A stretch of DNA of 64,000 nucleotides, from the NCBI GenBank assembly GCA_018608405.1, contig JABAZP010000038.1:21338-85337 (forward strand). The letters run 5' to 3'. Shown here in pieces: positions 1 to 64,000 of the stretch; the first letter of the stretch is position 1; every line of letters starts with the position of its first letter. The notes beneath the pieces were generated by a model, which ran no database searches, was not told the DNA's origin, and saw only the letters and a program-made list of their open reading frames with translations. The position numbers were made by a program, and so were the translations under genes. The stretch is from Flavobacteriales bacterium (lineage in GTDB: Bacteria > Bacteroidota > Bacteroidia > Flavobacteriales_E > Vicingaceae).

Positions 1-348
1 GTCGGCATCGTCGAGCGTGAAGACAAGGTCTAAGGTTTGTTCTTTGAATTTTATAGCCTGATGAAAATAGGTAGTCTCTGCAGTTTCTCTTGCCTTAAAC
101 TCTAAGATTTCATTGATCGCTCCAAACTGGGGAGTGAGCGTCGAAAAACTTTTCTCCAACCTCGTCGAAGGCAAAACGGTGGCCAATTCTTCAGAAAAAA
201 GTTGATGGATGCTTTCAAAATCATTTGATTTTAAATATTCTGCTGCTTCTTTTCCCAATTTTCGAGCTGCAGCTAAGCTATCCGTTTGTGCTTCACTTTG
301 AGCAATTAAACCTGTAATTAGTAATGCAAAAACGAACAGTTTTCTCAT
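1..348 (-). CDS. Secreted DUF3887-like protein, C-terminus outside window
   Basis: The reading frame starts at an ATG ending at 348 and is open for 116 codons to the window edge, so the C-terminus is missing. The first 20 or so residues (MRKLFVFALLITGLIAQSEA) form a signal peptide with a likely cut before QTDSL. The mature part (KLGKEAAEYLKSNDFESIHQ, then ELATVLPSTRLEK) looks like the alpha+beta DUF3887 domain, which often precedes an alpha/beta-hydrolase in Bacteroidota and Firmicutes. Whether a hydrolase follows cannot be seen. It is divergent from typA with about 200 bp between them. The family call rests on general pattern recognition and is moderate; the gene itself is clear. Confidence 0.7.
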   Translation of the reverse strand, partial: MRKLFVFALLITGLIAQSEAQTDSLAAARKLGKEAAEYLKSNDFESIHQLFSEELATVLPSTRLEKSFSTLTPQFGAINEILEFKARETAETTYFHQAIKFKEQTLDLVFTLDDAD

Positions 349-440
349 GATTTAAGCTTTGAAACAAACTTAACTATTCTTTTAGCAAAGCCTTCTCTAA
401 CACTGCAAATAATAAAGCCCATTATTAAGTAGAATTAAAC

Positions 441-448
441 TACTTTTG
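441..448 (+). promoter_or_regulatory. -7 promoter element upstream of typA
   Basis: TACTTTTG is an exact match to the Bacteroidota -7 box TAnnTTTG. No convincing -33 TTTG is seen 19 bp upstream. Transcription would start near 455 and leave a leader of about 90 nt before typA. Confidence 0.45.
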
Positions 449-544
449 CACCCTTAAAAACACAGGCGATATTTAGTTGTAGTGCTCGATTCAAAAAATT
501 ATTAATGAGCATTTTAGGTTAATCGCCACCATTAGAATTACATT

Positions 545-2341
545 ATGAAATTAAGAAACATCGCTATTATTGCTCACGTTGACCACGGTAAAACGACGTT
601 GGTTGACAAAATGTTATTAGCAGGAAAATTATTTAGCGACCACGAAACTCCAGGTGAGTTAATCATGGATAGCAATGATTTAGAGAAAGAAAGAGGCATC
701 ACCATTTTGGCGAAAAACGTTTCTGTTTTCTACAAAGATTTAAAAATTAACATTATCGATACTCCTGGTCACAGTGACTTTGGTGGAGAAGTGGAAAGGG
801 TATTGAACATGGCTGATGGAGTATTGCTTTTAGTAGATGCTTTTGAAGGACCCATGCCTCAAACAAGATTTGTTTTGCAAAAAGCAATTGAATTGGGCCT
901 AAAGCCAATTGTTGTGGTAAACAAGGTAGATAAGGAAAACTGTACACCTGATATCGCACAAGAGAAAGTATTCGATTTGATGTTTAACCTGGGTGCAACG
1001 GAGGAGCAATTGGACTTCCCAACCATTTATGGTTCAGCGAAACAAGGTTGGATGAGTGACGATTACAAAAAGCCAACTGACAACATTATTCCTTTAATGG
1101 ATTCTATTGTTGAGCACATTCCTGCGCCTCAGCCACCTGAAGGAAATACTCAAATGTTGATTACTTCATTGGACTATTCTTCATTTATTGGGAGAATTGC
1201 TATTGGAAGACTACACAGAGGACAGTTAACAGTGAATCAGCAAGTTGCCATGGTGAAACGAGATGGTTCTACCAGTAAAAGTAAAATCAAAGAACTTTAC
1301 GTATTCGAAGGAATGGGTAAAGTGAAAGTAGATACCGTTGAAGCAGGGGATATTTGTGCGATTGTTGGTTTAGAAGGATTTGAAATTGGCGATACTGTTG
1401 CCGATCTTGAGAATCCTGAAGCTTTAGCATCAATTAAGATTGACGAGCCTACCATGAGTATGTTGTTCACCATTAACGATTCTCCTTTCTTTGGTAAAGA
1501 AGGAAAGTTTGTTACTTCTAGACACATTAAGGATAGATTAGACAAGGAGTTAGAAAAGAACTTAGCACTTCGTGTTGAAGATACAGGTTCAGCAGACTCG
1601 CACAATGTTTTTGGTAGAGGAGTACTTCACTTATCTGTTTTAATTGAAACAATGAGAAGAGAAGGATACGAGCTTCAAATTGGTCAGCCACAGGTTATTA
1701 TTAAAGAAATTGACGGTAAGAAGCATGAGCCGATTGAAGAATTGACTATTGATTTACCGGAAGAGGTAAGTGGAAAAGCAATTGAAATTGTAAATCAGCG
1801 AAAAGGGGAAATGTTAAACATGGAACCAAAAGGTGACCGAATGATTTTAGATTTTGAAATTCCATCAAGAGGAATTATCGGATTAAGAAATTACTTATTG
1901 ACAGCAACTGCAGGAGAGGCGATTATGTCTCACCGATTTAAAGAGTTTCAGCCTTACAAAGGTGTTATTCCAGGTCGTCAGAACGGTTCATTGATTTCTA
2001 TGGAAACTGGTAAAGCAATTCCATTCTCATTGAATAACTTGCAAGACAGAGGTAAGTTCTTTGTTGATCCTAACGAAGAGATTTATGGCGGTCAAGTTGT
2101 TGGAGAGAACAGCAGAGCAGGGGATTTGGTGATTAATCTAACCAAAGCAAAGAAAATGTCGAACATGCGTTCTTCAGGAGCGGATGATAAAGTTAGAATT
2201 GCTCCAGCAAAGAAATTTTCATTAGAAGAGGCATTAGAATACATTCAAGGTGATGAGTACGTAGAAGTAACGCCAGAGTCATTACGAGTTCGTAAAGTAA
2301 TGTTGAACGAAACAGATCGAAAAAGAGCAGGTAAGAGTTAA
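545..2341 (+). CDS. typA: Translational GTPase TypA/BipA
   Basis: This is a full-length (598 aa) TypA/BipA, a ribosome-binding GTPase of the EF-G family involved in 50S assembly and stress or cold adaptation. The G domain shows the P-loop AHVDHGKTTL (about residues 10-19), the switch-I region ending KERGITI, DTPGH (about 73-77) and NKVD (about 127-130). EF-G-like domains II, III and V follow, and the TypA-specific C-terminal domain includes GGQVVGENSRAGDLVIN. The ATG gives the usual TypA start (MKLRNIAIIAHVDHGKTT). The gene is monocistronic: it has its own predicted promoter and is followed by a strong intrinsic terminator. Confidence 0.97.
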   Translation: MKLRNIAIIAHVDHGKTTLVDKMLLAGKLFSDHETPGELIMDSNDLEKERGITILAKNVSVFYKDLKINIIDTPGHSDFGGEVERVLNMADGVLLLVDAFEGPMPQTRFVLQKAIELGLKPIVVVNKVDKENCTPDIAQEKVFDLMFNLGATEEQLDFPTIYGSAKQGWMSDDYKKPTDNIIPLMDSIVEHIPAPQPPEGNTQMLITSLDYSSFIGRIAIGRLHRGQLTVNQQVAMVKRDGSTSKSKIKELYVFEGMGKVKVDTVEAGDICAIVGLEGFEIGDTVADLENPEALASIKIDEPTMSMLFTINDSPFFGKEGKFVTSRHIKDRLDKELEKNLALRVEDTGSADSHNVFGRGVLHLSVLIETMRREGYELQIGQPQVIIKEIDGKKHEPIEELTIDLPEEVSGKAIEIVNQRKGEMLNMEPKGDRMILDFEIPSRGIIGLRNYLLTATAGEAIMSHRFKEFQPYKGVIPGRQNGSLISMETGKAIPFSLNNLQDRGKFFVDPNEEIYGGQVVGENSRAGDLVINLTKAKKMSNMRSSGADDKVRIAPAKKFSLEEALEYIQGDEYVEVTPESLRVRKVMLNETDRKRAGKS

Positions 2342-2359
2342 GGACTACCCTTCTTATTA

Positions 2360-2398
2360 AAAAAGCCTGAAACGACCATGGTTGTTTCAGGCTTTTTT
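2360..2398 (+). terminator. Intrinsic terminator after typA
   Basis: An 11-bp perfect stem (AAGCCTGAAAC with GTTTCAGGCTT) encloses a 10-nt loop and is followed by a T run, about 20 nt after the typA stop codon. Confidence 0.9.
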
Positions 2399-2460
2399 GT
2401 TTGCAATTAGTCCAAGACTTGGCGCAGCATTCTTTAATTTTACACCTTGAGAAATAAATC

Positions 2461-2925
2461 ATGAAACCCCAACTTAAACTATTTCTGCTTTTTCTATTGT
2501 TCAACTTTGGAGGTTTGGCTTTAGGATCGTATTTGCAAGGTAGCATTGCAGATAACGAGTGGTATGCCGGTTTAAATAGAGCGCCTTGGACGCCACCAGG
2601 TTGGGTGTTTGGAGCAGCTTGGTTTGTAATCATGTTGGCGTATTCGTATTATTTGAGTCAATTATCCGTAACTATTAATCATCGGTTCATTTCATTGCTC
2701 TATGCCGTATCGTGGATCTTAAATGTAGCTTGGAGCCCTTTGTTTTTTAGGTTTCATGCAATGCAATTCGCGTTGCTTGTGTTAGGGTTGCTGTTTGCAA
2801 GTATTCTTACGTTTTTTCTATTCTTTGGAAGACGAATGGGCGAATTAAGCTTTTTGCTGTTGCCTTATTTGGTTTGGCTAGGTATTGCATTTTCACTGAA
2901 TTGGTTTGTTATCTTTAACAATTAA
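2461..2925 (+). CDS. tspO: TspO/MBR family tryptophan-rich sensory protein
   Basis: A 154-aa integral membrane protein with five predicted helices, the usual size for bacterial TspO. Family signatures are present: WYAGLNRAPWTPPGWVFG after helix 1, WSPLFF in the middle and YLVWLGIAFSLNW in the last helix. Members bind porphyrins and related tetrapyrroles and modulate tetrapyrrole or stress responses; the substrate here is not determined. The stop codon lies one base before the ATG of the next gene, so the two are probably co-transcribed. Confidence 0.92.
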   Translation: MKPQLKLFLLFLLFNFGGLALGSYLQGSIADNEWYAGLNRAPWTPPGWVFGAAWFVIMLAYSYYLSQLSVTINHRFISLLYAVSWILNVAWSPLFFRFHAMQFALLVLGLLFASILTFFLFFGRRMGELSFLLLPYLVWLGIAFSLNWFVIFNN

Positions 2926-2926
2926 C

Positions 2927-3826
2927 ATGAAAGCATTTCGGCTAATTCTACTCTCTTTACTATTGCTTGCTGCAGGTTACAACGTCTTCTTATGGACTAT
3001 TACTTTCGACAAAACGAGTTTGGAGAACTTGAATGGTGGTGAGGTTCAAGTGATTGGTCACAGCGGTGTAGGGTTTGCATCTTTATTTCCATTTAAATAC
3101 TTTCCTTCAAATAGTTATGGTTCTATATCTAAAGTGTTAGATGAATACGGTGCGTATGGTGTAGAAGTGGACCTTCATTTAACTGCAGACAAACAATTTG
3201 TTTTATTTCACGATGGCAAGCTGGATAATAAAACTAAATTATCGGGATGCACAGGCGATAAAACGTTAGCAGAGTTAACGCAAACCAAGTATGAGTTAGG
3301 TTTTCCCTTTGATTGGTTTCAATCGGAACGAATTATAGGTTTAGCTGAATTAATCGATAGTCTGCATAAGCGAAAGGAATTTCCAATGCTACACCTAGAT
3401 GTAAGAAACTGGAATGAATGCAACACACCGCAGGAAAACGGTGTTTTAGAAGGAGAAATAGCTGTAGAGTTAATAAAGTTATTGAATGCTAAAAAAGTCC
3501 CAGCCAATAAAGTTCTAATCATCTCACTTTCTCAGAACTTACTCCTGAAATTAAAGGAACTTAAAAATCCGTATCCCGTTTCTTTTGAGATTGTAGGCGA
3601 GGGGCCTCAATTTCTTGAATGGGCCGTTGAATATGGCGTGCAATCAATTACGGTAAAACCACGGTTGCTAACAAAAGAGATGTCTAAGAAGGCGCATGGT
3701 GCAGGATTGGAAGTAATCACCTTTGGTGCAAAAAGTAAAAGTGGGAACAAGAAACTACTAGAGCTTCACCCAGATGTTATTCAAACGGATAATATTCCTG
3801 CATTGAAGGAATTGATGGGGTATTGA
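2927..3826 (+). CDS. Glycerophosphodiester phosphodiesterase-like protein
   Basis: A TIM-barrel GDPD-family protein (PI-PLC superfamily) of 299 aa. I chose the ATG at 2927 (MKAFRLILLSLLLLAAGYNV), which gives an N-terminal membrane anchor or signal segment and starts 1 nt after tspO. Family features seen: GVEVDLHLTAD with the metal-binding Glu and Asp, FVLFHDGKLD with the catalytic His, and DVIQTDNIPAL near the C-terminus. The usual HRG at the first strand is HSG, so the conserved catalytic-site Arg is missing. Known family members hydrolyse glycerophosphodiesters from phospholipid turnover; activity here is uncertain because of that substitution. Confidence 0.8.
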   Translation: MKAFRLILLSLLLLAAGYNVFLWTITFDKTSLENLNGGEVQVIGHSGVGFASLFPFKYFPSNSYGSISKVLDEYGAYGVEVDLHLTADKQFVLFHDGKLDNKTKLSGCTGDKTLAELTQTKYELGFPFDWFQSERIIGLAELIDSLHKRKEFPMLHLDVRNWNECNTPQENGVLEGEIAVELIKLLNAKKVPANKVLIISLSQNLLLKLKELKNPYPVSFEIVGEGPQFLEWAVEYGVQSITVKPRLLTKEMSKKAHGAGLEVITFGAKSKSGNKKLLELHPDVIQTDNIPALKELMGY

Positions 3827-3928
3827 AAAAGCCAACACCTGGTATTCGAGGTAAAGTCTCTGTGGCTTGCTTAGAATAGCTCTGGACGTGGATCTTACTG
3901 AATTGTAAATAGCTCAATTTACCTGTAG

Positions 3929-4502
3929 CTATTCGTTGACGCAGTTTTTGTTGTAATAGTCGACAATTTCAAACGCATACTTGAAATAATTTTGCTCGAT
4001 CTTTTTTTGAATATCCGGACAGTCAGAAAAATAAGAAATCAGCGCTTTACTCTTTAAACCGAATAATGGTCCGGCATCTGCTCGAATAAAAAAATCATCT
4101 TCCGTTTTTTTAATCAAATCACAGGACCATAAATTGTTATTATACTCATCGTAGAAGTCCAAATAATAATGTGACAAATTTCCCTGATGTTCTATTCGAA
4201 GAAAAAAAAGTTCATCATATTCATCTAAAATATATATGGTATTTCCCAGTTTCTAACCAGTCACCCGCCAAATTTGCGATCATAGTTAACGCCATAATAC
4301 TGGGCTTTGTCCCATTCCGAAGTACGTTTGCTATGTCTGATTTATTCTTTTTAATCGCAAGGTCAATTTGAGGTTTAAGAATGGGTACACACGAAGTAGT
4401 TGATATAAACTCATCACTGTCGTACTTTTTCCATAATAAATCTAACTCTAAAATCAGATGTTGAACTTCTTTAGGATAAAAGAGTAATTGGAGTCTATTC
4501 AT
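3929..4502 (-). pseudogene. Small hypothetical gene broken by a frameshift
   Basis: Two reading frames join into one coherent protein of about 190 aa if one base is removed near 4235. The first part (4502 down to 4221) begins MNRLQLLFYPKEVQHLILEL and runs to GDWLETGKY. In the shifted frame it continues IYILDEYDELFFLRIEHQG into NLSHYYLDFYDEYNNN and ends at 3929. The continuation has no start codon of its own near the join, which argues for one original gene. I do not recognise the family. The protein is soluble, acidic and aromatic-rich with no signal peptide. The change may be real or a consensus error. Confidence 0.65.
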
Positions 4503-4869
4503 GTCGTTTCTTTTTAATGTGCGCCAACACCCAAATAAACGGAAAGGTGCGTTTATTTCCCTTATGTCCGCCGCTGTTTATTGGTTAATAAAGATAATCA
4601 ATTACTTGAAATTCAAAGATAAATTATAGCGTTGTTGTTAACAGCTTTTGAACAGAGGGAAGGTCAATTAATAATTACGAATGAATGGGGGAATGAGGAC
4701 TTCGACTATTCCGCCTGCGGACGGACAAGCTGCTCAGTCTGACAAATATGTGTAGAATGGGGAGTGAGAAATGAAGAATGAGGAGTGAAGAATTAATATA
4801 CTTTACAACACTAATAACTTCACAATTAACCAATTCGTAATTAAAAGATTTGTAATTCGTAATTGAGCT
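4503..4869. repeat. Gene-free stretch with degenerate intergenic repeats
   Basis: No coding region is visible in these 367 bp. From about 4672 the sequence is repetitive. GAATG(G)GG and GAATGAGG units recur, with a CTTCGAC...GCTCAGTCTGACA segment split by a GC-rich insert. Then come two copies of ATTCGTAATT just before the ABC-F stop codon. The same kinds of words recur around 12280-12357, again at the 3' end of a minus-strand gene. This looks like a decayed dispersed intergenic repeat. Confidence 0.5.
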
Positions 4870-6540
<1,671 letters not shown>

Positions 6541-6566
6541 TCATCATTTATCTTGTTGAAGAAAAC

Positions 6567-7640
6567 ATGAGAATAGGTTTGCTTATAACATTACTGATGG
6601 TGTCCGTAATATCTTGCAAAGTACCGTATAGCAAGAAAGATGTTTTTGAGGAGAAGGCTAGTTTACCAAAAGACGAAGCACCTCATTTTAAAAATTCATT
6701 GGAGTGGTTGTACTTTACAGGACATTTAACCGATGAAGAGAAAGAAAAAACAATAGGAGTGGAGTACGTTGTTTTTCATTTTAATCCGACCAACGCAAAG
6801 GGAGGTTGGATGGTAAACATGGCAGTTAGCGATCCAGAAAACGAAGCATTTTATTACGATCATAAATTTTTTCCTAAATCGAAACACGAATTTGAAGACC
6901 TACCGTTAAATTTTAATTGGTCGAAAAGGCAATTCAATTCTAGCCTGCAAGGTCAAAGTGGTAACTATCAAATTGAAGCACAATTTTCAAAGGATTCCAT
7001 TGCTATGAATCTATCAACTAGGGCAGAGAAGGAGGTGGTGCTGCACGATGGTGTAGGGTATGAAAATTATGGAGATTTAGCCAAAGCAGGTTACTATAGC
7101 TTTCCTCGTTTGAAAGCGAAGGGAGACATCAATTTAAACGGAGAAACATACAACGTAAACGGTAATTTATGGTATGATCGCCAGTGGAATTGCAGTGGAG
7201 TTTTTGATAAGAAGGTAGCCTGGGATTGGTTTTCCATTCAATTTGAAGAAACAGAATCGGAGTTAATGTTATACCGACTGTACAGTTTGAAGGACAGCAC
7301 GGTCATTTTTGGTGGAACGTATACCAATGCAAAGAACGAGAGTGTTTATTTAGAAAATGACGAAATAAACATAGAAGAATTGGCCTATTGGAAAAGCCCT
7401 TCTTCAGATGCTAATTACCCGATAGAATGGAAATTGGAAGTTCCGTCTTTAGAAATTTCAACGAACTTAAAAACCTTGTTTCCAAATCAAGAGCTAGAGT
7501 TAAAGTTTGGACCTCTAACAAAATTCTATTATTGGGAGGGAATGTGCGAAGCCACAGGAACCATTCAGGAACAAGAAGTGACCGGCACTTCTTACGTAGA
7601 AATGACCAATCGCTTCAGAATTAAAGAATCTAAAAAGTAG
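6567..7640 (+). CDS. Lipoprotein with CrtC/AttH lipocalin-like domain
   Basis: A 357-aa predicted lipoprotein: signal MRIGLLITLLMVSVISC with the lipobox Cys at about residue 17. The body resembles the lipocalin-like AttH/CrtC (carotenoid 1,2-hydratase-related) domain: EWLYFTGHL near the N-terminus, a repeated beta-strand pattern, and GNLWYDRQWN at the position of the family's W-D-x-x-(W/F) motif. Many members have no known substrate, so a carotenoid role should not be assumed. It reads away from the ABC-F gene, and LysE follows 33 bp later on the same strand. Confidence 0.72.
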   Translation: MRIGLLITLLMVSVISCKVPYSKKDVFEEKASLPKDEAPHFKNSLEWLYFTGHLTDEEKEKTIGVEYVVFHFNPTNAKGGWMVNMAVSDPENEAFYYDHKFFPKSKHEFEDLPLNFNWSKRQFNSSLQGQSGNYQIEAQFSKDSIAMNLSTRAEKEVVLHDGVGYENYGDLAKAGYYSFPRLKAKGDINLNGETYNVNGNLWYDRQWNCSGVFDKKVAWDWFSIQFEETESELMLYRLYSLKDSTVIFGGTYTNAKNESVYLENDEINIEELAYWKSPSSDANYPIEWKLEVPSLEISTNLKTLFPNQELELKFGPLTKFYYWEGMCEATGTIQEQEVTGTSYVEMTNRFRIKESKK

Positions 7641-7673
7641 AAACCACACTAAGTTTCTTGCTTTATTTGCACT

Positions 7674-8285
7674 GTGGAAATACCTGTTTTCTTATCGTTT
7701 TGTTTAGCATCCTTTTTAATGGCGTTAATGCCGGGACCGGATAATATTTTTGTACTGACTGAAAGTATTGCGAAAGGTGCACGAAACGGAATTTTAATTG
7801 CTTTTGGATTGAACTCTGGAGTTTTGGTTCATACACTAGCTGCAGCAACAGGTGTTTCATTGATCTTAAAACAATCAGAGTTGGCGTTCTTAATCATTCA
7901 ATACGCCGGAGCGGGTTACCTTCTTTATTTGGCCTACCTGTCAGCAAAGGAGAAAGTAGCTCCATTTGAGTCAAAAGAAAATCAGCAGCAAGGAAGTTTT
8001 ACTTTATTCCGAACAGGTTTTATCATGAATGTGTTAAACCCTAAAGTGTCCTTATTTTTTATCGCTTTTTTGCCACAGTTTGTTGAGCCCTCGGCCGGTA
8101 ACGTTACCTTTCAAATGGTAATTATGGGCGTTGCTTTTATGGTAATTGGTTTTTTAACGTTTAGCAGCTTTGCGTTGCTTGCGCATCAATTGAGGAAGCC
8201 GCTTAATAGTTTAAAAGTATTGGTTTGGATTAAATGGGCAAAAGTAGCGGTGTTAATTGGACTAGCTATTTACCTCTTTATTTAA
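7674..8285 (+). CDS. LysE/RhtB family exporter
   Basis: A 203-aa inner-membrane exporter of the LysE superfamily with about six helices. The family signature is present: LMALMPGPDNIFVLTESIAKGARNG split over helix 1 and loop, GAGYLLYLAY in helix 3, and FIMNVLNPKVSLFFIAFLPQF in the middle. Members export amino acids or related metabolites; the substrate is not evident. The only suitable start is GTG at 7674 (MEIPVFLSFCLA). The sequence TTTATTTG a few bases upstream is one mismatch from a -7 box, so a nearly leaderless transcript is possible. Confidence 0.9.
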   Translation: MEIPVFLSFCLASFLMALMPGPDNIFVLTESIAKGARNGILIAFGLNSGVLVHTLAAATGVSLILKQSELAFLIIQYAGAGYLLYLAYLSAKEKVAPFESKENQQQGSFTLFRTGFIMNVLNPKVSLFFIAFLPQFVEPSAGNVTFQMVIMGVAFMVIGFLTFSSFALLAHQLRKPLNSLKVLVWIKWAKVAVLIGLAIYLFI

Positions 8286-8288
8286 AAA

Positions 8289-8663
8289 ATGAAATACAGC
8301 ATCATTGTCTTTATGCTAGTTCGGTCACTATCATTGTTTACTGCTTGCCGGTCTATAGATAACCAAAAAACTCCTACAAAAAATATCGTTTTAACAGCCA
8401 GTAAGAAAGAAGCAGCAAGTCTTCACCTGCTTGAATTGTACGCAGACAATTCGTTTACATTTACCAATGCAGGAATGTTGAATGCTAGGAATTATAAAGG
8501 TTCTTACCAAATCAGTGCGGATACTATTCTTCTGAAATACACAGGAATTGAGCCAAAAGTTTTAGGAAAACAATTTCTATTTGCTCAGGACGAATTAGTT
8601 TCTATTGACCAGAAAAAAAGACTTCGTATTGATTCTATGGCGACAGATTTTATGAATCGTTAA
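8289..8663 (+). CDS. Small hypothetical lipoprotein
   Basis: A 124-aa protein starting 3 nt after the LysE-family stop, so likely in the same transcript. The N-terminus MKYSIIVFMLVRSLSLFTAC is a signal peptide ending in a lipobox-like LFTAC. The mature part is rich in beta-strand pattern (LELYADNSFTFTNAGMLN, YKGSYQISADTILLKYTG), like the small 'copper resistance NlpE-like or META-like' strand proteins of this phylum, but I cannot assign a family. Confidence 0.72.
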   Translation: MKYSIIVFMLVRSLSLFTACRSIDNQKTPTKNIVLTASKKEAASLHLLELYADNSFTFTNAGMLNARNYKGSYQISADTILLKYTGIEPKVLGKQFLFAQDELVSIDQKKRLRIDSMATDFMNR

Positions 8664-8767
8664 AATGAATGCATCGGATTAGTGTTATTTTTAAACCATG
8701 AAACTTTACGAAGAGCGAACTTAGAAGGGTTTTTAAAATTAGAGTTTAGAGATAATAATAGAAGCGA

Positions 8768-11401
8768 TTACCTATTCAAGAAACCACCTAATCCTATTCT
8801 AACGTTCCAGGCTGCAAAATCTGTGTCTTCAAATGCCGCGTAAACTCCGACTTTCATTCCAAAAAATATGCGGTCTACAGAGTAACCAACTTCTGAGTAG
8901 TTTATATTTTGCTCCGTAATTAAGTAATTCACATTAATTGTTTCTGATATTCCTGAATTACTCAAAAAGGGCAGTCGTTTCAATAAAATTCTATTGTCTT
9001 CGATTGTAAGGTGTGCCTCTACATACCGGTCATTCGTATTAAACCTGTAGTTGTCTAACAGTTTAAAACTATTGGCTAAATCATTGTTTAAGAAGAGTAA
9101 AGGTTGCGCATTAAAGTTTTTGTAATCAGCGAAGAAGGTGCTGTTGTTTTGTAGGAATGTACCTGACTCGACATAATAGGTAACACGATCAATCAACCTA
9201 ATGGACAAATCTTGTATAATCCCAAACGAAACAAATTGATAATTTGCATCACTGCTGAGAATATCTTGTACACCTTGTCTGTAATTCGCAGTGAATGTTG
9301 GGTATTTAGATCCTAAGACTTGCTTGGTTCCGTCTTTCATTCTAAAGAACTGCTTGGGAGTGTAGTTTAACTCAATATCTAAACTTAAAGATTGATTATT
9401 CCTTAGAAGAGAATTGTCATTTGCGACTTCCTCGTTTATAGGCTCATTAGAGGTGTATTCTATTCCCCACCAGTCGGTAAGGGTAAAGTTCGAATTGTTT
9501 CTTTGAGCAGTTCGGTCTTCAAAATCTAGCTTTGTTACGAGTTGAAGTCCATTCGTCAGGTCAATCTGATGGCCAATTTTGAAAAAATCAGATTCAAAAA
9601 GCTTTTTCTCATTTCGGGTATAAAACAACGACGAGATGGTGTTCAATAAAGGTGGAATAGATTCTTCTCGATTAAAATCATCCATTGACCTTCCAACGTG
9701 AGCAAAAAATGAGGCGCGTTTTGCACCATTGTATTGTGCTTTTAGTTGTCCATCAGCCAACCAACGGTCTCTATAAAAAGCATATCCAATTGAGGGGTCA
9801 AAACTGAAATATTTCCCTTTTTTGTCAAGCCATTCGGCCTTAAATAAAGTCTTGTAAGGTGTAAATCCATTCACCGTATTATACTCAACGGTAGCTTTGC
9901 TTAATAAACCATACGGGGTAAATCGGAATTTTTTATTCTTTGAGAATTTAGCAGTCTTATAAAACAATAAGTGTCCTAAGAAATTTCTTTTTTCCGCGAT
10001 TGCAGTGTCTCCACTAGTTACTTTTTCCAATGAATCGCGTTCTACGTAAATTCCCATTTCTTGCTCAGACAAGGGAATGGTTCGGTTTAATTTCCAAACT
10101 GAGTCATTCTGAGAAAAAACACTATCGGCATAGGTTACTTTTTTGTTGGATGTTATTTCTAGCTTGTTTATCGAATCATTCTTTTCTTCAAGCTGCCTTT
10201 CCTTTTGTTTGATGAGTCGCAAAAGTTTTAACGATTCTGCCTTCGTTACACGTTCTTTGGTGATAATCTCTTCAATTTTAATGTCTAACTTATCAAGTTT
10301 AACTTTTTTCTCGGGCGGTATGTTACCATCGAATTGAACTTCTTCAGGTGCTAATTGAAGACTATTTAATATTTCCTCATCCACCTTAGGGTCAGTTAGC
10401 ACATTCAATTTACTTAAGGTAGAAAGGTATTCAATTTCAATCTCATAGCCCAAAATTTCAACATCTGCAGTAATTCTATGGTTAATGGGCATCCACACAT
10501 TTGGTCGGACTTGTGAATAGAGCTGTTGGTATCTCAATTTCGCCATTGGTTGTTGAAATTCAACATCTACATTATGAATATTCCAAACTTTATCGTTAAT
10601 GTAAATGAAACCACGCATCAAGTCATTCCCATTTCTTCGTGGTATGATTTTGATTTTGTGAATCGCTTTACTGTCTTCATAGTATGTGCTAATGTGTTCA
10701 AATTCATAAACTGCGAAGGCATTTTTGCTCAACGGATTAATAATACTAGGACCTCCTAAGTTGTAAAAATTTAAGTTAATGTATTGGGCACCATCCTTTA
10801 AAGAATCTATTTTTCCTGATTTTGCTGCAAGTATTTTTTGATTGACCGTATTTGGTCGTTTAAAGGAGTATTCCAGTAACACCTCCGATATATTGCCAGT
10901 AGACATTTCAGCGAGGTCTTCTTCAGGAATTAACTTCTTTGCTAACCAAGGAATATTTTCTGGGTCGTAAAAACTTCTAATGTATAATTCACAATCGTAT
11001 GCTATAATCTGCTTTTTGTAGTATTCAGCCATGGCTGTCGCTTTTCGAATATAACTGTACGCTATATTCTCTTGAGAAGCATCAACTTCAACCTCACCAA
11101 CTGCATAACTGACAGTCTTAAGTGTTACCGGAAATTCAGTGTTTTCTGTAAGGTCAATTTTTAGGGCTTTTTTCTCGAAGCCTAGGCTTTGGAATTGAAT
11201 AGTGTAAGGATTACATGGCACGATGAGAGAAAATTCTCCATCAACATTTGCCATGCTCCCTTTACCAATTGAAGAGATGTAAATACTTGCGAAAGGAATT
11301 GATTCTCCGTTCTCATCCATTACACGACCGCTTAATTCACAATTCTGAGCTGCTGATGCAATGGAAAATAATAGGCTAAGTACGGTGAGTAGTCGTTTCA
11401 T
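8768..11401 (-). CDS. DUF5686 outer-membrane protein with CarboxypepD-reg domain
   Basis: An 877-aa protein. I use the ATG ending 11401 (MKRLLTVLSLLFSIASAAQN), which gives a clean signal peptide. Residues about 22-105 form a CarboxypepD-reg-like beta-sandwich (LSGRVMDENGESIPFASIYI), followed by the DUF5686 region (YIRKATAMAEYYKKQIIAYD onward). The last 350 or so residues are amphipathic strands ending in an aromatic-terminated strand, consistent with an outer-membrane beta-barrel. Its function is unknown; the family is widespread in Bacteroidota. A 9-bp inverted repeat lies just upstream of the start. Confidence 0.85.
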   Translation of the reverse strand: MKRLLTVLSLLFSIASAAQNCELSGRVMDENGESIPFASIYISSIGKGSMANVDGEFSLIVPCNPYTIQFQSLGFEKKALKIDLTENTEFPVTLKTVSYAVGEVEVDASQENIAYSYIRKATAMAEYYKKQIIAYDCELYIRSFYDPENIPWLAKKLIPEEDLAEMSTGNISEVLLEYSFKRPNTVNQKILAAKSGKIDSLKDGAQYINLNFYNLGGPSIINPLSKNAFAVYEFEHISTYYEDSKAIHKIKIIPRRNGNDLMRGFIYINDKVWNIHNVDVEFQQPMAKLRYQQLYSQVRPNVWMPINHRITADVEILGYEIEIEYLSTLSKLNVLTDPKVDEEILNSLQLAPEEVQFDGNIPPEKKVKLDKLDIKIEEIITKERVTKAESLKLLRLIKQKERQLEEKNDSINKLEITSNKKVTYADSVFSQNDSVWKLNRTIPLSEQEMGIYVERDSLEKVTSGDTAIAEKRNFLGHLLFYKTAKFSKNKKFRFTPYGLLSKATVEYNTVNGFTPYKTLFKAEWLDKKGKYFSFDPSIGYAFYRDRWLADGQLKAQYNGAKRASFFAHVGRSMDDFNREESIPPLLNTISSLFYTRNEKKLFESDFFKIGHQIDLTNGLQLVTKLDFEDRTAQRNNSNFTLTDWWGIEYTSNEPINEEVANDNSLLRNNQSLSLDIELNYTPKQFFRMKDGTKQVLGSKYPTFTANYRQGVQDILSSDANYQFVSFGIIQDLSIRLIDRVTYYVESGTFLQNNSTFFADYKNFNAQPLLFLNNDLANSFKLLDNYRFNTNDRYVEAHLTIEDNRILLKRLPFLSNSGISETINVNYLITEQNINYSEVGYSVDRIFFGMKVGVYAAFEDTDFAAWNVRIGLGGFLNR

Positions 11402-11413
11402 TTTTCGGTTCGG

Positions 11414-11449
11414 CAATGTAACGAATAGTAAGTGATTTTTGTTACATTG
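11414..11449. repeat. 9-bp inverted repeat upstream of the DUF5686 gene
   Basis: CAATGTAAC and GTTACATTG are perfect reverse complements separated by 18 bp, starting 13 bp upstream of the DUF5686 ATG. The arm nearest the gene also resembles a -7 box (TACATTG), so this could be an operator overlapping the promoter. Confidence 0.4.
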
Positions 11450-11559
11450 ACATTATGCCAACGTGTTAATCGTTCACTTTATATTTATTGCTGTGTTATG
11501 AGTATTGAGTGTGAACATGCGGTTAAAAAACGAGAGCTTGAGATATTTTTGAAAAGGAG

Positions 11560-12246
11560 CTAAATCCACCCCTTCACCCAATAATAAGCAATAGCTGTAT
11601 ACTCTCTCAGCACAATAATCTCATATTGCATATAACTCCACATGTTATACCGCAAGGCTACATTGCGGACTTTTAGTTCGTCCTCATCCGTCTCATCTTT
11701 CAATTTTTCCTCATCACTTGGTTTTTCGAAAGAAGGAGATCCTCCTACAACTTGAAAACCAACTTTTCTAAAACTATGAATACAGCGAAACATGTGTTCT
11801 GGAGAGCTCACAATCAATAAAGCAGCAGTGGTGTCGGCTAATTCTTTTATTTCTAACGCTTGACTCCTGGTGTTAAATCCATTGGGTGCAAATACAATTC
11901 GGTTGGTATCTACACCTTTTTCCACCAGTTCGTGTGCCATTAAACTCAATTGGTAAGTACTATCGTATTCATTGTAAGGCAAGGCAATAATCACTGTTGA
12001 ATTTGGGTGTTCCAGTGCTTTCTCAGTGCCTTTATGCAATCGCATTAAACCGGATGGCGACGGCATTCCGTCTCCTCCCATAATGACAATGGCACTTGGT
12101 GCAACTTCCAATTGATCATCTGTTGCTGCTAAACCATAATAGGCCCAATAGGGTAAACTAGTGAACGATAATGCAATAAATAGTACACTAAAAGCTCCTA
12201 GAAAGAGGAGTGCCTTTTTTAAATAAGATGAAATACTTTTTAGCAA
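11560..12246 (-). CDS. SanA/YdcF-like DUF218 membrane protein
   Basis: A 228-aa protein with one N-terminal membrane helix (ALLFLGAFSVLFIALSF) followed by a DUF218 Rossmann-like domain: SAIVIMGGDGMPSPSG, later ALEIKELADTTAALLIVSS with HMFRC. Relatives SanA and ElyC affect envelope integrity in Enterobacteria; the biochemical role of this group is not settled. The frame offers a TTG start (MLKSISSYLKK); no ATG lies before the membrane helix, so TTG is the best choice but not certain. Confidence 0.78.
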   Translation of the reverse strand: MLKSISSYLKKALLFLGAFSVLFIALSFTSLPYWAYYGLAATDDQLEVAPSAIVIMGGDGMPSPSGLMRLHKGTEKALEHPNSTVIIALPYNEYDSTYQLSLMAHELVEKGVDTNRIVFAPNGFNTRSQALEIKELADTTAALLIVSSPEHMFRCIHSFRKVGFQVVGGSPSFEKPSDEEKLKDETDEDELKVRNVALRYNMWSYMQYEIIVLREYTAIAYYWVKGWI

Positions 12247-12282
12247 TGGAATGGGTTAGAAGAATAAAAGTAATACTTTGAA

Positions 12283-12357
12283 TTTGGAATGAGGAATTAT
12301 CTATTAAGTGTATAGTAAATTGAGTAATTCGAAATTCCCAAATTCGTAATTGGAATT
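12283..12357. repeat. Degenerate intergenic repeat, second locus
   Basis: GGAATGAGGAATTA, then AATTCGAAATTCCCAAATTC and ATTCGTAATTGGAATT abut the stop codon of the minus-strand gene to the right. Word content matches the stretch at about 4672-4869. It is AT-rich and low complexity, so homology is suggested, not proven. Confidence 0.35.
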
Positions 12358-12985
12358 AATCCTTCTTTTTGAAATCACCTCTTTTCCAAGCTTGAATAAA
12401 TTGGGCCCAAGCAATAGGATTCAATAAGTTGTTCGGTCTGTACTGACCTGTAAAGTACAGTTGATTTGCTCTTTGCTGATTTTCGAATTTAAAATTTAAA
12501 CTTCCATTCATCGGCATTGCAGCAGCTTTTTCCGCCATTAAATCTGCACTTAAATTTCTGCGCATTATCTCAATGTCATCATCAGGAAGGTCTAACGCTA
12601 AAAAAGCTTCTTTAAACTGAGCGGGTGTAGGCCAAGGGTAAATTTCAACTTCATCTAATTCCACTGTATCTTGCAACATGCTGTGAATTAAAGAATACCG
12701 ATTTCCTTCTAAATCATCGGGAACAACAAAGTCTGAATCTTTAAATCCAACAGAGGAAAAAATTAAGGTATCGTTTGCCTGCGCTACAAAACTGAAATAG
12801 CCATAGTAATCAGAAACAGTTCCTCTTGAGGTATTTTGCACCATTATGGTAGCAAACGGAACAGGGGATAAGCTATCCATGGTGACCACAACACCTGAAA
12901 ATTGAATCAAATTAGCATCTTCCTCTTGCGCCCACAGTACATTTAAAGTAAAGCAAGCCAATACAACGAAATAGAACTTTTTCAT
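12356..12985 (-). CDS. Secreted CarboxypepD-reg-like domain protein
   Basis: A 209-aa secreted protein: signal peptide MKKFYFVVLACFTLNVLWAQ, then one carboxypeptidase-regulatory-like beta-sandwich (FSGVVVTMDSLSPVPFATIM, NTSRGTVSDYYGYFSF, LIFSSVGFKDSDFVVP). A charged C-terminal extension of about 100 residues has no barrel. In this phylum such domains usually sit at the front of TonB receptors; here the domain is free-standing with a short tail, and its role is unknown. An exact -7 box ends only a few bases upstream of the ATG, so the mRNA may be leaderless. Confidence 0.82.
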   Translation of the reverse strand: MKKFYFVVLACFTLNVLWAQEEDANLIQFSGVVVTMDSLSPVPFATIMVQNTSRGTVSDYYGYFSFVAQANDTLIFSSVGFKDSDFVVPDDLEGNRYSLIHSMLQDTVELDEVEIYPWPTPAQFKEAFLALDLPDDDIEIMRRNLSADLMAEKAAAMPMNGSLNFKFENQQRANQLYFTGQYRPNNLLNPIAWAQFIQAWKRGDFKKKD

Positions 12986-12990
12986 AGTAT

Positions 12991-12998
12991 CAAAAATA
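12991..12998 (-). promoter_or_regulatory. -7 promoter element for the CarboxypepD-reg gene
   Basis: On the minus strand the site reads TATTTTTG, an exact TAnnTTTG match. Its 3' end is 5 nt from the ATG, which implies a start of transcription at or next to the start codon. Confidence 0.45.
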
Positions 12999-13031
12999 GG
13001 CCCTGATTTTTAAATAGCAATGTAATATATG

Positions 13032-14744
13032 TTAACGAACAAAATCTGCTTCATACACAGACTTATTGCCAACTTCATCCTTGACCACTAGTTTAAAGGT
13101 ATGATTTCCCTTCGTAACTTTCTCATCAAAGTAGTAGCTCAATTTATCGTTTTTAGCGTCATATTCCATCAATACCCAATTCCCATCAACAGTTCCTCTA
13201 TAGGACTCAATACCTGAAAGGTTGTCTGTAACTTTTATTGTAATTGACCACTTGTTGGCCATGTTTGCATTGGGGTAAATGTTAATGGGAGTAATTCGAG
13301 GTGAAACTGTATCTAAAGCAATGGCATAACCACCAAAACTTCTTGTTCGAACAGAAATATTATCTCCATTCCAGCTTCCTCCCTCAGCATACCACGAGCG
13401 ATTATCAGTTGTGCTAACAATTAAAGCTTTCCGTTTCTGATCAGGAGTTAAGGTCTTATTTTTAATAGTAACTGTCATTTTCTTGTGCAAGGGCGTATAG
13501 TGACTGTGTAGCCAATAAACAGGACTGACCGTTCTTGATGTGCCACTTTCTTCTTTATATTCAAAGTAAGTGTCTTCATACAAAACACCATTTGGTATGC
13601 TGACTAACAAATTAGGTCTCAACAGCGTGTTTTTTTGATTGTACGGCATGAAAGTGATATCTTTTTCATCCTTCGAAGCCAAATTTGCTTGAATATTAAA
13701 GTCCACACTTTGAACTGTAAACTTTACAGTTGAGCTGTTGTCATTTAAATCAATTACCGTGTATTCAATGGCATGCGCTTTACCATCAGAGCAACTGATT
13801 TCTCCGCCTTTCTTCTTGTATATTCTCAACCGATTACCTTCCTGAATAAAGCTTTTTTGAACCCTTCTTCTCGTTTTTCTATACGTTTCAAAATCTATGT
13901 GTGAATTGATGTATCGACCTTCGTGGAATGCAAATTCATCTATTTGTTGCTCAAATATTACTTCCCCATTGTGTTTCAATTGAATGTTGTGCAGGCCATA
14001 TTTATTTGAAGTTCCGCTCATTCGATCAACGGTTTCAATACCAAAGCCTATTTTACCTTGCACTTTCAATTGGCTTTTCAGCGGAATGGAATAGGAACCA
14101 TTCGAACCTCTAGCAATGAAACGTTGTGCTTTGTTGGTGCCGTTAACATAAGACGTATCATCAAGGGGATAAATGGTCACTGCATAAATGTCTGGTTTCA
14201 CGCGATCTGAAATGTTAAATCCAAAAAACAAAGGATTCATCGGATGCTCATTTGACGTGTTACGAATTTCAAAATGTAAATGCGGTCCACCAGAGCCTCC
14301 TGAATTTCCTGAATAAGCAATGAGCTCTCCTTTTTTTACTTGCGTTGAAAAGGGAGTAGGAAATAACTCCACAGCAAATTCTTCTTTTCTATACTGATAG
14401 TCCTTTACAACTTGTTGAATTTTGTCGTTATACTTTTTTAAATGACCATAAATCGAAGTGAAACCGTTGGGGTGAGTGATGTAGATGGCATTACCGTATC
14501 CGTATGGAGATACCTTTATTCTACTCACATACCCATCCGCAATGGAGTACACTTTTTGTCCTTCTACTCCTTGTGTTTTTATGTCTAAGCCAGCATGAAA
14601 ATGATTCGACCTCAATTCTCCAAAGTTTCCAGATAAATAAAGTGGTATATCTAGGGGAGAACGGAAGTAGTCTTTCGGTATTTCTTGAGAGAATAATATT
14701 AATTTACTGAAAACAAGTGCTGTGAAAAGAAAGAATCGAGTCAT
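13032..14744 (-). CDS. M23 family peptidase (LytM-like), secreted
   Basis: A 570-aa secreted protein. I start at the ATG ending 14744 (MTRFFLFTALVFSKLILFSQ), a proper signal peptide; the frame's upstream extension is not protein-like. The LytM zinc site is complete: HFHAGLDI supplies H-x3-D and GPHLHFEIR supplies HxH. Between them are GNAIYITHPNGFTSIYGH and a short insert. A long C-terminal region of beta-sandwich character (about residues 210-570) includes VTDNLSGIESYRGTVDG. M23 enzymes cut peptidoglycan cross-links, and D-centred activity here is plausible because all ligands are present. The last residues lack a YPNP-type T9SS sorting signal. Confidence 0.9.
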   Translation of the reverse strand: MTRFFLFTALVFSKLILFSQEIPKDYFRSPLDIPLYLSGNFGELRSNHFHAGLDIKTQGVEGQKVYSIADGYVSRIKVSPYGYGNAIYITHPNGFTSIYGHLKKYNDKIQQVVKDYQYRKEEFAVELFPTPFSTQVKKGELIAYSGNSGGSGGPHLHFEIRNTSNEHPMNPLFFGFNISDRVKPDIYAVTIYPLDDTSYVNGTNKAQRFIARGSNGSYSIPLKSQLKVQGKIGFGIETVDRMSGTSNKYGLHNIQLKHNGEVIFEQQIDEFAFHEGRYINSHIDFETYRKTRRRVQKSFIQEGNRLRIYKKKGGEISCSDGKAHAIEYTVIDLNDNSSTVKFTVQSVDFNIQANLASKDEKDITFMPYNQKNTLLRPNLLVSIPNGVLYEDTYFEYKEESGTSRTVSPVYWLHSHYTPLHKKMTVTIKNKTLTPDQKRKALIVSTTDNRSWYAEGGSWNGDNISVRTRSFGGYAIALDTVSPRITPINIYPNANMANKWSITIKVTDNLSGIESYRGTVDGNWVLMEYDAKNDKLSYYFDEKVTKGNHTFKLVVKDEVGNKSVYEADFVR

Positions 14745-14777
14745 ATAAGAAAAGTAAACGTGCTTTGAGTTAAAAGA

Positions 14778-14785
14778 CAAAGATA
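14778..14785 (-). promoter_or_regulatory. -7 promoter element for the M23 peptidase gene
   Basis: The minus strand reads TATCTTTG, an exact TAnnTTTG match, about 34 nt before the chosen ATG. A TTTG lies 22 bp upstream, slightly wider than the usual 19. It supports the ATG at 14744, since the longer frame would start upstream of this promoter. Confidence 0.5.
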
Positions 14786-14849
14786 ATAGCCTGTAAAAAT
14801 AAAAGTGCAAAAGTGTCAAAGAAGTTATACAGTTACTTGAAAAAAGTAT

Positions 14850-14857
14850 TAGCTTTG
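14850..14857 (+). promoter_or_regulatory. -7 promoter element for the zapA unit
   Basis: TAGCTTTG matches TAnnTTTG exactly, about 36 nt upstream of the small coiled-coil gene. It faces away from the M23 promoter, so the 148-bp gap is a divergent promoter region. Confidence 0.5.
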
Positions 14858-14892
14858 TTCGGAGACTTTTTAGTGGAATTTTAACAATAAAA

Positions 14893-15177
14893 ATGGGTAA
14901 TTTTTCTGAAGATTTTTTAAGGTTAGAGCGAAATGTTCGTCTATTAATTCAGAGAAATAAACAATCAGAAGAAAAATTAAACAGCACTAGAAAGGAACTT
15001 GAAGAATTGAAAGAAAAGTCGGTGCTTCAAGACAAGGAGATAGAAGAGTTGGTTGAAAAAAATAAGATTTTGCGCATCGCCGGCGGTTCAAACGATGGCA
15101 GTTCGCGAGAGGTTAAATTTAAGATCAACGAAATAGTACGGGAAGTAGATAAGTGTATCGCTCAACTAAACCAATAA
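14893..15177 (+). CDS. Small coiled-coil protein upstream of zapA
   Basis: A 94-aa protein that is almost entirely heptad-patterned coiled coil (residues about 8-62: RLERNVRLLIQRNKQSEEK, KELEELKEKSVLQDKEIEEL), followed by a short basic-acidic tail. There is no signal peptide. It ends 7 nt before zapA, so the two are co-transcribed. Size, coiled-coil nature and position suggest a cell-division accessory protein, functionally like ZapB; this is inference from context, not from a recognised family match. Confidence 0.75.
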   Translation: MGNFSEDFLRLERNVRLLIQRNKQSEEKLNSTRKELEELKEKSVLQDKEIEELVEKNKILRIAGGSNDGSSREVKFKINEIVREVDKCIAQLNQ

Positions 15178-15184
15178 ATTATCC

Positions 15185-15469
15185 GTGAAGGATCTATCTA
15201 TAAAGGTGAATATCGCAGGGAGAATGTACCCTTTAACCGTTCAACAGCGCGAAGAGGAGAACATTCGAAGAGCAGTTAAGGCCATTGATGAGATGGTTAG
15301 AGACTATGAGCAAAATTATGCTGTAAAAGACAAACAAGATTTGTTGGCTATGGTAGCTTTGCAATATGCGACGCAAGCGTTAGAGCTCAATGATAAAAGC
15401 ACTACTATAGATAAAGGTTTAAACGACCAATTGAAAGTGTTGAACGATTTAATATCGGAAGTTCTTTAA
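15185..15469 (+). CDS. zapA: Cell division protein ZapA
   Basis: A 94-aa ZapA, which bundles FtsZ protofilaments at the Z-ring. The N-terminal globular part shows VNIAGRMYPLTVQQREEENI and RRAVKAIDEMVRDYEQNYAV; DLLAMVALQYATQALELN leads into the C-terminal dimerisation helix. The start is GTG (MKDLSIKVNIAG), the only start upstream of the conserved IAGRMYPL motif. It is co-transcribed with the coiled-coil gene and followed by the 6S RNA candidate, an arrangement like the zapA-ssrS pairing of other bacteria. Confidence 0.92.
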   Translation: MKDLSIKVNIAGRMYPLTVQQREEENIRRAVKAIDEMVRDYEQNYAVKDKQDLLAMVALQYATQALELNDKSTTIDKGLNDQLKVLNDLISEVL

Positions 15470-15510
15470 ATAAAAGCAGAAAATTGTCGACCTAGTCGAC
15501 TTAAAAACCT

Positions 15511-15717
15511 GCCCGTACAGTTTGTTATCGTTTGGTAAACTCAACGTTTTAATTATCTTGGGTTTTACTTAGTAGTGAAGAAAACAGGCCTTTAATTAGC
15601 CCCAATTTATTGGGAGGATTCTCCTTACGGAGGACGTTGGAAGTTTGATTTATCCGGAAAACCCTAATCCTTATTTTAGGGGTTTACTCAGAATGACAAA
15701 TTGTGCGGGTTTTTTTA
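15511..15717 (+). ncRNA. ssrS: 6S RNA (SsrS) candidate
   Basis: The zapA-rny gap is not coding but is strongly structured. A 14-bp closing stem pairs CCCGTACAGTTTGT (15512-15525) with ACAAATTGTGCGGG (15696-15709), with only two G-U pairs, and a T7 run follows. The span is about 200 nt, the size of 6S RNA. Inside are small hairpins: CCCAAT/TTGGG, TCCTTACGGA and CCCTAA/TTAGGGG. A long closing stem, broken middle, terminal hairpins and position after zapA are the 6S RNA hallmarks. 6S RNA binds housekeeping RNA polymerase holoenzyme. I could not check covariance, so the family call is inferred from structure and synteny. Confidence 0.72.
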
Positions 15718-15735
15718 TACAACTAAATTTAAAAT

Positions 15736-17277
15736 ATGGATATCGTAAGTATTGTTATAGGACTATTAGTAGGAGCCGCCGTTGGGGTAGGTATCGCTAT
15801 AGCTATGATAAAAAAGAGCAATGAGAAGAAGGCGAATGCTATAATTGAAGAAGCCAAAGCTGAAGCAGAAGTCATTAAGAAAGACAAGATTTTACAGGCG
15901 AAGGAAAAGTTCTTGAGCTTAAAAGAAGAGCATGAAAAAGTTATTGCAAGCAGAGAACGTAAAGTTGTTGATGCTGAGAACAGGGTGAAGCAAAAAGAAA
16001 CATCCTTGAACAACAAACTGCATGAAAACAATAAAAAAGACAAAGATTTAAAAGCCTTAAAAGGAACGCTTGATAAAAAGCTAGAAGTAGTTGACAGCAG
16101 ACAAACCGAGTTGGACAAAAACCTTAGAAAACAAGTAGAAATGCTTGAAAAGACTGCCGGATTATCAGCAGAAGAGGCAAAAGCTCAAATGGTAGAAGTT
16201 TTGAAGGAAGAAGCCAAAACAGACGCAATGGCTCATATAAAGGATACCATAGAGGAAGCTAAGATTAATGCCAATATGGAGGCACGTAAGGTTGTAATTC
16301 AATCTATCCAAAGGGTTGCAACGGAACAAGCCATCGAGAATTCAGTTTCAATTTTTAATATTGAGTCTGATGATATGAAGGGAAGAATTATTGGTCGTGA
16401 AGGTCGTAACATTAGAGCGCTAGAAGCGGCTACTGGTGTTGAAGTAATCGTGGATGACACGCCTGAAGCAATCATTCTTTCTTGTTTTGATCCCGTAAGA
16501 AGGGAAACAGCAAGACTTGCATTGCATCAGTTGGTTTCAGATGGAAGGATTCATCCTGCTAGAATTGAAGAAGTAGTTCGCAAAACTAAGAAGTCATTAG
16601 AAGATGAAATTGTAGACATCGGAAAAAAGACATGTATAGATTTAGGTATTCACGGGTTACACCCGGAGTTACTAAGAATGGTTGGAAGAATGAAGTACCG
16701 TTCGTCTTACGGGCAAAACCTACTACAACACAGTAGGGAAGTGGCTAACCTTTGTGCCACGATGGCCGCTGAACTTGGCTTAAACGTGAAGATGGCTAAA
16801 AGAGCAGGACTTTTACACGATATTGGAAAAGTTCCTGACGATGAGCCAGAATTACCACACGCATTGTTGGGTATGAAATTGGCTGAAAAGTACAAAGAGA
16901 AACCTGAGGTTTGCAATGCGATTGGAGCTCACCACGATGAAATTGAGATGGCCTATTTGATTTCACCTATAGTACAAATTTGTGATTCTATTTCAGGAGC
17001 TCGTCCAGGTGCTAGAAGGGAAGTAGTCGAATCATACATTAACAGAATCAAGGAGCTAGAAACCTTAGGAATGTCTCATAACGGAGTTGAAAAGGCCTAT
17101 GCTATTCAAGCCGGTAGAGAATTAAGAGTTATTGTTGAGTCTGAAAAAATCAGTGATTTGGAAGCTGACAAAATCTCCTTTGACATTGCAACTAAAATTC
17201 AATCAGACATGACCTATCCAGGTCAAGTGAAAGTAACTGTAATAAGAGAGAAAAGAGCGGTGAACATCGCGAAGTAA
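15736..17277 (+). CDS. rny: Ribonuclease Y
   Basis: A 513-aa RNase Y, the membrane-anchored endonuclease that initiates mRNA decay. Domains run in the standard order. The N-terminal transmembrane helix is [21 protein letters not shown] long charged coiled coil (about residues 25-190) follows. The KH domain contains [20 protein letters not shown] (about 212-231). The HD domain has the catalytic LLHDIGK motif near residue 360, followed by [10 protein letters not shown] and IGAHHDEI. Length and start ([11 protein letters not shown]) are normal. It lies directly behind the 6S RNA candidate and ends in a clear terminator. Confidence 0.97.
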
Positions 17278-17301
17278 CTAAAGAGTTAATTTATATGTTG
17301 A

Positions 17302-17347
17302 AACCCTTTTGTAATTTGCATTAGTGCGCAAAGCAAAGGGGTTTTTA
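17302..17347 (+). terminator. Intrinsic terminator after rny
   Basis: AACCCTTTTG pairs with CAAAGGGGTT (one G-U) and a T run follows. A second small stem (TTTGC/GCAAA) sits inside the loop. It lies 25 nt after the rny stop. Confidence 0.8.
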
Positions 17348-17407
17348 CTTTAAATACCTGCCGGCTATTGCAAAGTGTGCTTTAAATTAGCCATAAAACT
17401 TATTGGC

Positions 17408-18145
17408 TTATGAGTTCCAAATTTTCCAACTCTCTTCTGCTTGAATTTTTAACATAGACAAACCGTTCACTGCAATTGCACCTTGATTTTTAGCAATACA
17501 TAACAACCGAGTTTCTGTAGGGTTATATATCAAATCATAAACCAAATGTCTCTTTCCAATGGCGTTGGTATCGATAGGTATGATTTCATCTACATTTGGG
17601 TAGGTCCCCAAAGGAGTACAATTTATTAAAAGTCGAAAAGATTCAATAGAACTTTCATCCAAATCGTTATAACCAATTTCTTTAGCAGATAATGGGTTTC
17701 TACTGACAAAGTAATAAGGCACTCCAATAGATTTTAAAACATAAGCGATGGCTTTAGACGCTCCACCTGTTCCGAAAATTAACGCCCTGCTATGGTTGGT
17801 ATCAAGAAAGGGTTTGATGCTATTTCGAAAACCAATTACATCCGTATTGTGACCTTTTATGATTCCATTTTTTTTAAATTGTAGGGTATTGATTGCTCCA
17901 ATTTCTTCTGCCACAGGATCTACTTCATCTAAATAACCAAGGATGGACTGTTTGTAAGGGATGGTTACATTTAGTCCTGAAAGCTTAGGGTTTGATTGTA
18001 AAAGAGGTTTAAAGTCATCTATTGAGCTTATTTCGAAGTTTTGATAGGTAGCATCTTGTATTTCTTCTCGTAGAAATTTTTCGCTAAAATACTGCTTAGA
18101 AAACGAGTGGGAGAGTTGCTTACCTAAGAGACCGTAATTTTTCAT
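17408..18145 (-). CDS. aroE: Shikimate dehydrogenase
   Basis: A 245-aa AroE, which reduces 3-dehydroshikimate with NADPH in chorismate synthesis. The substrate domain begins GLLGKQLSHSFSKQYF, with the conserved S-x-S, and carries NVTIPYKQ with the catalytic Lys. The NADP domain has the glycine-rich loop FGTGGASKAI, and FRLLINCTPLG and QAEESWKIWN close the fold. It is the last gene of the five-gene minus-strand operon; its ATG overlaps the stop of the DUF368 gene by 4 nt. Confidence 0.95.
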   Translation of the reverse strand: MKNYGLLGKQLSHSFSKQYFSEKFLREEIQDATYQNFEISSIDDFKPLLQSNPKLSGLNVTIPYKQSILGYLDEVDPVAEEIGAINTLQFKKNGIIKGHNTDVIGFRNSIKPFLDTNHSRALIFGTGGASKAIAYVLKSIGVPYYFVSRNPLSAKEIGYNDLDESSIESFRLLINCTPLGTYPNVDEIIPIDTNAIGKRHLVYDLIYNPTETRLLCIAKNQGAIAVNGLSMLKIQAEESWKIWNS

Positions 18146-19068
18146 GTTGAGCTATTTTGCTTTTCAGCAATTTTCTCAATCACGAAAATTAAAAGAAAAC
18201 CAGCTACAGCGCATGCAATAGCAACTCCTAATTGCGGGTCAACCTCCATACTCTGAGGGAGAATGTTTTCTTGAATTTTTGGAACTGTTTCTCCATGCCG
18301 ATCAACCATCGTAGAAAGGGTTCGTTTCCAGGGCCAAATTTTATTTAAGGATCCAATCATAAAACCTGTCAAAAGCGCAAGCGTAATATCATGGTGTTTT
18401 TTTAATAAATAGGATAGCAAGTGAGTGAAACTAACTAAACCGATAATACACCCTAGTCCAAAAACTAGCAAAACCACATAATTAAACTCGCTTAATGATT
18501 CAATGATATAAATGTACATCCCCAAGAGGACCAAAATGAAAGAACCTGAAATGCCTGGTAAAATCATGGCGCAAATGGCCAACATGCCGGCAGCAAATAC
18601 AAAGAACAAAGAGGTAGATGCTTCAACGGGTGCAGAACCTGTAATTAAATAGACAGACACAGTTCCTACAATTAAAGCGATTACTTGCGGGGCTCTCCAT
18701 TTTACAACCGTTTTGCCAACAAAAATGCTAGAAACAATTATTAACCCAAAGAAAAATGACCATATAGGAATAGATTGAAATTCTAACAGGTATTTAATGA
18801 GTTTAAGTAGTGTTACAATTCCAATAGCCATTCCGGCACAAAGCACCACTAGAAAACTCCCATTTATATGATTCCAAGCTCCTTTAATTCCGTCGTTTTT
18901 CAAAATAGGGAATACGGTACTAAATGCCTTTAGTGCGTCAATAAACTCTTCATAAATTCCAGTTAGTAATGCTATAGTACCGGCAGAAACACCGGGCACT
19001 AACTCAACTGCTCCCATGGCCATCCCTTTAAAGGCTAGCAGAACATTTTGTTTAGTAGTTCTTTTCAT
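18142..19068 (-). CDS. popT: DUF368 polyprenyl-phosphate translocase (PopT family)
   Basis: A 308-aa inner-membrane protein with about eight helices and the DUF368 signatures: ELVPGVSAGTIALLTGIYEE near the N-terminus and its pseudo-repeat ILPGISGSFILVLLGMY in the second half. The DUF368 family (PopT) has been identified as a transporter recycling undecaprenyl phosphate for peptidoglycan and surface-polymer synthesis. It adjoins the rhodanese stop directly and overlaps aroE, so it is translated within a tight operon. Confidence 0.88.
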   Translation of the reverse strand: MKRTTKQNVLLAFKGMAMGAVELVPGVSAGTIALLTGIYEEFIDALKAFSTVFPILKNDGIKGAWNHINGSFLVVLCAGMAIGIVTLLKLIKYLLEFQSIPIWSFFFGLIIVSSIFVGKTVVKWRAPQVIALIVGTVSVYLITGSAPVEASTSLFFVFAAGMLAICAMILPGISGSFILVLLGMYIYIIESLSEFNYVVLLVFGLGCIIGLVSFTHLLSYLLKKHHDITLALLTGFMIGSLNKIWPWKRTLSTMVDRHGETVPKIQENILPQSMEVDPQLGVAIACAVAGFLLIFVIEKIAEKQNSST

Positions 19069-19368
19069 TTAAACCGCAGTATATGCGTCAATTCCTCCTA
19101 TGCAGGAGTATATATTGCATTTCTCTAATTCTTTAGATAGGTGGTATGCAACAGCTCTTGAACGCTTGCCAGATTTGCAAATAAGGTAAATATTAACTTT
19201 TCCCTTCAGCTCTTCAACGTGGGAGAGTACTTCACCCATAGGGATGTTTACTCCCCCTACATTATCATCTTCAAATTCATATTCTTCGCGTACATCAAGT
19301 AAGTACGCATTCTTGTTCTGATTTAATTCAGCTTTAAATGCGTCTGCTTCGAGTTCTATAAATTTCAT
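19069..19368 (-). CDS. Single-domain rhodanese
   Basis: A 99-aa rhodanese-like domain protein: FIELEADAFKAELNQ, YLLDVREEYEFEDDN and the active-site loop LICKSGKRSR, with Cys as sulfur acceptor and a six-residue loop typical of sulfurtransferases. It lacks a signal peptide, so it is cytoplasmic. The ATG overlaps the TGA of the upstream phosphosulfolactate-synthase-like gene by 4 nt. That coupling suggests a shared sulfur-related role, possibly handling sulfane sulfur or sulfite, but this is inference. Confidence 0.9.
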   Translation of the reverse strand: MKFIELEADAFKAELNQNKNAYLLDVREEYEFEDDNVGGVNIPMGEVLSHVEELKGKVNIYLICKSGKRSRAVAYHLSKELEKCNIYSCIGGIDAYTAV

Positions 19369-20150
19369 TTCAAACTCTTTTTTGCAAGCTCCTCTGGTAA
19401 AAAGTCGTGAAATGTATCACCTCTTAAACCAATTCTCAGTGTTTCTAGCGGAATCACTTCATCGTGACCAATGTTTCCTAAATTCACATTGGTTCCAAAT
19501 TGATTGATAAACCATACTTGCTGCGGTTTCTTTGGAGCTTCCCAAAGTATACTTTCAGATGGAACCTTTGCAATAATTTTATTCACCAATGCAACATGAG
19601 CGGTTCCATTTGGTCGGTAAATTCCAACATTGCCACTTTCTCTTGCTTCAGCAATTACCTTCCAAGCACCAGCTTCTAATTCAGAAGACATCATGTTAAT
19701 CCATTTACCTGGACTAATTAATATCCCTTCTTCTTTAGAACCTACTTCAGAAAGTACAGTAAAGTCTTTACTTAGTTCTTTAATATACCCGCATTTAAGA
19801 TCGTGATCAAGTTCAATAGAACCATCTGAAACTTCTACGGTCTTCAGGTTTAGTTTATTTAGTAAATCTCTGTATTCGTTAAACATTCCTCTTATAATGA
19901 ATGCTTCGAAAAGAGTTCCACCCAAATATACCTTCATTCCTGCCTTATGGTATATTTCAATTTTTCGTTCTAAGTCTTTGGTTACATACGAAGTTCCAAA
20001 GCCCAACTTTACTAAGTCAGTCAAATGTGCACAGCAATCAACAAAGTTCTCCGCTTGTCTCCAGCTTAGTCCTTTGTCCATCATCATGGTTAATCCCAAA
20101 TCTCTAGGAGAAGTCGTTCTGTGGGGTATATGTGGTATGTTAAAATTCAT
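19365..20150 (-). CDS. Phosphosulfolactate synthase (ComA) family protein
   Basis: A 261-aa protein of the ComA family, TIM-barrel enzymes that add sulfite to phosphoenolpyruvate to give phosphosulfolactate. Diagnostic segments are RDLGLTMMMDKGLSWRQAEN, YHKAGMKVYLGGTLFEAF, TVEVSDGSIEL and WINMMSSELEAGAWKVIAEA. In methanogens ComA starts coenzyme M synthesis. Bacteroidota do not make coenzyme M, so the sulfonate product here is unknown; an acid-type sulfonate or sulfonolipid precursor is conceivable. It lies 4 nt after the TPR gene and overlaps the rhodanese. Confidence 0.85.
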   Translation of the reverse strand: MNFNIPHIPHRTTSPRDLGLTMMMDKGLSWRQAENFVDCCAHLTDLVKLGFGTSYVTKDLERKIEIYHKAGMKVYLGGTLFEAFIIRGMFNEYRDLLNKLNLKTVEVSDGSIELDHDLKCGYIKELSKDFTVLSEVGSKEEGILISPGKWINMMSSELEAGAWKVIAEARESGNVGIYRPNGTAHVALVNKIIAKVPSESILWEAPKKPQQVWFINQFGTNVNLGNIGHDEVIPLETLRIGLRGDTFHDFLPEELAKKSLK

Positions 20151-20153
20151 TTG

Positions 20154-21569
20154 TTATTTTTTGTAATACTCTAATAAGTCAATTACTTGAGGATGGTATT
20201 TGGCATTTTCATATGCTTCAAACAGCGCATCTTTCTCTTTATAGTGGTTCTTTAAAGCTACATCTAAATAAAACATAGCATTTATGATATCTCCTTTTTG
20301 CAATAAAAATGCTACGAAATTATACAATAACTTACCGTTTTTAGGTTGGTTTTGAACACCAAGAACGAAATAGTTCATTGCTTCTTCTACGTTGTTCAAT
20401 TTCTTAGAAGTAATTGCTAAATCAATTAAAATAGAGTCGTTTTCCGGATCTAAATCGTAAACAGTTTCAAAAGCTTCTAATGCTTCATTGTGGAACCCAA
20501 GTTCCGATTGTACCTCGCCTAACAAATAGAAGTATTCAGGGTTAAACTCATCTAACTTAATGGCTTTTCTAACGTAGGCTATGGCATCTAATTCCTTTTC
20601 CATTTCGCAATAACAAGCTGCTATTCCATACCAAGAATCTGCCAAATATTCATCGAATGATATTGCCTTCTTATAAAAAGAGATGGCTTTCGTATACTCT
20701 TCAAGTTTTTCGAAACTCTCAGCCATGTAGTGGTAACATAGCGCATCTTCAGTATCAAACTTTAAGGTTTCATTAAAAACAAGCAAGGCTTCTTCATATT
20801 TCTTCTGCTGATTTAAGCAGTGTGCTTTGTTGAAATACGCAGATGAGAAGTCTTCTTTTATTGCAATTGCAAAGTCATAACAATCAATTGCCTTCTCAAA
20901 TAAATCCAATTTAGAGTAGGTGATTCCTAAATTGTACCATCCGATATAAGAATAAGGTGTTCTGTCTACGAAGTCTTGAAAATAATTTTTACCTTCCTCC
21001 ATGCGCTCGGAGATATCAAAACAAAACCCTAACTCATACAATGCGGTTTCATTTTCAGTATTTTCAAGTAGAATTTCTTTCAAAAACTCTATTGCCTCGT
21101 CGTGCTTATCCATGTTTTCATACTCAAACGCTAGTTGGAGTAAGATATCTTCACGTTCATAACGTTCAGAAAAGCTAAACGCTTTTTTATAATTCTCTAT
21201 TGCTTTTTCAGATTTACGCAGTTGGCTAAAAATACCCGCTTTAGTATAAAATAAATCAAAATTGAAAGGCTCAATTGCTTCAGAACGCTGCAAAAACTTT
21301 AGTGCCTCTTGCGGCTTATGAATACTCGCATACAACTGAGCTACACTAACCAATAGAGAGGCTGAACTTGGATGTTGCTCTAATGCAGATTTAGCAACGT
21401 GTAAAGACTTTTTGAAGTTACTTTTTGAATTATAAAACTCTAATAAATTCTCAAATTCCTCTACGTCGAAAAAGAGATTAGTCTTTTCATTCAACATGGA
21501 TTCAAATCGCTGCACAGTTGCAGTAATATCCATTCCATCTTCAAAAGAAAACTCGTATTCATTTTCCAT
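20154..21569 (-). CDS. Tetratricopeptide repeat protein heading the aroE operon
   Basis: A 471-aa cytoplasmic protein made almost wholly of TPR units (about 12, for example ALYELGFCFDISERMEEGKN and AYFNKAHCLNQQKKYEEALL). I use the ATG ending 21569 (MENEYEFSFEDGMD) instead of the TTG three codons upstream. It has no signal peptide or membrane segment. TPR proteins scaffold protein contacts; the partner is unknown. It is the first gene of the minus-strand unit TPR-ComA-rhodanese-DUF368-aroE, with a good promoter about 50 nt upstream. Confidence 0.9.
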   Translation of the reverse strand: MENEYEFSFEDGMDITATVQRFESMLNEKTNLFFDVEEFENLLEFYNSKSNFKKSLHVAKSALEQHPSSASLLVSVAQLYASIHKPQEALKFLQRSEAIEPFNFDLFYTKAGIFSQLRKSEKAIENYKKAFSFSERYEREDILLQLAFEYENMDKHDEAIEFLKEILLENTENETALYELGFCFDISERMEEGKNYFQDFVDRTPYSYIGWYNLGITYSKLDLFEKAIDCYDFAIAIKEDFSSAYFNKAHCLNQQKKYEEALLVFNETLKFDTEDALCYHYMAESFEKLEEYTKAISFYKKAISFDEYLADSWYGIAACYCEMEKELDAIAYVRKAIKLDEFNPEYFYLLGEVQSELGFHNEALEAFETVYDLDPENDSILIDLAITSKKLNNVEEAMNYFVLGVQNQPKNGKLLYNFVAFLLQKGDIINAMFYLDVALKNHYKEKDALFEAYENAKYHPQVIDLLEYYKK

Positions 21570-21619
21570 ACCGTTCAACTAATCGTCTCTTAACAAAGAT
21601 TGTAAAAATAACAGACGGG

Positions 21620-21650
21620 CAAAGGTCGGTTAAGTATTATTATTCACAAA
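21620..21650 (-). promoter_or_regulatory. Promoter of the TPR-comA-aroE operon
   Basis: On the minus strand a -33 TTTG is followed after exactly 19 bp by GACCTTTG, one mismatch from TAnnTTTG. Transcription would begin about 40 nt before the ATG. Confidence 0.55.
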
Positions 21651-21747
21651 GAAATTAACAAGAATAACTGCATTATTTCAAGCAAGTTTTGGTTGAAAAT
21701 TTTTTACAACTCATTATTTAATGAACATAAATGGGCTTCAAAATGGC

Positions 21748-21755
21748 TAATTTTG
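21748..21755 (+). promoter_or_regulatory. -7 promoter element for glmM
   Basis: TAATTTTG matches TAnnTTTG exactly, ending 19 nt before the glmM ATG. No clear -33 TTTG is seen. The leader would be only about a dozen bases. Confidence 0.45.
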
Positions 21756-21774
21756 GACCAAATTTAAAGGATAA

Positions 21775-23181
21775 ATGACATTAATTAAATCAATATCAGG
21801 GATTAGAGGCACGATTGGGGGCGAGGTTGGTGAAAATTTAACGCCAGAAGACATAGTAAAATTCGCTTCAGCTTACGGACAATGGTTGAAGAATAGAAAC
21901 AAGGCGAACACCTCGTTAACAGTAGTAATCGGTAGAGATGCAAGAATTAGTGGAGAAATGCTGAATCACTTGGTAGTTGGAACTTTAATTGGGTTGGGTA
22001 TCAATGTTGTGGACATAGGCTTATCAACAACACCTACGGTTGAAATCGCAGTTCCACTTGAAAATGCAAACGGTGGTATTATTTTAACGGCAAGTCATAA
22101 CCCTAAAGAGTGGAACGCACTGAAGTTATTGAATGAGAAGGGAGAATTTATTTCTGCAGAAGACGGAGCAAATTTATTGCAAATTGCGGATAGCGGAGAG
22201 GTTAAGTACCAAACAGTAAGTAAATTAGGGGAATATTCAAAAAATGACACCTATTTTAGCAAACACATCCAACACGTTCTAGACTTAGCACTTGTTAATA
22301 AAGAAGCCATAAGCAATAAAAACTTTAAGGTAGTTATTGATTGTGTAAATTCAACTGGAGGTATCGTATTACCATTGTTACTAAAGGCATTAGGGGTAAA
22401 GGAAGTCATTGAGTTATATTGTGAGCCAAACGGTAACTTTCCTCATAACCCGGAGCCATTGCCTGAAAACTTAACTGAAATTTCTGCCGCAGTAATTAAA
22501 CATAATGCAGATTTGGGAATTGTTGTTGATCCTGATGTTGACCGATTGGCTTTGGTGTCTGAAGATGGAGAAATGTTTGGTGAAGAATACACTTTAGTAG
22601 CAGTTGCCGACTATGTATTGAATCATACAAAAGGTTCAACAGTAAGTAATCTTTCGTCAACTAGAGCTTTAAGAGATGTAACAGAAGGTAAAAACTGTGA
22701 GTACTTTGCATCGGCAGTGGGAGAGGTTAATGTTGTAGACAAAATGAAAGAAGGAAATGCAATTATTGGTGGAGAAGGAAACGGAGGTGTAATCTACCCG
22801 ACCTCTCATTATGGAAGAGATGCTTTAGTTGGAATCGGTCTATTTTTGTCGCACTTGGCAACGTTTAATGGAAAAACGAAAAAAGCATGCTCTAAACTAC
22901 GATCAACTTACAATTCCTATTTTATTTCAAAAAATAAAATTGAATTGACTCCTGATATTAATGTCGATGAAATACTTTCTAAGGTGCATGAAAAGTATAA
23001 GAAACAACCGGTAAATACAATTGATGGAGTAAAAATTGAATTTGACAAAGAGTGGGTTCATTTGAGAAAATCAAATACTGAACCAATCATTAGAATTTAT
23101 TCGGAAAGTGAATCTGAAACAACTGCGAATCACCTTGCTATGAAAATTATTTCTGACATTAAGGAAATAATTAAATCCTAA
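21775..23181 (+). CDS. glmM: Phosphoglucosamine mutase
   Basis: A 468-aa alpha-D-phosphohexomutase. The four domains are marked by SISGIRGTIGG at the N-terminus, the phosphoserine loop TASHNPKEWNALK (about residues 103-115), the metal loop DPDVDRLALVS (about 259), the sugar loop GEGNGGVIYP (about 331) and the phosphate loop RKSNTEPIIRIY near the C-terminus. GlmM-type enzymes interconvert glucosamine-6-P and glucosamine-1-P for UDP-GlcNAc. Bacteroidota homologues are annotated this way, but specificity within the superfamily is not certain. The desulfurase gene follows 11 bp later. Confidence 0.9.
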   Translation: MTLIKSISGIRGTIGGEVGENLTPEDIVKFASAYGQWLKNRNKANTSLTVVIGRDARISGEMLNHLVVGTLIGLGINVVDIGLSTTPTVEIAVPLENANGGIILTASHNPKEWNALKLLNEKGEFISAEDGANLLQIADSGEVKYQTVSKLGEYSKNDTYFSKHIQHVLDLALVNKEAISNKNFKVVIDCVNSTGGIVLPLLLKALGVKEVIELYCEPNGNFPHNPEPLPENLTEISAAVIKHNADLGIVVDPDVDRLALVSEDGEMFGEEYTLVAVADYVLNHTKGSTVSNLSSTRALRDVTEGKNCEYFASAVGEVNVVDKMKEGNAIIGGEGNGGVIYPTSHYGRDALVGIGLFLSHLATFNGKTKKACSKLRSTYNSYFISKNKIELTPDINVDEILSKVHEKYKKQPVNTIDGVKIEFDKEWVHLRKSNTEPIIRIYSESESETTANHLAMKIISDIKEIIKS

Positions 23182-23192
23182 TTTTAAAATAG

Positions 23193-24326
23193 ATGAAGAA
23201 TATTTACTTAGACAATGCAGCAACAACACCTGTTGACCCAAGAGTAGTTGACGCAATGATTCCGGTATTAAGTGAAAATTTTGGCAATCCATCATCTATT
23301 CATTCAGATGGAAGAGTTGCACGAAGTATCATTGAGAAATCTAGGAAAAAGGTTGCATCGTTTTTTAATGCAAGTCCTTCTGAATTTTTCTTTACATCTG
23401 GTGGAACAGAGGCAGATAACATGATTCTGCGTTGCTGTGTTGAAGATTTAGGAGTAGATCATATAATTACGTCAGCTTTAGAGCATCATGCAGTGCTGCA
23501 CACCGCAGAAGAGCTTAGAGATGATAAAGGTGTGAAACTAAGTTTAGTCAACGTTTGCAATAAAGGTAAAGTTGATTTAAAGCATTTAGAAGAGTTGCTC
23601 ATGCAAGGAGGTTCGACATTGGTAAGCCTTATGCACGCTAACAATGAAATTGCAACCAAGATACCGCTAAAGGAAGTCGGTGAATTGTGCTCAAAATACG
23701 ATGCCTTTTTTCATTCGGACACAGTTCAGACAATGGGGCACTATTCATTTGATTTTGAGGATTTAAATATTCATTTTGCAACTTGTGCTGCACATAAATT
23801 TCACGGGCCTAAAGGTATCGGATTTCTCTACATGAGTAGTGACGTGAAGTTAAAACCAATGATCACTGGTGGTGCACAAGAGCGCAACATGAGAGCCGGT
23901 ACAGAAAACATATATGGAATTGTAGGTTTAGCAAAAGCTTTAGAAATTGCTTACGATGAGTTAGATGATCATCACTCAGAAATACAACAGATAAAATCTC
24001 ATATGATTAAAAGGTTGAAGGAAGAAATTCCTGGTATAACTTTTAATGGAGATTCAGAATCAACCGACTCACTCTATACAGTCTTAAGTGTTTGCTTTCC
24101 TAATTCTGATTTAGATGAAATGTTTTTGTACCATTTAGATATTGAAGGAATCAGCGTTTCAGGAGGAAGCGCTTGCTCTTCCGGATCAAATATAGGATCT
24201 CATGTACTTAGAGGAATTAATTCTCCGATGGATAAACCTTCTGTTCGGTTCTCCTTTGGCCGTTTTAATACGATAGCTGATGTTGATCGAACGGTGGAAG
24301 TAATATCTAAAATTTATACCAAGTAA
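23193..24326 (+). CDS. Cysteine desulfurase (IscS/NifS-like)
   Basis: A 377-aa PLP-dependent class V aminotransferase-fold enzyme that takes sulfur from cysteine. Signatures: YLDNAATTPVDPRVVDAM at the N-terminus, SALEHHAVL, HSDTVQTMG, the PLP-binding Lys in AAHKFHGPKGIGFLY (about residue 203), and the mobile loop Cys in GGSACSSGSN (about 327). This loop length is that of group I (IscS/NifS) enzymes. It is packed between glmM and a metallo-hydrolase gene (2-nt gap), which suggests one transcript. Confidence 0.95.
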   Translation: MKNIYLDNAATTPVDPRVVDAMIPVLSENFGNPSSIHSDGRVARSIIEKSRKKVASFFNASPSEFFFTSGGTEADNMILRCCVEDLGVDHIITSALEHHAVLHTAEELRDDKGVKLSLVNVCNKGKVDLKHLEELLMQGGSTLVSLMHANNEIATKIPLKEVGELCSKYDAFFHSDTVQTMGHYSFDFEDLNIHFATCAAHKFHGPKGIGFLYMSSDVKLKPMITGGAQERNMRAGTENIYGIVGLAKALEIAYDELDDHHSEIQQIKSHMIKRLKEEIPGITFNGDSESTDSLYTVLSVCFPNSDLDEMFLYHLDIEGISVSGGSACSSGSNIGSHVLRGINSPMDKPSVRFSFGRFNTIADVDRTVEVISKIYTK

Positions 24327-24328
24327 AG

Positions 24329-25093
24329 ATGAAGGTAACAGTACTCGGAAGCGGAACATCGCAAGGAGTTCCTGTTATTGGATGCGATTGTTACGTTTGT
24401 CAATCAACTGATGAGAAAGACTACCGCAGAAGGTGTTCCATTCTGGTAGAAAATGATGATTCTACAATTGTCATAGATACTGGGCCAGACTTTAGGGAGC
24501 AAATGCTGCGCGCAAAGGTGAAAAGACTAGATGCAGTTATTTTTACGCACGAGCATAAGGATCATGTTGCAGGACTAGATGACGTTAGGGCCTTTAACTT
24601 TATGAATAAAGGTAAGGAAATGGAAGTTTTCGCAACAAAAAGAGTTCAAACCGCACTAAAGCGAGAGTTTGAATATGTATTTGCTGCTGATAAATATCCT
24701 GGGGTACCACGAATACATTTAAACGACATTGGTGAAGAATCTTTTAAGGCAGGAGGCTTCTTACTCCAACCAATTGATGTAATGCATTACAAGTTACCTG
24801 TAAAATGTTTCCGTATTGGTGACTTCGCTTACTTAACGGACGCCAATTACATCAGTGAAGCCGAAAAGCAGAAGCTAAAAGGTGTAAAATACCTTATTCT
24901 AAACGCACTACGAAAAGAGAAACACATCTCTCATTTCAATTTAGAAGAAGCACTGGAATTGATTGAAGAATTAAAACCTGAACAAGCCTACCTTACACAC
25001 ATAAGTCACCTTATGGGAAAGCATACAGAAACCGAAAAGGAGTTGCCTGCTAACGTTAAGGTCGCATACGATGGCTTAATATTTCAAGTTTAG
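24329..25093 (+). CDS. PhnP-like MBL-fold metallo-hydrolase
   Basis: A 254-aa metallo-beta-lactamase-fold hydrolase. The N-terminus VLGSGTSQGVPVIGCDCYVC carries the Cys pairs of the PhnP subgroup. The active site has THEHKDHVAGLDD (HxHxDH), a later His in DVMHYKLPVK, Asp in YLTDANYIS and His in LTHISHLMG. PhnP acts on 5-phosphoribosyl 1,2-cyclic phosphate; no phn genes are nearby, so the substrate here is open. Its stop overlaps the convergent T9SS gene by 4 nt. Confidence 0.9.
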   Translation: MKVTVLGSGTSQGVPVIGCDCYVCQSTDEKDYRRRCSILVENDDSTIVIDTGPDFREQMLRAKVKRLDAVIFTHEHKDHVAGLDDVRAFNFMNKGKEMEVFATKRVQTALKREFEYVFAADKYPGVPRIHLNDIGEESFKAGGFLLQPIDVMHYKLPVKCFRIGDFAYLTDANYISEAEKQKLKGVKYLILNALRKEKHISHFNLEEALELIEELKPEQAYLTHISHLMGKHTETEKELPANVKVAYDGLIFQV

Positions 25094-26880
25094 TCTACCA
25101 AAACAAAAGGTTTCGTTTCATTTCCGACTCTTATGAAATATGTTCCAGCTTTTAAATTACCCCTTAAAACTTCCAAATAATTCGTGTACTGAATCATTTT
25201 AGAGTTAACCTTTCTTCCGGTTACATCAAGGACCTCAATTATACTATTGGTTGGCTGCTTTAATTCAATTCGTAAATTCTCTTTTGCAGGATTTGGATAT
25301 ACATTTCCAATTGTACGTAAATCAATATTATCAATTCCTGTTGCTAACGGAGTAACTTCTACATTCATTAAAAAATCTTGTGTCAGTTTATCTCGGTATT
25401 CAGACCATGAACCAAAAATAATTTCATATGTCTGTCGAGAAGCCGGAGAAGTAAAACTTCGGCCTAAGTTAACATTAGGACCATCCATTAACCAATACAA
25501 GTATATACCGCCACTATTGACTACTATTGGAGTAGTAAGAGGAACTCTATTGTATGCTCCAAGAGCAACGTTGCCCGAAGGAATAAAGATGGAATCTAAC
25601 ACTGTGCCTTGTCCTACTTGTCTGCCGTTATCATCTAAGATTATACTATGGAATCCTGAAGTAGGAGTTGCGCCTAGTGTGATGAAATAGTTTGCCGCAA
25701 CAATTCGTGCTGGGTAGTAAGGTGGTTTAATGTAGACACCGCATCCACCGTTACCTCCGGCCCATCCAATGCCCGCACCACTTAAGCCGTCCGTGTAATC
25801 TAAAATTATAGGAGACTGTGTTGTATCTACCACTTTTAGTAAAAACTCACTTGTATCATTTGTAACAGCAGCATCTCCGGTAACTTGTGAAACAAAGGTT
25901 CTGACAATAAACTTTCCGGCAACTGCAGGAGTAAAACTACCAAATGACTTACTTGAGTCATTTCCAGGCAAAAGAGAGTCAACGGTTTGAGTTGCACTAA
26001 ATGGCGTTAGGCCGACAGGATCTATAATTCTAGTATTTACAGTTATACTTGAGTTTACATTTTGATTTCCATTATTCTTGATAGAAGCAGTTGGGCTAAA
26101 ATTCCCGTTCAACGCTAAGAACTCACCGCCATTTCCCGGATTTACTATATAGTCGACTGCAATATCAGTAATGGGTTGTACAATGTTTGGATATTCAAAT
26201 CGAATACTTGTGCTATCTGTTGGAAAAGTTGTCCCTCTATAGTATTGTAATCCATCATTTCCGGTGCCGTTTTCAATCCCTATGCTAAGAAAGTTGCTAA
26301 CATATGTTGGATCCGGCAAGCCTACTTGTTTTTGGTAGTTAAAAGTGATTGAAGAGTCTCTTTTGTTTAGAATAATTTGGAATGTGTTTTCTCCTCCATA
26401 TTGAGTAGTGTTATTTATCCAAAAAGGTACTTTTTCAAAAGTGATGCAAATGGTATCGCCTTGATTGTAAAAATAACAAGATGCTGGATTGCTTGCACCC
26501 GCAAACGATAAGTCGGTAAGAAGAGGAGCAATAAAGTTATTTGCCCCTGTAGTTTGTGGAATAATTGGAAATTGTGCGTTCGTGGAAGCAATATTGGCAG
26601 GTGTAAATGAAATGTAACCGTTAGAACCAATGTATAAGTTTGTTGGGTTCCCAGAATAAAATGGAAAACCAGAAATTGAATATGGGCCAACGAAGTTATC
26701 ATCAGCAAGCCCTGTAATTATTGTACCGGTTTGGGTTATATCAAACCAAGAGAAACTTGGACCAGTTGGGTTGGCAGAAGATTTATAGGTATATCCAAAA
26801 CTATCTGGTCCTCCACTTGAAGCTTGGGAAAATGACAATATGGTAGATAATATTAAAAATGAATTAAATAATTTTTTCAT
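25090..26880 (-). CDS. Secreted surface protein with T9SS sorting domain
   Basis: A 596-aa secreted protein. I start at the ATG ending 26880 (MKKLFNSFLILSTILSFSQA), a standard signal peptide. The body is beta-rich: a region with GPYSISGFPFYSGNPTNLYI and YIGSNGYISFTP (about residues 55-215), then Ig-like repeats with VKDTTQSP-like linkers. The last 75 residues form a type A T9SS sorting domain (VYPNPAKENLRIELKQP, LKAGTYFIRV). It is therefore exported across the outer membrane and probably attached to the surface. No catalytic motif is seen; adhesin or binding roles are possible. Confidence 0.88.
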   Translation of the reverse strand: MKKLFNSFLILSTILSFSQASSGGPDSFGYTYKSSANPTGPSFSWFDITQTGTIITGLADDNFVGPYSISGFPFYSGNPTNLYIGSNGYISFTPANIASTNAQFPIIPQTTGANNFIAPLLTDLSFAGASNPASCYFYNQGDTICITFEKVPFWINNTTQYGGENTFQIILNKRDSSITFNYQKQVGLPDPTYVSNFLSIGIENGTGNDGLQYYRGTTFPTDSTSIRFEYPNIVQPITDIAVDYIVNPGNGGEFLALNGNFSPTASIKNNGNQNVNSSITVNTRIIDPVGLTPFSATQTVDSLLPGNDSSKSFGSFTPAVAGKFIVRTFVSQVTGDAAVTNDTSEFLLKVVDTTQSPIILDYTDGLSGAGIGWAGGNGGCGVYIKPPYYPARIVAANYFITLGATPTSGFHSIILDDNGRQVGQGTVLDSIFIPSGNVALGAYNRVPLTTPIVVNSGGIYLYWLMDGPNVNLGRSFTSPASRQTYEIIFGSWSEYRDKLTQDFLMNVEVTPLATGIDNIDLRTIGNVYPNPAKENLRIELKQPTNSIIEVLDVTGRKVNSKMIQYTNYLEVLRGNLKAGTYFIRVGNETKPFVLVD

Positions 26881-26903
26881 AGTGTAATGGATTATTAACG
26901 AGT

Positions 26904-26934
26904 TGAAGGTAGAAAAAAAAACAACACATCCCAA
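26904..26934 (-). promoter_or_regulatory. Promoter of the T9SS surface-protein gene
   Basis: On the minus strand TTGG is followed after 19 bp by TACCTTCA, a recognisable but imperfect version of TTTG-N19-TAnnTTTG. The spacer contains a run of nine T. Its place between the longer frame's start and the signal-peptide ATG supports the shorter start. Confidence 0.4.
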
Positions 26935-27002
26935 GTTTGTTCCTGCCATAATTTATATTCGCCGACAGCGTAATTTTCTTAATTGTGTTCTGCACGTTTT
27001 CG

Positions 27003-27010
27003 TAATTTGG
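27003..27010 (+). promoter_or_regulatory. -7 promoter element for the M16 pair
   Basis: TAATTTGG is a near match to TAnnTTTG with ATTG 17 bp upstream. It ends 21 nt before the first M16 start codon. Confidence 0.35.
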
Positions 27011-27031
27011 TGAATCTAAAAAAAAGACTAT

Positions 27032-28366
27032 ATGAAAAAGAGAATTATCCTAGCATTTACCGTATTCTTTACCCTAGGAAGTGTTTATGCTCAGATGGAA
27101 TCCAATAAAATTGATTTCGTTGAATACGATCTTGATAATGGGATGCATGTAATTTTACATCAAGATAAATCTACACCAATTGTAGCGGTGTCTGTGTTGT
27201 ACCATGTTGGATCTAAAAATGAAGATCCTAGTAGAACTGGGTTTGCTCATTTTTTCGAGCACTTACTATTTGAAGGCTCGGAAAACATTGAAAGGGGTGA
27301 GTTTTTTAAAATAGTTCAAGGTAACGGTGGAGTGTTAAATGCGAATACTTCTTTTGATCGAACTTATTATTTTGAGATACTCCCATCGAATCAGTTAAAG
27401 TTGGCTTTATGGTTAGAGTCTGAACGACTGTTACATGCCAAAATTGACCAAGAGGGTGTCGAAACACAAAGAGGTGTTGTAAAAGAAGAATTGAAACAAC
27501 GAAATGAAAACACTCCATACGGAACAATTTTAAATGAAACGTTTGGTCATGCTTTTGTTGAGCATCCTTACCGGTGGACACCTGGTGGTTCACCAGAATA
27601 CATCAATAAAGCTGAATTATCAGAATTTATGGATTTTTACAATACTTTTTATGTTCCTAACAACGCAACACTTTCAATTGCAGGAGACATTGATATCGCT
27701 CAAGCTAAAAAATGGATTGCAGAGTATTTTGGAACAATCCCCAAGGGAACTAAAGCAATTCCTAGACCAACTGTTTTTGAGCCCAAAAAAACATCGGAAG
27801 TAAGAGATACTATATATGATAATATTCAATTACCTGCCGTGGTTATGGGTTATCATATGCCTGCACAGGGCACGGAAGATTATTATGCGATGAGTATGTT
27901 GTCCCAATTGTTGTCGCAAGGTGAGAGTTCTCGATTTCAAAAGGTGATAAAGGATGAAAAGCAAAAAGCATTATTTGTTGGTGCTTTCCCACTTCCAACT
28001 GAAGATCCCGGATTAGCACTTATGTTTGGTATTACAAATATGGGAGTTCAGCCTATAGAATTGGAAGAAGCAATGAACATGGAAACAGAAAAGGTCAAGA
28101 AGGAATTAATTTCAGATTTAGAGTTTCAAAAGTTGAAAAACCAGGTTGAGAATGATTTTATAAGTGGCAATTCTAGTGTACAAGGACTGGCGGAGAATTT
28201 AGCAAACTACCATGTATATTTTGGAGAGGCTAATCTGATTAACACTGAAATTAACCGCTATATGAAAGTGACGAAAGAGGAGATTCGGAAAGTTGCTCAG
28301 AAATATTTGACGAATGAAAATAGAGTAGTACTTTACTACTTACCTAAAGCACAGCAAGCTAACTAA
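27032..28366 (+). CDS. M16 family zinc peptidase, catalytic subunit
   Basis: A 444-aa secreted M16B peptidase: signal MKKRIILAFTVFFTLGSVYAQ, then the inverted zinc motif HFFEH (about residues 73-77) inside GFAHFFEHLLFEGSENI, and the third ligand Glu about 75 residues later in RGVVKEELKQR. The second M16 half carries the substrate-side YxxR-like region near NENRVVLYYLP. In this phylum the catalytic gene is usually followed by a non-catalytic partner, and that is the case here 28 bp downstream. The heterodimer probably degrades peptides in the periplasm. Confidence 0.93.
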   Translation: MKKRIILAFTVFFTLGSVYAQMESNKIDFVEYDLDNGMHVILHQDKSTPIVAVSVLYHVGSKNEDPSRTGFAHFFEHLLFEGSENIERGEFFKIVQGNGGVLNANTSFDRTYYFEILPSNQLKLALWLESERLLHAKIDQEGVETQRGVVKEELKQRNENTPYGTILNETFGHAFVEHPYRWTPGGSPEYINKAELSEFMDFYNTFYVPNNATLSIAGDIDIAQAKKWIAEYFGTIPKGTKAIPRPTVFEPKKTSEVRDTIYDNIQLPAVVMGYHMPAQGTEDYYAMSMLSQLLSQGESSRFQKVIKDEKQKALFVGAFPLPTEDPGLALMFGITNMGVQPIELEEAMNMETEKVKKELISDLEFQKLKNQVENDFISGNSSVQGLAENLANYHVYFGEANLINTEINRYMKVTKEEIRKVAQKYLTNENRVVLYYLPKAQQAN

Positions 28367-28394
28367 ATTTAGAAAATCGAAGAAAATAAAAAAG

Positions 28395-30458
28395 ATGAAA
28401 AAGTTATATAGTAGTATACTAAGCCTTTTGTTTTGTGCAGTTACAATTGCTCAAGTTGACAGGAGTAAAATGCCTGAACCAGGACCAGCTCCCAAAATTG
28501 AGTTGGGCGAAACACAATCGTTTACGTTAGAGAATGGATTGAAAGTATTTGTTGTAGAAAATCACAAACTACCAAAAGTTTCATTTTCCTTACAGTTTGA
28601 TAATGATCCAATAGTTGAAGGAGATAAAGCAGGTGCTGCTCAAATTGCGGGAGATTTACTAGCAAAAGGCACAACCAATAGAACAAAAGAAGAGTTAAAC
28701 TTTGAAGTGGATTTCATGGGGGCTAGGTTCTTTACTTCCGCAAACTCCGTTTTTGGTTCAGCTTTAAAAAAGCACCAAGAAAAATTATTGGACATCATGT
28801 CAGACGTTGTAAAAAACTCTGACTTTAAAACCGAAGAGCTAGAGAAATTAAAAACTCAATATATTTCAGGTAAACAAACAGAAAAAGATGACCCTGATGC
28901 TATTGCTAGTAATGTTCAACGGGTTTTATTGTATGGAAAAAATCACCCTTATGGTGAGTTAACAACGGAAGAAACGTTAAAGAACATAGAATTAGATGAT
29001 GTAAAAGCATACTATTCTTCTTATGTAAAGCCAAATGTTGCTTACATGGCTGTTGTTGGAGACATTGACTTGAAAGAGGCAAAAACGTTAATTACAAAAT
29101 ATTTTGGTGATTGGGAAAGTGGAGAAGTGCCAACTCACACGTATGAGATGCCTGAAGCTCCAAAAACAATGAAGGTTGTGTTGGTGAACAAACCTGGAGC
29201 GGTGCAGTCAGTTATTTCAACTATCAATATCCTAGATTTAAAACCGGGCAGTGCTGATGCAATTGCAGCCAACATCACTAACGGCATTCTTGGTGGTGGT
29301 TTTGTTTCTAAATTGAATCTGAACTTACGAGAAGCTAACTCTTATACCTATGGAGCTAGATCGAGTATAAGTTCAGATGAATTAGTTGGATCATTTACAG
29401 CATCAGCAAAGGTTAGAAATGAGGTAACGGATAGCGCGTTGGCAGAAATGTTGAAAGAAATCAACAACATGAGAACTGGAAATATTTCATCCGATGAATT
29501 GGAAACAACAAAAAGGTACAGAGCAGGTACGTTTGCTATAGGTTTGGAAAATGCACAAACCAAAGCGCGTTTTGCTATCAACATCGAAAAGTATAACCTG
29601 GACGAGGATTATTATGCAAATTACCTTAAAAATGTAGCAGCTGTGACCTTAGAGGATGTGAAAGCAGTTTCTAAGAAATACATCAACCCTACAAACGGTT
29701 ACATTCTTGTAGTAGGTAATAAAGATGAAATTTTAGATAAAGTGAAAGCTTTTGCTCCAGGTGGAAAAGTAGTCTTGATGGATATTAATGGCGATTTAGC
29801 AACAGAAAACACATTAAAACCTGCACCTGCTGGAATAGATGCAAAGACAGTTATTAATCAATACATTAATGCGGTAGGGGGTACTAAAAATTGGTCTAAA
29901 TTGAAAGGAATGAAGACTGAAATGAGCACAAGCACACAAGGGATGCCATTGACGATAACAACAATTGCAGCAACACCAAATAAGTCTGCAACAGAAATAG
30001 CCGTTAATGGAAACGTAATGCAAAAAATAGTTTTCGATGGTGAAAAAGGAGCTGTAATACAAGGAGGTCAGGCGCAAGAATTTGACGACGAAAGAAATCA
30101 GAAAATGGCGGTAGAAACAGCTATGTTTCCTGAAGCAGATTACTTAAAAGGTGAATATAGTCTTGAATTAAAAGGCATAGATCTACAAAATGACGAAGAG
30201 GTTTATGTTGTTAAAATTGAAAAGCCAGGAGGAAATGTAATGACCAATTTTTATAGCGTAGAATCGGGTTTTCTAATTTTGTCGCAAGAGACCACAGATG
30301 CGGGTATGTCAGAAGCTTTGTACTCGGACTACAAATCGGTTAAAAAAGTTATGGTACCTCATAAAATTTTACGAAATGCAGGACCTCAAAAAATGGAATT
30401 GAAGGTAGAGAAGGTTGTTTTAAACCCAAAGGTCGACGAAGAAACTTTTAAATTCTAA
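28395..30458 (+). CDS. M16 family partner subunit lacking zinc motif, with extra C-terminal domain
   Basis: A 687-aa secreted protein (signal MKKLYSSILSLLFCAVTIAQ). Residues about 35-465 have M16 architecture (FTLENGLKVFVVENHKLPKV, LNLREANSYTYGARSSI), but at the HxxEH position it has AGAAQIAGDL, so it cannot bind zinc. The last 200 residues or so, from KTVINQYINAVGGTKNWSKL, form a separate beta-rich domain resembling lipoprotein-carrier or LolA-like folds found on similar partners. It likely pairs with the preceding catalytic subunit. It ends at a bidirectional terminator. Confidence 0.9.
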   Translation: MKKLYSSILSLLFCAVTIAQVDRSKMPEPGPAPKIELGETQSFTLENGLKVFVVENHKLPKVSFSLQFDNDPIVEGDKAGAAQIAGDLLAKGTTNRTKEELNFEVDFMGARFFTSANSVFGSALKKHQEKLLDIMSDVVKNSDFKTEELEKLKTQYISGKQTEKDDPDAIASNVQRVLLYGKNHPYGELTTEETLKNIELDDVKAYYSSYVKPNVAYMAVVGDIDLKEAKTLITKYFGDWESGEVPTHTYEMPEAPKTMKVVLVNKPGAVQSVISTINILDLKPGSADAIAANITNGILGGGFVSKLNLNLREANSYTYGARSSISSDELVGSFTASAKVRNEVTDSALAEMLKEINNMRTGNISSDELETTKRYRAGTFAIGLENAQTKARFAINIEKYNLDEDYYANYLKNVAAVTLEDVKAVSKKYINPTNGYILVVGNKDEILDKVKAFAPGGKVVLMDINGDLATENTLKPAPAGIDAKTVINQYINAVGGTKNWSKLKGMKTEMSTSTQGMPLTITTIAATPNKSATEIAVNGNVMQKIVFDGEKGAVIQGGQAQEFDDERNQKMAVETAMFPEADYLKGEYSLELKGIDLQNDEEVYVVKIEKPGGNVMTNFYSVESGFLILSQETTDAGMSEALYSDYKSVKKVMVPHKILRNAGPQKMELKVEKVVLNPKVDEETFKF

Positions 30459-30479
30459 AAGCAAATAATAAATTTTTGG

Positions 30480-30512
30480 AAGCCTCTTCAATAAACTTGA
30501 AGAGGCTTTTTT
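30480..30512. terminator. Terminator between M16 partner and flavin reductase genes
   Basis: AAGCCTCTTCAA and TTGAAGAGGCTT form a perfect 12-bp stem with a 5-nt loop followed by TTTTTT. It lies between convergent genes and can serve the plus strand; on the minus strand the flanking T run is weaker. Confidence 0.85.
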
Positions 30513-30524
30513 ATGCTCCTTATT

Positions 30525-31154
30525 TTATTCAAATATGGGGAGTTCAGATACTCGAGCATAAGGAAAGTTTCCTATTTCTTCAACTTTATGATACCTGTTC
30601 AGACCTGAAATTGCTACGGTATCAATCGCATTTAAATCTAATTGACCATTGTCTGTCACTGCTACTTCGTCTACATAAATATTTTCAATAGAACCGATAA
30701 CAAGCATCGTATCGTTTAATTCAATATCTATAATTTGCTCCAGCTTCATGGCCATTTTTAACTTGCTCTCTTGTACAAATGGTGAATGACAGTCGCCCAA
30801 GTATTCCGGAGTTAGTTTACAGGCTGAAAATTCTGAAACACCAAGTTCAAAGTTAGCTGAAGTATAATGAGCTTTTTTAATAATTTCTTCGCTAACAGAG
30901 TTAATTGTAAAGCTCTTAGTCTCCTTCATATTCGTTAGTGTATTTCTAGGTACACTCGCCGGTCTCATGATAAATCCCAACAGGGCCGGATTTGCGCCCA
31001 AATGGACCACAGAACTAAAGATGGCCAGGTTTTCCCCGTGCTCGCCTTTCGTGCCAATAAGGTTTGCTGATTTATAACCACTAACTGAATTTATTAAATT
31101 CAATCTGAATATTTTATCTGCTGATTGTATTTCTTCTTCGCTAAAACTTTTCAT
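30525..31154 (-). CDS. Flavin reductase family protein (FMN-binding split barrel)
   Basis: A 209-aa protein of the flavin-reductase-like FMN-binding split-barrel family: SGYKSANLIGTKGEHGENLA, SVVHLGANPALLGFIMRPAS (FMN-contacting segment) and KSFTINSVSEEIIKKAHYTS. Such proteins reduce or bind FMN and sometimes serve a monooxygenase partner; none is adjacent. No signal peptide is present. The gene is convergent with the M16 pair and co-directional with clpC upstream, from which it is separated by a terminator. Confidence 0.85.
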   Translation of the reverse strand: MKSFSEEEIQSADKIFRLNLINSVSGYKSANLIGTKGEHGENLAIFSSVVHLGANPALLGFIMRPASVPRNTLTNMKETKSFTINSVSEEIIKKAHYTSANFELGVSEFSACKLTPEYLGDCHSPFVQESKLKMAMKLEQIIDIELNDTMLVIGSIENIYVDEVAVTDNGQLDLNAIDTVAISGLNRYHKVEEIGNFPYARVSELPIFE

Positions 31155-31226
31155 GTATATCTAACAACAAATTTTAAATGTGGTTTACATGCAGTGCGAC
31201 AAAAGGACCGCAGTAAAAGCACAAAA

Positions 31227-31254
31227 AAGCCCGATTCGTTAATGAATCGGGCTT
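31227..31254 (-). terminator. Intrinsic terminator after clpC
   Basis: AAGCCCGATTC and GAATCGGGCTT form an 11-bp perfect stem with a 6-nt loop; on the minus strand it is followed by a T run. It lies 20 nt after the clpC stop. Confidence 0.88.
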
Positions 31255-31274
31255 AACCTTTATACTACTTTGAT

Positions 31275-33908
31275 TTATTTCGCTTTTGTTTCATCTGTAT
31301 CACTATCGCCTTCTTTTTTTGATTCCGGCAACGATTTTGGACTTGTAGATTTTAAGGACTTTTTGGGTTTAATGATTTCAATCTTAATGTTTTCCTTTTT
31401 ATCGTCCAGTTTAATACTGATCATATCTCCTTCTAATAATCTAGATTGAATTATTTCTTCAGCCAATGGATCTTCAACGTATTTTTGTATCGCTCTTGCT
31501 AGCGGTCTTGCTCCATATTCTGGGTCATAACCTTTGTCAGCAATAAAATCTTTTGCTGGCTCAGAAATTTCAACAGTGAAGCCCATTTCTTTTGTTCTGC
31601 TGTATAAACCTTCGAGCTCTATGTCAATTATATCGTGAATGTGCTCTTTTGTCAGTGCATTGAAAATCATGATGTCGTCAATCCGATTTAGAAATTCAGG
31701 AGCGAAAGCTTTTTTCAAGGCAGATTGGATTACGCCATCAGCGTACTTATCTTTATTTTGCTGTTTAGCTGCTGTTGAGAATCCTACACCTGTTCCAAAA
31801 TCTTTCAATTGTCTCGCACCAATGTTTGAGGTCATAATGATAATGGTATTTTTAAAGCTAATTTTTCTGCCTAGGCTGTCAGTAACTTGACCATCGTCTA
31901 AAACTTGCAACAACAAATTGTAAACATCAGGGTGAGCTTTCTCAATCTCATCTAGTAAAATAACAGAGTAGGGGCGTCTTCTAACTTTCTCCGTTAATTG
32001 ACCACCCTCTTCGTATCCAACGTAGCCCGGAGGTGCTCCAATTAATCTACTAACTGCGAATTTTTCCATGTATTCACTCATATCAATTCGAATCAATGCA
32101 TCATCATTGTCAAATAGATGTCTCGCCAATACTTTAGCTAACTGTGTTTTACCAACCCCTGTTGGCCCTAAGAAAATAAATGAACCTATTGGTTTGTTTG
32201 GATCTTTTAATCCTGCGCGGTTTCTTTGAATCGCCTTCACCACTTTTTTAATGGCGTCTTCTTGGCCAATCACCTTGTCGTGAATTTCATCGTACATTTT
32301 AACGAGTTTTTTACCCTCTTTCTGTGCGACTCTTTTCATAGGTATTCCTGTCATCATTGCCACAACTTCAGCAACATCCTCCTCACTTACCGTTTCACGA
32401 TGATTCTTTGTTTCTTCTTCCCATGCTTTTTTAGCGCTTTCAATTGCTTCCGATAGTTGTCTCTCAGAATCTCTTAAGCGTGCAGCTTCTTCATATTTTT
32501 GACTGCGTACCACCCGATTTTTTTCAACTTTAACATCTTCAATTTGCGCTTCAATTTCAATAATGTTCTGCGGAACCTTGATGTTTGTGATGTGCACTCT
32601 TGAACCCGCTTCGTCTAGCGCATCAATTGCCTTATCCGGCAAATGACGGTCTGTCATGTAACGATCTGTCAAATTCACACAAGCTCTTAATGCTTCATCG
32701 GTGTAGTTAACATTGTGATGTTCTTCGTATTTATCTTTAATGTTATTCAAAATTTGGAACGTTTCTTCGTTGGTTGTTGGCTCAACTAAAACCTTTTGAA
32801 ACCGCCGTTCTAAAGCTCCGTCTTTCTCAATATGTTGTCTAAACTCATCTAAGGTTGTTGCACCAATACATTGGATTTCACCTCGGGCTAACGCTGGCTT
32901 AAACATGTTTGATGCGTCTAAAGAACCAGATGCTCCACCTGCACCAACAATTGTATGAATCTCATCAATAAAAAGAATGATGTTTGGAGATTTTTCCAAT
33001 TCATTCATTACTGCTTTCATTCTCTCTTCAAACTGTCCTCTATACTTTGTTCCGGCAACCAAAGAAGCTAAATCAAGTGTTACAATTCTCTTGTTAAAGA
33101 GTACTCTTGAAACCTTTTTCTGAATAATTCGCAGTGCAAGTCCTTCAGCAATAGCAGATTTACCAACTCCCGGTTCTCCAATTAAAATAGGATTATTCTT
33201 TTTTCTTCTGGATAGAATTTGAGATACCCTTTCTATTTCAGCTTCTCTTCCTACAATAGGATCAAGCTTCCCATCTTCTGCCATTGAAGTCAAGTCTCTT
33301 CCAAAATTATCTAAAACAGGCGTTTTCGACTTTGAATTACCACTTTTTGACGATCCCGATTCACCTCCCGATCTTCCCGAAGCTCCGCCTGATCCTAAAA
33401 AGCCCAAAGACTCATCATCATCATTGGTTGGGTTACCGGGAACCTCATTTCTTGGACTAGAAGAAGGTTTGTTCGATAGTATACTTTCCAATTCATCTTT
33501 TACAGATTCGTAGAATACATTTTGCTCTTCCAATGACTGCGTAGCAATGTTGTTCGCATCCTTCAAAATGGAGAGTAATAAGTGTTCAGTTCCAATAAGG
33601 CTTTGATTAAAAAGCTTCGCTTCTAAGTAAGTTATCTTTAAAACTCTCTCTGCCTGTTTAACCAAGGGTATATTGGATAAATGGTTAATTGAGCTATTGC
33701 CAACTTTGGTAGAACTTTCTATTCGCCTTCTCAATTCATTTAAATCGGCGCCAAGTGAATTTAGAATCTGAATTCCGCTTCCTTGTCCTTCTCGAATCAT
33801 ACCCAATAGGAGGTGTTCTATACCTATATAGTCATGACCAAGTCGCAGAGCTTCCTCGCGACTGTAGGTAATGACGTCTTTTACTCGTTGTGAGAAATTA
33901 GATTCCAT
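31275..33908 (-). CDS. clpC: ATP-dependent Clp protease ATPase subunit ClpC
   Basis: An 877-aa AAA+ unfoldase. The N-domain holds two Clp_N repeats ([20 protein letters not shown] and [20 protein letters not shown]), then a Gly/Ser-rich linker (about residues 165-200). AAA-1 has [13 protein letters not shown] and [12 protein letters not shown]; a middle domain with a UVR motif ([17 protein letters not shown]) follows; AAA-2 has [12 protein letters not shown] and [18 protein letters not shown] loop ([11 protein letters not shown]) near the end of AAA-2 would contact ClpP. UVR plus this layout means ClpC, not ClpA/B. A minus-strand TACGTTTA 21 nt upstream is one mismatch from a -7 box. Confidence 0.96.
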
Positions 33909-34169
33909 AATGTTTCGTTCTTTTATAATAAACGTATTTGAGGGGCATTTAGTTGTAAAAAATAGAAATTTTAACGGACCATTTCAATACCAATCAAAGA
34001 TATTTTAAGTGTTCTATGCAAATGACGAACCAAAGCTCTTTTATCAACAAAATTTTGTTAGTATTTAGTGCCATTTTAAGCCTCTGAACGCATTATTTAT
34101 CGGTAGTTTAGTAGTAATGTTCAACCGTTAAAATAAAGTTGAAATTTAGCATCTAAGAATACTGTAAAT

Positions 34170-36731
34170 ATGGCAGAAGGAGAAAAAATCGTTCAAATTA
34201 ATATTGAAGACGAAATGAAGTCAGCCTACATTGATTATTCAATGTCGGTTATCGTAAGTAGAGCACTCCCAGATGTAAGGGATGGTTTAAAACCTGTTCA
34301 CAGAAGAATTTTATATGGCATGCAAGATTTAGGTGTATTGTCATCTAGGCCTCACAAGAAATCAGCTAGAATTGTAGGAGAGGTGCTTGGAAAGTACCAT
34401 CCACATGGAGATACTGCAGTATATGATTCCATGGTGCGAATGGCACAACCTTGGTCTTTGCGCTACATGTTAGTCGATGGACAGGGTAACTTTGGTTCTG
34501 TTGATGGGGATAGTCCTGCGGCCATGAGATATACCGAGGCAAGGCTGAGAAAAATCTCAGAAGACATGCTTGCAGATATTGACAAGGAAACCGTTGATTT
34601 TAGATTGAACTTCGATGATTCATTAACAGAGCCAACGGTATTGCCTACAAGAATTCCACAACTACTAATTAATGGTGGGTCTGGAATTGCAGTAGGGATG
34701 GCCACCAACATGGCTCCTCATAACTTAAGTGAAGTTATTGACGGCATTAGCGCGTATATCGATAACCGTGATATTGAGATAGCCGACTTAATGCAACACA
34801 TAAAAGCGCCAGATTTTCCGACAGGTGGAATAATTTATGGTTATGAAGGAGTTCGTTCTGCATTTGAGACAGGAAGAGGGCGTATTGTAATGCGTGCAAA
34901 GTGCGAAATAGAAGTTACCAGTAGTGGAAGAGAAAGAATAATTGTTTCAGAAATTCCTTATTTGGTCAACAAAGCCGATCTGATTAAAAAAACAGCTGAT
35001 CTTGTAAATGATAAGAAGATTGAAGGTATTGCTGATTTGAACGATGAGTCAGACAGAAATGGAATGAGAATCGTTTATGATTTAAAAAGAGATGCTATTA
35101 CAAACGTAGTAATGAATAATTTATTCAAATATACTGCGCTTCAGACATCATTTTCTGTGAATAACATTGCCTTGGTAAATGGTAGACCAGAAATGCTGAA
35201 TCTCAAAGATATGATTCATCACTTTGTGGAGTTTAGGCATGAGGTGGTCATTAATAGAACAGAGTTTGAACTTAAAAAAGCAAAAGACAAAGCACATGTG
35301 CTTGAAGGTTTAATTATTGCTATTGATAATTTAGATGAAGTAATTAAACTCATTAGAGCTAGTAGAACGACCGATGATGCGCGTAATGGTTTAATGGAGA
35401 AGTTTTCGTTATCTGAAATACAAGCTAAGGCTGTATTAGACTTACGTTTACAGAAGTTAACCGGTTTAGAAAGAGATAAATTAAAAGAAGAGCATGCAGA
35501 ATTAATGAGATTAATTACTCATTTAGAGGCAGTTTTAGCGAATGAGGACATGAGAATGGACATCATTAAAGCTGAATTGCTCGAAGTCAAAGAGAAATAC
35601 GGTGATGAAAGACGATCTCTAATTGAATACTCAGCAGAGGACTTTAGTATTGAAGATATGATTCCAGACGAAGAAGTAGTGGTTACTATTTCTCACTTGG
35701 GTTACATTAAACGAACCCAACTTACGGAGTATAGAAGACAAAATAGAGGAGGGACCGGATCGAAAGGTTCTGCTACAAGAGATGCAGATTTCTTAGAACA
35801 TTTATTCGTAGCAACAACACATAACTACCTCTTAATCTTTACTGAGAAAGGGAAATGTTACTGGATGAGGGTTTTCGAAGTACCGGAAGGTACGAAGACC
35901 TCAAAAGGAAGAGCAATACAAAACCTGATTAGTATAGAACCGGATGATAATGTTAAGGCATATATCTGTGTGAAAGATTTGACGGATGAAGAATACATTA
36001 ACAATAACTATATTGTCATGTGTTCTCGAAAAGGGGTGATAAAGAAAACGAGCTTAGAGGCTTACTCTAGACCAAGGACAAATGGTATTAATGCAATTAC
36101 AATTCGAGAAGGAGACCAATTATTGGAAGCTAAGTTGACAAACGGCTCTGATGAAATTATGATGGCAATTGGAAGTGGTAGAGCTATTCGATTCAATGAG
36201 AGCAAAGTAAGACCAATGGGAAGAAATGCTGCGGGAGTTAGAGGTATTACGATTGGTGAAGAGGATGAAGTTGTCGGAATGATTACAGTTAGAGAACCAA
36301 AAGAAGAAACCGTCTTGGTAGTCTCTGAAAAAGGATATGGAAAGCGAAGTTTTTTAAACGACCCTGAAGATGATTCAGAAATATATAGAGTTACGAACAG
36401 AGGAGGCAAAGGTGTAAAAACGTTAAACGTAACTGAAAAAACCGGTAAGCTTATTGCAATCAAGAATGTCACAGATGATAATGATTTAATGATCATTAAC
36501 AGATCTGGAGTAATCATTAGGATTGCCGTTTCTGACTTAAGAGTTATGGGACGTGCGACACAAGGAGTGCGATTGATTAACTTAAAAAATAATGACTCGA
36601 TTGCAGCTGTAGCAAAAGTTTCTGTTGATGAGGAAGAGGAAGGAGTAGAGCCTGTGGCAGAATCAGAAGGTACGGAAGAAAGTAATTCAGCTGAAGAAAC
36701 TAACGACACTGATAATACAGATGCCAAATAA
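34170..36731 (+). CDS. gyrA: DNA gyrase subunit A
   Basis: An 853-aa type II topoisomerase A subunit. The N-terminus [24 protein letters not shown] segment ([20 protein letters not shown]) and the DNA-gate region [19 protein letters not shown] are clear; the catalytic Tyr lies in [10 protein letters not shown] (about residue 121). At quinolone-contact positions it has Thr (E. coli Ser83) and Asp (Asp87). The C-terminal beta-pinwheel begins with a GyrA-box-like QNRGGTG, differing from QRRGGKG, which is common in this phylum. The last 35 residues are a very acidic tail. GyrA is favoured over ParC because of the box. Confidence 0.95.
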
Positions 36732-36785
36732 TGGCAAAGTATTTGTAAAACAAGTTTTGAAATTTAATTTGAAAAATAACTAATC

Positions 36786-38051
36786 ATGAATAATAGCCTA
36801 AAATTAATGACATTGGTAATTGCTTCTTTGGTTTTCAGCAGCGTGTCTGCTCAGAAATCTAAATTGGTGAGCGCATACAATTACAACAAGTCTTACGAGA
36901 GAGATAAAGATTGTAGCGAGTTGGAAAAAGGAATTGAAGCAATCGAGCTTGTCACTAAAAATGAAAGCACAGCTAAGCTTTTGAAAACTTGGTATTATGG
37001 TGGTAATTTATACTTTAATGCTGCTTTATCACCTGACTCTGCATGTTCTGCTAAGTTTCCTGGTTCATTAGAAAAAAGTTATAAATTTTACATTGAAGCG
37101 ATAAAATATAACATTGATGCCCCAGGAGCTTCTGATCTTGATCTGATGAAAGAAGCTGATGAAATTCAATTTGCTAGTTATATCATGAATCGGAAGACAG
37201 AATACAACGAGCGATCATACATGAATGATATCTTAAACCAAAAATTCCCATACTTGGCAAACGCTTTTGTGAATAGGGGTGTGGAACAATTTCAAAAAGG
37301 CAATTTCGAAAAAGCGAAAGAGTATTCTCAAAATTCTGTTGAAATCAATGCTTATATGGGAAGAGTCGATTCCTTAGGACTCTTTAATTCAGCCATAGCA
37401 GCAGAGCGATTGAAACTATATGATGAAGCATTAGAATTATATACAGCCTTAACTCAAATCAAGTATGGAGGACCAAATGTTCATCTTTACATTGCAAACA
37501 TCTATGAAAATCGAGGAGACACCGTAAAGAGAGTAGAAGCAATTAGAAATGGTTTAAAACAGTATCCTGATAACGCTGACTTAATTCGAGAAGAATTAAA
37601 TTATTTACTACTAACAGGCCAAACAGATGCTGCTTTGGCAAATTTTGACAAGGCTATAGCAAATGACCCTGAAAATCCTGCAATGTTCTACAACAGAGGG
37701 TTAATTAACGACCAGATAGGCAATCAAGAGGCTGCTGCTGCTGATTACAATAAAGCCCTACAATATGACCCTAGCTTTTTCGATGCAGCTTATAACTTAG
37801 GAGCTATGTATTACAATATTGGTGTTGAATGGAATAACAAAGCTTCTGGTTATGGACTAGATGAAACTACCAAGTATGAAGAAGCTTCTAATAAAGCTAA
37901 TGAGTATTTTGCATTAGCAAAACCAGCTTTAGAAAAAGCTCATGAAATTGATCCTGAAGATAGGAATACTATTGCATCGTTAATAAAGATATATGCAATT
38001 GAAGGCGAGGATGCCAAATATTTAGAAATGAAAAAGAAATTAGATAACTAA
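36786..38051 (+). CDS. Secreted tetratricopeptide repeat protein
   Basis: A 421-aa protein with a signal peptide (MNNSLKLMTLVIASLVFSSVSA) and TPR units through most of its length: FVNRGVEQFQKGNFEKAKEY, AIAAERLKLYDEALELYTAL, NVHLYIANIYENRGDTVKRV, AMFYNRGLINDQIGNQEAAA and FDAAYNLGAMYYNIGVEWNN. It is likely periplasmic. It lies 54 bp after gyrA and may be read through from it. Similar gyrA-TPR pairs are common in Flavobacteriales. No specific role can be assigned. Confidence 0.88.
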   Translation: MNNSLKLMTLVIASLVFSSVSAQKSKLVSAYNYNKSYERDKDCSELEKGIEAIELVTKNESTAKLLKTWYYGGNLYFNAALSPDSACSAKFPGSLEKSYKFYIEAIKYNIDAPGASDLDLMKEADEIQFASYIMNRKTEYNERSYMNDILNQKFPYLANAFVNRGVEQFQKGNFEKAKEYSQNSVEINAYMGRVDSLGLFNSAIAAERLKLYDEALELYTALTQIKYGGPNVHLYIANIYENRGDTVKRVEAIRNGLKQYPDNADLIREELNYLLLTGQTDAALANFDKAIANDPENPAMFYNRGLINDQIGNQEAAAADYNKALQYDPSFFDAAYNLGAMYYNIGVEWNNKASGYGLDETTKYEEASNKANEYFALAKPALEKAHEIDPEDRNTIASLIKIYAIEGEDAKYLEMKKKLDN

Positions 38052-38068
38052 ATAATAAAAAATAGAAT

Positions 38069-38102
38069 AAAAAAGGCTTTCAATTTTTTGAAAGCCTTTT
38101 TT
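38069..38102. terminator. Bidirectional terminator between TPR and S4 genes
   Basis: AAAAGGCTTTCAA and TTGAAAGCCTTTT are perfect complements around a TTTT loop, with A and T runs on either side, between convergent genes. Confidence 0.88.
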
Positions 38103-38106
38103 ATGT

Positions 38107-38472
38107 TTAAAACCCAAGATCATCTAACTTTCTCCGATTTCGTTTCGTAGGCCTGCCGCTAAATCCTTGATGTCTCATCTGACGTTGAACCTCCTGCGCC
38201 ATAGCCAAAGTTTCTAGCTCTAATTCGGAAGTTGTTTCAACTACATAATCAGGAACCAATTTAGCTCCAACTCTTGACTTTGGAAAATCTAGTATTTTAA
38301 AACTTTTCCAAATGGGATTTACGCGAATTGAAATGGTATCACCAACTTTGGCTTCTTTTGATGCTTTAACTATTTCATCGTTAATTAGCACGCGATTAGC
38401 AGCACACTCTTTACTCGCTAAACTCCTAGTTTTAAAAAGCCGAATGGCCCAAATGTATTTATCAATTCTCAT
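38107..38472 (-). CDS. S4 RNA-binding protein, Hsp15-like
   Basis: A 121-aa protein with an N-terminal S4 domain. I take the ATG ending 38472 (MRIDKYIWAIRLFKTRSLAS); the 13-residue extension upstream is hydrophobic and unlike the family. RVLINDEIVKASKEAKVGDT and ISIRVNPIWKSFKIL complete the S4 fold. The C-terminus is very basic (GRPTKRNRRKLDDLGF). This is the Hsp15 family, which in E. coli binds 50S subunits carrying blocked nascent chains. It is separated from the HU gene by a terminator, so it probably has its own promoter. Confidence 0.9.
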   Translation of the reverse strand: MRIDKYIWAIRLFKTRSLASKECAANRVLINDEIVKASKEAKVGDTISIRVNPIWKSFKILDFPKSRVGAKLVPDYVVETTSELELETLAMAQEVQRQMRHQGFSGRPTKRNRRKLDDLGF

Positions 38473-38512
38473 GTAAAACAAACAGTAAATGTAATAGAAA
38501 AGTTTGGGCATA

Positions 38513-38546
38513 AAAAAGCCCTGCCTTATCAGAGGCAGGGCTTTTA
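38513..38546 (-). terminator. Intrinsic terminator after the HU gene
   Basis: AAAAGCCCTGCCT and AGGCAGGGCTTTT are perfect complements with a 6-nt loop; on the minus strand a T run follows. It lies 17 nt after the HU stop. Confidence 0.9.
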
Positions 38547-38562
38547 AATAAAGAAATATCTC

Positions 38563-38835
38563 TTATTTAACGTGATCAGAAAGCTCGCTTCCTGCCTTAA
38601 ACTTTACTACATTTTTTGCAGCGATGTTAATTTCTTTCCCAGTTTGTGGGTTTCTTCCTTTTCTAGCAGCTCTTTCAGAAACTGAAAAAGTTCCGAATCC
38701 AACTAAAGCAACCTTGTCTTTCTTGCTTAATGCTTTTCCAGTTACTGATAAAAATGATTCCAATGCTCTTTTAGCGTCAGCTTTTGATAAGTTAGCACCT
38801 TCAGCCATTGCGTCTACTAATTCTGATTTGTTCAT
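38563..38835 (-). CDS. hup: HU family DNA-binding protein
   Basis: A 90-aa nucleoid protein of the HU/IHF family: MNKSELVDAMAEGANLSKAD, ALVGFGTFSVSERAARKGRN, PQTGKEINIAAKNVVKFKAG and a short C-terminal helix. The length and the 'RNPQTG' arm tip are typical of HU. It coats and bends DNA without strict sequence preference. It is a single-gene unit with one of the cleanest promoters in the window and its own terminator. Confidence 0.97.
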   Translation of the reverse strand: MNKSELVDAMAEGANLSKADAKRALESFLSVTGKALSKKDKVALVGFGTFSVSERAARKGRNPQTGKEINIAAKNVVKFKAGSELSDHVK

Positions 38836-38887
38836 GTTATAAATTTTTTAGTAAATAAATTTGATTAATACTTCGATGAAGCGCTTA

Positions 38888-38918
38888 CAAATATAGACTA
38901 AAACCCATGCCGTACAAG
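38888..38918 (-). promoter_or_regulatory. Consensus Bacteroidota promoter of the HU gene
   Basis: Minus strand: CTTG (-33), exactly 19 bp, then TATATTTG, an exact TAnnTTTG -7 box. The leader before the HU ATG would be about 45 nt. Confidence 0.7.
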
Positions 38919-39172
38919 GTTTTCCTCTGAAAACCCTTGATTTTGTTGAAAAGTATGGCTATTTGTTAATAAAGTCGGTGGTTATTGGGCTTGAAAGTAC
39001 TGCGGTTGTAGGATTATGGTAATAAATTGAACTAACTTAGGTTCTATGAAATATGAAATTTGACTTTCACACTGCTTTTTAAGTTGATAAAATAAAGAAA
39101 TAGTGCTGTAATTGCTTTCTTTATTCACTGTTAGGTCATGAGTCAAGGTATAAGGTAGGTGGATTGAAAATT
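38919..39172. other. Gene-free stretch with one inverted repeat
   Basis: No open frame of note is seen. AATAAAGAAA (39091-39100) and TTTCTTTATT (39116-39125) form a perfect 10-bp inverted repeat with a 15-nt loop. It lies about 50 nt past the nhaB stop on the minus strand and could be that gene's weak terminator. Confidence 0.4.
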
Positions 39173-40223
39173 TTAAAGGAAATAAATCACTCCTAATAAC
39201 CCGGCTAATCCTAAAACAATAGTATAAGGAAATGCCATTTTGACCATCTTGACATAAGATAAACCAATTAATGGCGCTACAGAGGAGGTTAACAAGAAAA
39301 GAAAAGCTGCTTGCCCATTAGGAGTAGCCACACTTGGTAAATTTGTTCCTGTGTTGATAGCGATTGCTAATTTTTCAAAATGAGCTCTGTCAATTGCGCC
39401 ACTTTGAAATGCCTTGTCAACTTCTCCTATATAAATAGTCGCAACAAAAACGTTATCACTAATCGCAGATAGGAAGCCATTCGCCGCGCAGAATAAACTT
39501 GGTTGTTGTTGTAAGTCTTGCAGTAGTACCCATTCTATAATAGGGGAGAATAGATGCTGATCGTGGATCATGGCAACAATTACAAAAAACACAACTAGTA
39601 AACCTGTGAATGGCAGCGCCTCTTCAAATGCATGGCCTAAAGCATGTTCATCTGTTATTCCTATAAATGCAGTTTGAAATATAATTAAACCTAAACCAAT
39701 AAATCCTACAGGAGCTATATGCAAGGCGAGACTAATAATTAATAAAATCGCAGAAACCCCTTGTATCCATAAGGCATATTTTTCCTTAGACTTCCTTTCT
39801 GCATCCTCCCCATCGATGTACGCTTTTATTATTTGTCTAGCGACATTTGGAAGTTTAGTCCCAAAGCCAAACCATCCAGTTAACTCTAGAACCACAGTAG
39901 TTAATAGACCACAAAAAAATACAGGTATAGTAATTGGAGCCATCTGAAAGAAAAATGCTGCAAAATCCCACCCCATGCGTTCGCCAATTAGTAAGTTTTG
40001 TGGTTCACCAACAATAGTGCAGACTCCGCCTAGAGCAGTTCCAACGGCTCCATGCATCATTAAACTTCTCAAAAAAACCTCTAAACTGAGCAAGCGTTTC
40101 TCCGCTAAGTTCATCCTTATCTAAAATCTCATTTTCATTGTAATCCTCTACACCTGAATGTATTTTATGGTATACAGCGTAAAAACCAACTGATACACTA
40201 ATCAACACGGCCATTACCGTTAG
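39173..40223 (-). pseudogene. nhaB: NhaB-like Na+/H+ antiporter, 5'-truncated and frameshifted
   Basis: The frame matches the C-terminal two thirds of NhaB (family length about 510-530 aa): LTVMAVLISVSVGFYAVYHK, GTALGGVCTIVGEPQNLLIG, GITDEHALGHAFEEALPFTG, FLSAISDNVFVATIYIGE and NTGTNLPSVATPNGQAAFLF. Two lesions are visible. First, homology stops abruptly at 40223, leaving about 160 N-terminal residues absent and COG0523-family sequence on the other strand instead. Second, a run of seven T on the coding strand (40071-40077) shifts the frame; with six T it reads GFLRSLMMHG, as in known NhaB. As it stands it cannot encode a working antiporter. Confidence 0.9.
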
Positions 40224-41113
40224 CACAAACATTTAGTTTTGCTGATGAAGAGAACGACATTGACTTATCTAAATGGAGTTATGTGGATACTATGGTTTCT
40301 GTAGTAGATGCTTTTAATTTCTTTAAAGATTTTGGAAGCCCTGAACGATTAATGGATCGAGAACTGACAGATATAGAAGACGATTATCGAACCATTGTCA
40401 ATTTATTGACGGATCAAATTGAGTTTGCCAATGTGATATTGATTAATAAATCAGATTTAGTGAGTAAAGATGATTTGGGTTTTTTGGAGGCAACACTTAA
40501 AAAGCTGAATCCATCTGCTCAACTTGTTTCTACAAGTTTTGGAAAAATTAAGCCTAAGAGGATCTTAAATACTGGGCTATTTAATTTTGAAGAGGCAGAG
40601 CAAAGTGCAGGTTGGCAAGAAGAATTGAATAAGGAAGAACACACTCCTGAAAGCGAAGAATATCGAATTGGTTCTTTTGTTTTTCGAAGTCAGAAACCAT
40701 TTCATCCCGAACGATTTTCCGAATATGTTCAGCAAAAATTTCCTTCCTCTGTAATTCGAAGTAAGGGTTTGTTTTGGTTGGCTTCACGTCCTGAACAAGC
40801 TATGGTTTGGGGACAAGCAGGAGGTTCTTTACGAACTGATAGTGCCGGGGTATGGTGGTGTAGTATGTCTTTTGATCGCAGAGCTCAATACGTTTCCTTC
40901 TTGGACAATCAAAAATCAATTGAAGCTGATTGGGATAAAACTTTCGGTGATCGTAAAAATGAAATTGTTTTTATCGGGCAAGCAATGAATGAGACAAGGA
41001 TCAGAAAAGAATTGAATCACTGTTTGTTAACAGAAGATGAATTAGTCACAGTTAATTGGCAGGAAGGATACCAAGATGAATGGCCGGTAGAACGAGCTTA
41101 TGCAATTGAATAA
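40211..41113 (+). pseudogene. COG0523/CobW-family GTPase, N-terminus missing
   Basis: An open frame of 301 codons starting mid-protein: PLPLAQTFSFADEENDIDLS, VDTMVSVVDAFNFFKDFGSP, FANVILINKSDLVSKDDL (the NKxD guanine motif), then the C-terminal CobW domain (IGSFVFRSQKPFHPERFSEY, WWCSMSFDRRAQYVSFLDNQ, EIVFIGQAMNETRIRKELNH). The Walker A (GxLGxGKT) and CxCC metal motif, which should lie in the missing 110 or so residues, are absent. An internal ATG at 40283 could be used, but the product would lack the P-loop. Family members are metallochaperone GTPases, often for zinc. The frame begins exactly where the truncated nhaB ends. Confidence 0.88.
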
Positions 41114-41174
41114 AACGTTGACTTATAAATTCAGACTAGGTTAGACTTTCTTCAAATTTCTCCGGTACAACCTT

Positions 41175-41341
41175 GATTTTAGAGCAAGAGAATCAACATT
41201 TCGTAACGTAAGTTCGTTACGCAAACTGAAAAACGCTTGTTTTTAAATGAATTGTACAAAAAATCAAAACGAAAATCCTCTATTGATGAGACTTTTACAT
41301 GTAGCGAGGAGCGGAATCAAACCTCAGGCTTATGAATCAGA
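41175..41341 (+). repeat. Degenerate tRNA 3'-half plus flank, direct-repeat copy 1
   Basis: This segment aligns in direct orientation with 45064-45240. The right part (41300-41341) is a mutated 3' half of the CAT-anticodon tRNA: TGTAGCGAGGAGCGGAATC is intact, 7 nt of the T-stem region are deleted, and the anticodon region TTATGAATC is kept. The left part keeps a decayed terminator hairpin (AAAATCCTC...GAGACTTTT) and the flank CGTAACGTAAGTTCGTTACG. The 5' half of the tRNA is absent, so it is not a functional tRNA. Confidence 0.8.
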
Positions 41342-41394
41342 TAGTTATTCTTTGAGTATTTTCCTATTCCATATTCTGAGAATGGAGTAATGAG

Positions 41395-41850
41395 TCATTT
41401 TAATATAACTTTCATTTCTTCTTGACTCACCAAAGCACTTTTTCTATAGATAGGCTCTAATCGTTCGTTCAACAAAACAGTTGTTGGAAGCTCTAATTTG
41501 CCATTAGAATTTCCCAAATAAGTAGCCAACTGATGAAATCCCCCTTCCTGATCGTAGGAATATTCTCTACCAAAAAAGCGAACGGTTTTCTTACTTTCAG
41601 CATTTAGCTTAATCGTGTAATAACCTTGATTAAGCTTAGCAATAATTAAAGAATCTTTAAAGGTGGTATTTTCTTGCATTTTACAGAATTTGCACCAATC
41701 TGCATGAATGAAAATTAGAATAGGTTTCTGTTCTTCTTTAAAATGAATGTTTAATTCATCAAACGAGAGCCAAGAAATTGTAGTTTCCTGAGCAGATGTA
41801 TCTAAAGCAACAAACAGATAAAGTAAGATGATTAGAAAGCGGAGTTTCAT
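41395..41850 (-). CDS. Secreted thioredoxin-fold protein
   Basis: A 151-aa protein with a signal peptide (MKLRFLIILLYLFVALDTSA) and a thioredoxin fold: ISWLSFDELNIHFKEEQKPI, LIFIHADWCKFCKMQENTTF with the redox CxxC (WCKFC), YYTIKLNAESKKTVRFFG, and the cis-Pro segment ELPTTVLLN. It resembles the DsbD-gamma-like or 'thioredoxin family' proteins next to TonB receptors. The 1-nt gap to the receptor gene upstream means one transcript; it may keep receptor or ligand thiols reduced in the periplasm. Confidence 0.9.
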   Translation of the reverse strand: MKLRFLIILLYLFVALDTSAQETTISWLSFDELNIHFKEEQKPILIFIHADWCKFCKMQENTTFKDSLIIAKLNQGYYTIKLNAESKKTVRFFGREYSYDQEGGFHQLATYLGNSNGKLELPTTVLLNERLEPIYRKSALVSQEEMKVILK

Positions 41851-41851
41851 C

Positions 41852-44137
41852 TTATTTTAAAGTATATTTTAAACCAACAAACCCTCGAATACCTAAATTA
41901 GCAGCATATACATAAGTAGGGTCAAAGGTTAAAGCATTGGGATTATTTTCGGTCGCTATTACTTCACCCTCAGCGTTAAATTGAACGTTCTCATCAAAAG
42001 GGTCAAAAGAGCGGGCAATACTATTAGAAGCAGGAGTAAAATTCAATATGTTCTTAACTCCACCATATATTTCCCATTGCTTGTTAATTGATTTAGTGAT
42101 TTGAATATTCTGTATGCTAAACCATGGAGAATATTCCGAACGATCATCCAATTCTCCCAACAAAGGCAGACGCATTGGACTATATATATTCCCTGTATAG
42201 TTTAGTTTCAAATTCCACGGTAAAATGGTGTATTCAATGTTCCAGACTGCCGTGAAACGTTCGGTTAATAATTGTCTCACTTCTTCACCCTCTTCATCAA
42301 TGGTAACATCCATAAGGGTTGCTCCCCCCATTAGTTTTAGTCCGTTGGGAAGTGTTAAGTCTACATTCAATGAAACTCCTTTCGATTCAGCTGAACCATT
42401 TAGATTATCATAAATGATCTGATTTGGGTTCGTTTCGTAATCAGGAACAATACGGTTGTTGAAGTATGTGTAAAATACAGAACCATCCAAACCAAGGTAG
42501 GTTTCATCTTTTAAATAAATTCTTTTCACCACATTCAAATTAATATTTCTTGAGGTTTCAGGATTTAACTCACCTGCAAAAACGACTTCTCTAGAACCTG
42601 TCAAAGCAGCATGATCTTCTGTGAAAACATTCGCTACACGGAAACCATTTCCCAAACTTAAACGAACCACCGTTTTATTCCCTTCTGTGTTCCATTTATA
42701 ATTGATCCGTGGGGAAAAAATGTTACCATGAACGCTATTGTAGTCATATCTTACTCCTAATAACAAGGTATTAAATTCATTTAAACTAACTTGATCTTGC
42801 ACAAAAACTCCTGGTAAGTGCGTTTCCTGAGCTTTATTCCTTAGGCTATCAAAATTTAAAGTGGCGGGTGTATTGTCATCGTAATACGTATAGCGATAAG
42901 CTGCTCCGACTAAAAAATCATGAGATGTAAATAATTCTTTATTCCATGTTAACTGACTAAATCCAATCCGTTGGTTTGCCTTGTAAATGGTATTTCCATA
43001 GACTGAATTTTGATTGTGACCATTGGCACTAAATTGTAAATTGAACTTCTCTTTTGTTGGTAATTGGTAATTTCCAAATAACTCCCATCGACTGGTGTAA
43101 ATGCTTTCGCCGTAGACGGAATCACCTCCTCTAAACTCTGGATTCCAACTCACATCTCCTCCCCAACGATCTTCGTAAACGTATCGACTTCCAATATTGA
43201 ATTCTCTGTTATTTTTTCTATTGAATGAAATTTTATTGAAAAGTGAAATTCTATCTTGTAGCGTGATGTCGGTAAAACCATCGTTGTTATTATCAATAAT
43301 ATTCTCATAATTGAAGTAGTTTAATCCCACTAATGCGTTAACCTTTTTGCTGATTTTATATTTTGCTCCTATATCAGCGTTTACTTCTCCCCAAGAGGTA
43401 GTATAAGCATCAGTAGAAAAAAGCGGAGCATTCAATGGCTTTTTCGTAATCACATTTATTAAACCTCCTACTGCTTCTGAACCATATAAGGTGGAAGCAG
43501 GCCCTTTTACAATCTCAACCCTTTCAATCAATGAGGCTGGAATGCCTGTTAAACCATAAACGGTTGATAATCCACTAACGATAGGCATCCCATCTATTAA
43601 TACCATGGTGTAGGGTCCTTCTAAACCATTAATATGAATATCTCCCGTATTGCAAACACTACAATTTAACTGGGGACGAACACCATTTACATTCTGAATA
43701 GATTCAAAAATAGAAGCCGACTTATTGTTCTCAAAATACTTCGCAGAATAAACTTCTACAGGAACAGGACTATTCAGTTTCGACATTTCCTTCATGGTTC
43801 CTGTTATCACTACATCGTTCATCATATTGGTTTCTTCTTCGAGTAGAAAATCTAAGGTGTAAGTCTTATTTTCTTTGAACAAGATCTTTTTATATTCCTT
43901 CTTAAATCCAATAAAAGTAGCTACAATTGTTTTTTCTCCCATAGGAATATTCTTTAAAGTGAACGTTCCATTTTCAGCAGTAGTAGTTCCAATGCTCGTT
44001 CCTTTTATATAAACGTTTACAAATTGAGCATTCTGATTGTTTTGAAGTTTTACTGTTCCACTTAAGGTAGCTGTTTGTGCTAAAAGAGTTATAGAAGATA
44101 GTAAAAGTGCAATAGGGAGAAATATTATTTTGATCAT
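41852..44137 (-). CDS. TonB-dependent receptor, probable metal or metal-chelate uptake
   Basis: A 761-aa outer-membrane receptor: signal peptide, CarboxypepD-reg-like domain (LSGTVKLQNNQNAQFVNVYI, residues about 22-110), plug (DVVITGTMKEMSKLNSPVPV, GPYTMVLIDGMPIVSG, ERVEIVKGPASTLYGSEAVG), then a 22-strand barrel ending in an aromatic-rich strand (LGIRGFVGLKYTLK). The plug contains CSVCNTGD, a CxxC unusual at this site; the co-transcribed thioredoxin may act on it. A divergent DtxR/MntR-like gene and an operator palindrome inside its promoter suggest repression by metal. The ligand is not known. Confidence 0.92.
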   Translation of the reverse strand: MIKIIFLPIALLLSSITLLAQTATLSGTVKLQNNQNAQFVNVYIKGTSIGTTTAENGTFTLKNIPMGEKTIVATFIGFKKEYKKILFKENKTYTLDFLLEEETNMMNDVVITGTMKEMSKLNSPVPVEVYSAKYFENNKSASIFESIQNVNGVRPQLNCSVCNTGDIHINGLEGPYTMVLIDGMPIVSGLSTVYGLTGIPASLIERVEIVKGPASTLYGSEAVGGLINVITKKPLNAPLFSTDAYTTSWGEVNADIGAKYKISKKVNALVGLNYFNYENIIDNNNDGFTDITLQDRISLFNKISFNRKNNREFNIGSRYVYEDRWGGDVSWNPEFRGGDSVYGESIYTSRWELFGNYQLPTKEKFNLQFSANGHNQNSVYGNTIYKANQRIGFSQLTWNKELFTSHDFLVGAAYRYTYYDDNTPATLNFDSLRNKAQETHLPGVFVQDQVSLNEFNTLLLGVRYDYNSVHGNIFSPRINYKWNTEGNKTVVRLSLGNGFRVANVFTEDHAALTGSREVVFAGELNPETSRNINLNVVKRIYLKDETYLGLDGSVFYTYFNNRIVPDYETNPNQIIYDNLNGSAESKGVSLNVDLTLPNGLKLMGGATLMDVTIDEEGEEVRQLLTERFTAVWNIEYTILPWNLKLNYTGNIYSPMRLPLLGELDDRSEYSPWFSIQNIQITKSINKQWEIYGGVKNILNFTPASNSIARSFDPFDENVQFNAEGEVIATENNPNALTFDPTYVYAANLGIRGFVGLKYTLK

Positions 44138-44146
44138 CTATGCTAA

Positions 44147-44219
44147 ATTTTTAGATTAGCAAATGTAAATTATTTAGATTGATCTAAATATAAGATTTAG
44201 AAAAATTTAAATAAATTTG
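44147..44219. promoter_or_regulatory. Divergent promoter with DtxR-type operator
   Basis: The gap between the receptor and regulator genes contains TATTTAGATTGATCTAAATA (44171-44190), a perfect 9-bp-arm palindrome with a 2-bp centre, of the AT-rich TTAG...CTAA form used by DtxR/MntR repressors. A related half-site, TTTTTAGATTAG, lies at 44147-44158. On the minus strand an exact -7 box TACATTTG (44160-44167) places the palindrome in the -33/-7 spacer of the receptor promoter. On the plus strand TAAATTTG (44212-44219) is an exact -7 box for the regulator. Binding there would block the receptor promoter and may also affect the regulator's own. Confidence 0.65.
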
Positions 44220-44235
44220 AGACAAATATATATTC

Positions 44236-44898
44236 ATGGCTTCTAACACCATTGAGAACTACTTAAAGGCAATTTATTCTTTACAGCAAAAACAAGAAAA
44301 AGTTAACATTACTGATGTAAGTAAGCATTTAGAAGTCAGTGCTGCTACTGTTAATAATATGATGCAGAAGTTAAAGAAAATGAAATGGGTGAAACAAGAG
44401 AAATACCAACCAGTTACTTTAACTGTAGAGGGAGAAAAACGTGCAGCAATGATTATTCGAAAACATCGCATTGCTGAAATGTATTTGACAGAAAAAATGG
44501 GCTTAGGTTGGGAAAATGTACATAGTATAGCGGAAGAAATGGAACATATTGATTCTTCAATATTATTTGATCGTATGGATGAGTTATTGGATTACCCTAA
44601 ATACGATCCTCATGGTTCACCCATTCCCAACAAGGATGGGAAAATAGTCAAGATGAATTTCCATTTATTGTCTCAAGCAGAAACTGGAAGTTTGGTGCAA
44701 TTGGTTGGTGTAGAAGATAGCTCTAAAGAATTATTGGAATTTTTGAATCAAAAAATGATTCGTTTAGGAACTGAAATGAAGGTGTTGGAAATCGCTTCTT
44801 TTGACAAAAGTCTCTTGCTTGAAATGGAAGAGAAGGATACACTTGTTCTCAGTTCTAAAGTTTGTAATGCTCTTCGAGTAATAGAAGTGGAGAAGTAA
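44236..44898 (+). CDS. DtxR/MntR-family metal-dependent repressor
   Basis: A 220-aa regulator. The N-terminal winged helix starts TIENYLKAIYSLQQKQEKVN, with recognition helix SAATVNNMMQKLKKM. The dimerisation and metal domain has RKHRIAEMYLTEKMGL and HSIAEEMEHIDSS. The E-x-x-E-H pattern is like MntR (Glu where DtxR has Cys102), yet the N-terminal ligand positions are Asn8 and Lys11 instead of MntR's Asp and Glu, so metal preference cannot be read off. The C-terminal 75 residues form an SH3/FeoA-like domain (FHLLSQAETGSLVQLVGVED), as in full-length DtxR/IdeR. It is divergent from the receptor across a shared operator. Confidence 0.92.
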   Translation: MASNTIENYLKAIYSLQQKQEKVNITDVSKHLEVSAATVNNMMQKLKKMKWVKQEKYQPVTLTVEGEKRAAMIIRKHRIAEMYLTEKMGLGWENVHSIAEEMEHIDSSILFDRMDELLDYPKYDPHGSPIPNKDGKIVKMNFHLLSQAETGSLVQLVGVEDSSKELLEFLNQKMIRLGTEMKVLEIASFDKSLLLEMEEKDTLVLSSKVCNALRVIEVEK

Positions 44899-44966
44899 TA
44901 TATTGATTACTTTTTAGAGCCTTGACATTGTGGGATTTCTGTTGTTTGATTGAAGTAGATATTCTA

Positions 44967-44999
44967 ACCGACCTCCGGATTTGATACCCGGAGGTCGGT
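44967..44999. repeat. 12-bp inverted repeat built from tRNA sequence
   Basis: ACCGACCTCCGG and CCGGAGGTCGGT are perfect complements around a 9-nt loop. The left arm repeats the 3'-side tRNA segment CCGACCTCCGG found at 45216-45226; the right arm is its complement. It lies about 70 bp after the dtxR-like stop and has no T run, so it is a poor intrinsic terminator. The match to the tRNA is too long to dismiss. Confidence 0.6.
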
Positions 45000-45063
45000 A
45001 GAATGTGCTAAGAAATAAAAATCTATATACCTCATTATTAGCGTATTGAGCTTCATCAAAGTA

Positions 45064-45240
45064 GATTCTAGAACACGAAAAATGAAGTTTCGTAGCGTAA
45101 GTTCGTAGCGTAAACCGAAAAAGCTTGCTTTTAGAAGACCTATAGAAGGGGTAAGAAACGACAAAAGCCCCTATTTACGGGGCTTTTAAGTGTAGCGAGG
45201 AGCGGAATCGAACCGCCGACCTCCGGGTTATGAATCCGAC
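45064..45240 (+). repeat. Direct-repeat copy 2, overlapping the intact tRNA 3' half
   Basis: This is the intact counterpart of 41175-41341: the flank with TTTCGTAGCGTAAGTTCGTA, the tRNA terminator and the tRNA from the 3' end to just past the anticodon. The two copies lie 3.9 kb apart in the same orientation and bracket the thioredoxin/receptor/repressor genes. Confidence 0.75.
45163..45187 (-). terminator. Terminator of the tRNA gene
   Basis: AAAAGCCCC pairs with GGGGCTTTT (9 bp, 7-nt loop) just downstream of the tRNA 3' end on the minus strand. The following T run is short. A decayed version is present in the other repeat copy. Confidence 0.65.
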
Positions 45241-45266
45241 GCTCTAACCAGCTGAGCTACCTCGCC
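45193..45266 (-). tRNA. tRNA with CAT anticodon (probably tRNA-Met)
   Basis: Minus strand, 74 nt. The acceptor GGCGAGG pairs with CCTCGCT (one G-U), followed by A73. D-arm: GTAGCTCAGCTGGTTAGAGC. Anticodon stem-loop: CGGATTCATAACCCG with anticodon CAT. T-arm: GCGGTTCGATTCCGC. CCA is not encoded. It lacks the initiator hallmark of three G-C pairs in the anticodon stem, so it is an elongator tRNA-Met or, less likely, the tRNA-Ile(CAT) whose C34 is modified to lysidine. Its 3' half is duplicated 3.9 kb away. Confidence 0.95.
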
Positions 45267-45440
45267 AAAATTTCGGACGGCAAATATACCATTTGCTGTA
45301 AAAAGCACAATGCATCTTTAAATAAAAAATAGAGAAAATTTACGTGTGATTAAAAGCTCGATAACTAACCCAATAACGAGTTTCAGAAAATAACATATTT
45401 GTGCGTTACAATATGGATAAATTCAAACACATTGGGCTCT

Positions 45441-45456
45441 TGTAACTTTTGTTACA
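45441..45456. promoter_or_regulatory. Crp/Fnr-like palindrome upstream of the sqr-like gene
   Basis: TGTAACTTTTGTTACA is a perfect 6-4-6 palindrome 43 bp before the ATG. The spacing resembles FNR-type sites (TTGAT-N4-ATCAA), and the outer TGTnAC words recall Crp-family half-sites. It would suit redox or respiratory control of a sulfide-oxidising flavoprotein. No regulator gene is adjacent. Confidence 0.45.
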
Positions 45457-45499
45457 CTAGTATTTATTGTTAATTGTGAACTTGCATAAAAATATAGAT

Positions 45500-46681
45500 A
45501 TGAAAAATTTATTAATTATAGGAGGTGGGACAGCAGGAATTATGACAGCTGCCCAATTACTAAAGCAAACATCTTTTAACGTATCCTTAATAGAACCGGC
45601 AGAATATCATTATTATCAACCGGCATGGACCTTGGTTGGTGCAAATGCTTATAAGTATGGAGATACAAAGAAAAGCATGTCATCGATTATGCCAAAAGGA
45701 GTTAATTAGATTAAAGACTACGCTTCAACATTTGACCCAGAAAACAATACCGTTGAAACTAGAAGCGGTAAAAAATACAATTACGATTTTTTAGTGGTTG
45801 CTCCGGGCATTAAAATTGACACCAGTTTAGTTGAAGGATTAACTGAAGCTATGGATAAGGGAGTGGTTTGCAGTAATTATACTGATCCAGAACATACTTG
45901 GGAGGTACTTAAAAATTTTAAAGGAGGTACTGCTTTATTTACACAGCCATCTACTCCAATAAAGTGTGGAGGGGCTCCGCAAAAAATCATGTACCTAGCC
46001 GATGACCATTTTAGAAAATCAGGAGTTCGACAAAAGACAAAAGTCGTTTTCGCAACACCAGGCGGAGTAATTTTTGGAGTAAAACCTATCGCGAAAACAT
46101 TAATGGAGGTAATAAATCGAAAAGATATAAATGTCCGTTATAGTCATAAACTCGTAAAGGTAGATGGAGATAAAAGGATAGCTTGGTATGAAATAACCAA
46201 AGATGTTAAAGTAGGTGGATGTATATTATTAGAAGATAAGACTTCTAAAAAGGACGTAGATGAAACAATAAATTACAATCCCAAAAAGGTTGAGACCGTA
46301 AAAGACAATAATTTGATAGGAATTAAATTTGATATGCTGCATTTGGCTCCTCCTCAGTCTGCACCTGACTTTATAAAAAATTCACCCCTAGCAAACGATT
46401 CAGGATGGATATCAGTTGATATAGGAACAATGCAGCACACTAAATATTTAAATGTTTTTGGATTGGGAGATGCGGCAGCGCTTCCAACTGCTAAGACTGG
46501 GGCTGCCATTCGTAAACAGGTTCCCATAGTTGTTGAAAATATTATTCGACTTGCAAAATCAGAAGAATTAAGCCCTAATAAATACAATGGATATTCATCT
46601 TGTCCTTTGGTAACCGGTTACGGAAAAATGGTACTTGCAGAATTTGATTACGACTCAAACTTTACACCTGATCAAAATTGA
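45500..46681 (+). pseudogene. Sulfide:quinone oxidoreductase-like flavoprotein with internal TAG
   Basis: An FAD-dependent NAD(P)H-dehydrogenase-fold protein of the SQR type, 393 codons including one in-frame TAG at 45707-45709. I use the ATG at 45500 (MKNLLIIGGGTAGIMTAAQL), which gives the FAD GxGxxG loop at once. After YHYYQPAWTLVGAN the frame reads MPKGVN-stop-IKDYA; SQR relatives have Trp at that place, so this is probably TGG changed to TAG. Downstream the protein is intact (YDFLVVAPGIKIDTS, CGGAPQKIMYLADDHF, YLNVFGLGDAAALPTAKTGA, PLVTGYGKMVLAEFDY). A membrane-associated sulfide oxidation role is inferred by family. Confidence 0.88.
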
Positions 46682-46853
46682 AACAATTATTAATTTTTAA
46701 TTCGGATAAGGAACATTGGAGATTGTGGCTATTAAAGAAATTCATGCTCCCGTATTTATATTGGAATAAAATGCTGAAAGGTATAAATGTTTAGCATTGA
46801 AGCCTACTGCTAAACATTTTTATCGAACAACTTTACAGTTAGTTGTGTAGTGG

Positions 46854-47270
46854 TTATTTTTTACTTTTTCTAACGGCAAGCATGTTTGAAATTTTACCGT
46901 CAGTCACTTCGTAGATCACGACAATTTCAAAAGGTTCGTTATTACCTCTAGCTCCGGTAATGTATTCATGATCCATTACTTTATTGTCGAACGTTATGCG
47001 GTCGATGATTTTAGAGTGTAGGTTAGGTGAGGCCTTAAAGTAAGGTTCATAAATTGCTTTTACTTCATCCTTACCCTTTGCAGTTACTTTACTGCTGTCA
47101 AAATCCTTCATGACAATGTCATCAGAAAAGTAAGACATGAATGCATCTATATCAACATTATTGTAGGCGATTAAACTTGCTTTAACTACATTTACTGGTT
47201 TGTTATCTTGAGCGTTTAGAGTAATTGAAAATAAAAGAGTAAGCAGTATAGGAGTAAATTTTCTAATCAT
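46854..47270 (-). CDS. Secreted NTF2-like (SnoaL/DUF4440-type) protein
   Basis: A 138-aa protein with a signal peptide (MIRKFTPILLTLLFSITLNAQ) and an NTF2-like fold: VVKASLIAYNNVDIDAFMSY, FSDDIVMKDFDSSKVTAKGK, DEVKAIYEPYFKASPNLHSK and EIVVIYEVTDGKISNMLAVR. This fold hosts many binding or isomerase activities; nothing here fixes one. It stands alone between genes reading away from it on both sides. Confidence 0.85.
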   Translation of the reverse strand: MIRKFTPILLTLLFSITLNAQDNKPVNVVKASLIAYNNVDIDAFMSYFSDDIVMKDFDSSKVTAKGKDEVKAIYEPYFKASPNLHSKIIDRITFDNKVMDHEYITGARGNNEPFEIVVIYEVTDGKISNMLAVRKSKK

Positions 47271-47361
47271 TTCATCAATTTTATGGTATCAAAAGTAAGC
47301 CAAATCTTATTGAGCGTTCAGCAATTTAGATTTATTCTATTCAATTATCTTTGCACCAAAA

Positions 47362-47733
47362 ATGAATTATAATACCAGAAAATGGGTCAAGCCTGAGGAT
47401 TTAAATCCGAATAATAATTTATTTGGAGGAAGACTTCTGCAATGGATCGATGAAGAAGCAGCATTGTACACTATGATTCAATTTGATAATAGAAAGATTG
47501 CCACCAAATTTATGTCGGCAATTAATTTTGTCAGCTCTGCAAAACAAGGCGATATCGTAGAATTGGGGATGGAAGTTAAAAAGTTTGGAACCACTTCCAT
47601 TACTTTAAGTTGTGTAGCTCGTAACAAAATGACTCAACGTCCAATTGTGACAATTGATAACATTACCATGGTTAATTTAGGAGAAGATGGGAAACCAAAA
47701 GCTCACGGAAAAACAGAAGTTACCTACAATTAA
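47362..47733 (+). CDS. Hotdog-fold acyl-CoA thioesterase
   Basis: A 123-aa single-hotdog thioesterase of the YciA/BFIT type: PEDLNPNNNLFGGRLLQWID with the conserved N-x-x-G-x-x-F-GG region, EEAALYTMIQF with the catalytic acid (Asp/Glu of the D-E-A segment), and KFMSAINFVSSAKQGDIVEL. Members hydrolyse acyl-CoAs. The stop lies 11 nt before the ATG of the S1/P1 nuclease gene, so these are likely co-transcribed. Confidence 0.92.
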   Translation: MNYNTRKWVKPEDLNPNNNLFGGRLLQWIDEEAALYTMIQFDNRKIATKFMSAINFVSSAKQGDIVELGMEVKKFGTTSITLSCVARNKMTQRPIVTIDNITMVNLGEDGKPKAHGKTEVTYN

Positions 47734-47743
47734 AAACAAAACA

Positions 47744-48508
47744 ATGAAAAATATATTTTTAACAGGAATAGCGTTAAGTATTTCTATTGCCACATTCGGT
47801 TGGGGCCAAACTGGTCATCGAGTGATTGGCCAAATTGCACAAAATCATTTATCAGACAATGCTAAAGAAGCCTTATGGGAGATTATGGGGCATGAATCAT
47901 TAGTAGAAGCATCTACTTGGATGGATGAAATAAAAAGCGATAAGAAGTATGATTATGCTAGATCGTGGCATTATGTTACTATTCCTGAAGGAAAAGACTA
48001 TCATTCTTCTGAGCATGAAGAGGATGGTGACGCATATAAAGCTATTGTCAGAATGAAGGCTATTCTAAAAGATCCCAATTCTACTAAAATTCAAAAAGTT
48101 GAAGCCATTCGAATGTTAACTCACCTAGTAGGAGACATACACCAACCGTTGCACGTTGGTAACGGAGAAGACAGAGGCGGTAATAATGTGAAGATAAAGT
48201 GGTTTTATGATAATTCGAATCTACATAGAATTTGGGATTCGGAAATAATTGATTCCAAGCAATTGAGCTATTCAGAACTATCACAAATGGTTGATCATTC
48301 CTTGGAAACGGAACAAGACATTTTAAAATCGACTGATTTGGACGTATGGGTAAAGGAAGCAATGGAACTACGGCCACAAATATATGATATTGGAGGTGCT
48401 GACAACTTATCCTACGAATACATGTATAAAAATTGGGGAACGATTAAAACACAATTACACAAAGGAGGCATTCGGTTAGCTGCAATTCTAAATGAAATTT
48501 ATGGATAA
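47744..48508 (+). CDS. S1/P1 family nuclease, secreted
   Basis: A 254-aa secreted zinc nuclease. I choose the ATG at 47744 (MKNIFLTGIALSISIATFG); the longer frame overlaps the thioesterase gene. Mature protein starts at WGQTGHRVIGQIAQ, whose N-terminal Trp and first His are metal ligands in this family. Other ligands: STWMDEIKSD (Asp), SWHYVTIPEG (His), HLVGDIHQPLHVGNGEDRGG (H-x3-D-x2-H cluster) and NLHRIWDSEII (H-x3-D). All three zinc sites look complete. It degrades single-stranded DNA and RNA outside the cytoplasm, likely for phosphate or nucleotide scavenging. Confidence 0.95.
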   Translation: MKNIFLTGIALSISIATFGWGQTGHRVIGQIAQNHLSDNAKEALWEIMGHESLVEASTWMDEIKSDKKYDYARSWHYVTIPEGKDYHSSEHEEDGDAYKAIVRMKAILKDPNSTKIQKVEAIRMLTHLVGDIHQPLHVGNGEDRGGNNVKIKWFYDNSNLHRIWDSEIIDSKQLSYSELSQMVDHSLETEQDILKSTDLDVWVKEAMELRPQIYDIGGADNLSYEYMYKNWGTIKTQLHKGGIRLAAILNEIYG

Positions 48509-48812
48509 GCTAGCCTATAAAAAGCAACTAAACATTTTTGCAAAGATTAGCTTTTTCGAAGGAGTTTCTTTTGTAGTTCTGTTACTCATCGCTATGCCGT
48601 TAAAGTACCTTATGAATATGCCATTAGCAGTAAAGTATATCGGTTGGGTGCATGGTGCATTATTTGTGGCTTATGCTTTTCAACTGTTATATGTTGGCAG
48701 TACATTTAAGTGGAAATTTTCAAAAATTCTACTTTACGGTTTTTGCTCTCTAATTCCCTTTGCCCCATTTTGGGTTGAAAAACAACTGAAGAAACAAATA
48801 CAAGCAGCTTAA
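48501..48812 (+). CDS. DUF3817 membrane protein
   Basis: A 103-aa integral membrane protein of the DUF3817 family with three helices: FFEGVSFVVLLLIAMPLKYL, AVKYIGWVHGALFVAYAFQL (with the family's GxxHGxxF-like segment) and FSKILLYGFCSLIPFAPFWV. I take the ATG at 48501 (MDKLAYKKQ), overlapping the nuclease stop by 8 nt; an ATG three codons earlier is also possible. Its function is unknown. Confidence 0.88.
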   Translation: MDKLAYKKQLNIFAKISFFEGVSFVVLLLIAMPLKYLMNMPLAVKYIGWVHGALFVAYAFQLLYVGSTFKWKFSKILLYGFCSLIPFAPFWVEKQLKKQIQAA

Positions 48813-48864
48813 TTCTTTTATTATACCCTAAGCTTTCTATTGAAACCTTAATTTCGTCGCTATT

Positions 48865-49998
48865 ATGAATAAAATGGACTTTGAAGAAATACGACCTTAC
48901 AACGACAGTGAGGTAAAAGAAAAGATAAAAAGTTTACTTGGGGAAGAACAGTTTTGTCAAATCATTCAACAGGTAATGCCGGAAATTCCATTTCCAATGT
49001 TTGAGAGACAAATGCGAGGAATCGAAACTATTTTTGATTTTCAAACTAAGGTAGTTGTTCCGCTTTTGGATAAATTACTTTCCCAATCGACGCAAGGCCT
49101 AAGTTATTCCGGTATAGAAAATTTAGAAAAGGATAAATGTTATTTATTTGTGTCAACGCATAGAGACATTGTTCTAGATTCAGCTTTAATGGATTACGCT
49201 CTACTGAAAGAAGGGTTTAGTACTGCCGAAATAGCAATTGGTGATAATTTGATGAAGATTCCTTGGATTGTAGATTTGGTTAAACTGAACAAAACGTTCA
49301 TTGTCAAGCGCTCGCTTTCAAAGGAGCAAAAGTTGGATGGATCAATTCAACTCTCGAATTATATTAACTACACAATTAAAGAGAAAGGGGAGCACATTTG
49401 GATCGCTCACAAGTCAGGCAGAAGCAAAGATGGGAACGATAAAACAAATCCTAACATATTAAAGATGTTTAATTTGGGAGGTGACTCTGAAAATGCTATT
49501 GATAACATTAAAAAATTGAACATTTGCCCTGTATCCATTTCATATGAATATAATCCCTGCGATGCATTAACCTTACCCGAATTAATGACAATCGCACACG
49601 GTGAAAAGTATGAAAAACAGCCTATGGAAGATTTAATTCACATGGGTGAAGGCTTGCAAGGAAAAAAAGGTAAAGTAGAGGTAAGCTTCGGGAAACCATT
49701 AAATGCGCTAATAGAGGGTAAAGAGTTACCAAAACCTAACCTAGAGTTATTTCAATTTATTGCGAAAGAGATCGACAAAGAAATACATAATACTTACAAA
49801 TTAATGCCAACCAATTATATGGCATTTGATTTATTGAATGACTCTTCTTCGCACAAAGAGAAGTATTCACCTGAAGAAAAAGAAAAATTTGAGAAGTATG
49901 TACTTAAGAAGATAGAAGGGGTGGAAGGTGATGAAGCCTTTAAAAAAGATACATTTTTGAAAATGTACGCATATCCGGTTATGAATAAAGAAGCCTAA
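48865..49998 (+). CDS. Phospholipid/glycerol acyltransferase-family protein
   Basis: A 377-aa cytoplasmic protein of the PlsC-like acyltransferase superfamily: SGIENLEKDKCYLFVSTHRD leads into the acceptor motif STHRDIVLDSAL (block I, His and Asp one residue further apart than the classical HX4D), then NLMKIPWIVDLVKLNKTFIV with KRSLS (block II), IWIAHKSGRSKDGNDKTN (block III) and ICPVSISYEYNPCDAL (block IV). It most resembles the 1-acyl-glycerol-3-phosphate acyltransferase group of Bacteroidota. The lipid substrate is not determined. Confidence 0.86.
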   Translation: MNKMDFEEIRPYNDSEVKEKIKSLLGEEQFCQIIQQVMPEIPFPMFERQMRGIETIFDFQTKVVVPLLDKLLSQSTQGLSYSGIENLEKDKCYLFVSTHRDIVLDSALMDYALLKEGFSTAEIAIGDNLMKIPWIVDLVKLNKTFIVKRSLSKEQKLDGSIQLSNYINYTIKEKGEHIWIAHKSGRSKDGNDKTNPNILKMFNLGGDSENAIDNIKKLNICPVSISYEYNPCDALTLPELMTIAHGEKYEKQPMEDLIHMGEGLQGKKGKVEVSFGKPLNALIEGKELPKPNLELFQFIAKEIDKEIHNTYKLMPTNYMAFDLLNDSSSHKEKYSPEEKEKFEKYVLKKIEGVEGDEAFKKDTFLKMYAYPVMNKEA

Positions 49999-50011
49999 AT
50001 TAGTTTAGACT

Positions 50012-50248
50012 TTACTCTATTTTAAAATGCTCCAAATAGCTATCAATGATTTCATCTCTATTGACGATTTCAATCCATTATATGATATTAATAACCATTA
50101 GTTTACAACTTTCAACATAGTACCCGTGAAAGTCGTACAGTGAGCATAAAAAACTCCCATGATGTCGATTGGCAAGATGTTTTCCGTCCTTTTTCAGAAC
50201 TTCATATCTCTTTTTTAGTTTTAGCTTACGGAAATCTTCTTTTTTCAA
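50012..50248 (-). pseudogene. Small conserved gene interrupted by TAA
   Basis: On the minus strand a 79-codon frame begins TTG (KKEDFRKLKLKKRYEVLKKD), continues GKHLANRHHGSFLCSLYDFH and GYYVESCKLMVINII, hits TAA at 50078-50080, and resumes in the same frame with WIEIVNRDEIIDSYLEHFKI before a normal stop. The pattern resembles a small soluble family of Bacteroidota proteins with a Y/F-x-x-FFVEV-like core. No ATG is present at the front. One nonsense change and a lost ATG suggest decay. Nothing else occupies this gap. Confidence 0.6.
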
Positions 50249-50265
50249 TGGAGTAAACTTAGATT

Positions 50266-51039
50266 ATGAAAGTTAAACAATCAGATGTACTTTTTGATTT
50301 GCTAGAGACAAAATATCACCTTTATAATCGTCAAGATTTTGTCGAAGATGATCCCATTTCTATTCCTCATCAGTTTAGCAAAAAAGAAGATATTGAAATA
50401 GCAGGTTTTCTTTCAGCAACTATAGCTTGGGGACAGCGGATTACAATCATTAATAATTCAAATAAGATTCTTAAAATGATGGATTTTGCTCCTCACGATT
50501 TCATTTTAAATCATGCTACTAGCGATTTAAAAAAAGCAGAAGGTTTTGTTCATCGAACTTTTAATGCCATAGATTTACGTTTCTTTTTTACCTCGTTAAA
50601 GAATATTTATGAGCACCATGGTGGTTTAGAAGCAGCTTTTTTACAGCAGCAAGGCAGTGATAACTCCATTTCAAACTTTAAAAAACTCTTTTTTTCAATA
50701 GACCACGAAATGCGAACTCAAAAGCACGTTGCCGATCCTCTAAAAAAATCTACAGCGAAGCGTTTAAATATGTATTTACGATGGATGGTAAGGAAAGATC
50801 CACAAGGAGTTGACTTTGGAATTTGGAATAGTCATCAGTCAAAAGATTTGATGATTCCTTTAGATGTGCATACCGGAAATGTTGGACGAAGTTTAGGGTT
50901 ACTAAATAGAAAACAAAATGATTGGCAAGCGGTGGAAGAACTTACTGCGAACCTCCGAAATTTCGATTCAAAGGATCCTGCAAAATATGATTTCGCTTTA
51001 TTTGGAATGGGTGTGAATGGCGATACAAATGCATTGTAA
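50266..51039 (+). CDS. TIGR02757 (DUF2400) family protein
   Basis: A 257-aa cytoplasmic protein of the TIGR02757 family: DPISIPHQFSKKEDIEIAGF, LSATIAWGQRITIINNSNKI, FVHRTFNAIDLRFFFTSLKN, AKRLNMYLRWMVRKDPQGVD and IPLDVHTGNVGRSLGLLNRK. The C-terminus YDFALFGMGVNG is typical and the length is normal. The family resembles a helical DNA-glycosylase-like fold and has no established function. It stands alone, convergent with the SUI1 gene. Confidence 0.92.
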   Translation: MKVKQSDVLFDLLETKYHLYNRQDFVEDDPISIPHQFSKKEDIEIAGFLSATIAWGQRITIINNSNKILKMMDFAPHDFILNHATSDLKKAEGFVHRTFNAIDLRFFFTSLKNIYEHHGGLEAAFLQQQGSDNSISNFKKLFFSIDHEMRTQKHVADPLKKSTAKRLNMYLRWMVRKDPQGVDFGIWNSHQSKDLMIPLDVHTGNVGRSLGLLNRKQNDWQAVEELTANLRNFDSKDPAKYDFALFGMGVNGDTNAL

Positions 51040-51051
51040 AGAGACTATTAG

Positions 51052-51390
51052 CTAAGAACCTACTCGTTTTGTTTTATATCCCATTTTAGATAAGAGTTGC
51101 ATTACCTTCTCTCGATTATCTCCTTGAATTATAATTTCTCCATCCTTCGCACTGCCGCCAACACCACATGATGCTTTTAATGATTTCCCTAAACTTTTTA
51201 AATCATCGTCATTGCCGATAAAATTTTTAACAACAACAGCAACTTTTCCGCTTCTGTTTTTTTTGTCTAGATGGACTTCAAGCAATTGCTCAGAAGGGGA
51301 TATCGTTTCTTGTTCCTCATTCTCAGCTTCCGTTGTAAAATCAGGATTTGTGGAGTAAACAACTCTATTGTTTTTTGATTTTCGTCCCAT
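51052..51390 (-). CDS. SUI1/YciH-family translation factor
   Basis: A 112-aa SUI1-domain protein (bacterial YciH/eIF1-like). The first 45 residues are charged and flexible; the domain has LLEVHLDKKNRSGKVAVVVK, FIGNDDDLKSLGKSLKASCG, GVGGSAKDGEIIIQGDNREK and VMQLLSKMGYKTKRVG. These match the eIF1 fold with its 'CGvGGsvkdgeI' signature. The protein is thought to influence initiation fidelity. Its promoter region is shared back to back with the B12 operon. Confidence 0.93.
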   Translation of the reverse strand: MGRKSKNNRVVYSTNPDFTTEAENEEQETISPSEQLLEVHLDKKNRSGKVAVVVKNFIGNDDDLKSLGKSLKASCGVGGSAKDGEIIIQGDNREKVMQLLSKMGYKTKRVGS

Positions 51391-51458
51391 TCCACAAAAG
51401 TAAAGAAAGCTCTAGCTTTTTTATTTATTCACAATTGCATAAGGTTCAAAATTTTTTA

Positions 51459-51466
51459 TAAATTTG
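51459..51466 (+). promoter_or_regulatory. -7 promoter element of the B12 operon
   Basis: TAAATTTG matches TAnnTTTG exactly and ATTG lies 21 bp upstream. It would start the transcript at about 51472, directly at the 5' edge of the cobalamin riboswitch. Confidence 0.55.
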
Positions 51467-51471
51467 TAGAG

Positions 51472-51660
51472 CGGTTTCGACCGCACCTTAATGGTTTCCA
51501 ATTTCGATTGGAATTAAAAGGGAATTCGATGAGATTTCGAAACTGTTCCCGCAGCTGTAAGCTCCATTAACCAATGGCCAATTATGCCACTTTCTGTTAT
51601 CCAACAGTTGGGAAGGCGGTCAAAGGGGAGTAAGTCAGAAGACCTGCCTTTAAGAAACAT
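51472..51660 (+). promoter_or_regulatory. Cobalamin riboswitch
   Basis: The leader contains the conserved cobalamin (B12) riboswitch pieces in order: GGTTTCCAATTTCGATTGGA, then AAAAGGGAATTCGATGAG, the core TTCCCGCAGCTGTAA, ATGCCACTTTC, CAACAGTTGGGAAGGC and GTAAGTCAGAAGACCTGCC. The outer stem GGTTTCGACCGC lies at the 5' side. About 135 nt separate it from the first start codon and include a GCCTAAACAGGC hairpin that could act as the expression platform. Adenosyl- or other cobalamin would repress the downstream operon. Confidence 0.95.
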
Positions 51661-51795
51661 ACTTTCGGGATAAAAGTGAAGCGCAAGCTCGCCTAAACAG
51701 GCTTCTTACTCTTTATGATTTTCTCGGTTTAATAATTTATTAATCTGATGGTTAGCAAATACCAAACTAGGCTAATTATCGCAAAAAAACCGAAA

Positions 51796-53076
51796 ATGAA
51801 AAAAATTATCTTTTCAATTGCTCTTACAGTAATAACCTTTGCAAGTACTGCACAAAAAACCATTTTAGTAAATGGAGGAAGGTTTGGAAATCAAACTGAA
51901 AATGTATCAGTGAGCGTGTACGATACTCAAAATAGCACATCAACTACCATTGACAGTATCGGAACTCAATCTGTTCAAGATATATTAATAACAGGAAATG
52001 TCGGTTTTATAGCTGCTCAAGACTCTATTATTAGATACGACCTAACTTCCAACACTAGAACAGCGGCGGTTAAATTTGCTGGAGTGAGTACCAAAGCTAT
52101 GAGCTTAGCTCCAAACAACGAGCTAATTGTTTCAAATTGGTTCGGTAAGACTTCGTATAACATTTACATTTACAATCAAACTACCCTTGCTCTAGTGGAT
52201 TCCATAAATATTGCAAGTGGAGTGACCTCTATGTTGGTAGAACCAACAAATGACCTTTTAGTGGTTACTCAAAACCAATCTACCGGAGCTCCGGCCTATC
52301 GAGATACATTAGGGAGTATCATCGCTGCAACCATTTCAAACAGAACAGTTATTGCCCCATTAACCGTATCTGGGTATACGGGTGAAGTAGGTGAATTGAT
52401 TGCAAAACCAAACGGCGCAGGAGCATATGCTTTTAATTCTGAAAGTAATACGATAGTAGATGTAAATGCAACTAATTTCCCTTTTGTTACGACGTCTATC
52501 GTTAATTCTAATCAAGATTTTAAAGTCGGGGGTAAATCGCAATATGAGGTGAATGGAGACACGTTGTTCTTAAGAATGAATCAAGGTATCGGAACGATCA
52601 ACCTTTCAAACTTATCGGTTATTGATTCAAACTTAATTGACACAGTTGTTACAGCTTTTGCATACGACACTGCAAATTTTAACTTTTATGTAACAGCAAC
52701 GGACTTCTTTAGCTATACTTCAGGGAAAGTATACGATAGAGCTGGAAGCTACGTAAGTTCTTTTGCAACTGCATCTTCACCTGAAGTTATTGGCATGTAT
52801 TACAGTAAAGTTACCGGCTTATTGAGTTTCTATGATCGAAAGGAAAGCTCATTTTCAATCTACCCAAATCCTGCGAACAATTTCATATCTATTGATACCG
52901 ATGTTACAGCACAAGTGCGCGTTCAAATCTTAAACTACAAAGGTCAAGTGGTGAAGGAGGAGAGTCTTGTAAATGTTTCCAGTCAAATTAATGTTAGCGA
53001 CTTGAGTTCGGGAATTTACTTTGTCAATATTTTAATTAATGATTCAGTCTCTACTGAGAAGTTAATCATTAGATAA
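51796..53076 (+). CDS. T9SS-targeted beta-propeller surface protein of the B12 operon
   Basis: A 426-aa secreted protein; I use the ATG at 51796 (MKKIIFSIALTVITFASTAQ). Residues about 20-345 repeat a four-strand pattern typical of YncE/DUF5074-like beta-propellers (DILITGNVGFIAAQDSIIRY, TSMLVEPTNDLLVVTQNQ). The last 75 residues are a type A T9SS sorting domain (FSIYPNPANNFISID, LSSGIYFVNILIN). It is the first gene behind the cobalamin riboswitch. A cell-surface B12 or corrinoid binder similar in role to BtuG is the natural guess; the fold and context support it, but binding residues cannot be named. Confidence 0.86.
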   Translation: MKKIIFSIALTVITFASTAQKTILVNGGRFGNQTENVSVSVYDTQNSTSTTIDSIGTQSVQDILITGNVGFIAAQDSIIRYDLTSNTRTAAVKFAGVSTKAMSLAPNNELIVSNWFGKTSYNIYIYNQTTLALVDSINIASGVTSMLVEPTNDLLVVTQNQSTGAPAYRDTLGSIIAATISNRTVIAPLTVSGYTGEVGELIAKPNGAGAYAFNSESNTIVDVNATNFPFVTTSIVNSNQDFKVGGKSQYEVNGDTLFLRMNQGIGTINLSNLSVIDSNLIDTVVTAFAYDTANFNFYVTATDFFSYTSGKVYDRAGSYVSSFATASSPEVIGMYYSKVTGLLSFYDRKESSFSIYPNPANNFISIDTDVTAQVRVQILNYKGQVVKEESLVNVSSQINVSDLSSGIYFVNILINDSVSTEKLIIR

Positions 53077-53077
53077 A

Positions 53078-54049
53078 GTGCGAATTACTTTATTTATATT
53101 TTCTATATTTTTCTCCTTTAGCACTTTCGCACAAGGTCCCTTTGCGCCGCAATCTGATCAAATTGGAACAAGCGCAGTTCATGCTGATTCTACTATTTTT
53201 GTTGCTTGGGCTTCTAGTATTGAGATTCAGCGAGGAAAGCAAGATATTGCTGTTCTCAATTCAGATACAACAGCAGTTGGGACATGGGACGAGTGCATTG
53301 GAAAGGCAGATGGAACAGTCGTTAGTCTTGGTGATTCAGGAATTGCTACCTTACAATTTGACGGCTTAATTTATAATGGAGTAGGCCCCGATTTTGCTGT
53401 TTTTGAAAACGCATTTAACCATACATTTTTAGAACTCGCATTTGTGGAGGTAAGTTCCAACGGGGTCGATTTCTATCGTTTCCCGTCGCATTCATTAACC
53501 GATACAATTCTTCCTGTAGGTTCATTCGGTTCAGTGAATCCAACTCAAATTCACAACTTAGCGGGTAAATATTCCGTGAACTTTGGAACGCCTTTCGACT
53601 TATCGGATTTAGATTCTATACCACAACTAGACATAAATGCAATAAGCCATATTCGAATCGTTGATGCAATTGGTACTTTAAATTCAAACCATGCTCAAAG
53701 AGATAGTCAAGGAAGAAAAGTAAATGATCAATATCCAACTCCATTTCCATCCGGAGGATTTGATTTAGATGCAGTTGGTGTTGTTTATATGAAAGGAGTG
53801 GGTTTGTCTGGGTCTAAAAAACAGGTGAACTTGTCAATATATCCTAACCCTTCAAATGGAGTTTTTTACCTAGGTTACGAAGGGTTTGAAAAGATGCAAT
53901 TTGAATTGCGTGATCTGACGGGCAGGGCAATCAAATCTGGCGAGATAGCATCTAAAATGCTTGATTTTACAGGCGTTGAAAAAGGAACTTATATAGTCAA
54001 TTTATTGGGGAGCAGACAAGCCGTAACACGTAAAATTATTATTCAATGA
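53078..54049 (+). CDS. T9SS-targeted surface protein of the B12 operon, unassigned fold
   Basis: A 323-aa secreted protein starting at GTG, 1 nt after the previous stop (MRITLFIFSIFFSFSTFAQG). The body has PQSDQIGTSAVHADSTIFVA, GIATLQFDGLIYNGVGPDFA, VFENAFNHTFLELAFVEVSS and a C-terminal GGFDLDAVGVVYMKG, a jelly-roll-like layout often seen in 'cell surface proteins' encoded in Bacteroidota B12 loci. The last 70 residues form a T9SS type A domain (LSIYPNPSNGVFYLGYEG). It overlaps the BtuB-like gene by 4 nt. A role in surface B12 capture is inferred from operon position only. Confidence 0.85.
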   Translation: MRITLFIFSIFFSFSTFAQGPFAPQSDQIGTSAVHADSTIFVAWASSIEIQRGKQDIAVLNSDTTAVGTWDECIGKADGTVVSLGDSGIATLQFDGLIYNGVGPDFAVFENAFNHTFLELAFVEVSSNGVDFYRFPSHSLTDTILPVGSFGSVNPTQIHNLAGKYSVNFGTPFDLSDLDSIPQLDINAISHIRIVDAIGTLNSNHAQRDSQGRKVNDQYPTPFPSGGFDLDAVGVVYMKGVGLSGSKKQVNLSIYPNPSNGVFYLGYEGFEKMQFELRDLTGRAIKSGEIASKMLDFTGVEKGTYIVNLLGSRQAVTRKIIIQ

Positions 54050-55938
54050 GAATCTTAGGAACCATCTTATTTCTTGCGATGGCTTCTAATTTGTTGAGCC
54101 AAAATACGATTTCCGATACAGTTAGAATCAATTCAGTTACTGTAAATGGGCATTCAAAAACACGCAATCAACAAACGTTAGATTCTTCTATTTTAGGCAA
54201 CCCACAACATTTAAATTTAGGCGATTTATTGTCAAAAAAGTCACACTTGTTTATTAAGTCATACGGCATTGGTAGTTTAGCAACCGTCTCCTTGCGTGGC
54301 AGTGGGACTGCACACACGCAAGTAAATTGGAACGGTATTTCATTAAACTCTAGCATGAATGGGTCTAGTGATTTAGCCCTATTTCCTTTGTTTTTTATGG
54401 ACCAAGTTGGTGTGAATTATGGGTTGAATAGCTTAGCCGACGGAACAGGAGGAATTGGTGGGGCGGTTAATATTTCTACTTTACCCGAATTTGGGAAACA
54501 ACTCAATTTGTTCTCATCGTATTTACATGGAAGCTTTGGGCAGCAGCAATTAAATGTAAAAATAAAAGGAGGTGGCGAAAAATTCCAATCCATTACCAAA
54601 ATCATTTACAATCAAGCCGATAATGATTTTGAATACAGAGACTTTACCACAGAAGGTTTTCCGAATAACAAAGTGAGTAATGCTCGATTTCTTCAAAAAG
54701 GCGTCATGCAAAATTTCTTTTTCAAACTTCCAAAAAACCAATTATTTGAAGCTAGTTTGTGGTTTTTCAATTCAGTGCGAAATTTACCTCCTTTGATTAC
54801 ACTTCGAGACAATAAGGAATTGCAAGAAGATGTCGCATTAAAGAGCTTGGTTAAATATTCTAAATATTTTAAAAATAGTACACTAAAAGTAACTTCTGCT
54901 TTTCTTTCAGATGAGTTGAATTATCAAAACGAAAGAGCAGGAATTGCTACTAGTGCTTTAAACAACAGTTTTAGAACGCGATTGGATTATGAGTTTAACT
55001 TCAAGAAAATTGATGTTCATACTCAAGCTAAATATGATCATAGTAATGCGAGTGCAGATGGTTTGGTGACAGCTGTAAATCAAACCAGGGCTGAATTTTT
55101 CTTAAAAACAGAACAATTGATTACTAAGGATTTTAAAACCAGTCTTTCCCTAAGAAGTTTGCATGTGGTACAAGCCGAAAGTTATTTGTTGCCTCAAGTA
55201 AGATTGGACTACCAAGTACAAGGTTTGAATTTGCACCTATACGCCTTAGCCGGTAAAAACGTAAAATACTCCAGTCTAAATGATTTATATTATGTTCCAT
55301 CGGGCAATGTAAATTTAAAAGCTGAAGAAAGTGAAAGCGCCGAATTAGGGGCTATTTATGAAAGAGGGTTTGCAAACAATAAAGCGTTATTCACATCAAG
55401 TGCGACATTATTCTACAATAATATTGCTAACTATATTCAGTGGGAACCTACTGCTTTTGGTTTCTGGAGACCTTCCAACCTAAACAGTGTTGAAACAATG
55501 GGTTCAGAGCTGTTCATTGAGCTGAGTCAAGTAAAAGGAAAAATTAAAAAACAATTGAATGCAACGTATTCTTATACAGCTTCAAAAAATTATGAAAAGC
55601 AACACGAATTTGATGAGTCAAGTGGAAAACAGTTAATATACATACCTGAACATAAAGGAAATGTTAGCCTGAATATGGAGATTGACAACATAAGTTTTGC
55701 AATGAACTACCAATTTATCGGCATTCGCTTTATTAGTTCTGATAACGAAGAACTTCTGCCTTCATACTCACTGCTGGACGCTAGTGTTTGCAAAAACCTC
55801 AAATGGAGAGATAAAAGCATTATTTCACTTTCAGCGGGAGTTAAAAATATTTTAGATGTGGAATATCAAGCGATAGAATGGAGGCCAATGCCAAACAGAA
55901 ACTATTTCATTAAAATTTCCTATCAATTTAACAAATGA
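54046..55938 (+). CDS. btuB: TonB-dependent receptor, BtuB-like
   Basis: A 630-aa outer-membrane receptor: signal MRILGTILFLAMASNLLSQN, a short TonB-box region (VRINSVTVNGHSKTRNQQ), plug (LNLGDLLSKKSHLFIKSYGI, GSGTAHTQVNWNGISLNSSM, NYGLNSLADGTGGIGGAVNI) and barrel ending KNILDVEYQAIEWRPMPNRN and a terminal aromatic strand. It has no CarboxypepD-reg domain, like vitamin B12 receptors of this phylum. Riboswitch control and the BtuG/BtuF-like neighbours make cobalamin the expected substrate. It overlaps both neighbours by 4 nt, so translation is coupled. Confidence 0.9.
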   Translation: MRILGTILFLAMASNLLSQNTISDTVRINSVTVNGHSKTRNQQTLDSSILGNPQHLNLGDLLSKKSHLFIKSYGIGSLATVSLRGSGTAHTQVNWNGISLNSSMNGSSDLALFPLFFMDQVGVNYGLNSLADGTGGIGGAVNISTLPEFGKQLNLFSSYLHGSFGQQQLNVKIKGGGEKFQSITKIIYNQADNDFEYRDFTTEGFPNNKVSNARFLQKGVMQNFFFKLPKNQLFEASLWFFNSVRNLPPLITLRDNKELQEDVALKSLVKYSKYFKNSTLKVTSAFLSDELNYQNERAGIATSALNNSFRTRLDYEFNFKKIDVHTQAKYDHSNASADGLVTAVNQTRAEFFLKTEQLITKDFKTSLSLRSLHVVQAESYLLPQVRLDYQVQGLNLHLYALAGKNVKYSSLNDLYYVPSGNVNLKAEESESAELGAIYERGFANNKALFTSSATLFYNNIANYIQWEPTAFGFWRPSNLNSVETMGSELFIELSQVKGKIKKQLNATYSYTASKNYEKQHEFDESSGKQLIYIPEHKGNVSLNMEIDNISFAMNYQFIGIRFISSDNEELLPSYSLLDASVCKNLKWRDKSIISLSAGVKNILDVEYQAIEWRPMPNRNYFIKISYQFNK

Positions 55939-56960
55939 AACAGCTTGTCTATTTCATATTAATTCTATTTGTTTTTTCCTGTAAGTCAGATGACGAACAG
56001 CAAGATCCAATTCCGTTAAATGAGTCCACCGTCGTCATTTTGAATGAGGGGAATTACAATTTTGGTAATGCGAGTTTGACCTTATATAATGAACAGGACA
56101 AAAGTGTCAATCAAAAGATATTTCAAACAAACAACCAAGGCAGACCGATTGGAGATGTAGTCCAATCGGCCATTCAAATAGGCAATGAATTGTTTGTGGT
56201 TGTAAATAATTCGAGTAAAATAGAAATCTTAAATGTCTCTAATTTAACATCTATCACCGCTATTCAGCAGTTAAATTCTCCGCGCTATATCACCGTAGTA
56301 AATTCAACTAAAGCCTACGTAAGTGATTTATATGAAGACAAATTGTATGTTATCAATCCATCAAGTCACGAAGTAGTTAAAACCATTGAGACAAAAGGTT
56401 GGATAGAGGAAATGGCCATAACAAATGGTAAGCTTTACTTGACTCATGTCGATAGCAATCAAATTTGGATTTTAGATGTTCAAACCGACACTGTACTGCA
56501 AAAAATTAATACGCACCAACAACCTCAATATATTGAAATTGATAAAGATAAAATAGCTTGGATTTCTTGCAGTGGAGAATTAAATGGTGGTAAATCTGCA
56601 CTTTATAAGTTAGATACGTCAAGTGATTCAGTACTTTCAATTCTAGAAGGAGCATCCTCAAATTATAAAATTGGGGAGTTAGAGCTTAATTCAACAAAAG
56701 ATGAACTTCATTTTTTGGGAAATGATGGTCTATATGCGATGAATGTGAACGCTGCAGTGTTGCCGAATTCTCCTAAAATTGGACAAGGTAATCGTTTGTT
56801 TTATGGGTTTTCCATTCATCCTACTACCAACGAAATTTACATTTCAGATGCCATAGATTATCAACAAAGAGGGGTGGTGTATCGTTTCAATTACTCAGGA
56901 ACCCAATTGGATGCCTTTAAGGTTGGAATCATTCCTGGAGACATTATATTTCTAAACTAA
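55935..56960 (+). CDS. BtuG-like beta-propeller lipoprotein (DUF5074/YncE-like)
   Basis: A 341-aa predicted lipoprotein (MKQLVYFILILFVFSC, lipobox Cys at about 16, followed by an acidic SDDEQQD export-type stretch). Seven-bladed-propeller repeats are visible: STVVILNEGNYNFGNASLTL, VQSAIQIGNELFVVVNNSSK, LNSPRYITVVNSTKAYVSDL, KTIETKGWIEEMAITNGKLY and GFSIHPTTNEIYISDAIDYQ. Bacteroides BtuG, a femtomolar-affinity B12 lipoprotein that caps BtuB, has this architecture. Position between the BtuB-like and BtuF-like genes supports the same role. The acidic residues after Cys suggest surface exposure. Confidence 0.85.
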   Translation: MKQLVYFILILFVFSCKSDDEQQDPIPLNESTVVILNEGNYNFGNASLTLYNEQDKSVNQKIFQTNNQGRPIGDVVQSAIQIGNELFVVVNNSSKIEILNVSNLTSITAIQQLNSPRYITVVNSTKAYVSDLYEDKLYVINPSSHEVVKTIETKGWIEEMAITNGKLYLTHVDSNQIWILDVQTDTVLQKINTHQQPQYIEIDKDKIAWISCSGELNGGKSALYKLDTSSDSVLSILEGASSNYKIGELELNSTKDELHFLGNDGLYAMNVNAAVLPNSPKIGQGNRLFYGFSIHPTTNEIYISDAIDYQQRGVVYRFNYSGTQLDAFKVGIIPGDIIFLN

Positions 56961-57763
56961 TGGACTATTACCCTCAACGAATTGTTTGTTTAACAGAAGA
57001 AACTACAGAACTCCTTTTCCTCATAGGAGAAGAGAAGCGAATTGTTGGAATTTCCGGCTTCACAGTTCGGCCGAAGAGAGCTCGCAAGGAAAAACCGAAA
57101 GTTTCGGCATTTATAGATGCCAACATTGATGAAATTTTAGCGTTGAAACCAGATTTGGTTATAGGTTTCTCTGATATTCAAGCAGAAATTGCTCAAGAAT
57201 TAATAAAACGAGGAATTACTGTCTGGGTCAATAATCACCGCAGTGTAGTTGAAATCTTAAAAATGATAGTTCAGCTGGGAGCAATGGTTGGAAGAGCAGA
57301 AACTTGTTTAAATCTGGTCAACCATTATCAAAAAAGAATTTTAGAGATTCAAGAAATAACCTCCAAATGGAAGGTTAAACCAAAAGTTTACTTTGAAGAA
57401 TGGTATGACCCACTAATCTGTGGAATACAATGGGTGAGCGAGTTGATAGAAATAGCAGGTGGAGTGGACTTGTTTGTTGAAAATGGAAAGGAGAGTTTGG
57501 CTAAAAATCGGATTATTGAAAATCACCAAGAGGTTCTTCAAAGAGACCCAGATATTATTTTAGTTTCTTGGTGTGGTAAAAAATATAAGCCAAATCGAAT
57601 GTTTCAACGAGATGGATGGAAAGAAACAAAGGCTTTTAAAAATGATGCTTATTATGAAATTGATTCAGGAATAATTCTTCAACCGGGACCCGCTAGCATA
57701 TCCGAAGGTCTAGAGTTACTGCATAAAATATTTAAAGATTGGGTATCGAAACATGGAAAATAG
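56960..57763 (+). CDS. BtuF-like cobalamin-binding protein without signal peptide
   Basis: A 267-aa protein of the periplasmic-binding-protein fold used by BtuF/FepB (COG0614): YYPQRIVCLTEETTELLFLI, GEEKRIVGISGFTVRPKRAR, ALKPDLVIGFSDIQAEIAQE, LIKRGITVWVNNHRSVVEIL, the long bridging helix around QLGAMVGRAETCLNLVNHYQ, and DIILVSWCGKKYKPNRM. The N-terminus MDYYPQRIVCL has no signal peptide or lipobox, and no upstream start would add one because it overlaps the previous stop. It may be cytoplasmic, binding corrinoids there. No BtuC/BtuD genes are seen in this window. It overlaps the next gene by 11 nt. Confidence 0.85.
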   Translation: MDYYPQRIVCLTEETTELLFLIGEEKRIVGISGFTVRPKRARKEKPKVSAFIDANIDEILALKPDLVIGFSDIQAEIAQELIKRGITVWVNNHRSVVEILKMIVQLGAMVGRAETCLNLVNHYQKRILEIQEITSKWKVKPKVYFEEWYDPLICGIQWVSELIEIAGGVDLFVENGKESLAKNRIIENHQEVLQRDPDIILVSWCGKKYKPNRMFQRDGWKETKAFKNDAYYEIDSGIILQPGPASISEGLELLHKIFKDWVSKHGK

Positions 57764-58454
57764 AAAACCACAATTATTTTTCAATTGGAGTAGTGGGAAA
57801 GACTCATCTTTTGCACTTTACAAGTTAATTCAACAGAATGACTTCCAAATTTCAACCTTACTAACGACAGTTGGAATGGAGACAAAGCGCATTGGTATGC
57901 ATGGTTTGCGAGAAAGCTTATTGAGACGACAAGCAAAGGCCATAGGGTTTCCTCTGGAAATAATTTACCTATCTAGTTCAGCTTCACACGATACTTATAA
58001 TAAGATGATGGAGGAAGCAATGGACCAAATGAAACGAAAGGATATTTATAATGCCGCCTTTGGAGATATTTTTTTGGAAGATTTGAGAGATTATCGAGAA
58101 CGTCAGTTGGCGAAGGTTGGCATCAAAGCGCATTTCCCATTGTGGAAAAGAGATACGAAGGAGTTGATATTGGAATTCATTGAGTTGGGTTTTAAAACTA
58201 AAATTGTAGCTGCAAATGCCGCCTTGTTTAATAAGGATTTTGTTGGTCAAGATATCACTAAAGAGCTAGTTTACAACTTACCTGAAGAAGTTGATCCTTG
58301 CGGGGAAAACGGGGAATTTCATACTTTTTGTTACGATGGACCTATTTTTAAATCACCCGTAAGATTCGAGGAAGGTGAAAAGGTGAAAAAATCCTATCCA
58401 AATCCTACCATAGGTGGAAAAGAGATTGACTTCTGGTTCTGTGATTTAATCTAA
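57753..58454 (+). CDS. ATP-pyrophosphatase of the diphthine-ammonia ligase family
   Basis: A 233-aa cytoplasmic alpha-hydrolase/PP-loop ATPase: FFNWSSGKDSSFALYKLIQQ carries the SGGKDS-like PP-loop (here SSGKDS), followed by LTTVGMETKRIGMHGLRESL, AFGDIFLEDLRDYRERQLAK, IKAHFPLWKRDTKELILEFI and the CGENGEFHTFCYDGPIF signature of the family (Dph6/MJ0570 type). Bacteria have no diphthamide, so the substrate is different. Membership at the end of a cobalamin-riboswitch operon suggests a corrinoid-related amidation or nucleotide-loop step, which is inference. The next gene begins about 70 bp later. Confidence 0.88.
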   Translation: MENRKPQLFFNWSSGKDSSFALYKLIQQNDFQISTLLTTVGMETKRIGMHGLRESLLRRQAKAIGFPLEIIYLSSSASHDTYNKMMEEAMDQMKRKDIYNAAFGDIFLEDLRDYRERQLAKVGIKAHFPLWKRDTKELILEFIELGFKTKIVAANAALFNKDFVGQDITKELVYNLPEEVDPCGENGEFHTFCYDGPIFKSPVRFEEGEKVKKSYPNPTIGGKEIDFWFCDLI

Positions 58455-58525
58455 GTATTTCCCACTTACGGGACAATTAATGTATAGCTTTTACGATATT
58501 TGTTAGTTAGACTAAAACCTAAGAT

Positions 58526-61500
58526 TTGAAAGGATTTATAAAATACCTATTCGTTTTAATATTACTTGTTTCTTTTCAGCAAGTTAATGCGCAGTTCCGG
58601 TTAATAATGGAGATGGCAGTAACTGATGAAGGGAAAAAGCTGTCAGGTGCTGAAATTAAGGTATTTAAAAATGGTTCTTTGGTAGAAACTGTTTTAACCG
58701 ACGGTAAAGGCTTAGCAGACATTCCATGCGATCCAAACGCGATTTACACCATTGAAGTTGGTGGTAACAAGGGAATGATCAAGAAAAAAATAGAAATGAA
58801 CACAAATGGTGTTGCTCCCGAGGCAGCAAAAGGTGATTTATTTTTTCCCGCTACTGTTGAACTTTTTGAAAAGATAGAGGGGATGGATGTCTCAATCTTA
58901 GATAAGCCAATAGGAAAGATAAAATTTAACGAAGAGTATGGTTTTGAAAGTGACGCAGATTATACCAAATCAGTTCAAAGGCAATTGGCTGATTTAGAAA
59001 AAGACTTTATAGCCAAAAAAGAAGCAGATCAAGCAAAAAAAGCTGCTGCCATGAAGCAGTATGAAGAGGCAATAAAAATAGCCGATAAAGCTTTTTCTTC
59101 AGAAGAATGGGAGAAGGCAGCTGAGCAGTATCGAATTGCTGAAAAGGTAAATCCTGACCTCTTAGAAACTTATCCTAGTTTTCAATTGGCTGAGTTAAAA
59201 ACCAAGTTGATTAAGATTGAGGCAGATAACAAAAGGTACAACGAAGCGATTGGTAAGGCTGATGCGGCAGTGGCCTCAAAGAACTTCGAAATTGCCATTG
59301 CAGAGTATAAAAGAGCATCTGGTTACAAACCCAATGAAGAATACCCTCAAACTAAGATTAAAGAAGTTCAAGAGCAGTTAGCCAACTTTGCTAAAGTTGA
59401 ACAATCTTACCTTGCGGCGATAGAGAAAGGAGATAATGCTTTAAAAATAAATGACCTATCTACAGCAAAAACTGCGTTTGAAGAAGCTACTGGTCTAAAG
59501 CCCGAAGAAACATACCCTCAGAATAAATTAGCTCAGATCAATGACATCTTATCAAAGCAAGAGGCGAAAAAGGCGGAGTATGACAATGCCATAAAAGAGG
59601 CAGATGAAGCATTAGCGGCTAAAAATTACGAAAAGGCAAAGGCAAGCTACCAAAAAGCATCGAGCGTTAATCCAATAGAACGGTATCCAAAAGATCAAAT
59701 AGGGAAAGTTGAAGCGTTAATAGCCGGAGCTGCTAAGCTCAATCAGGAATATTTAGCTGCCGTTGAGAAAGGTGATAATGCATTGACGACTAAAAATTAC
59801 CAAGAGGCAAAAACAGCCTTTGAACAAGCAGGTAAATTGAAACCTGAAGAAGTGTACCCTAAAAATAAAATCAAGGAAATAGAGGATTTAATTGCGAAGA
59901 ATGAAGCTGCTGAAAAGCAATACCAGGATAAAATAGCTGAGGCGGACAAGGCCCTTTCTGATGAAGACTACACTACTGCAAAAAACAGTTATGCAGAAGC
60001 TAAAAAGTTGAAACCAACTGAAACATATCCACAAGAAAAACTAACGGAAATTGAAGGAATATTAGCAAAACTCGCAAAAGCAGAGGAGAGTTATAAGGGT
60101 GCTATTGCCAAAGGTGATGCTGCTATTGGTGCTGAAGATTTTGAGGGTGCTAAAGTCGCTTTTAACGAGGCGCTGTCGATAAAGGCAGACGAACAATATC
60201 CAAAGGATAAATTAGCTGAAATAGAAACTATTGTTTTAAAGAATCAGAAGTCTGAGGAAGAATACAAATCAGCTGTTCAAAATGGAGATGATGCTTTATC
60301 TGATAAAAATTACGAAAAGGCAAAGGAGTTCTATAATGCGGCAAGTGGAATTAAACCACAAGAAGCCTATCCAAAAGATAAGTTAGCAGAAATTGAAAAA
60401 ACATTGGCTGCAGTTGCTGAAAAAGAAAAAGCATACAATGAAGCGATCGCTGAAGGAGACCAAGCAATGACTTCAGAAGAGCTAGAAAAGGCAAAAGTAA
60501 GTTACACGAAAGCGAGTAGCTTGAAGCCTGACGTGGAATACCCTAAAGAACAACTAACTAAAATTGAAGCTCAGTTAGCCGCTAATAAAGAATTAGAAAC
60601 CAACTATAAAGCAGCGATAACCGAAGGAGACAATGCCTTTTCCTCAAAAGAATATGAAAAAGCAAAATCTGCTTACAAAAAAGCCATTGAGTTAAAAAGT
60701 CAGGAAGAGTATCCAGCTTCGAAAATAACAGAGATAGATGGGATTTTAGCCGAGCTGAAAGGGAAAGAAGAAAGCTACCAGGCAGCTATTAAAAAAGGAG
60801 ATGACGCTCTAAAAAATGAAGACTACGAAGTAGCAAAGACAGCGTTTGAAGAAGCATTAACCTTAAAGGACGATGAATATCCCAAAGGAAAAATTACTGA
60901 GATAGAAGCTAAGGTAAAAGCTTTAGCGGCAGAGAAGGCGGCCAATGAAAAACTAGAAGCAGATTACCAAGCAGCAATAAGCAAGGCAGACCAACAAAAT
61001 GCCGAAGGTAAGTTTGACGAGGCAATCACCTCATACACACAAGTAAGTGAGTTAAAACCAGACGAGGCCTATCCAAAAGAACAAATTGAAGCGGCAAAAA
61101 CGGCAAAAGCAAATGCAGAGAAGGCGGCGGAGTTAGCAGAAATTCAAAAGCAGTACGACGAAAAAATTGCTGTTGCTGACAAAGCCTTTGAGTCAGGGAA
61201 TCTAGAAGATGCTCGATCAAATTATCAAGCCGCAGCTTCTCTAAAAACGGAAGAGAGTTATCCAAAAGAAAAGATAGCAAGCATTAACGCAACACTTTCT
61301 GATGCCGCTGAAGCAGATCAACAGTATAAAGATGCTATTGGTGCAGCTGACAAGTTAATAGTGGAAGAGAAATGGGAAGAGGCCAAAGTAAAATATTCAG
61401 AAGCTTCGGCAATTAAGCCAGATCAAGAATTTCCTAAAGAGAAAATTAATGAAATTGACGAGCGTTTAGCAGAGCTTGCCGCAAAACAGGAAGAAATTCG

Positions 61501-64000
61501 CTTGCAAAATGAAAAAAATGCTGAGACGGAAGCGAACTATAATGCAGCCATCAAAGAGGCAGATGAATTGTTTAATGCTGAAAATTTTGAAGGGGCAAAA
61601 CCAAAATACGAAGCTGCTCTTGCTATTAAAGATGAGCAATATCCAAAGGATAAAATAAAAGAGATTGACGTGAAACTGTCATCCCTTGCTGAACAAGAAG
61701 CAGCAGCTGCTGCCCAAGCTAAAATAGATACCGAATACGATGCATTAATTGCAGAAGCGGATGGTTTATTTGAATCGAGCGAATGGGAAAAGGCAAAAGC
61801 CAAATATTCCGCTGCAATTACTGTAAAGGACGAACAATACCCAAAAGATAAAATAGCTAAAGCAGATGCAAAACTTGCCGCATTAGCAGGAGAGGAAGCT
61901 GCTAAAGCAGCCGCTGCAGCGCAAGCTAAAATAGATGCGGAATACAATGAATTGATTGCAGAAGCGGATGGTTTATTTGAATCGAGTGAATGGGAGAAGG
62001 CAAAAGCCAAATATGCTGCCGCAATAGCTGTAAAAGACGAACAATACCCAAAAGACAAAATAGCTGAAGCAGATGCAAAACTTGTCGCACTGGCAGGAGA
62101 GGAAGCTGCCAAAGCAGCCGCTGAAGCCCAAGCTAAAATAGATGCTGAATACGATGCATTGATTGCAGAAGCGGATGCTTCATTCGATGGAAAAGATTAT
62201 GAGCAAGCAAAAACTAGTTATGAAGCAGCTTTGTCTTTGAAAGAAGAGCAGTACCCGAAAGAACAAATAACTAAAATAGCATCAGCTATGGCAGCCCAAG
62301 CAGATGCTCAAGCTGCTGCGGCAAAAGCTGCAAAACTGGATCAAGATTATTTAGCAGCGCTAGAAAAAGGAGATCAAGCGCTTGCCTCAAATGACTTAGA
62401 AAATGCATTAAAAGCATTTCAAGCCGCGCAGGTCATCAAACCAGAAGAGTCTTATCCCCCACAAAAGATTGCTGAAATTGATGGCTTAATTACTCAAAGA
62501 GCTGCTGCCAATGAAGCAGCTCAAGCAGAATTAAATTTGAAATATGAAGCTTTCGTTGAATCAGGCCAGACGGCTATGGATGCTGAGGACTGGGAAAATG
62601 CCATCTCTAATTTTGAACAAGCAAAAGAGACGTTACCAAGCAAATCCTTGCCAAGTACAAAGATTCAAGAGATTTTAGCTATACAAAAAACGCTAGCTGC
62701 AAAAGAAGAAGAAATAAGGTTGCGGAAAGAACAAGCTGCTGCAAATGAAAGCTCTTACCAAACAGCAATAGCTAACGGTGATAAATACTTTAGAGATAAA
62801 AATTACAACGATGCTGAGAATGAGTACCGTTTGGCACTTGGGTTAAAGAGCGCAGAGGCATACCCTCAAGAACAACTGGATAAAATAAAATCGATTATAG
62901 ATCAAAAAAATGCTGCAAAATTAGCTGAGCAAAATGCGAAAAAAGCAGCGAAGCAAAAAGAGCAACGCTATCAAGATTTAATTACTCAAGGTGATAATAA
63001 TTTTAAATCGGAGGCCTACAGAAATGCAAAAAGTAATTTTGAAAATGCATTAAGAATAAAGCCTGACGAAGCTTATCCTAAGGCGCAAATTGCTTTGTTA
63101 AATGAGCGAATAAAAGAACAAGAGTTAGCTGAGGAAGAAAGAAGAAAAAACCTTGATAAACCTATCACTATTAAAACAGGACCAAAGTCGACAATAACAA
63201 CTGATGCCGAAGAGGAAATAGAACGGATTTACAAAGAATTATGGGCGAAACAAAACAGTGAAAAGAATGGCTCGATTGAAGAGAAAGAGGAAGCCTTAGC
63301 GAAATTAAGGCAGGAGAATGTTGAAAAAGAGGAGGCTAGAAGACAAAATGCGATAGAGCGGTTAGAAGAGATAAGTGTGAGCATGAAGGATCAGTTTGAA
63401 ATTAGTTCAGAGCTAAATCTTCAGAACTATGAAACGGTGAAGGAACAAGAAAGTGACCTACAAAATACACGTGAGGAGCGCGTTAAAGCTTCAGAGCGCA
63501 AACGCGAAGGAAACATGCTTGATAAAGATCTTTTAGCTGAAAGCATTGCGTTGTATAACAAGCAGCGATTAGAGGAGACCGTTGAAGGGAAGAAGGAAAT
63601 GGTGGAGAATGAATACAACGAGATAAATCAATCCCTGCAAAACAGAGACAAAAAGCAAGAAGCATACATTTTAGACACCCAACAAAAATTTGAGAATTTT
63701 GAAAATAGCTTAATGACTTTCCACCAAGGTCGAAGTACCGAGTTTTATCCAAAAAATTACGAAGAAATTTTAGCAGATGAAGAAAATTTTGATGAACAAA
63801 CAACGGAGGACAAGCAGTCTTCTGAAAGTCGAAGATTAGACTATCAGTCAAAAGCGGATCAAAAATCTGCTGACCTAAGAGAGGGAGCCGCAGAGAATGC
63901 AGAAAGCTTTAAAGAGAATCAGCTAGAAGTTGAGAAATTCGAAGAGGAATTAGCTGAACAAACTACGAAAGACCGCAAGCCATCTGAAAACCGAAGATTA
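58526..64000 (+). CDS. Giant secreted TPR-like/coiled-coil repeat protein, C-terminus outside window
   Basis: An uninterrupted frame of 1,825 codons running off the window. TTG at 58526 is the likely start: a TAA lies two codons upstream, and it gives a clean signal peptide (MKGFIKYLFVLILLVSFQQV, cut before QFRL). Residues about 25-100 look like a CarboxypepD-reg-type beta-sandwich (GKKLSGAEIKVFKNGSLVET). From about 170 to 1535 there are about 22 TPR-like units of roughly 60 residues, each with 'Y..AI..AD.AL...YE.AK..Y..A..LKP.E.YP..KI.EI'. Then follows highly charged coiled coil, with a second 54-residue repeat starting (EQTTEDKQSSESRRL, EQTTKDRKPSENRRL). No enzyme motif is seen. It is probably an envelope scaffold; function unknown. 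Confidence 0.9.
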   Translation, partial: MKGFIKYLFVLILLVSFQQVNAQFRLIMEMAVTDEGKKLSGAEIKVFKNGSLVETVLTDGKGLADIPCDPNAIYTIEVGGNKGMIKKKIEMNTNGVAPEAAKGDLFFPATVELFEKIEGMDVSILDKPIGKIKFNEEYGFESDADYTKSVQRQLADLEKDFIAKKEADQAKKAAAMKQYEEAIKIADKAFSSEEWEKAAEQYRIAEKVNPDLLETYPSFQLAELKTKLIKIEADNKRYNEAIGKADAAVASKNFEIAIAEYKRASGYKPNEEYPQTKIKEVQEQLANFAKVEQSYLAAIEKGDNALKINDLSTAKTAFEEATGLKPEETYPQNKLAQINDILSKQEAKKAEYDNAIKEADEALAAKNYEKAKASYQKASSVNPIERYPKDQIGKVEALIAGAAKLNQEYLAAVEKGDNALTTKNYQEAKTAFEQAGKLKPEEVYPKNKIKEIEDLIAKNEAAEKQYQDKIAEADKALSDEDYTTAKNSYAEAKKLKPTETYPQEKLTEIEGILAKLAKAEESYKGAIAKGDAAIGAEDFEGAKVAFNEALSIKADEQYPKDKLAEIETIVLKNQKSEEEYKSAVQNGDDALSDKNYEKAKEFYNAASGIKPQEAYPKDKLAEIEKTLAAVAEKEKAYNEAIAEGDQAMTSEELEKAKVSYTKASSLKPDVEYPKEQLTKIEAQLAANKELETNYKAAITEGDNAFSSKEYEKAKSAYKKAIELKSQEEYPASKITEIDGILAELKGKEESYQAAIKKGDDALKNEDYEVAKTAFEEALTLKDDEYPKGKITEIEAKVKALAAEKAANEKLEADYQAAISKADQQNAEGKFDEAITSYTQVSELKPDEAYPKEQIEAAKTAKANAEKAAELAEIQKQYDEKIAVADKAFESGNLEDARSNYQAAASLKTEESYPKEKIASINATLSDAAEADQQYKDAIGAADKLIVEEKWEEAKVKYSEASAIKPDQEFPKEKINEIDERLAELAAKQEEIRLQNEKNAETEANYNAAIKEADELFNAENFEGAKPKYEAALAIKDEQYPKDKIKEIDVKLSSLAEQEAAAAAQAKIDTEYDALIAEADGLFESSEWEKAKAKYSAAITVKDEQYPKDKIAKADAKLAALAGEEAAKAAAAAQAKIDAEYNELIAEADGLFESSEWEKAKAKYAAAIAVKDEQYPKDKIAEADAKLVALAGEEAAKAAAEAQAKIDAEYDALIAEADASFDGKDYEQAKTSYEAALSLKEEQYPKEQITKIASAMAAQADAQAAAAKAAKLDQDYLAALEKGDQALASNDLENALKAFQAAQVIKPEESYPPQKIAEIDGLITQRAAANEAAQAELNLKYEAFVESGQTAMDAEDWENAISNFEQAKETLPSKSLPSTKIQEILAIQKTLAAKEEEIRLRKEQAAANESSYQTAIANGDKYFRDKNYNDAENEYRLALGLKSAEAYPQEQLDKIKSIIDQKNAAKLAEQNAKKAAKQKEQRYQDLITQGDNNFKSEAYRNAKSNFENALRIKPDEAYPKAQIALLNERIKEQELAEEERRKNLDKPITIKTGPKSTITTDAEEEIERIYKELWAKQNSEKNGSIEEKEEALAKLRQENVEKEEARRQNAIERLEEISVSMKDQFEISSELNLQNYETVKEQESDLQNTREERVKASERKREGNMLDKDLLAESIALYNKQRLEETVEGKKEMVENEYNEINQSLQNRDKKQEAYILDTQQKFENFENSLMTFHQGRSTEFYPKNYEEILADEENFDEQTTEDKQSSESRRLDYQSKADQKSADLREGAAENAESFKENQLEVEKFEEELAEQTTKDRKPSENRRL
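61712..62332 (+). repeat. 207-nt tandem repeat inside the giant gene
   Basis: Three consecutive units begin GC(C/G)CAAGCTAAAATAGAT at 61712, 61919 and 62126, an exact 207-nt (69-codon) period. The first two are nearly identical at DNA level through GCAGAAGCGGATGGTTTATT; the third diverges after about 60 nt. Other units of the gene are similar only at protein level, so these are recent duplications. Confidence 0.85.

Follow-up and report, generated by a model that had tools for sequence, protein, structure and literature searches.

The accessible part of the Islander account describes genomic islands by a tRNA-plus-fragment signature and recognizes an anticodon subsite (PMC4383910). tRNA-dependent lysogeny has been shown for actinobacteriophages; in the available part of that paper, its frequency outside this group is left open and one Lactobacillus prophage is mentioned (PMC10865867). 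Among the matches listed for the literature on tRNA-dependent lysogeny, no title named Bacteroidota. In the wider literature, no title or abstract start among the matches listed described such integration in Bacteroidota, which is no proof of absence.

We analyzed a 64,000-nt stretch of DNA (here, the window), which corresponds to C15:21338-85337 of G000, the draft genome of a member of the Flavobacteriales (38 contigs, 93.19% complete). According to ARAGORN, its sole tRNA is a tRNA(CAT), here called A (45192..45266, minus strand; Rfam tRNA, 65.2 bits), and it is the intact copy, which the first-pass annotation had called functional. The promoter motif of A, TATATTTG, is seen in the sequence at 45281..45288 (minus strand), 14 nt upstream of the tRNA, and the sequence and its folds place the terminator hairpin at 45163..45187 (minus strand). 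An exact-repeat scan found a 12-nt sequence, TTACGCTACGAA, twice in direct orientation at 45089..45113 (minus strand), with a 13-bp step; these two repeats are possible integrase arm-type sites.

Downstream of A, in the orientation of the tRNA, lies a decayed copy of its 3' half (41168..41341, minus strand), located by alignment and by a search of the genome against itself. The copy starts in the anticodon loop and spans the 3' end of the tRNA, the terminator, and about 100 bp of repeat flank. Its local alignment score against 45057-45239 was 75.5 (the best of 500 dinucleotide shuffles reached 19.5), and it was recovered from G000 with an E value of 1.7e-19 when 45050-45280 was used as the query. 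The direct repeats that had been said to bracket the three intervening genes are thus present and are slightly longer than first annotated (41175-41341 and 45064-45240). The damage reported for the left copy is also visible in the alignment, with 7 nt gone in the T-arm region, annotated as a T-stem deletion, and a broken terminator. The 12-nt repeats are imperfect in this copy, at 41200-41224. The same query gave just five matches in G000 (itself, the decayed copy, two pieces of contig C10, and one weak match in a tRNA cluster on C12), which rules out that the flank is a genome-wide repeat.

The interval between the copies is approximately 3.9 kb long. As claimed previously, its sole open reading frames (ORFs) of at least 80 amino acids encode a thioredoxin-fold protein (Trx; 41395..41850, minus strand), a TonB-dependent receptor (41852..44137, minus strand), and a DtxR/MntR-like regulator (44236..44898, plus strand). 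The first two were assigned from the ORF list and a domain search, and the third was assigned from three Pfam domains, with the NCBIfam MntR models below their cutoffs; no NCBIfam model reached its cutoff for any of the three genes. Together, they are predicted, from their families, to serve metal uptake. The gene order along the window is HU-NhaB-CobW-Trx-TonB-DtxR-tRNA-SQOR. The GC content and codon usage of the block are ordinary when measured against seven neighboring genes, a reference with no shuffled control. The codon-usage comparison proposed earlier therefore revealed no marked difference from the neighbors and does not support a recent foreign origin. The interval also contains a perfect 12-bp palindrome (44967-44999), which we discarded as a repeated att site after finding no further copy in 12 genomes.

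As in the islands described in the available part of the Islander account, the window has an intact tRNA that is followed, in the same orientation, by a downstream 3' fragment, with cargo between them and an apparently anticodon-centered crossover, and the interval of about 3.9 kb falls within the 2 to 200 kb used there; it differs in having no integrase inside the interval, in a fragment homology that continues past the terminator, and in its size of just 3.9 kb (PMC4383910). Because no integrase lies inside (the three G000 genes matching PF00589 are all on other contigs), we regard the window as a remnant and not as an Islander member.

The right flank of the window recurs elsewhere in the same draft. 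From the anticodon loop to the end of C15 (45225..64000, no strand assigned), all 18,776 bp of it match C10:69823-88598 with 100% identity, and C15 ends where the shared stretch ends. Sharing starts at the G of GGGTTATGAATCC, within the anticodon loop; one base earlier, the two contigs differ. This start of the C10 junction in the same anticodon loop is new relative to the first-pass annotation. Identity with C10 from 45225 and similarity to the decayed copy up to 45239 delimit the likely crossover core, GGGTTATGAATCCGA, in the anticodon loop (45225..45239, no strand assigned). Within the shared flank, the SQOR frame is interrupted identically in C15 and C10; it is open in the same-genus genome G001.

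Read in the sense direction of the tRNA, C10 carries the 5' half of A, then 73 bp that are not common to the tRNA, and then a complete tRNA(CAT), here called B. ARAGORN assigns the anticodon CAT to B, which is 88% identical to A over 76 bp and scores 67.8 bits (65.2 for A). The G000 draft, which is 93% complete, yielded no close matches other than A and B. Beyond B lie tandem repeats and then 26 kb to the contig end, a region rich in predicted copper and heavy-metal genes. The ORFs searched there, a part of those present, encode, among others, a DUF3347 protein, an AlbA_2 protein, a multicopper oxidase, an HMA protein, CusB-like and OEP efflux parts, an AcrB-type pump, a heavy-metal P-type ATPase, a di-heme peroxidase, and ArsR, MerT, and Fur-like proteins. 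From its sequence, we take a further ORF of this copper region to be pump-like. No other exact core word was present in C10:56000-115156, and the distal end of the element was not found. The C10 junction had no exact match in viral contigs. Searches of plasmid and phage collections returned no place with at least 80% query cover, and the matches seen (the best 8 of 25 and the best 8 of 84) were about one tRNA long.

Next, we consider related genomes. In G001, contig C61 begins exactly at GGGTTATGAATCC, and its overlap with the end of C38 is exactly 127 bp long. An overlap of fixed length is suggestive of a branch in the assembly graph, and its coincidence with the C10 junction would place the branch on the left, i.e., with differing neighbors at the anticodon loop. 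The first-pass annotation had suggested looking for an empty site in close relatives, and G001 provides one in part: it keeps the tRNA-SQOR side with one tRNA and has no close orthologue of the TonB receptor (best identity, 29%), but the flank on the other side, with topB, a lipoamide-dehydrogenase-like gene, and UbiA, is unlike that of the window, so that it is not a clean empty site. Left flanks vary among the genomes compared. We rejected topB as the native left flank, as the topB of G000 sits away from this locus, close to the beginning of C6, and has a different flank there. The HU-tRNA arrangement of G005 was likewise rejected as the ancestral order, since HU next to a tRNA 5' half was found in G005 only. 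In seven other genomes, the stretches fetched around the TPR/HU locus contained no tRNA; with HU recognized in three of them and the contigs of G003 and G004 ending close by, this is a weak test. Orthologues of the TonB receptor with 78 to 69% identity are present in G004, G024, G015, and G019, and no tRNA was found in the 17 to 18 kb fetched around them. Trx is adjacent to the receptor in G004, G024, and G019, and of the four genomes only G019 gave a DtxR-like match next to it.

We compared 19 tRNA(CAT) genes from 18 family genomes, with same-class loci and the G005 half set aside. We take A and B to be elongator tRNAs(CAT). A and the tRNAs of G001 and G004 are identical in the 5' half (39/39) and agree at 30 of 36 positions in the 3' half. 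The faster divergence of the 3' half is at most a faint hint of 3'-half swapping, because G010 and G019, which belong to other genera, give the same numbers (39/39 and 30/36). An unusual T-loop, ATCGTGC, is common to G001, G004, and the tRNA on viral contig L253. The motif TAnnTTTG occurs no more than 75 nt upstream in 18 of the 19 genes, the exception being B. Three of the 19, namely, A, B, and the gene of G004, are followed within 150 nt downstream by exact tandem repeats (10 nt or longer, step of up to 25), all with a 13-bp step; we infer that these repeats are arm-type sites. In G048, a genome of the same class, the anticodon loop holds a group I intron (Rfam, 64.2 bits), and a further 5' half also precedes the tRNA. 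We rejected a group I intron for the locus studied here, since the spacer on C10 measures only 73 bp, B is a complete tRNA, and neither window positions 41000-45700 nor L006 matched an intron model.

In a search of six same-genus genomes, G000 had three PF00589 genes, on C1, C8, and C12, and none in the window or on C10. The absence of an integrase from the window, noted earlier, thus holds for PF00589; on C10, the absence is not final, as the element is cut by the contig end. The suggested search for integrase relics, run with the intact integrases of the genus as queries (that of L180 left out), yielded none in the window or C10. In G004, a broken PF00589 integrase is located approximately 300 bp downstream of the same tRNA(CAT), scoring 31.8 bits as a whole, with four stops; of its pieces taken alone, one scored 17.2 bits, below the Pfam cutoff, and the other had no match. 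A piece of this relic matched 3 of 46 family genomes: G004 itself, G030 (34%), and G066 (31%). The two distant relatives have ends 119 and 173 bp from a tRNA-Pro and another tRNA(CAT), and they match a PHROG integrase. Viral contigs with this tRNA pattern numbered 51. In all seven tested, which were chosen from the 51 for an adjacent long ORF, the long ORF adjoining the tRNA was an integrase; four of the seven integrases are behind a TAnnTTTG motif, and that of L253 starts 65 bp from the tRNA. Of the 51 viral loci, 28 hold at least five tRNA genes and are probably unrelated tRNA-rich phages.

We propose, with a probability of about 0.72, that the anticodon loop of this tRNA(CAT) is the attachment site of site-specific integrative elements and that the three-gene block is the remnant of an element whose integrase was lost. 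The end of the decayed copy and the C10 junction coincide in the anticodon loop, and the G001 overlap starts at the same nucleotide. A copy broken off in this loop is what integrases that target tRNAs leave behind. These three observations, together with the G004 relic and the viral integrases, support the tRNA-targeting element that had been suggested from the window. Mobile DNA thus likely docks at this methionine-type tRNA, given the decayed half-copy here and the C10 arrangement, in which the tRNA gene is cut at the same spot and joined to predicted copper-resistance genes that come with a complete tRNA of their own. A tyrosine integrase would cross over in the anticodon loop. Incoming DNA carrying a 3' half, a terminator, and the repeat flank would have rebuilt the tRNA, and the older 3' end would have been pushed 3.9 kb away and left to decay. 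The matching repeat flanks of the two copies suggest two related elements stacked in tandem. The same structure could arise, improbably in our view, from a segmental duplication of the tRNA 3' half and its flank into which the three genes were later inserted or shuffled without an integrase. The window without an integrase, the ordinary codon usage of the block, and a copy that reaches about 100 bp beyond the terminator and so exceeds the usual att core in length would all fit such a duplication; it is harder to reconcile with a break in the anticodon loop, the starting point of both the C10 junction and the G001 overlap, and with integrases at the same tRNA type elsewhere.

The relationship between C15 and C10 allows further readings. 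If both were parts of one chromosome, a recent 18.8-kb duplication would have left one copy abutting the copper genes, as the placement of the two contigs in one bin and the number of SQOR matches (two in G000, one in G001) could indicate. We consider this unlikely: with zero differences over 18,776 bp and an identical SQOR interruption, variants of one locus fit at least as well. The C10 junction might instead be an assembly chimera, with the copper region not beside this tRNA at all. The draft has 38 contigs, C15 stops where the shared stretch stops, and the junction was seen in one assembly only and not among viral contigs. Nevertheless, the 73 bp on the left side of the junction have no counterpart in the tRNA, which gives no obvious basis for a simple repeat-driven join; a second assembly, that of G001, singles out the same nucleotide; and B would have no promoter motif unless it stood behind that of A. 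A chimera thus seems quite unlikely. Under the attachment-site reading, this loop likely also received a copper and heavy-metal element, which did not rebuild the tRNA, and B, behind the 5' half of A and 73 bp, is probably transcribed from the captured host promoter. C15 would then represent the unoccupied state and C10 the occupied state of the copper element in the sampled population. As the draft yielded no close match besides A and B, we propose that B is essential in the occupied state.

These considerations lead to a more tentative idea, which we hold at somewhat below even odds: that tRNA-dependent integration is a strategy of nonphage metal islands in Bacteroidota. The copper element would split the only elongator tRNA(CAT) of its host and take the promoter for its own promoterless tRNA, thereby becoming indispensable, and the same population would also contain the unoccupied site. 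If so, replacement of an essential tRNA would let a metal-resistance island persist without selection for its cargo, and C15 and C10 would be the empty and occupied sites in one assembly.

As in tycheposons, in the part of the account available, the cargo region at this locus is bordered by a tRNA-Met(cat), but their tyrosine recombinase was found in neither the window nor C10 (PMC10872708). From tRNA-dependent lysogeny, as the available part of the paper describes it, C10 differs in its metal-gene cargo, with no phage genes recognized among those annotated, and in its bacterial group, Bacteroidota; no integrase was found on C10, and its distal end was not seen (PMC10865867). As no element-encoded tyrosine integrase is present on this contig-end-cut element, we do not file C10 as a member. 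In addition, the tRNA of Fionnbharth has its own promoter (PMC10865867), but B has no promoter motif and follows the split host tRNA at a distance of 73 bp. tRNA-dependent lysogeny nonetheless appears to be the closest match to C10: in both, judging for C10 from the one junction seen, the host tRNA is split at a short core and is not rebuilt, and a complete tRNA with the same anticodon lies on the element side (PMC10865867).

On the left of the decayed tRNA(CAT) 3'-half copy, an NhaB ORF and a CobW/ZigA-like ORF lie divergently and abut each other (39173-41113). Both lack their N-terminal part and they abut, so a deletion or frame disruption has probably occurred at this site.

Between the dtxR-like gene and the intact tRNA(CAT) lies a perfect 12-bp palindrome with a 9-nt loop (44967-44999), of which a single arm plus the loop agrees with the tRNA anticodon arm, in inverted orientation, at 19 of 23 positions. 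The surrounding 142 nt gave a folding z score of -4.4, and no second occurrence of the palindrome was found among the 12 genomes searched. The palindrome may be a terminator or an att relic.

To the right of the tRNA, the gene at 45467-46681, which we take to be SQOR-like, is broken by an in-frame stop both on this contig (C15) and on the second contig of the same genome (C10); the frame is open in the same-genus genome G001. A long ORF at the end of contig C15 contains internal repeats (61594-64000), and these repeats are probably the cause of the contig ending there.

Unusual tRNA loci were also seen in other genomes and on a viral contig. In the same-class genome G048 (contig C15, L162:8607-9076), a group I intron splits tRNA-Met at the anticodon loop, and an extra 5' half is found upstream of the split gene. 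Genome G011 carries a second tRNA(CAT) 3' half, 75% identical, shortly downstream of the intact gene (L143:1653-1703). In G005, the tRNA(CAT) promoter and 5' half adjoin an HU gene (contig C337, L157:2694-3278), and the end of this contig falls inside tRNA(CAT). In G015 (contig C9, L165:2180-2628), an intact tRNA-Asn is preceded upstream by a tandem array of three tRNA-Asn-like copies whose anticodon arm is altered. Finally, the T-loop ATCGTGC replaces the usual TTC-type loop in tRNA(CAT) of two same-genus genomes (L154 and L156) and of a viral contig (L253), where the tRNA adjoins an integrase.
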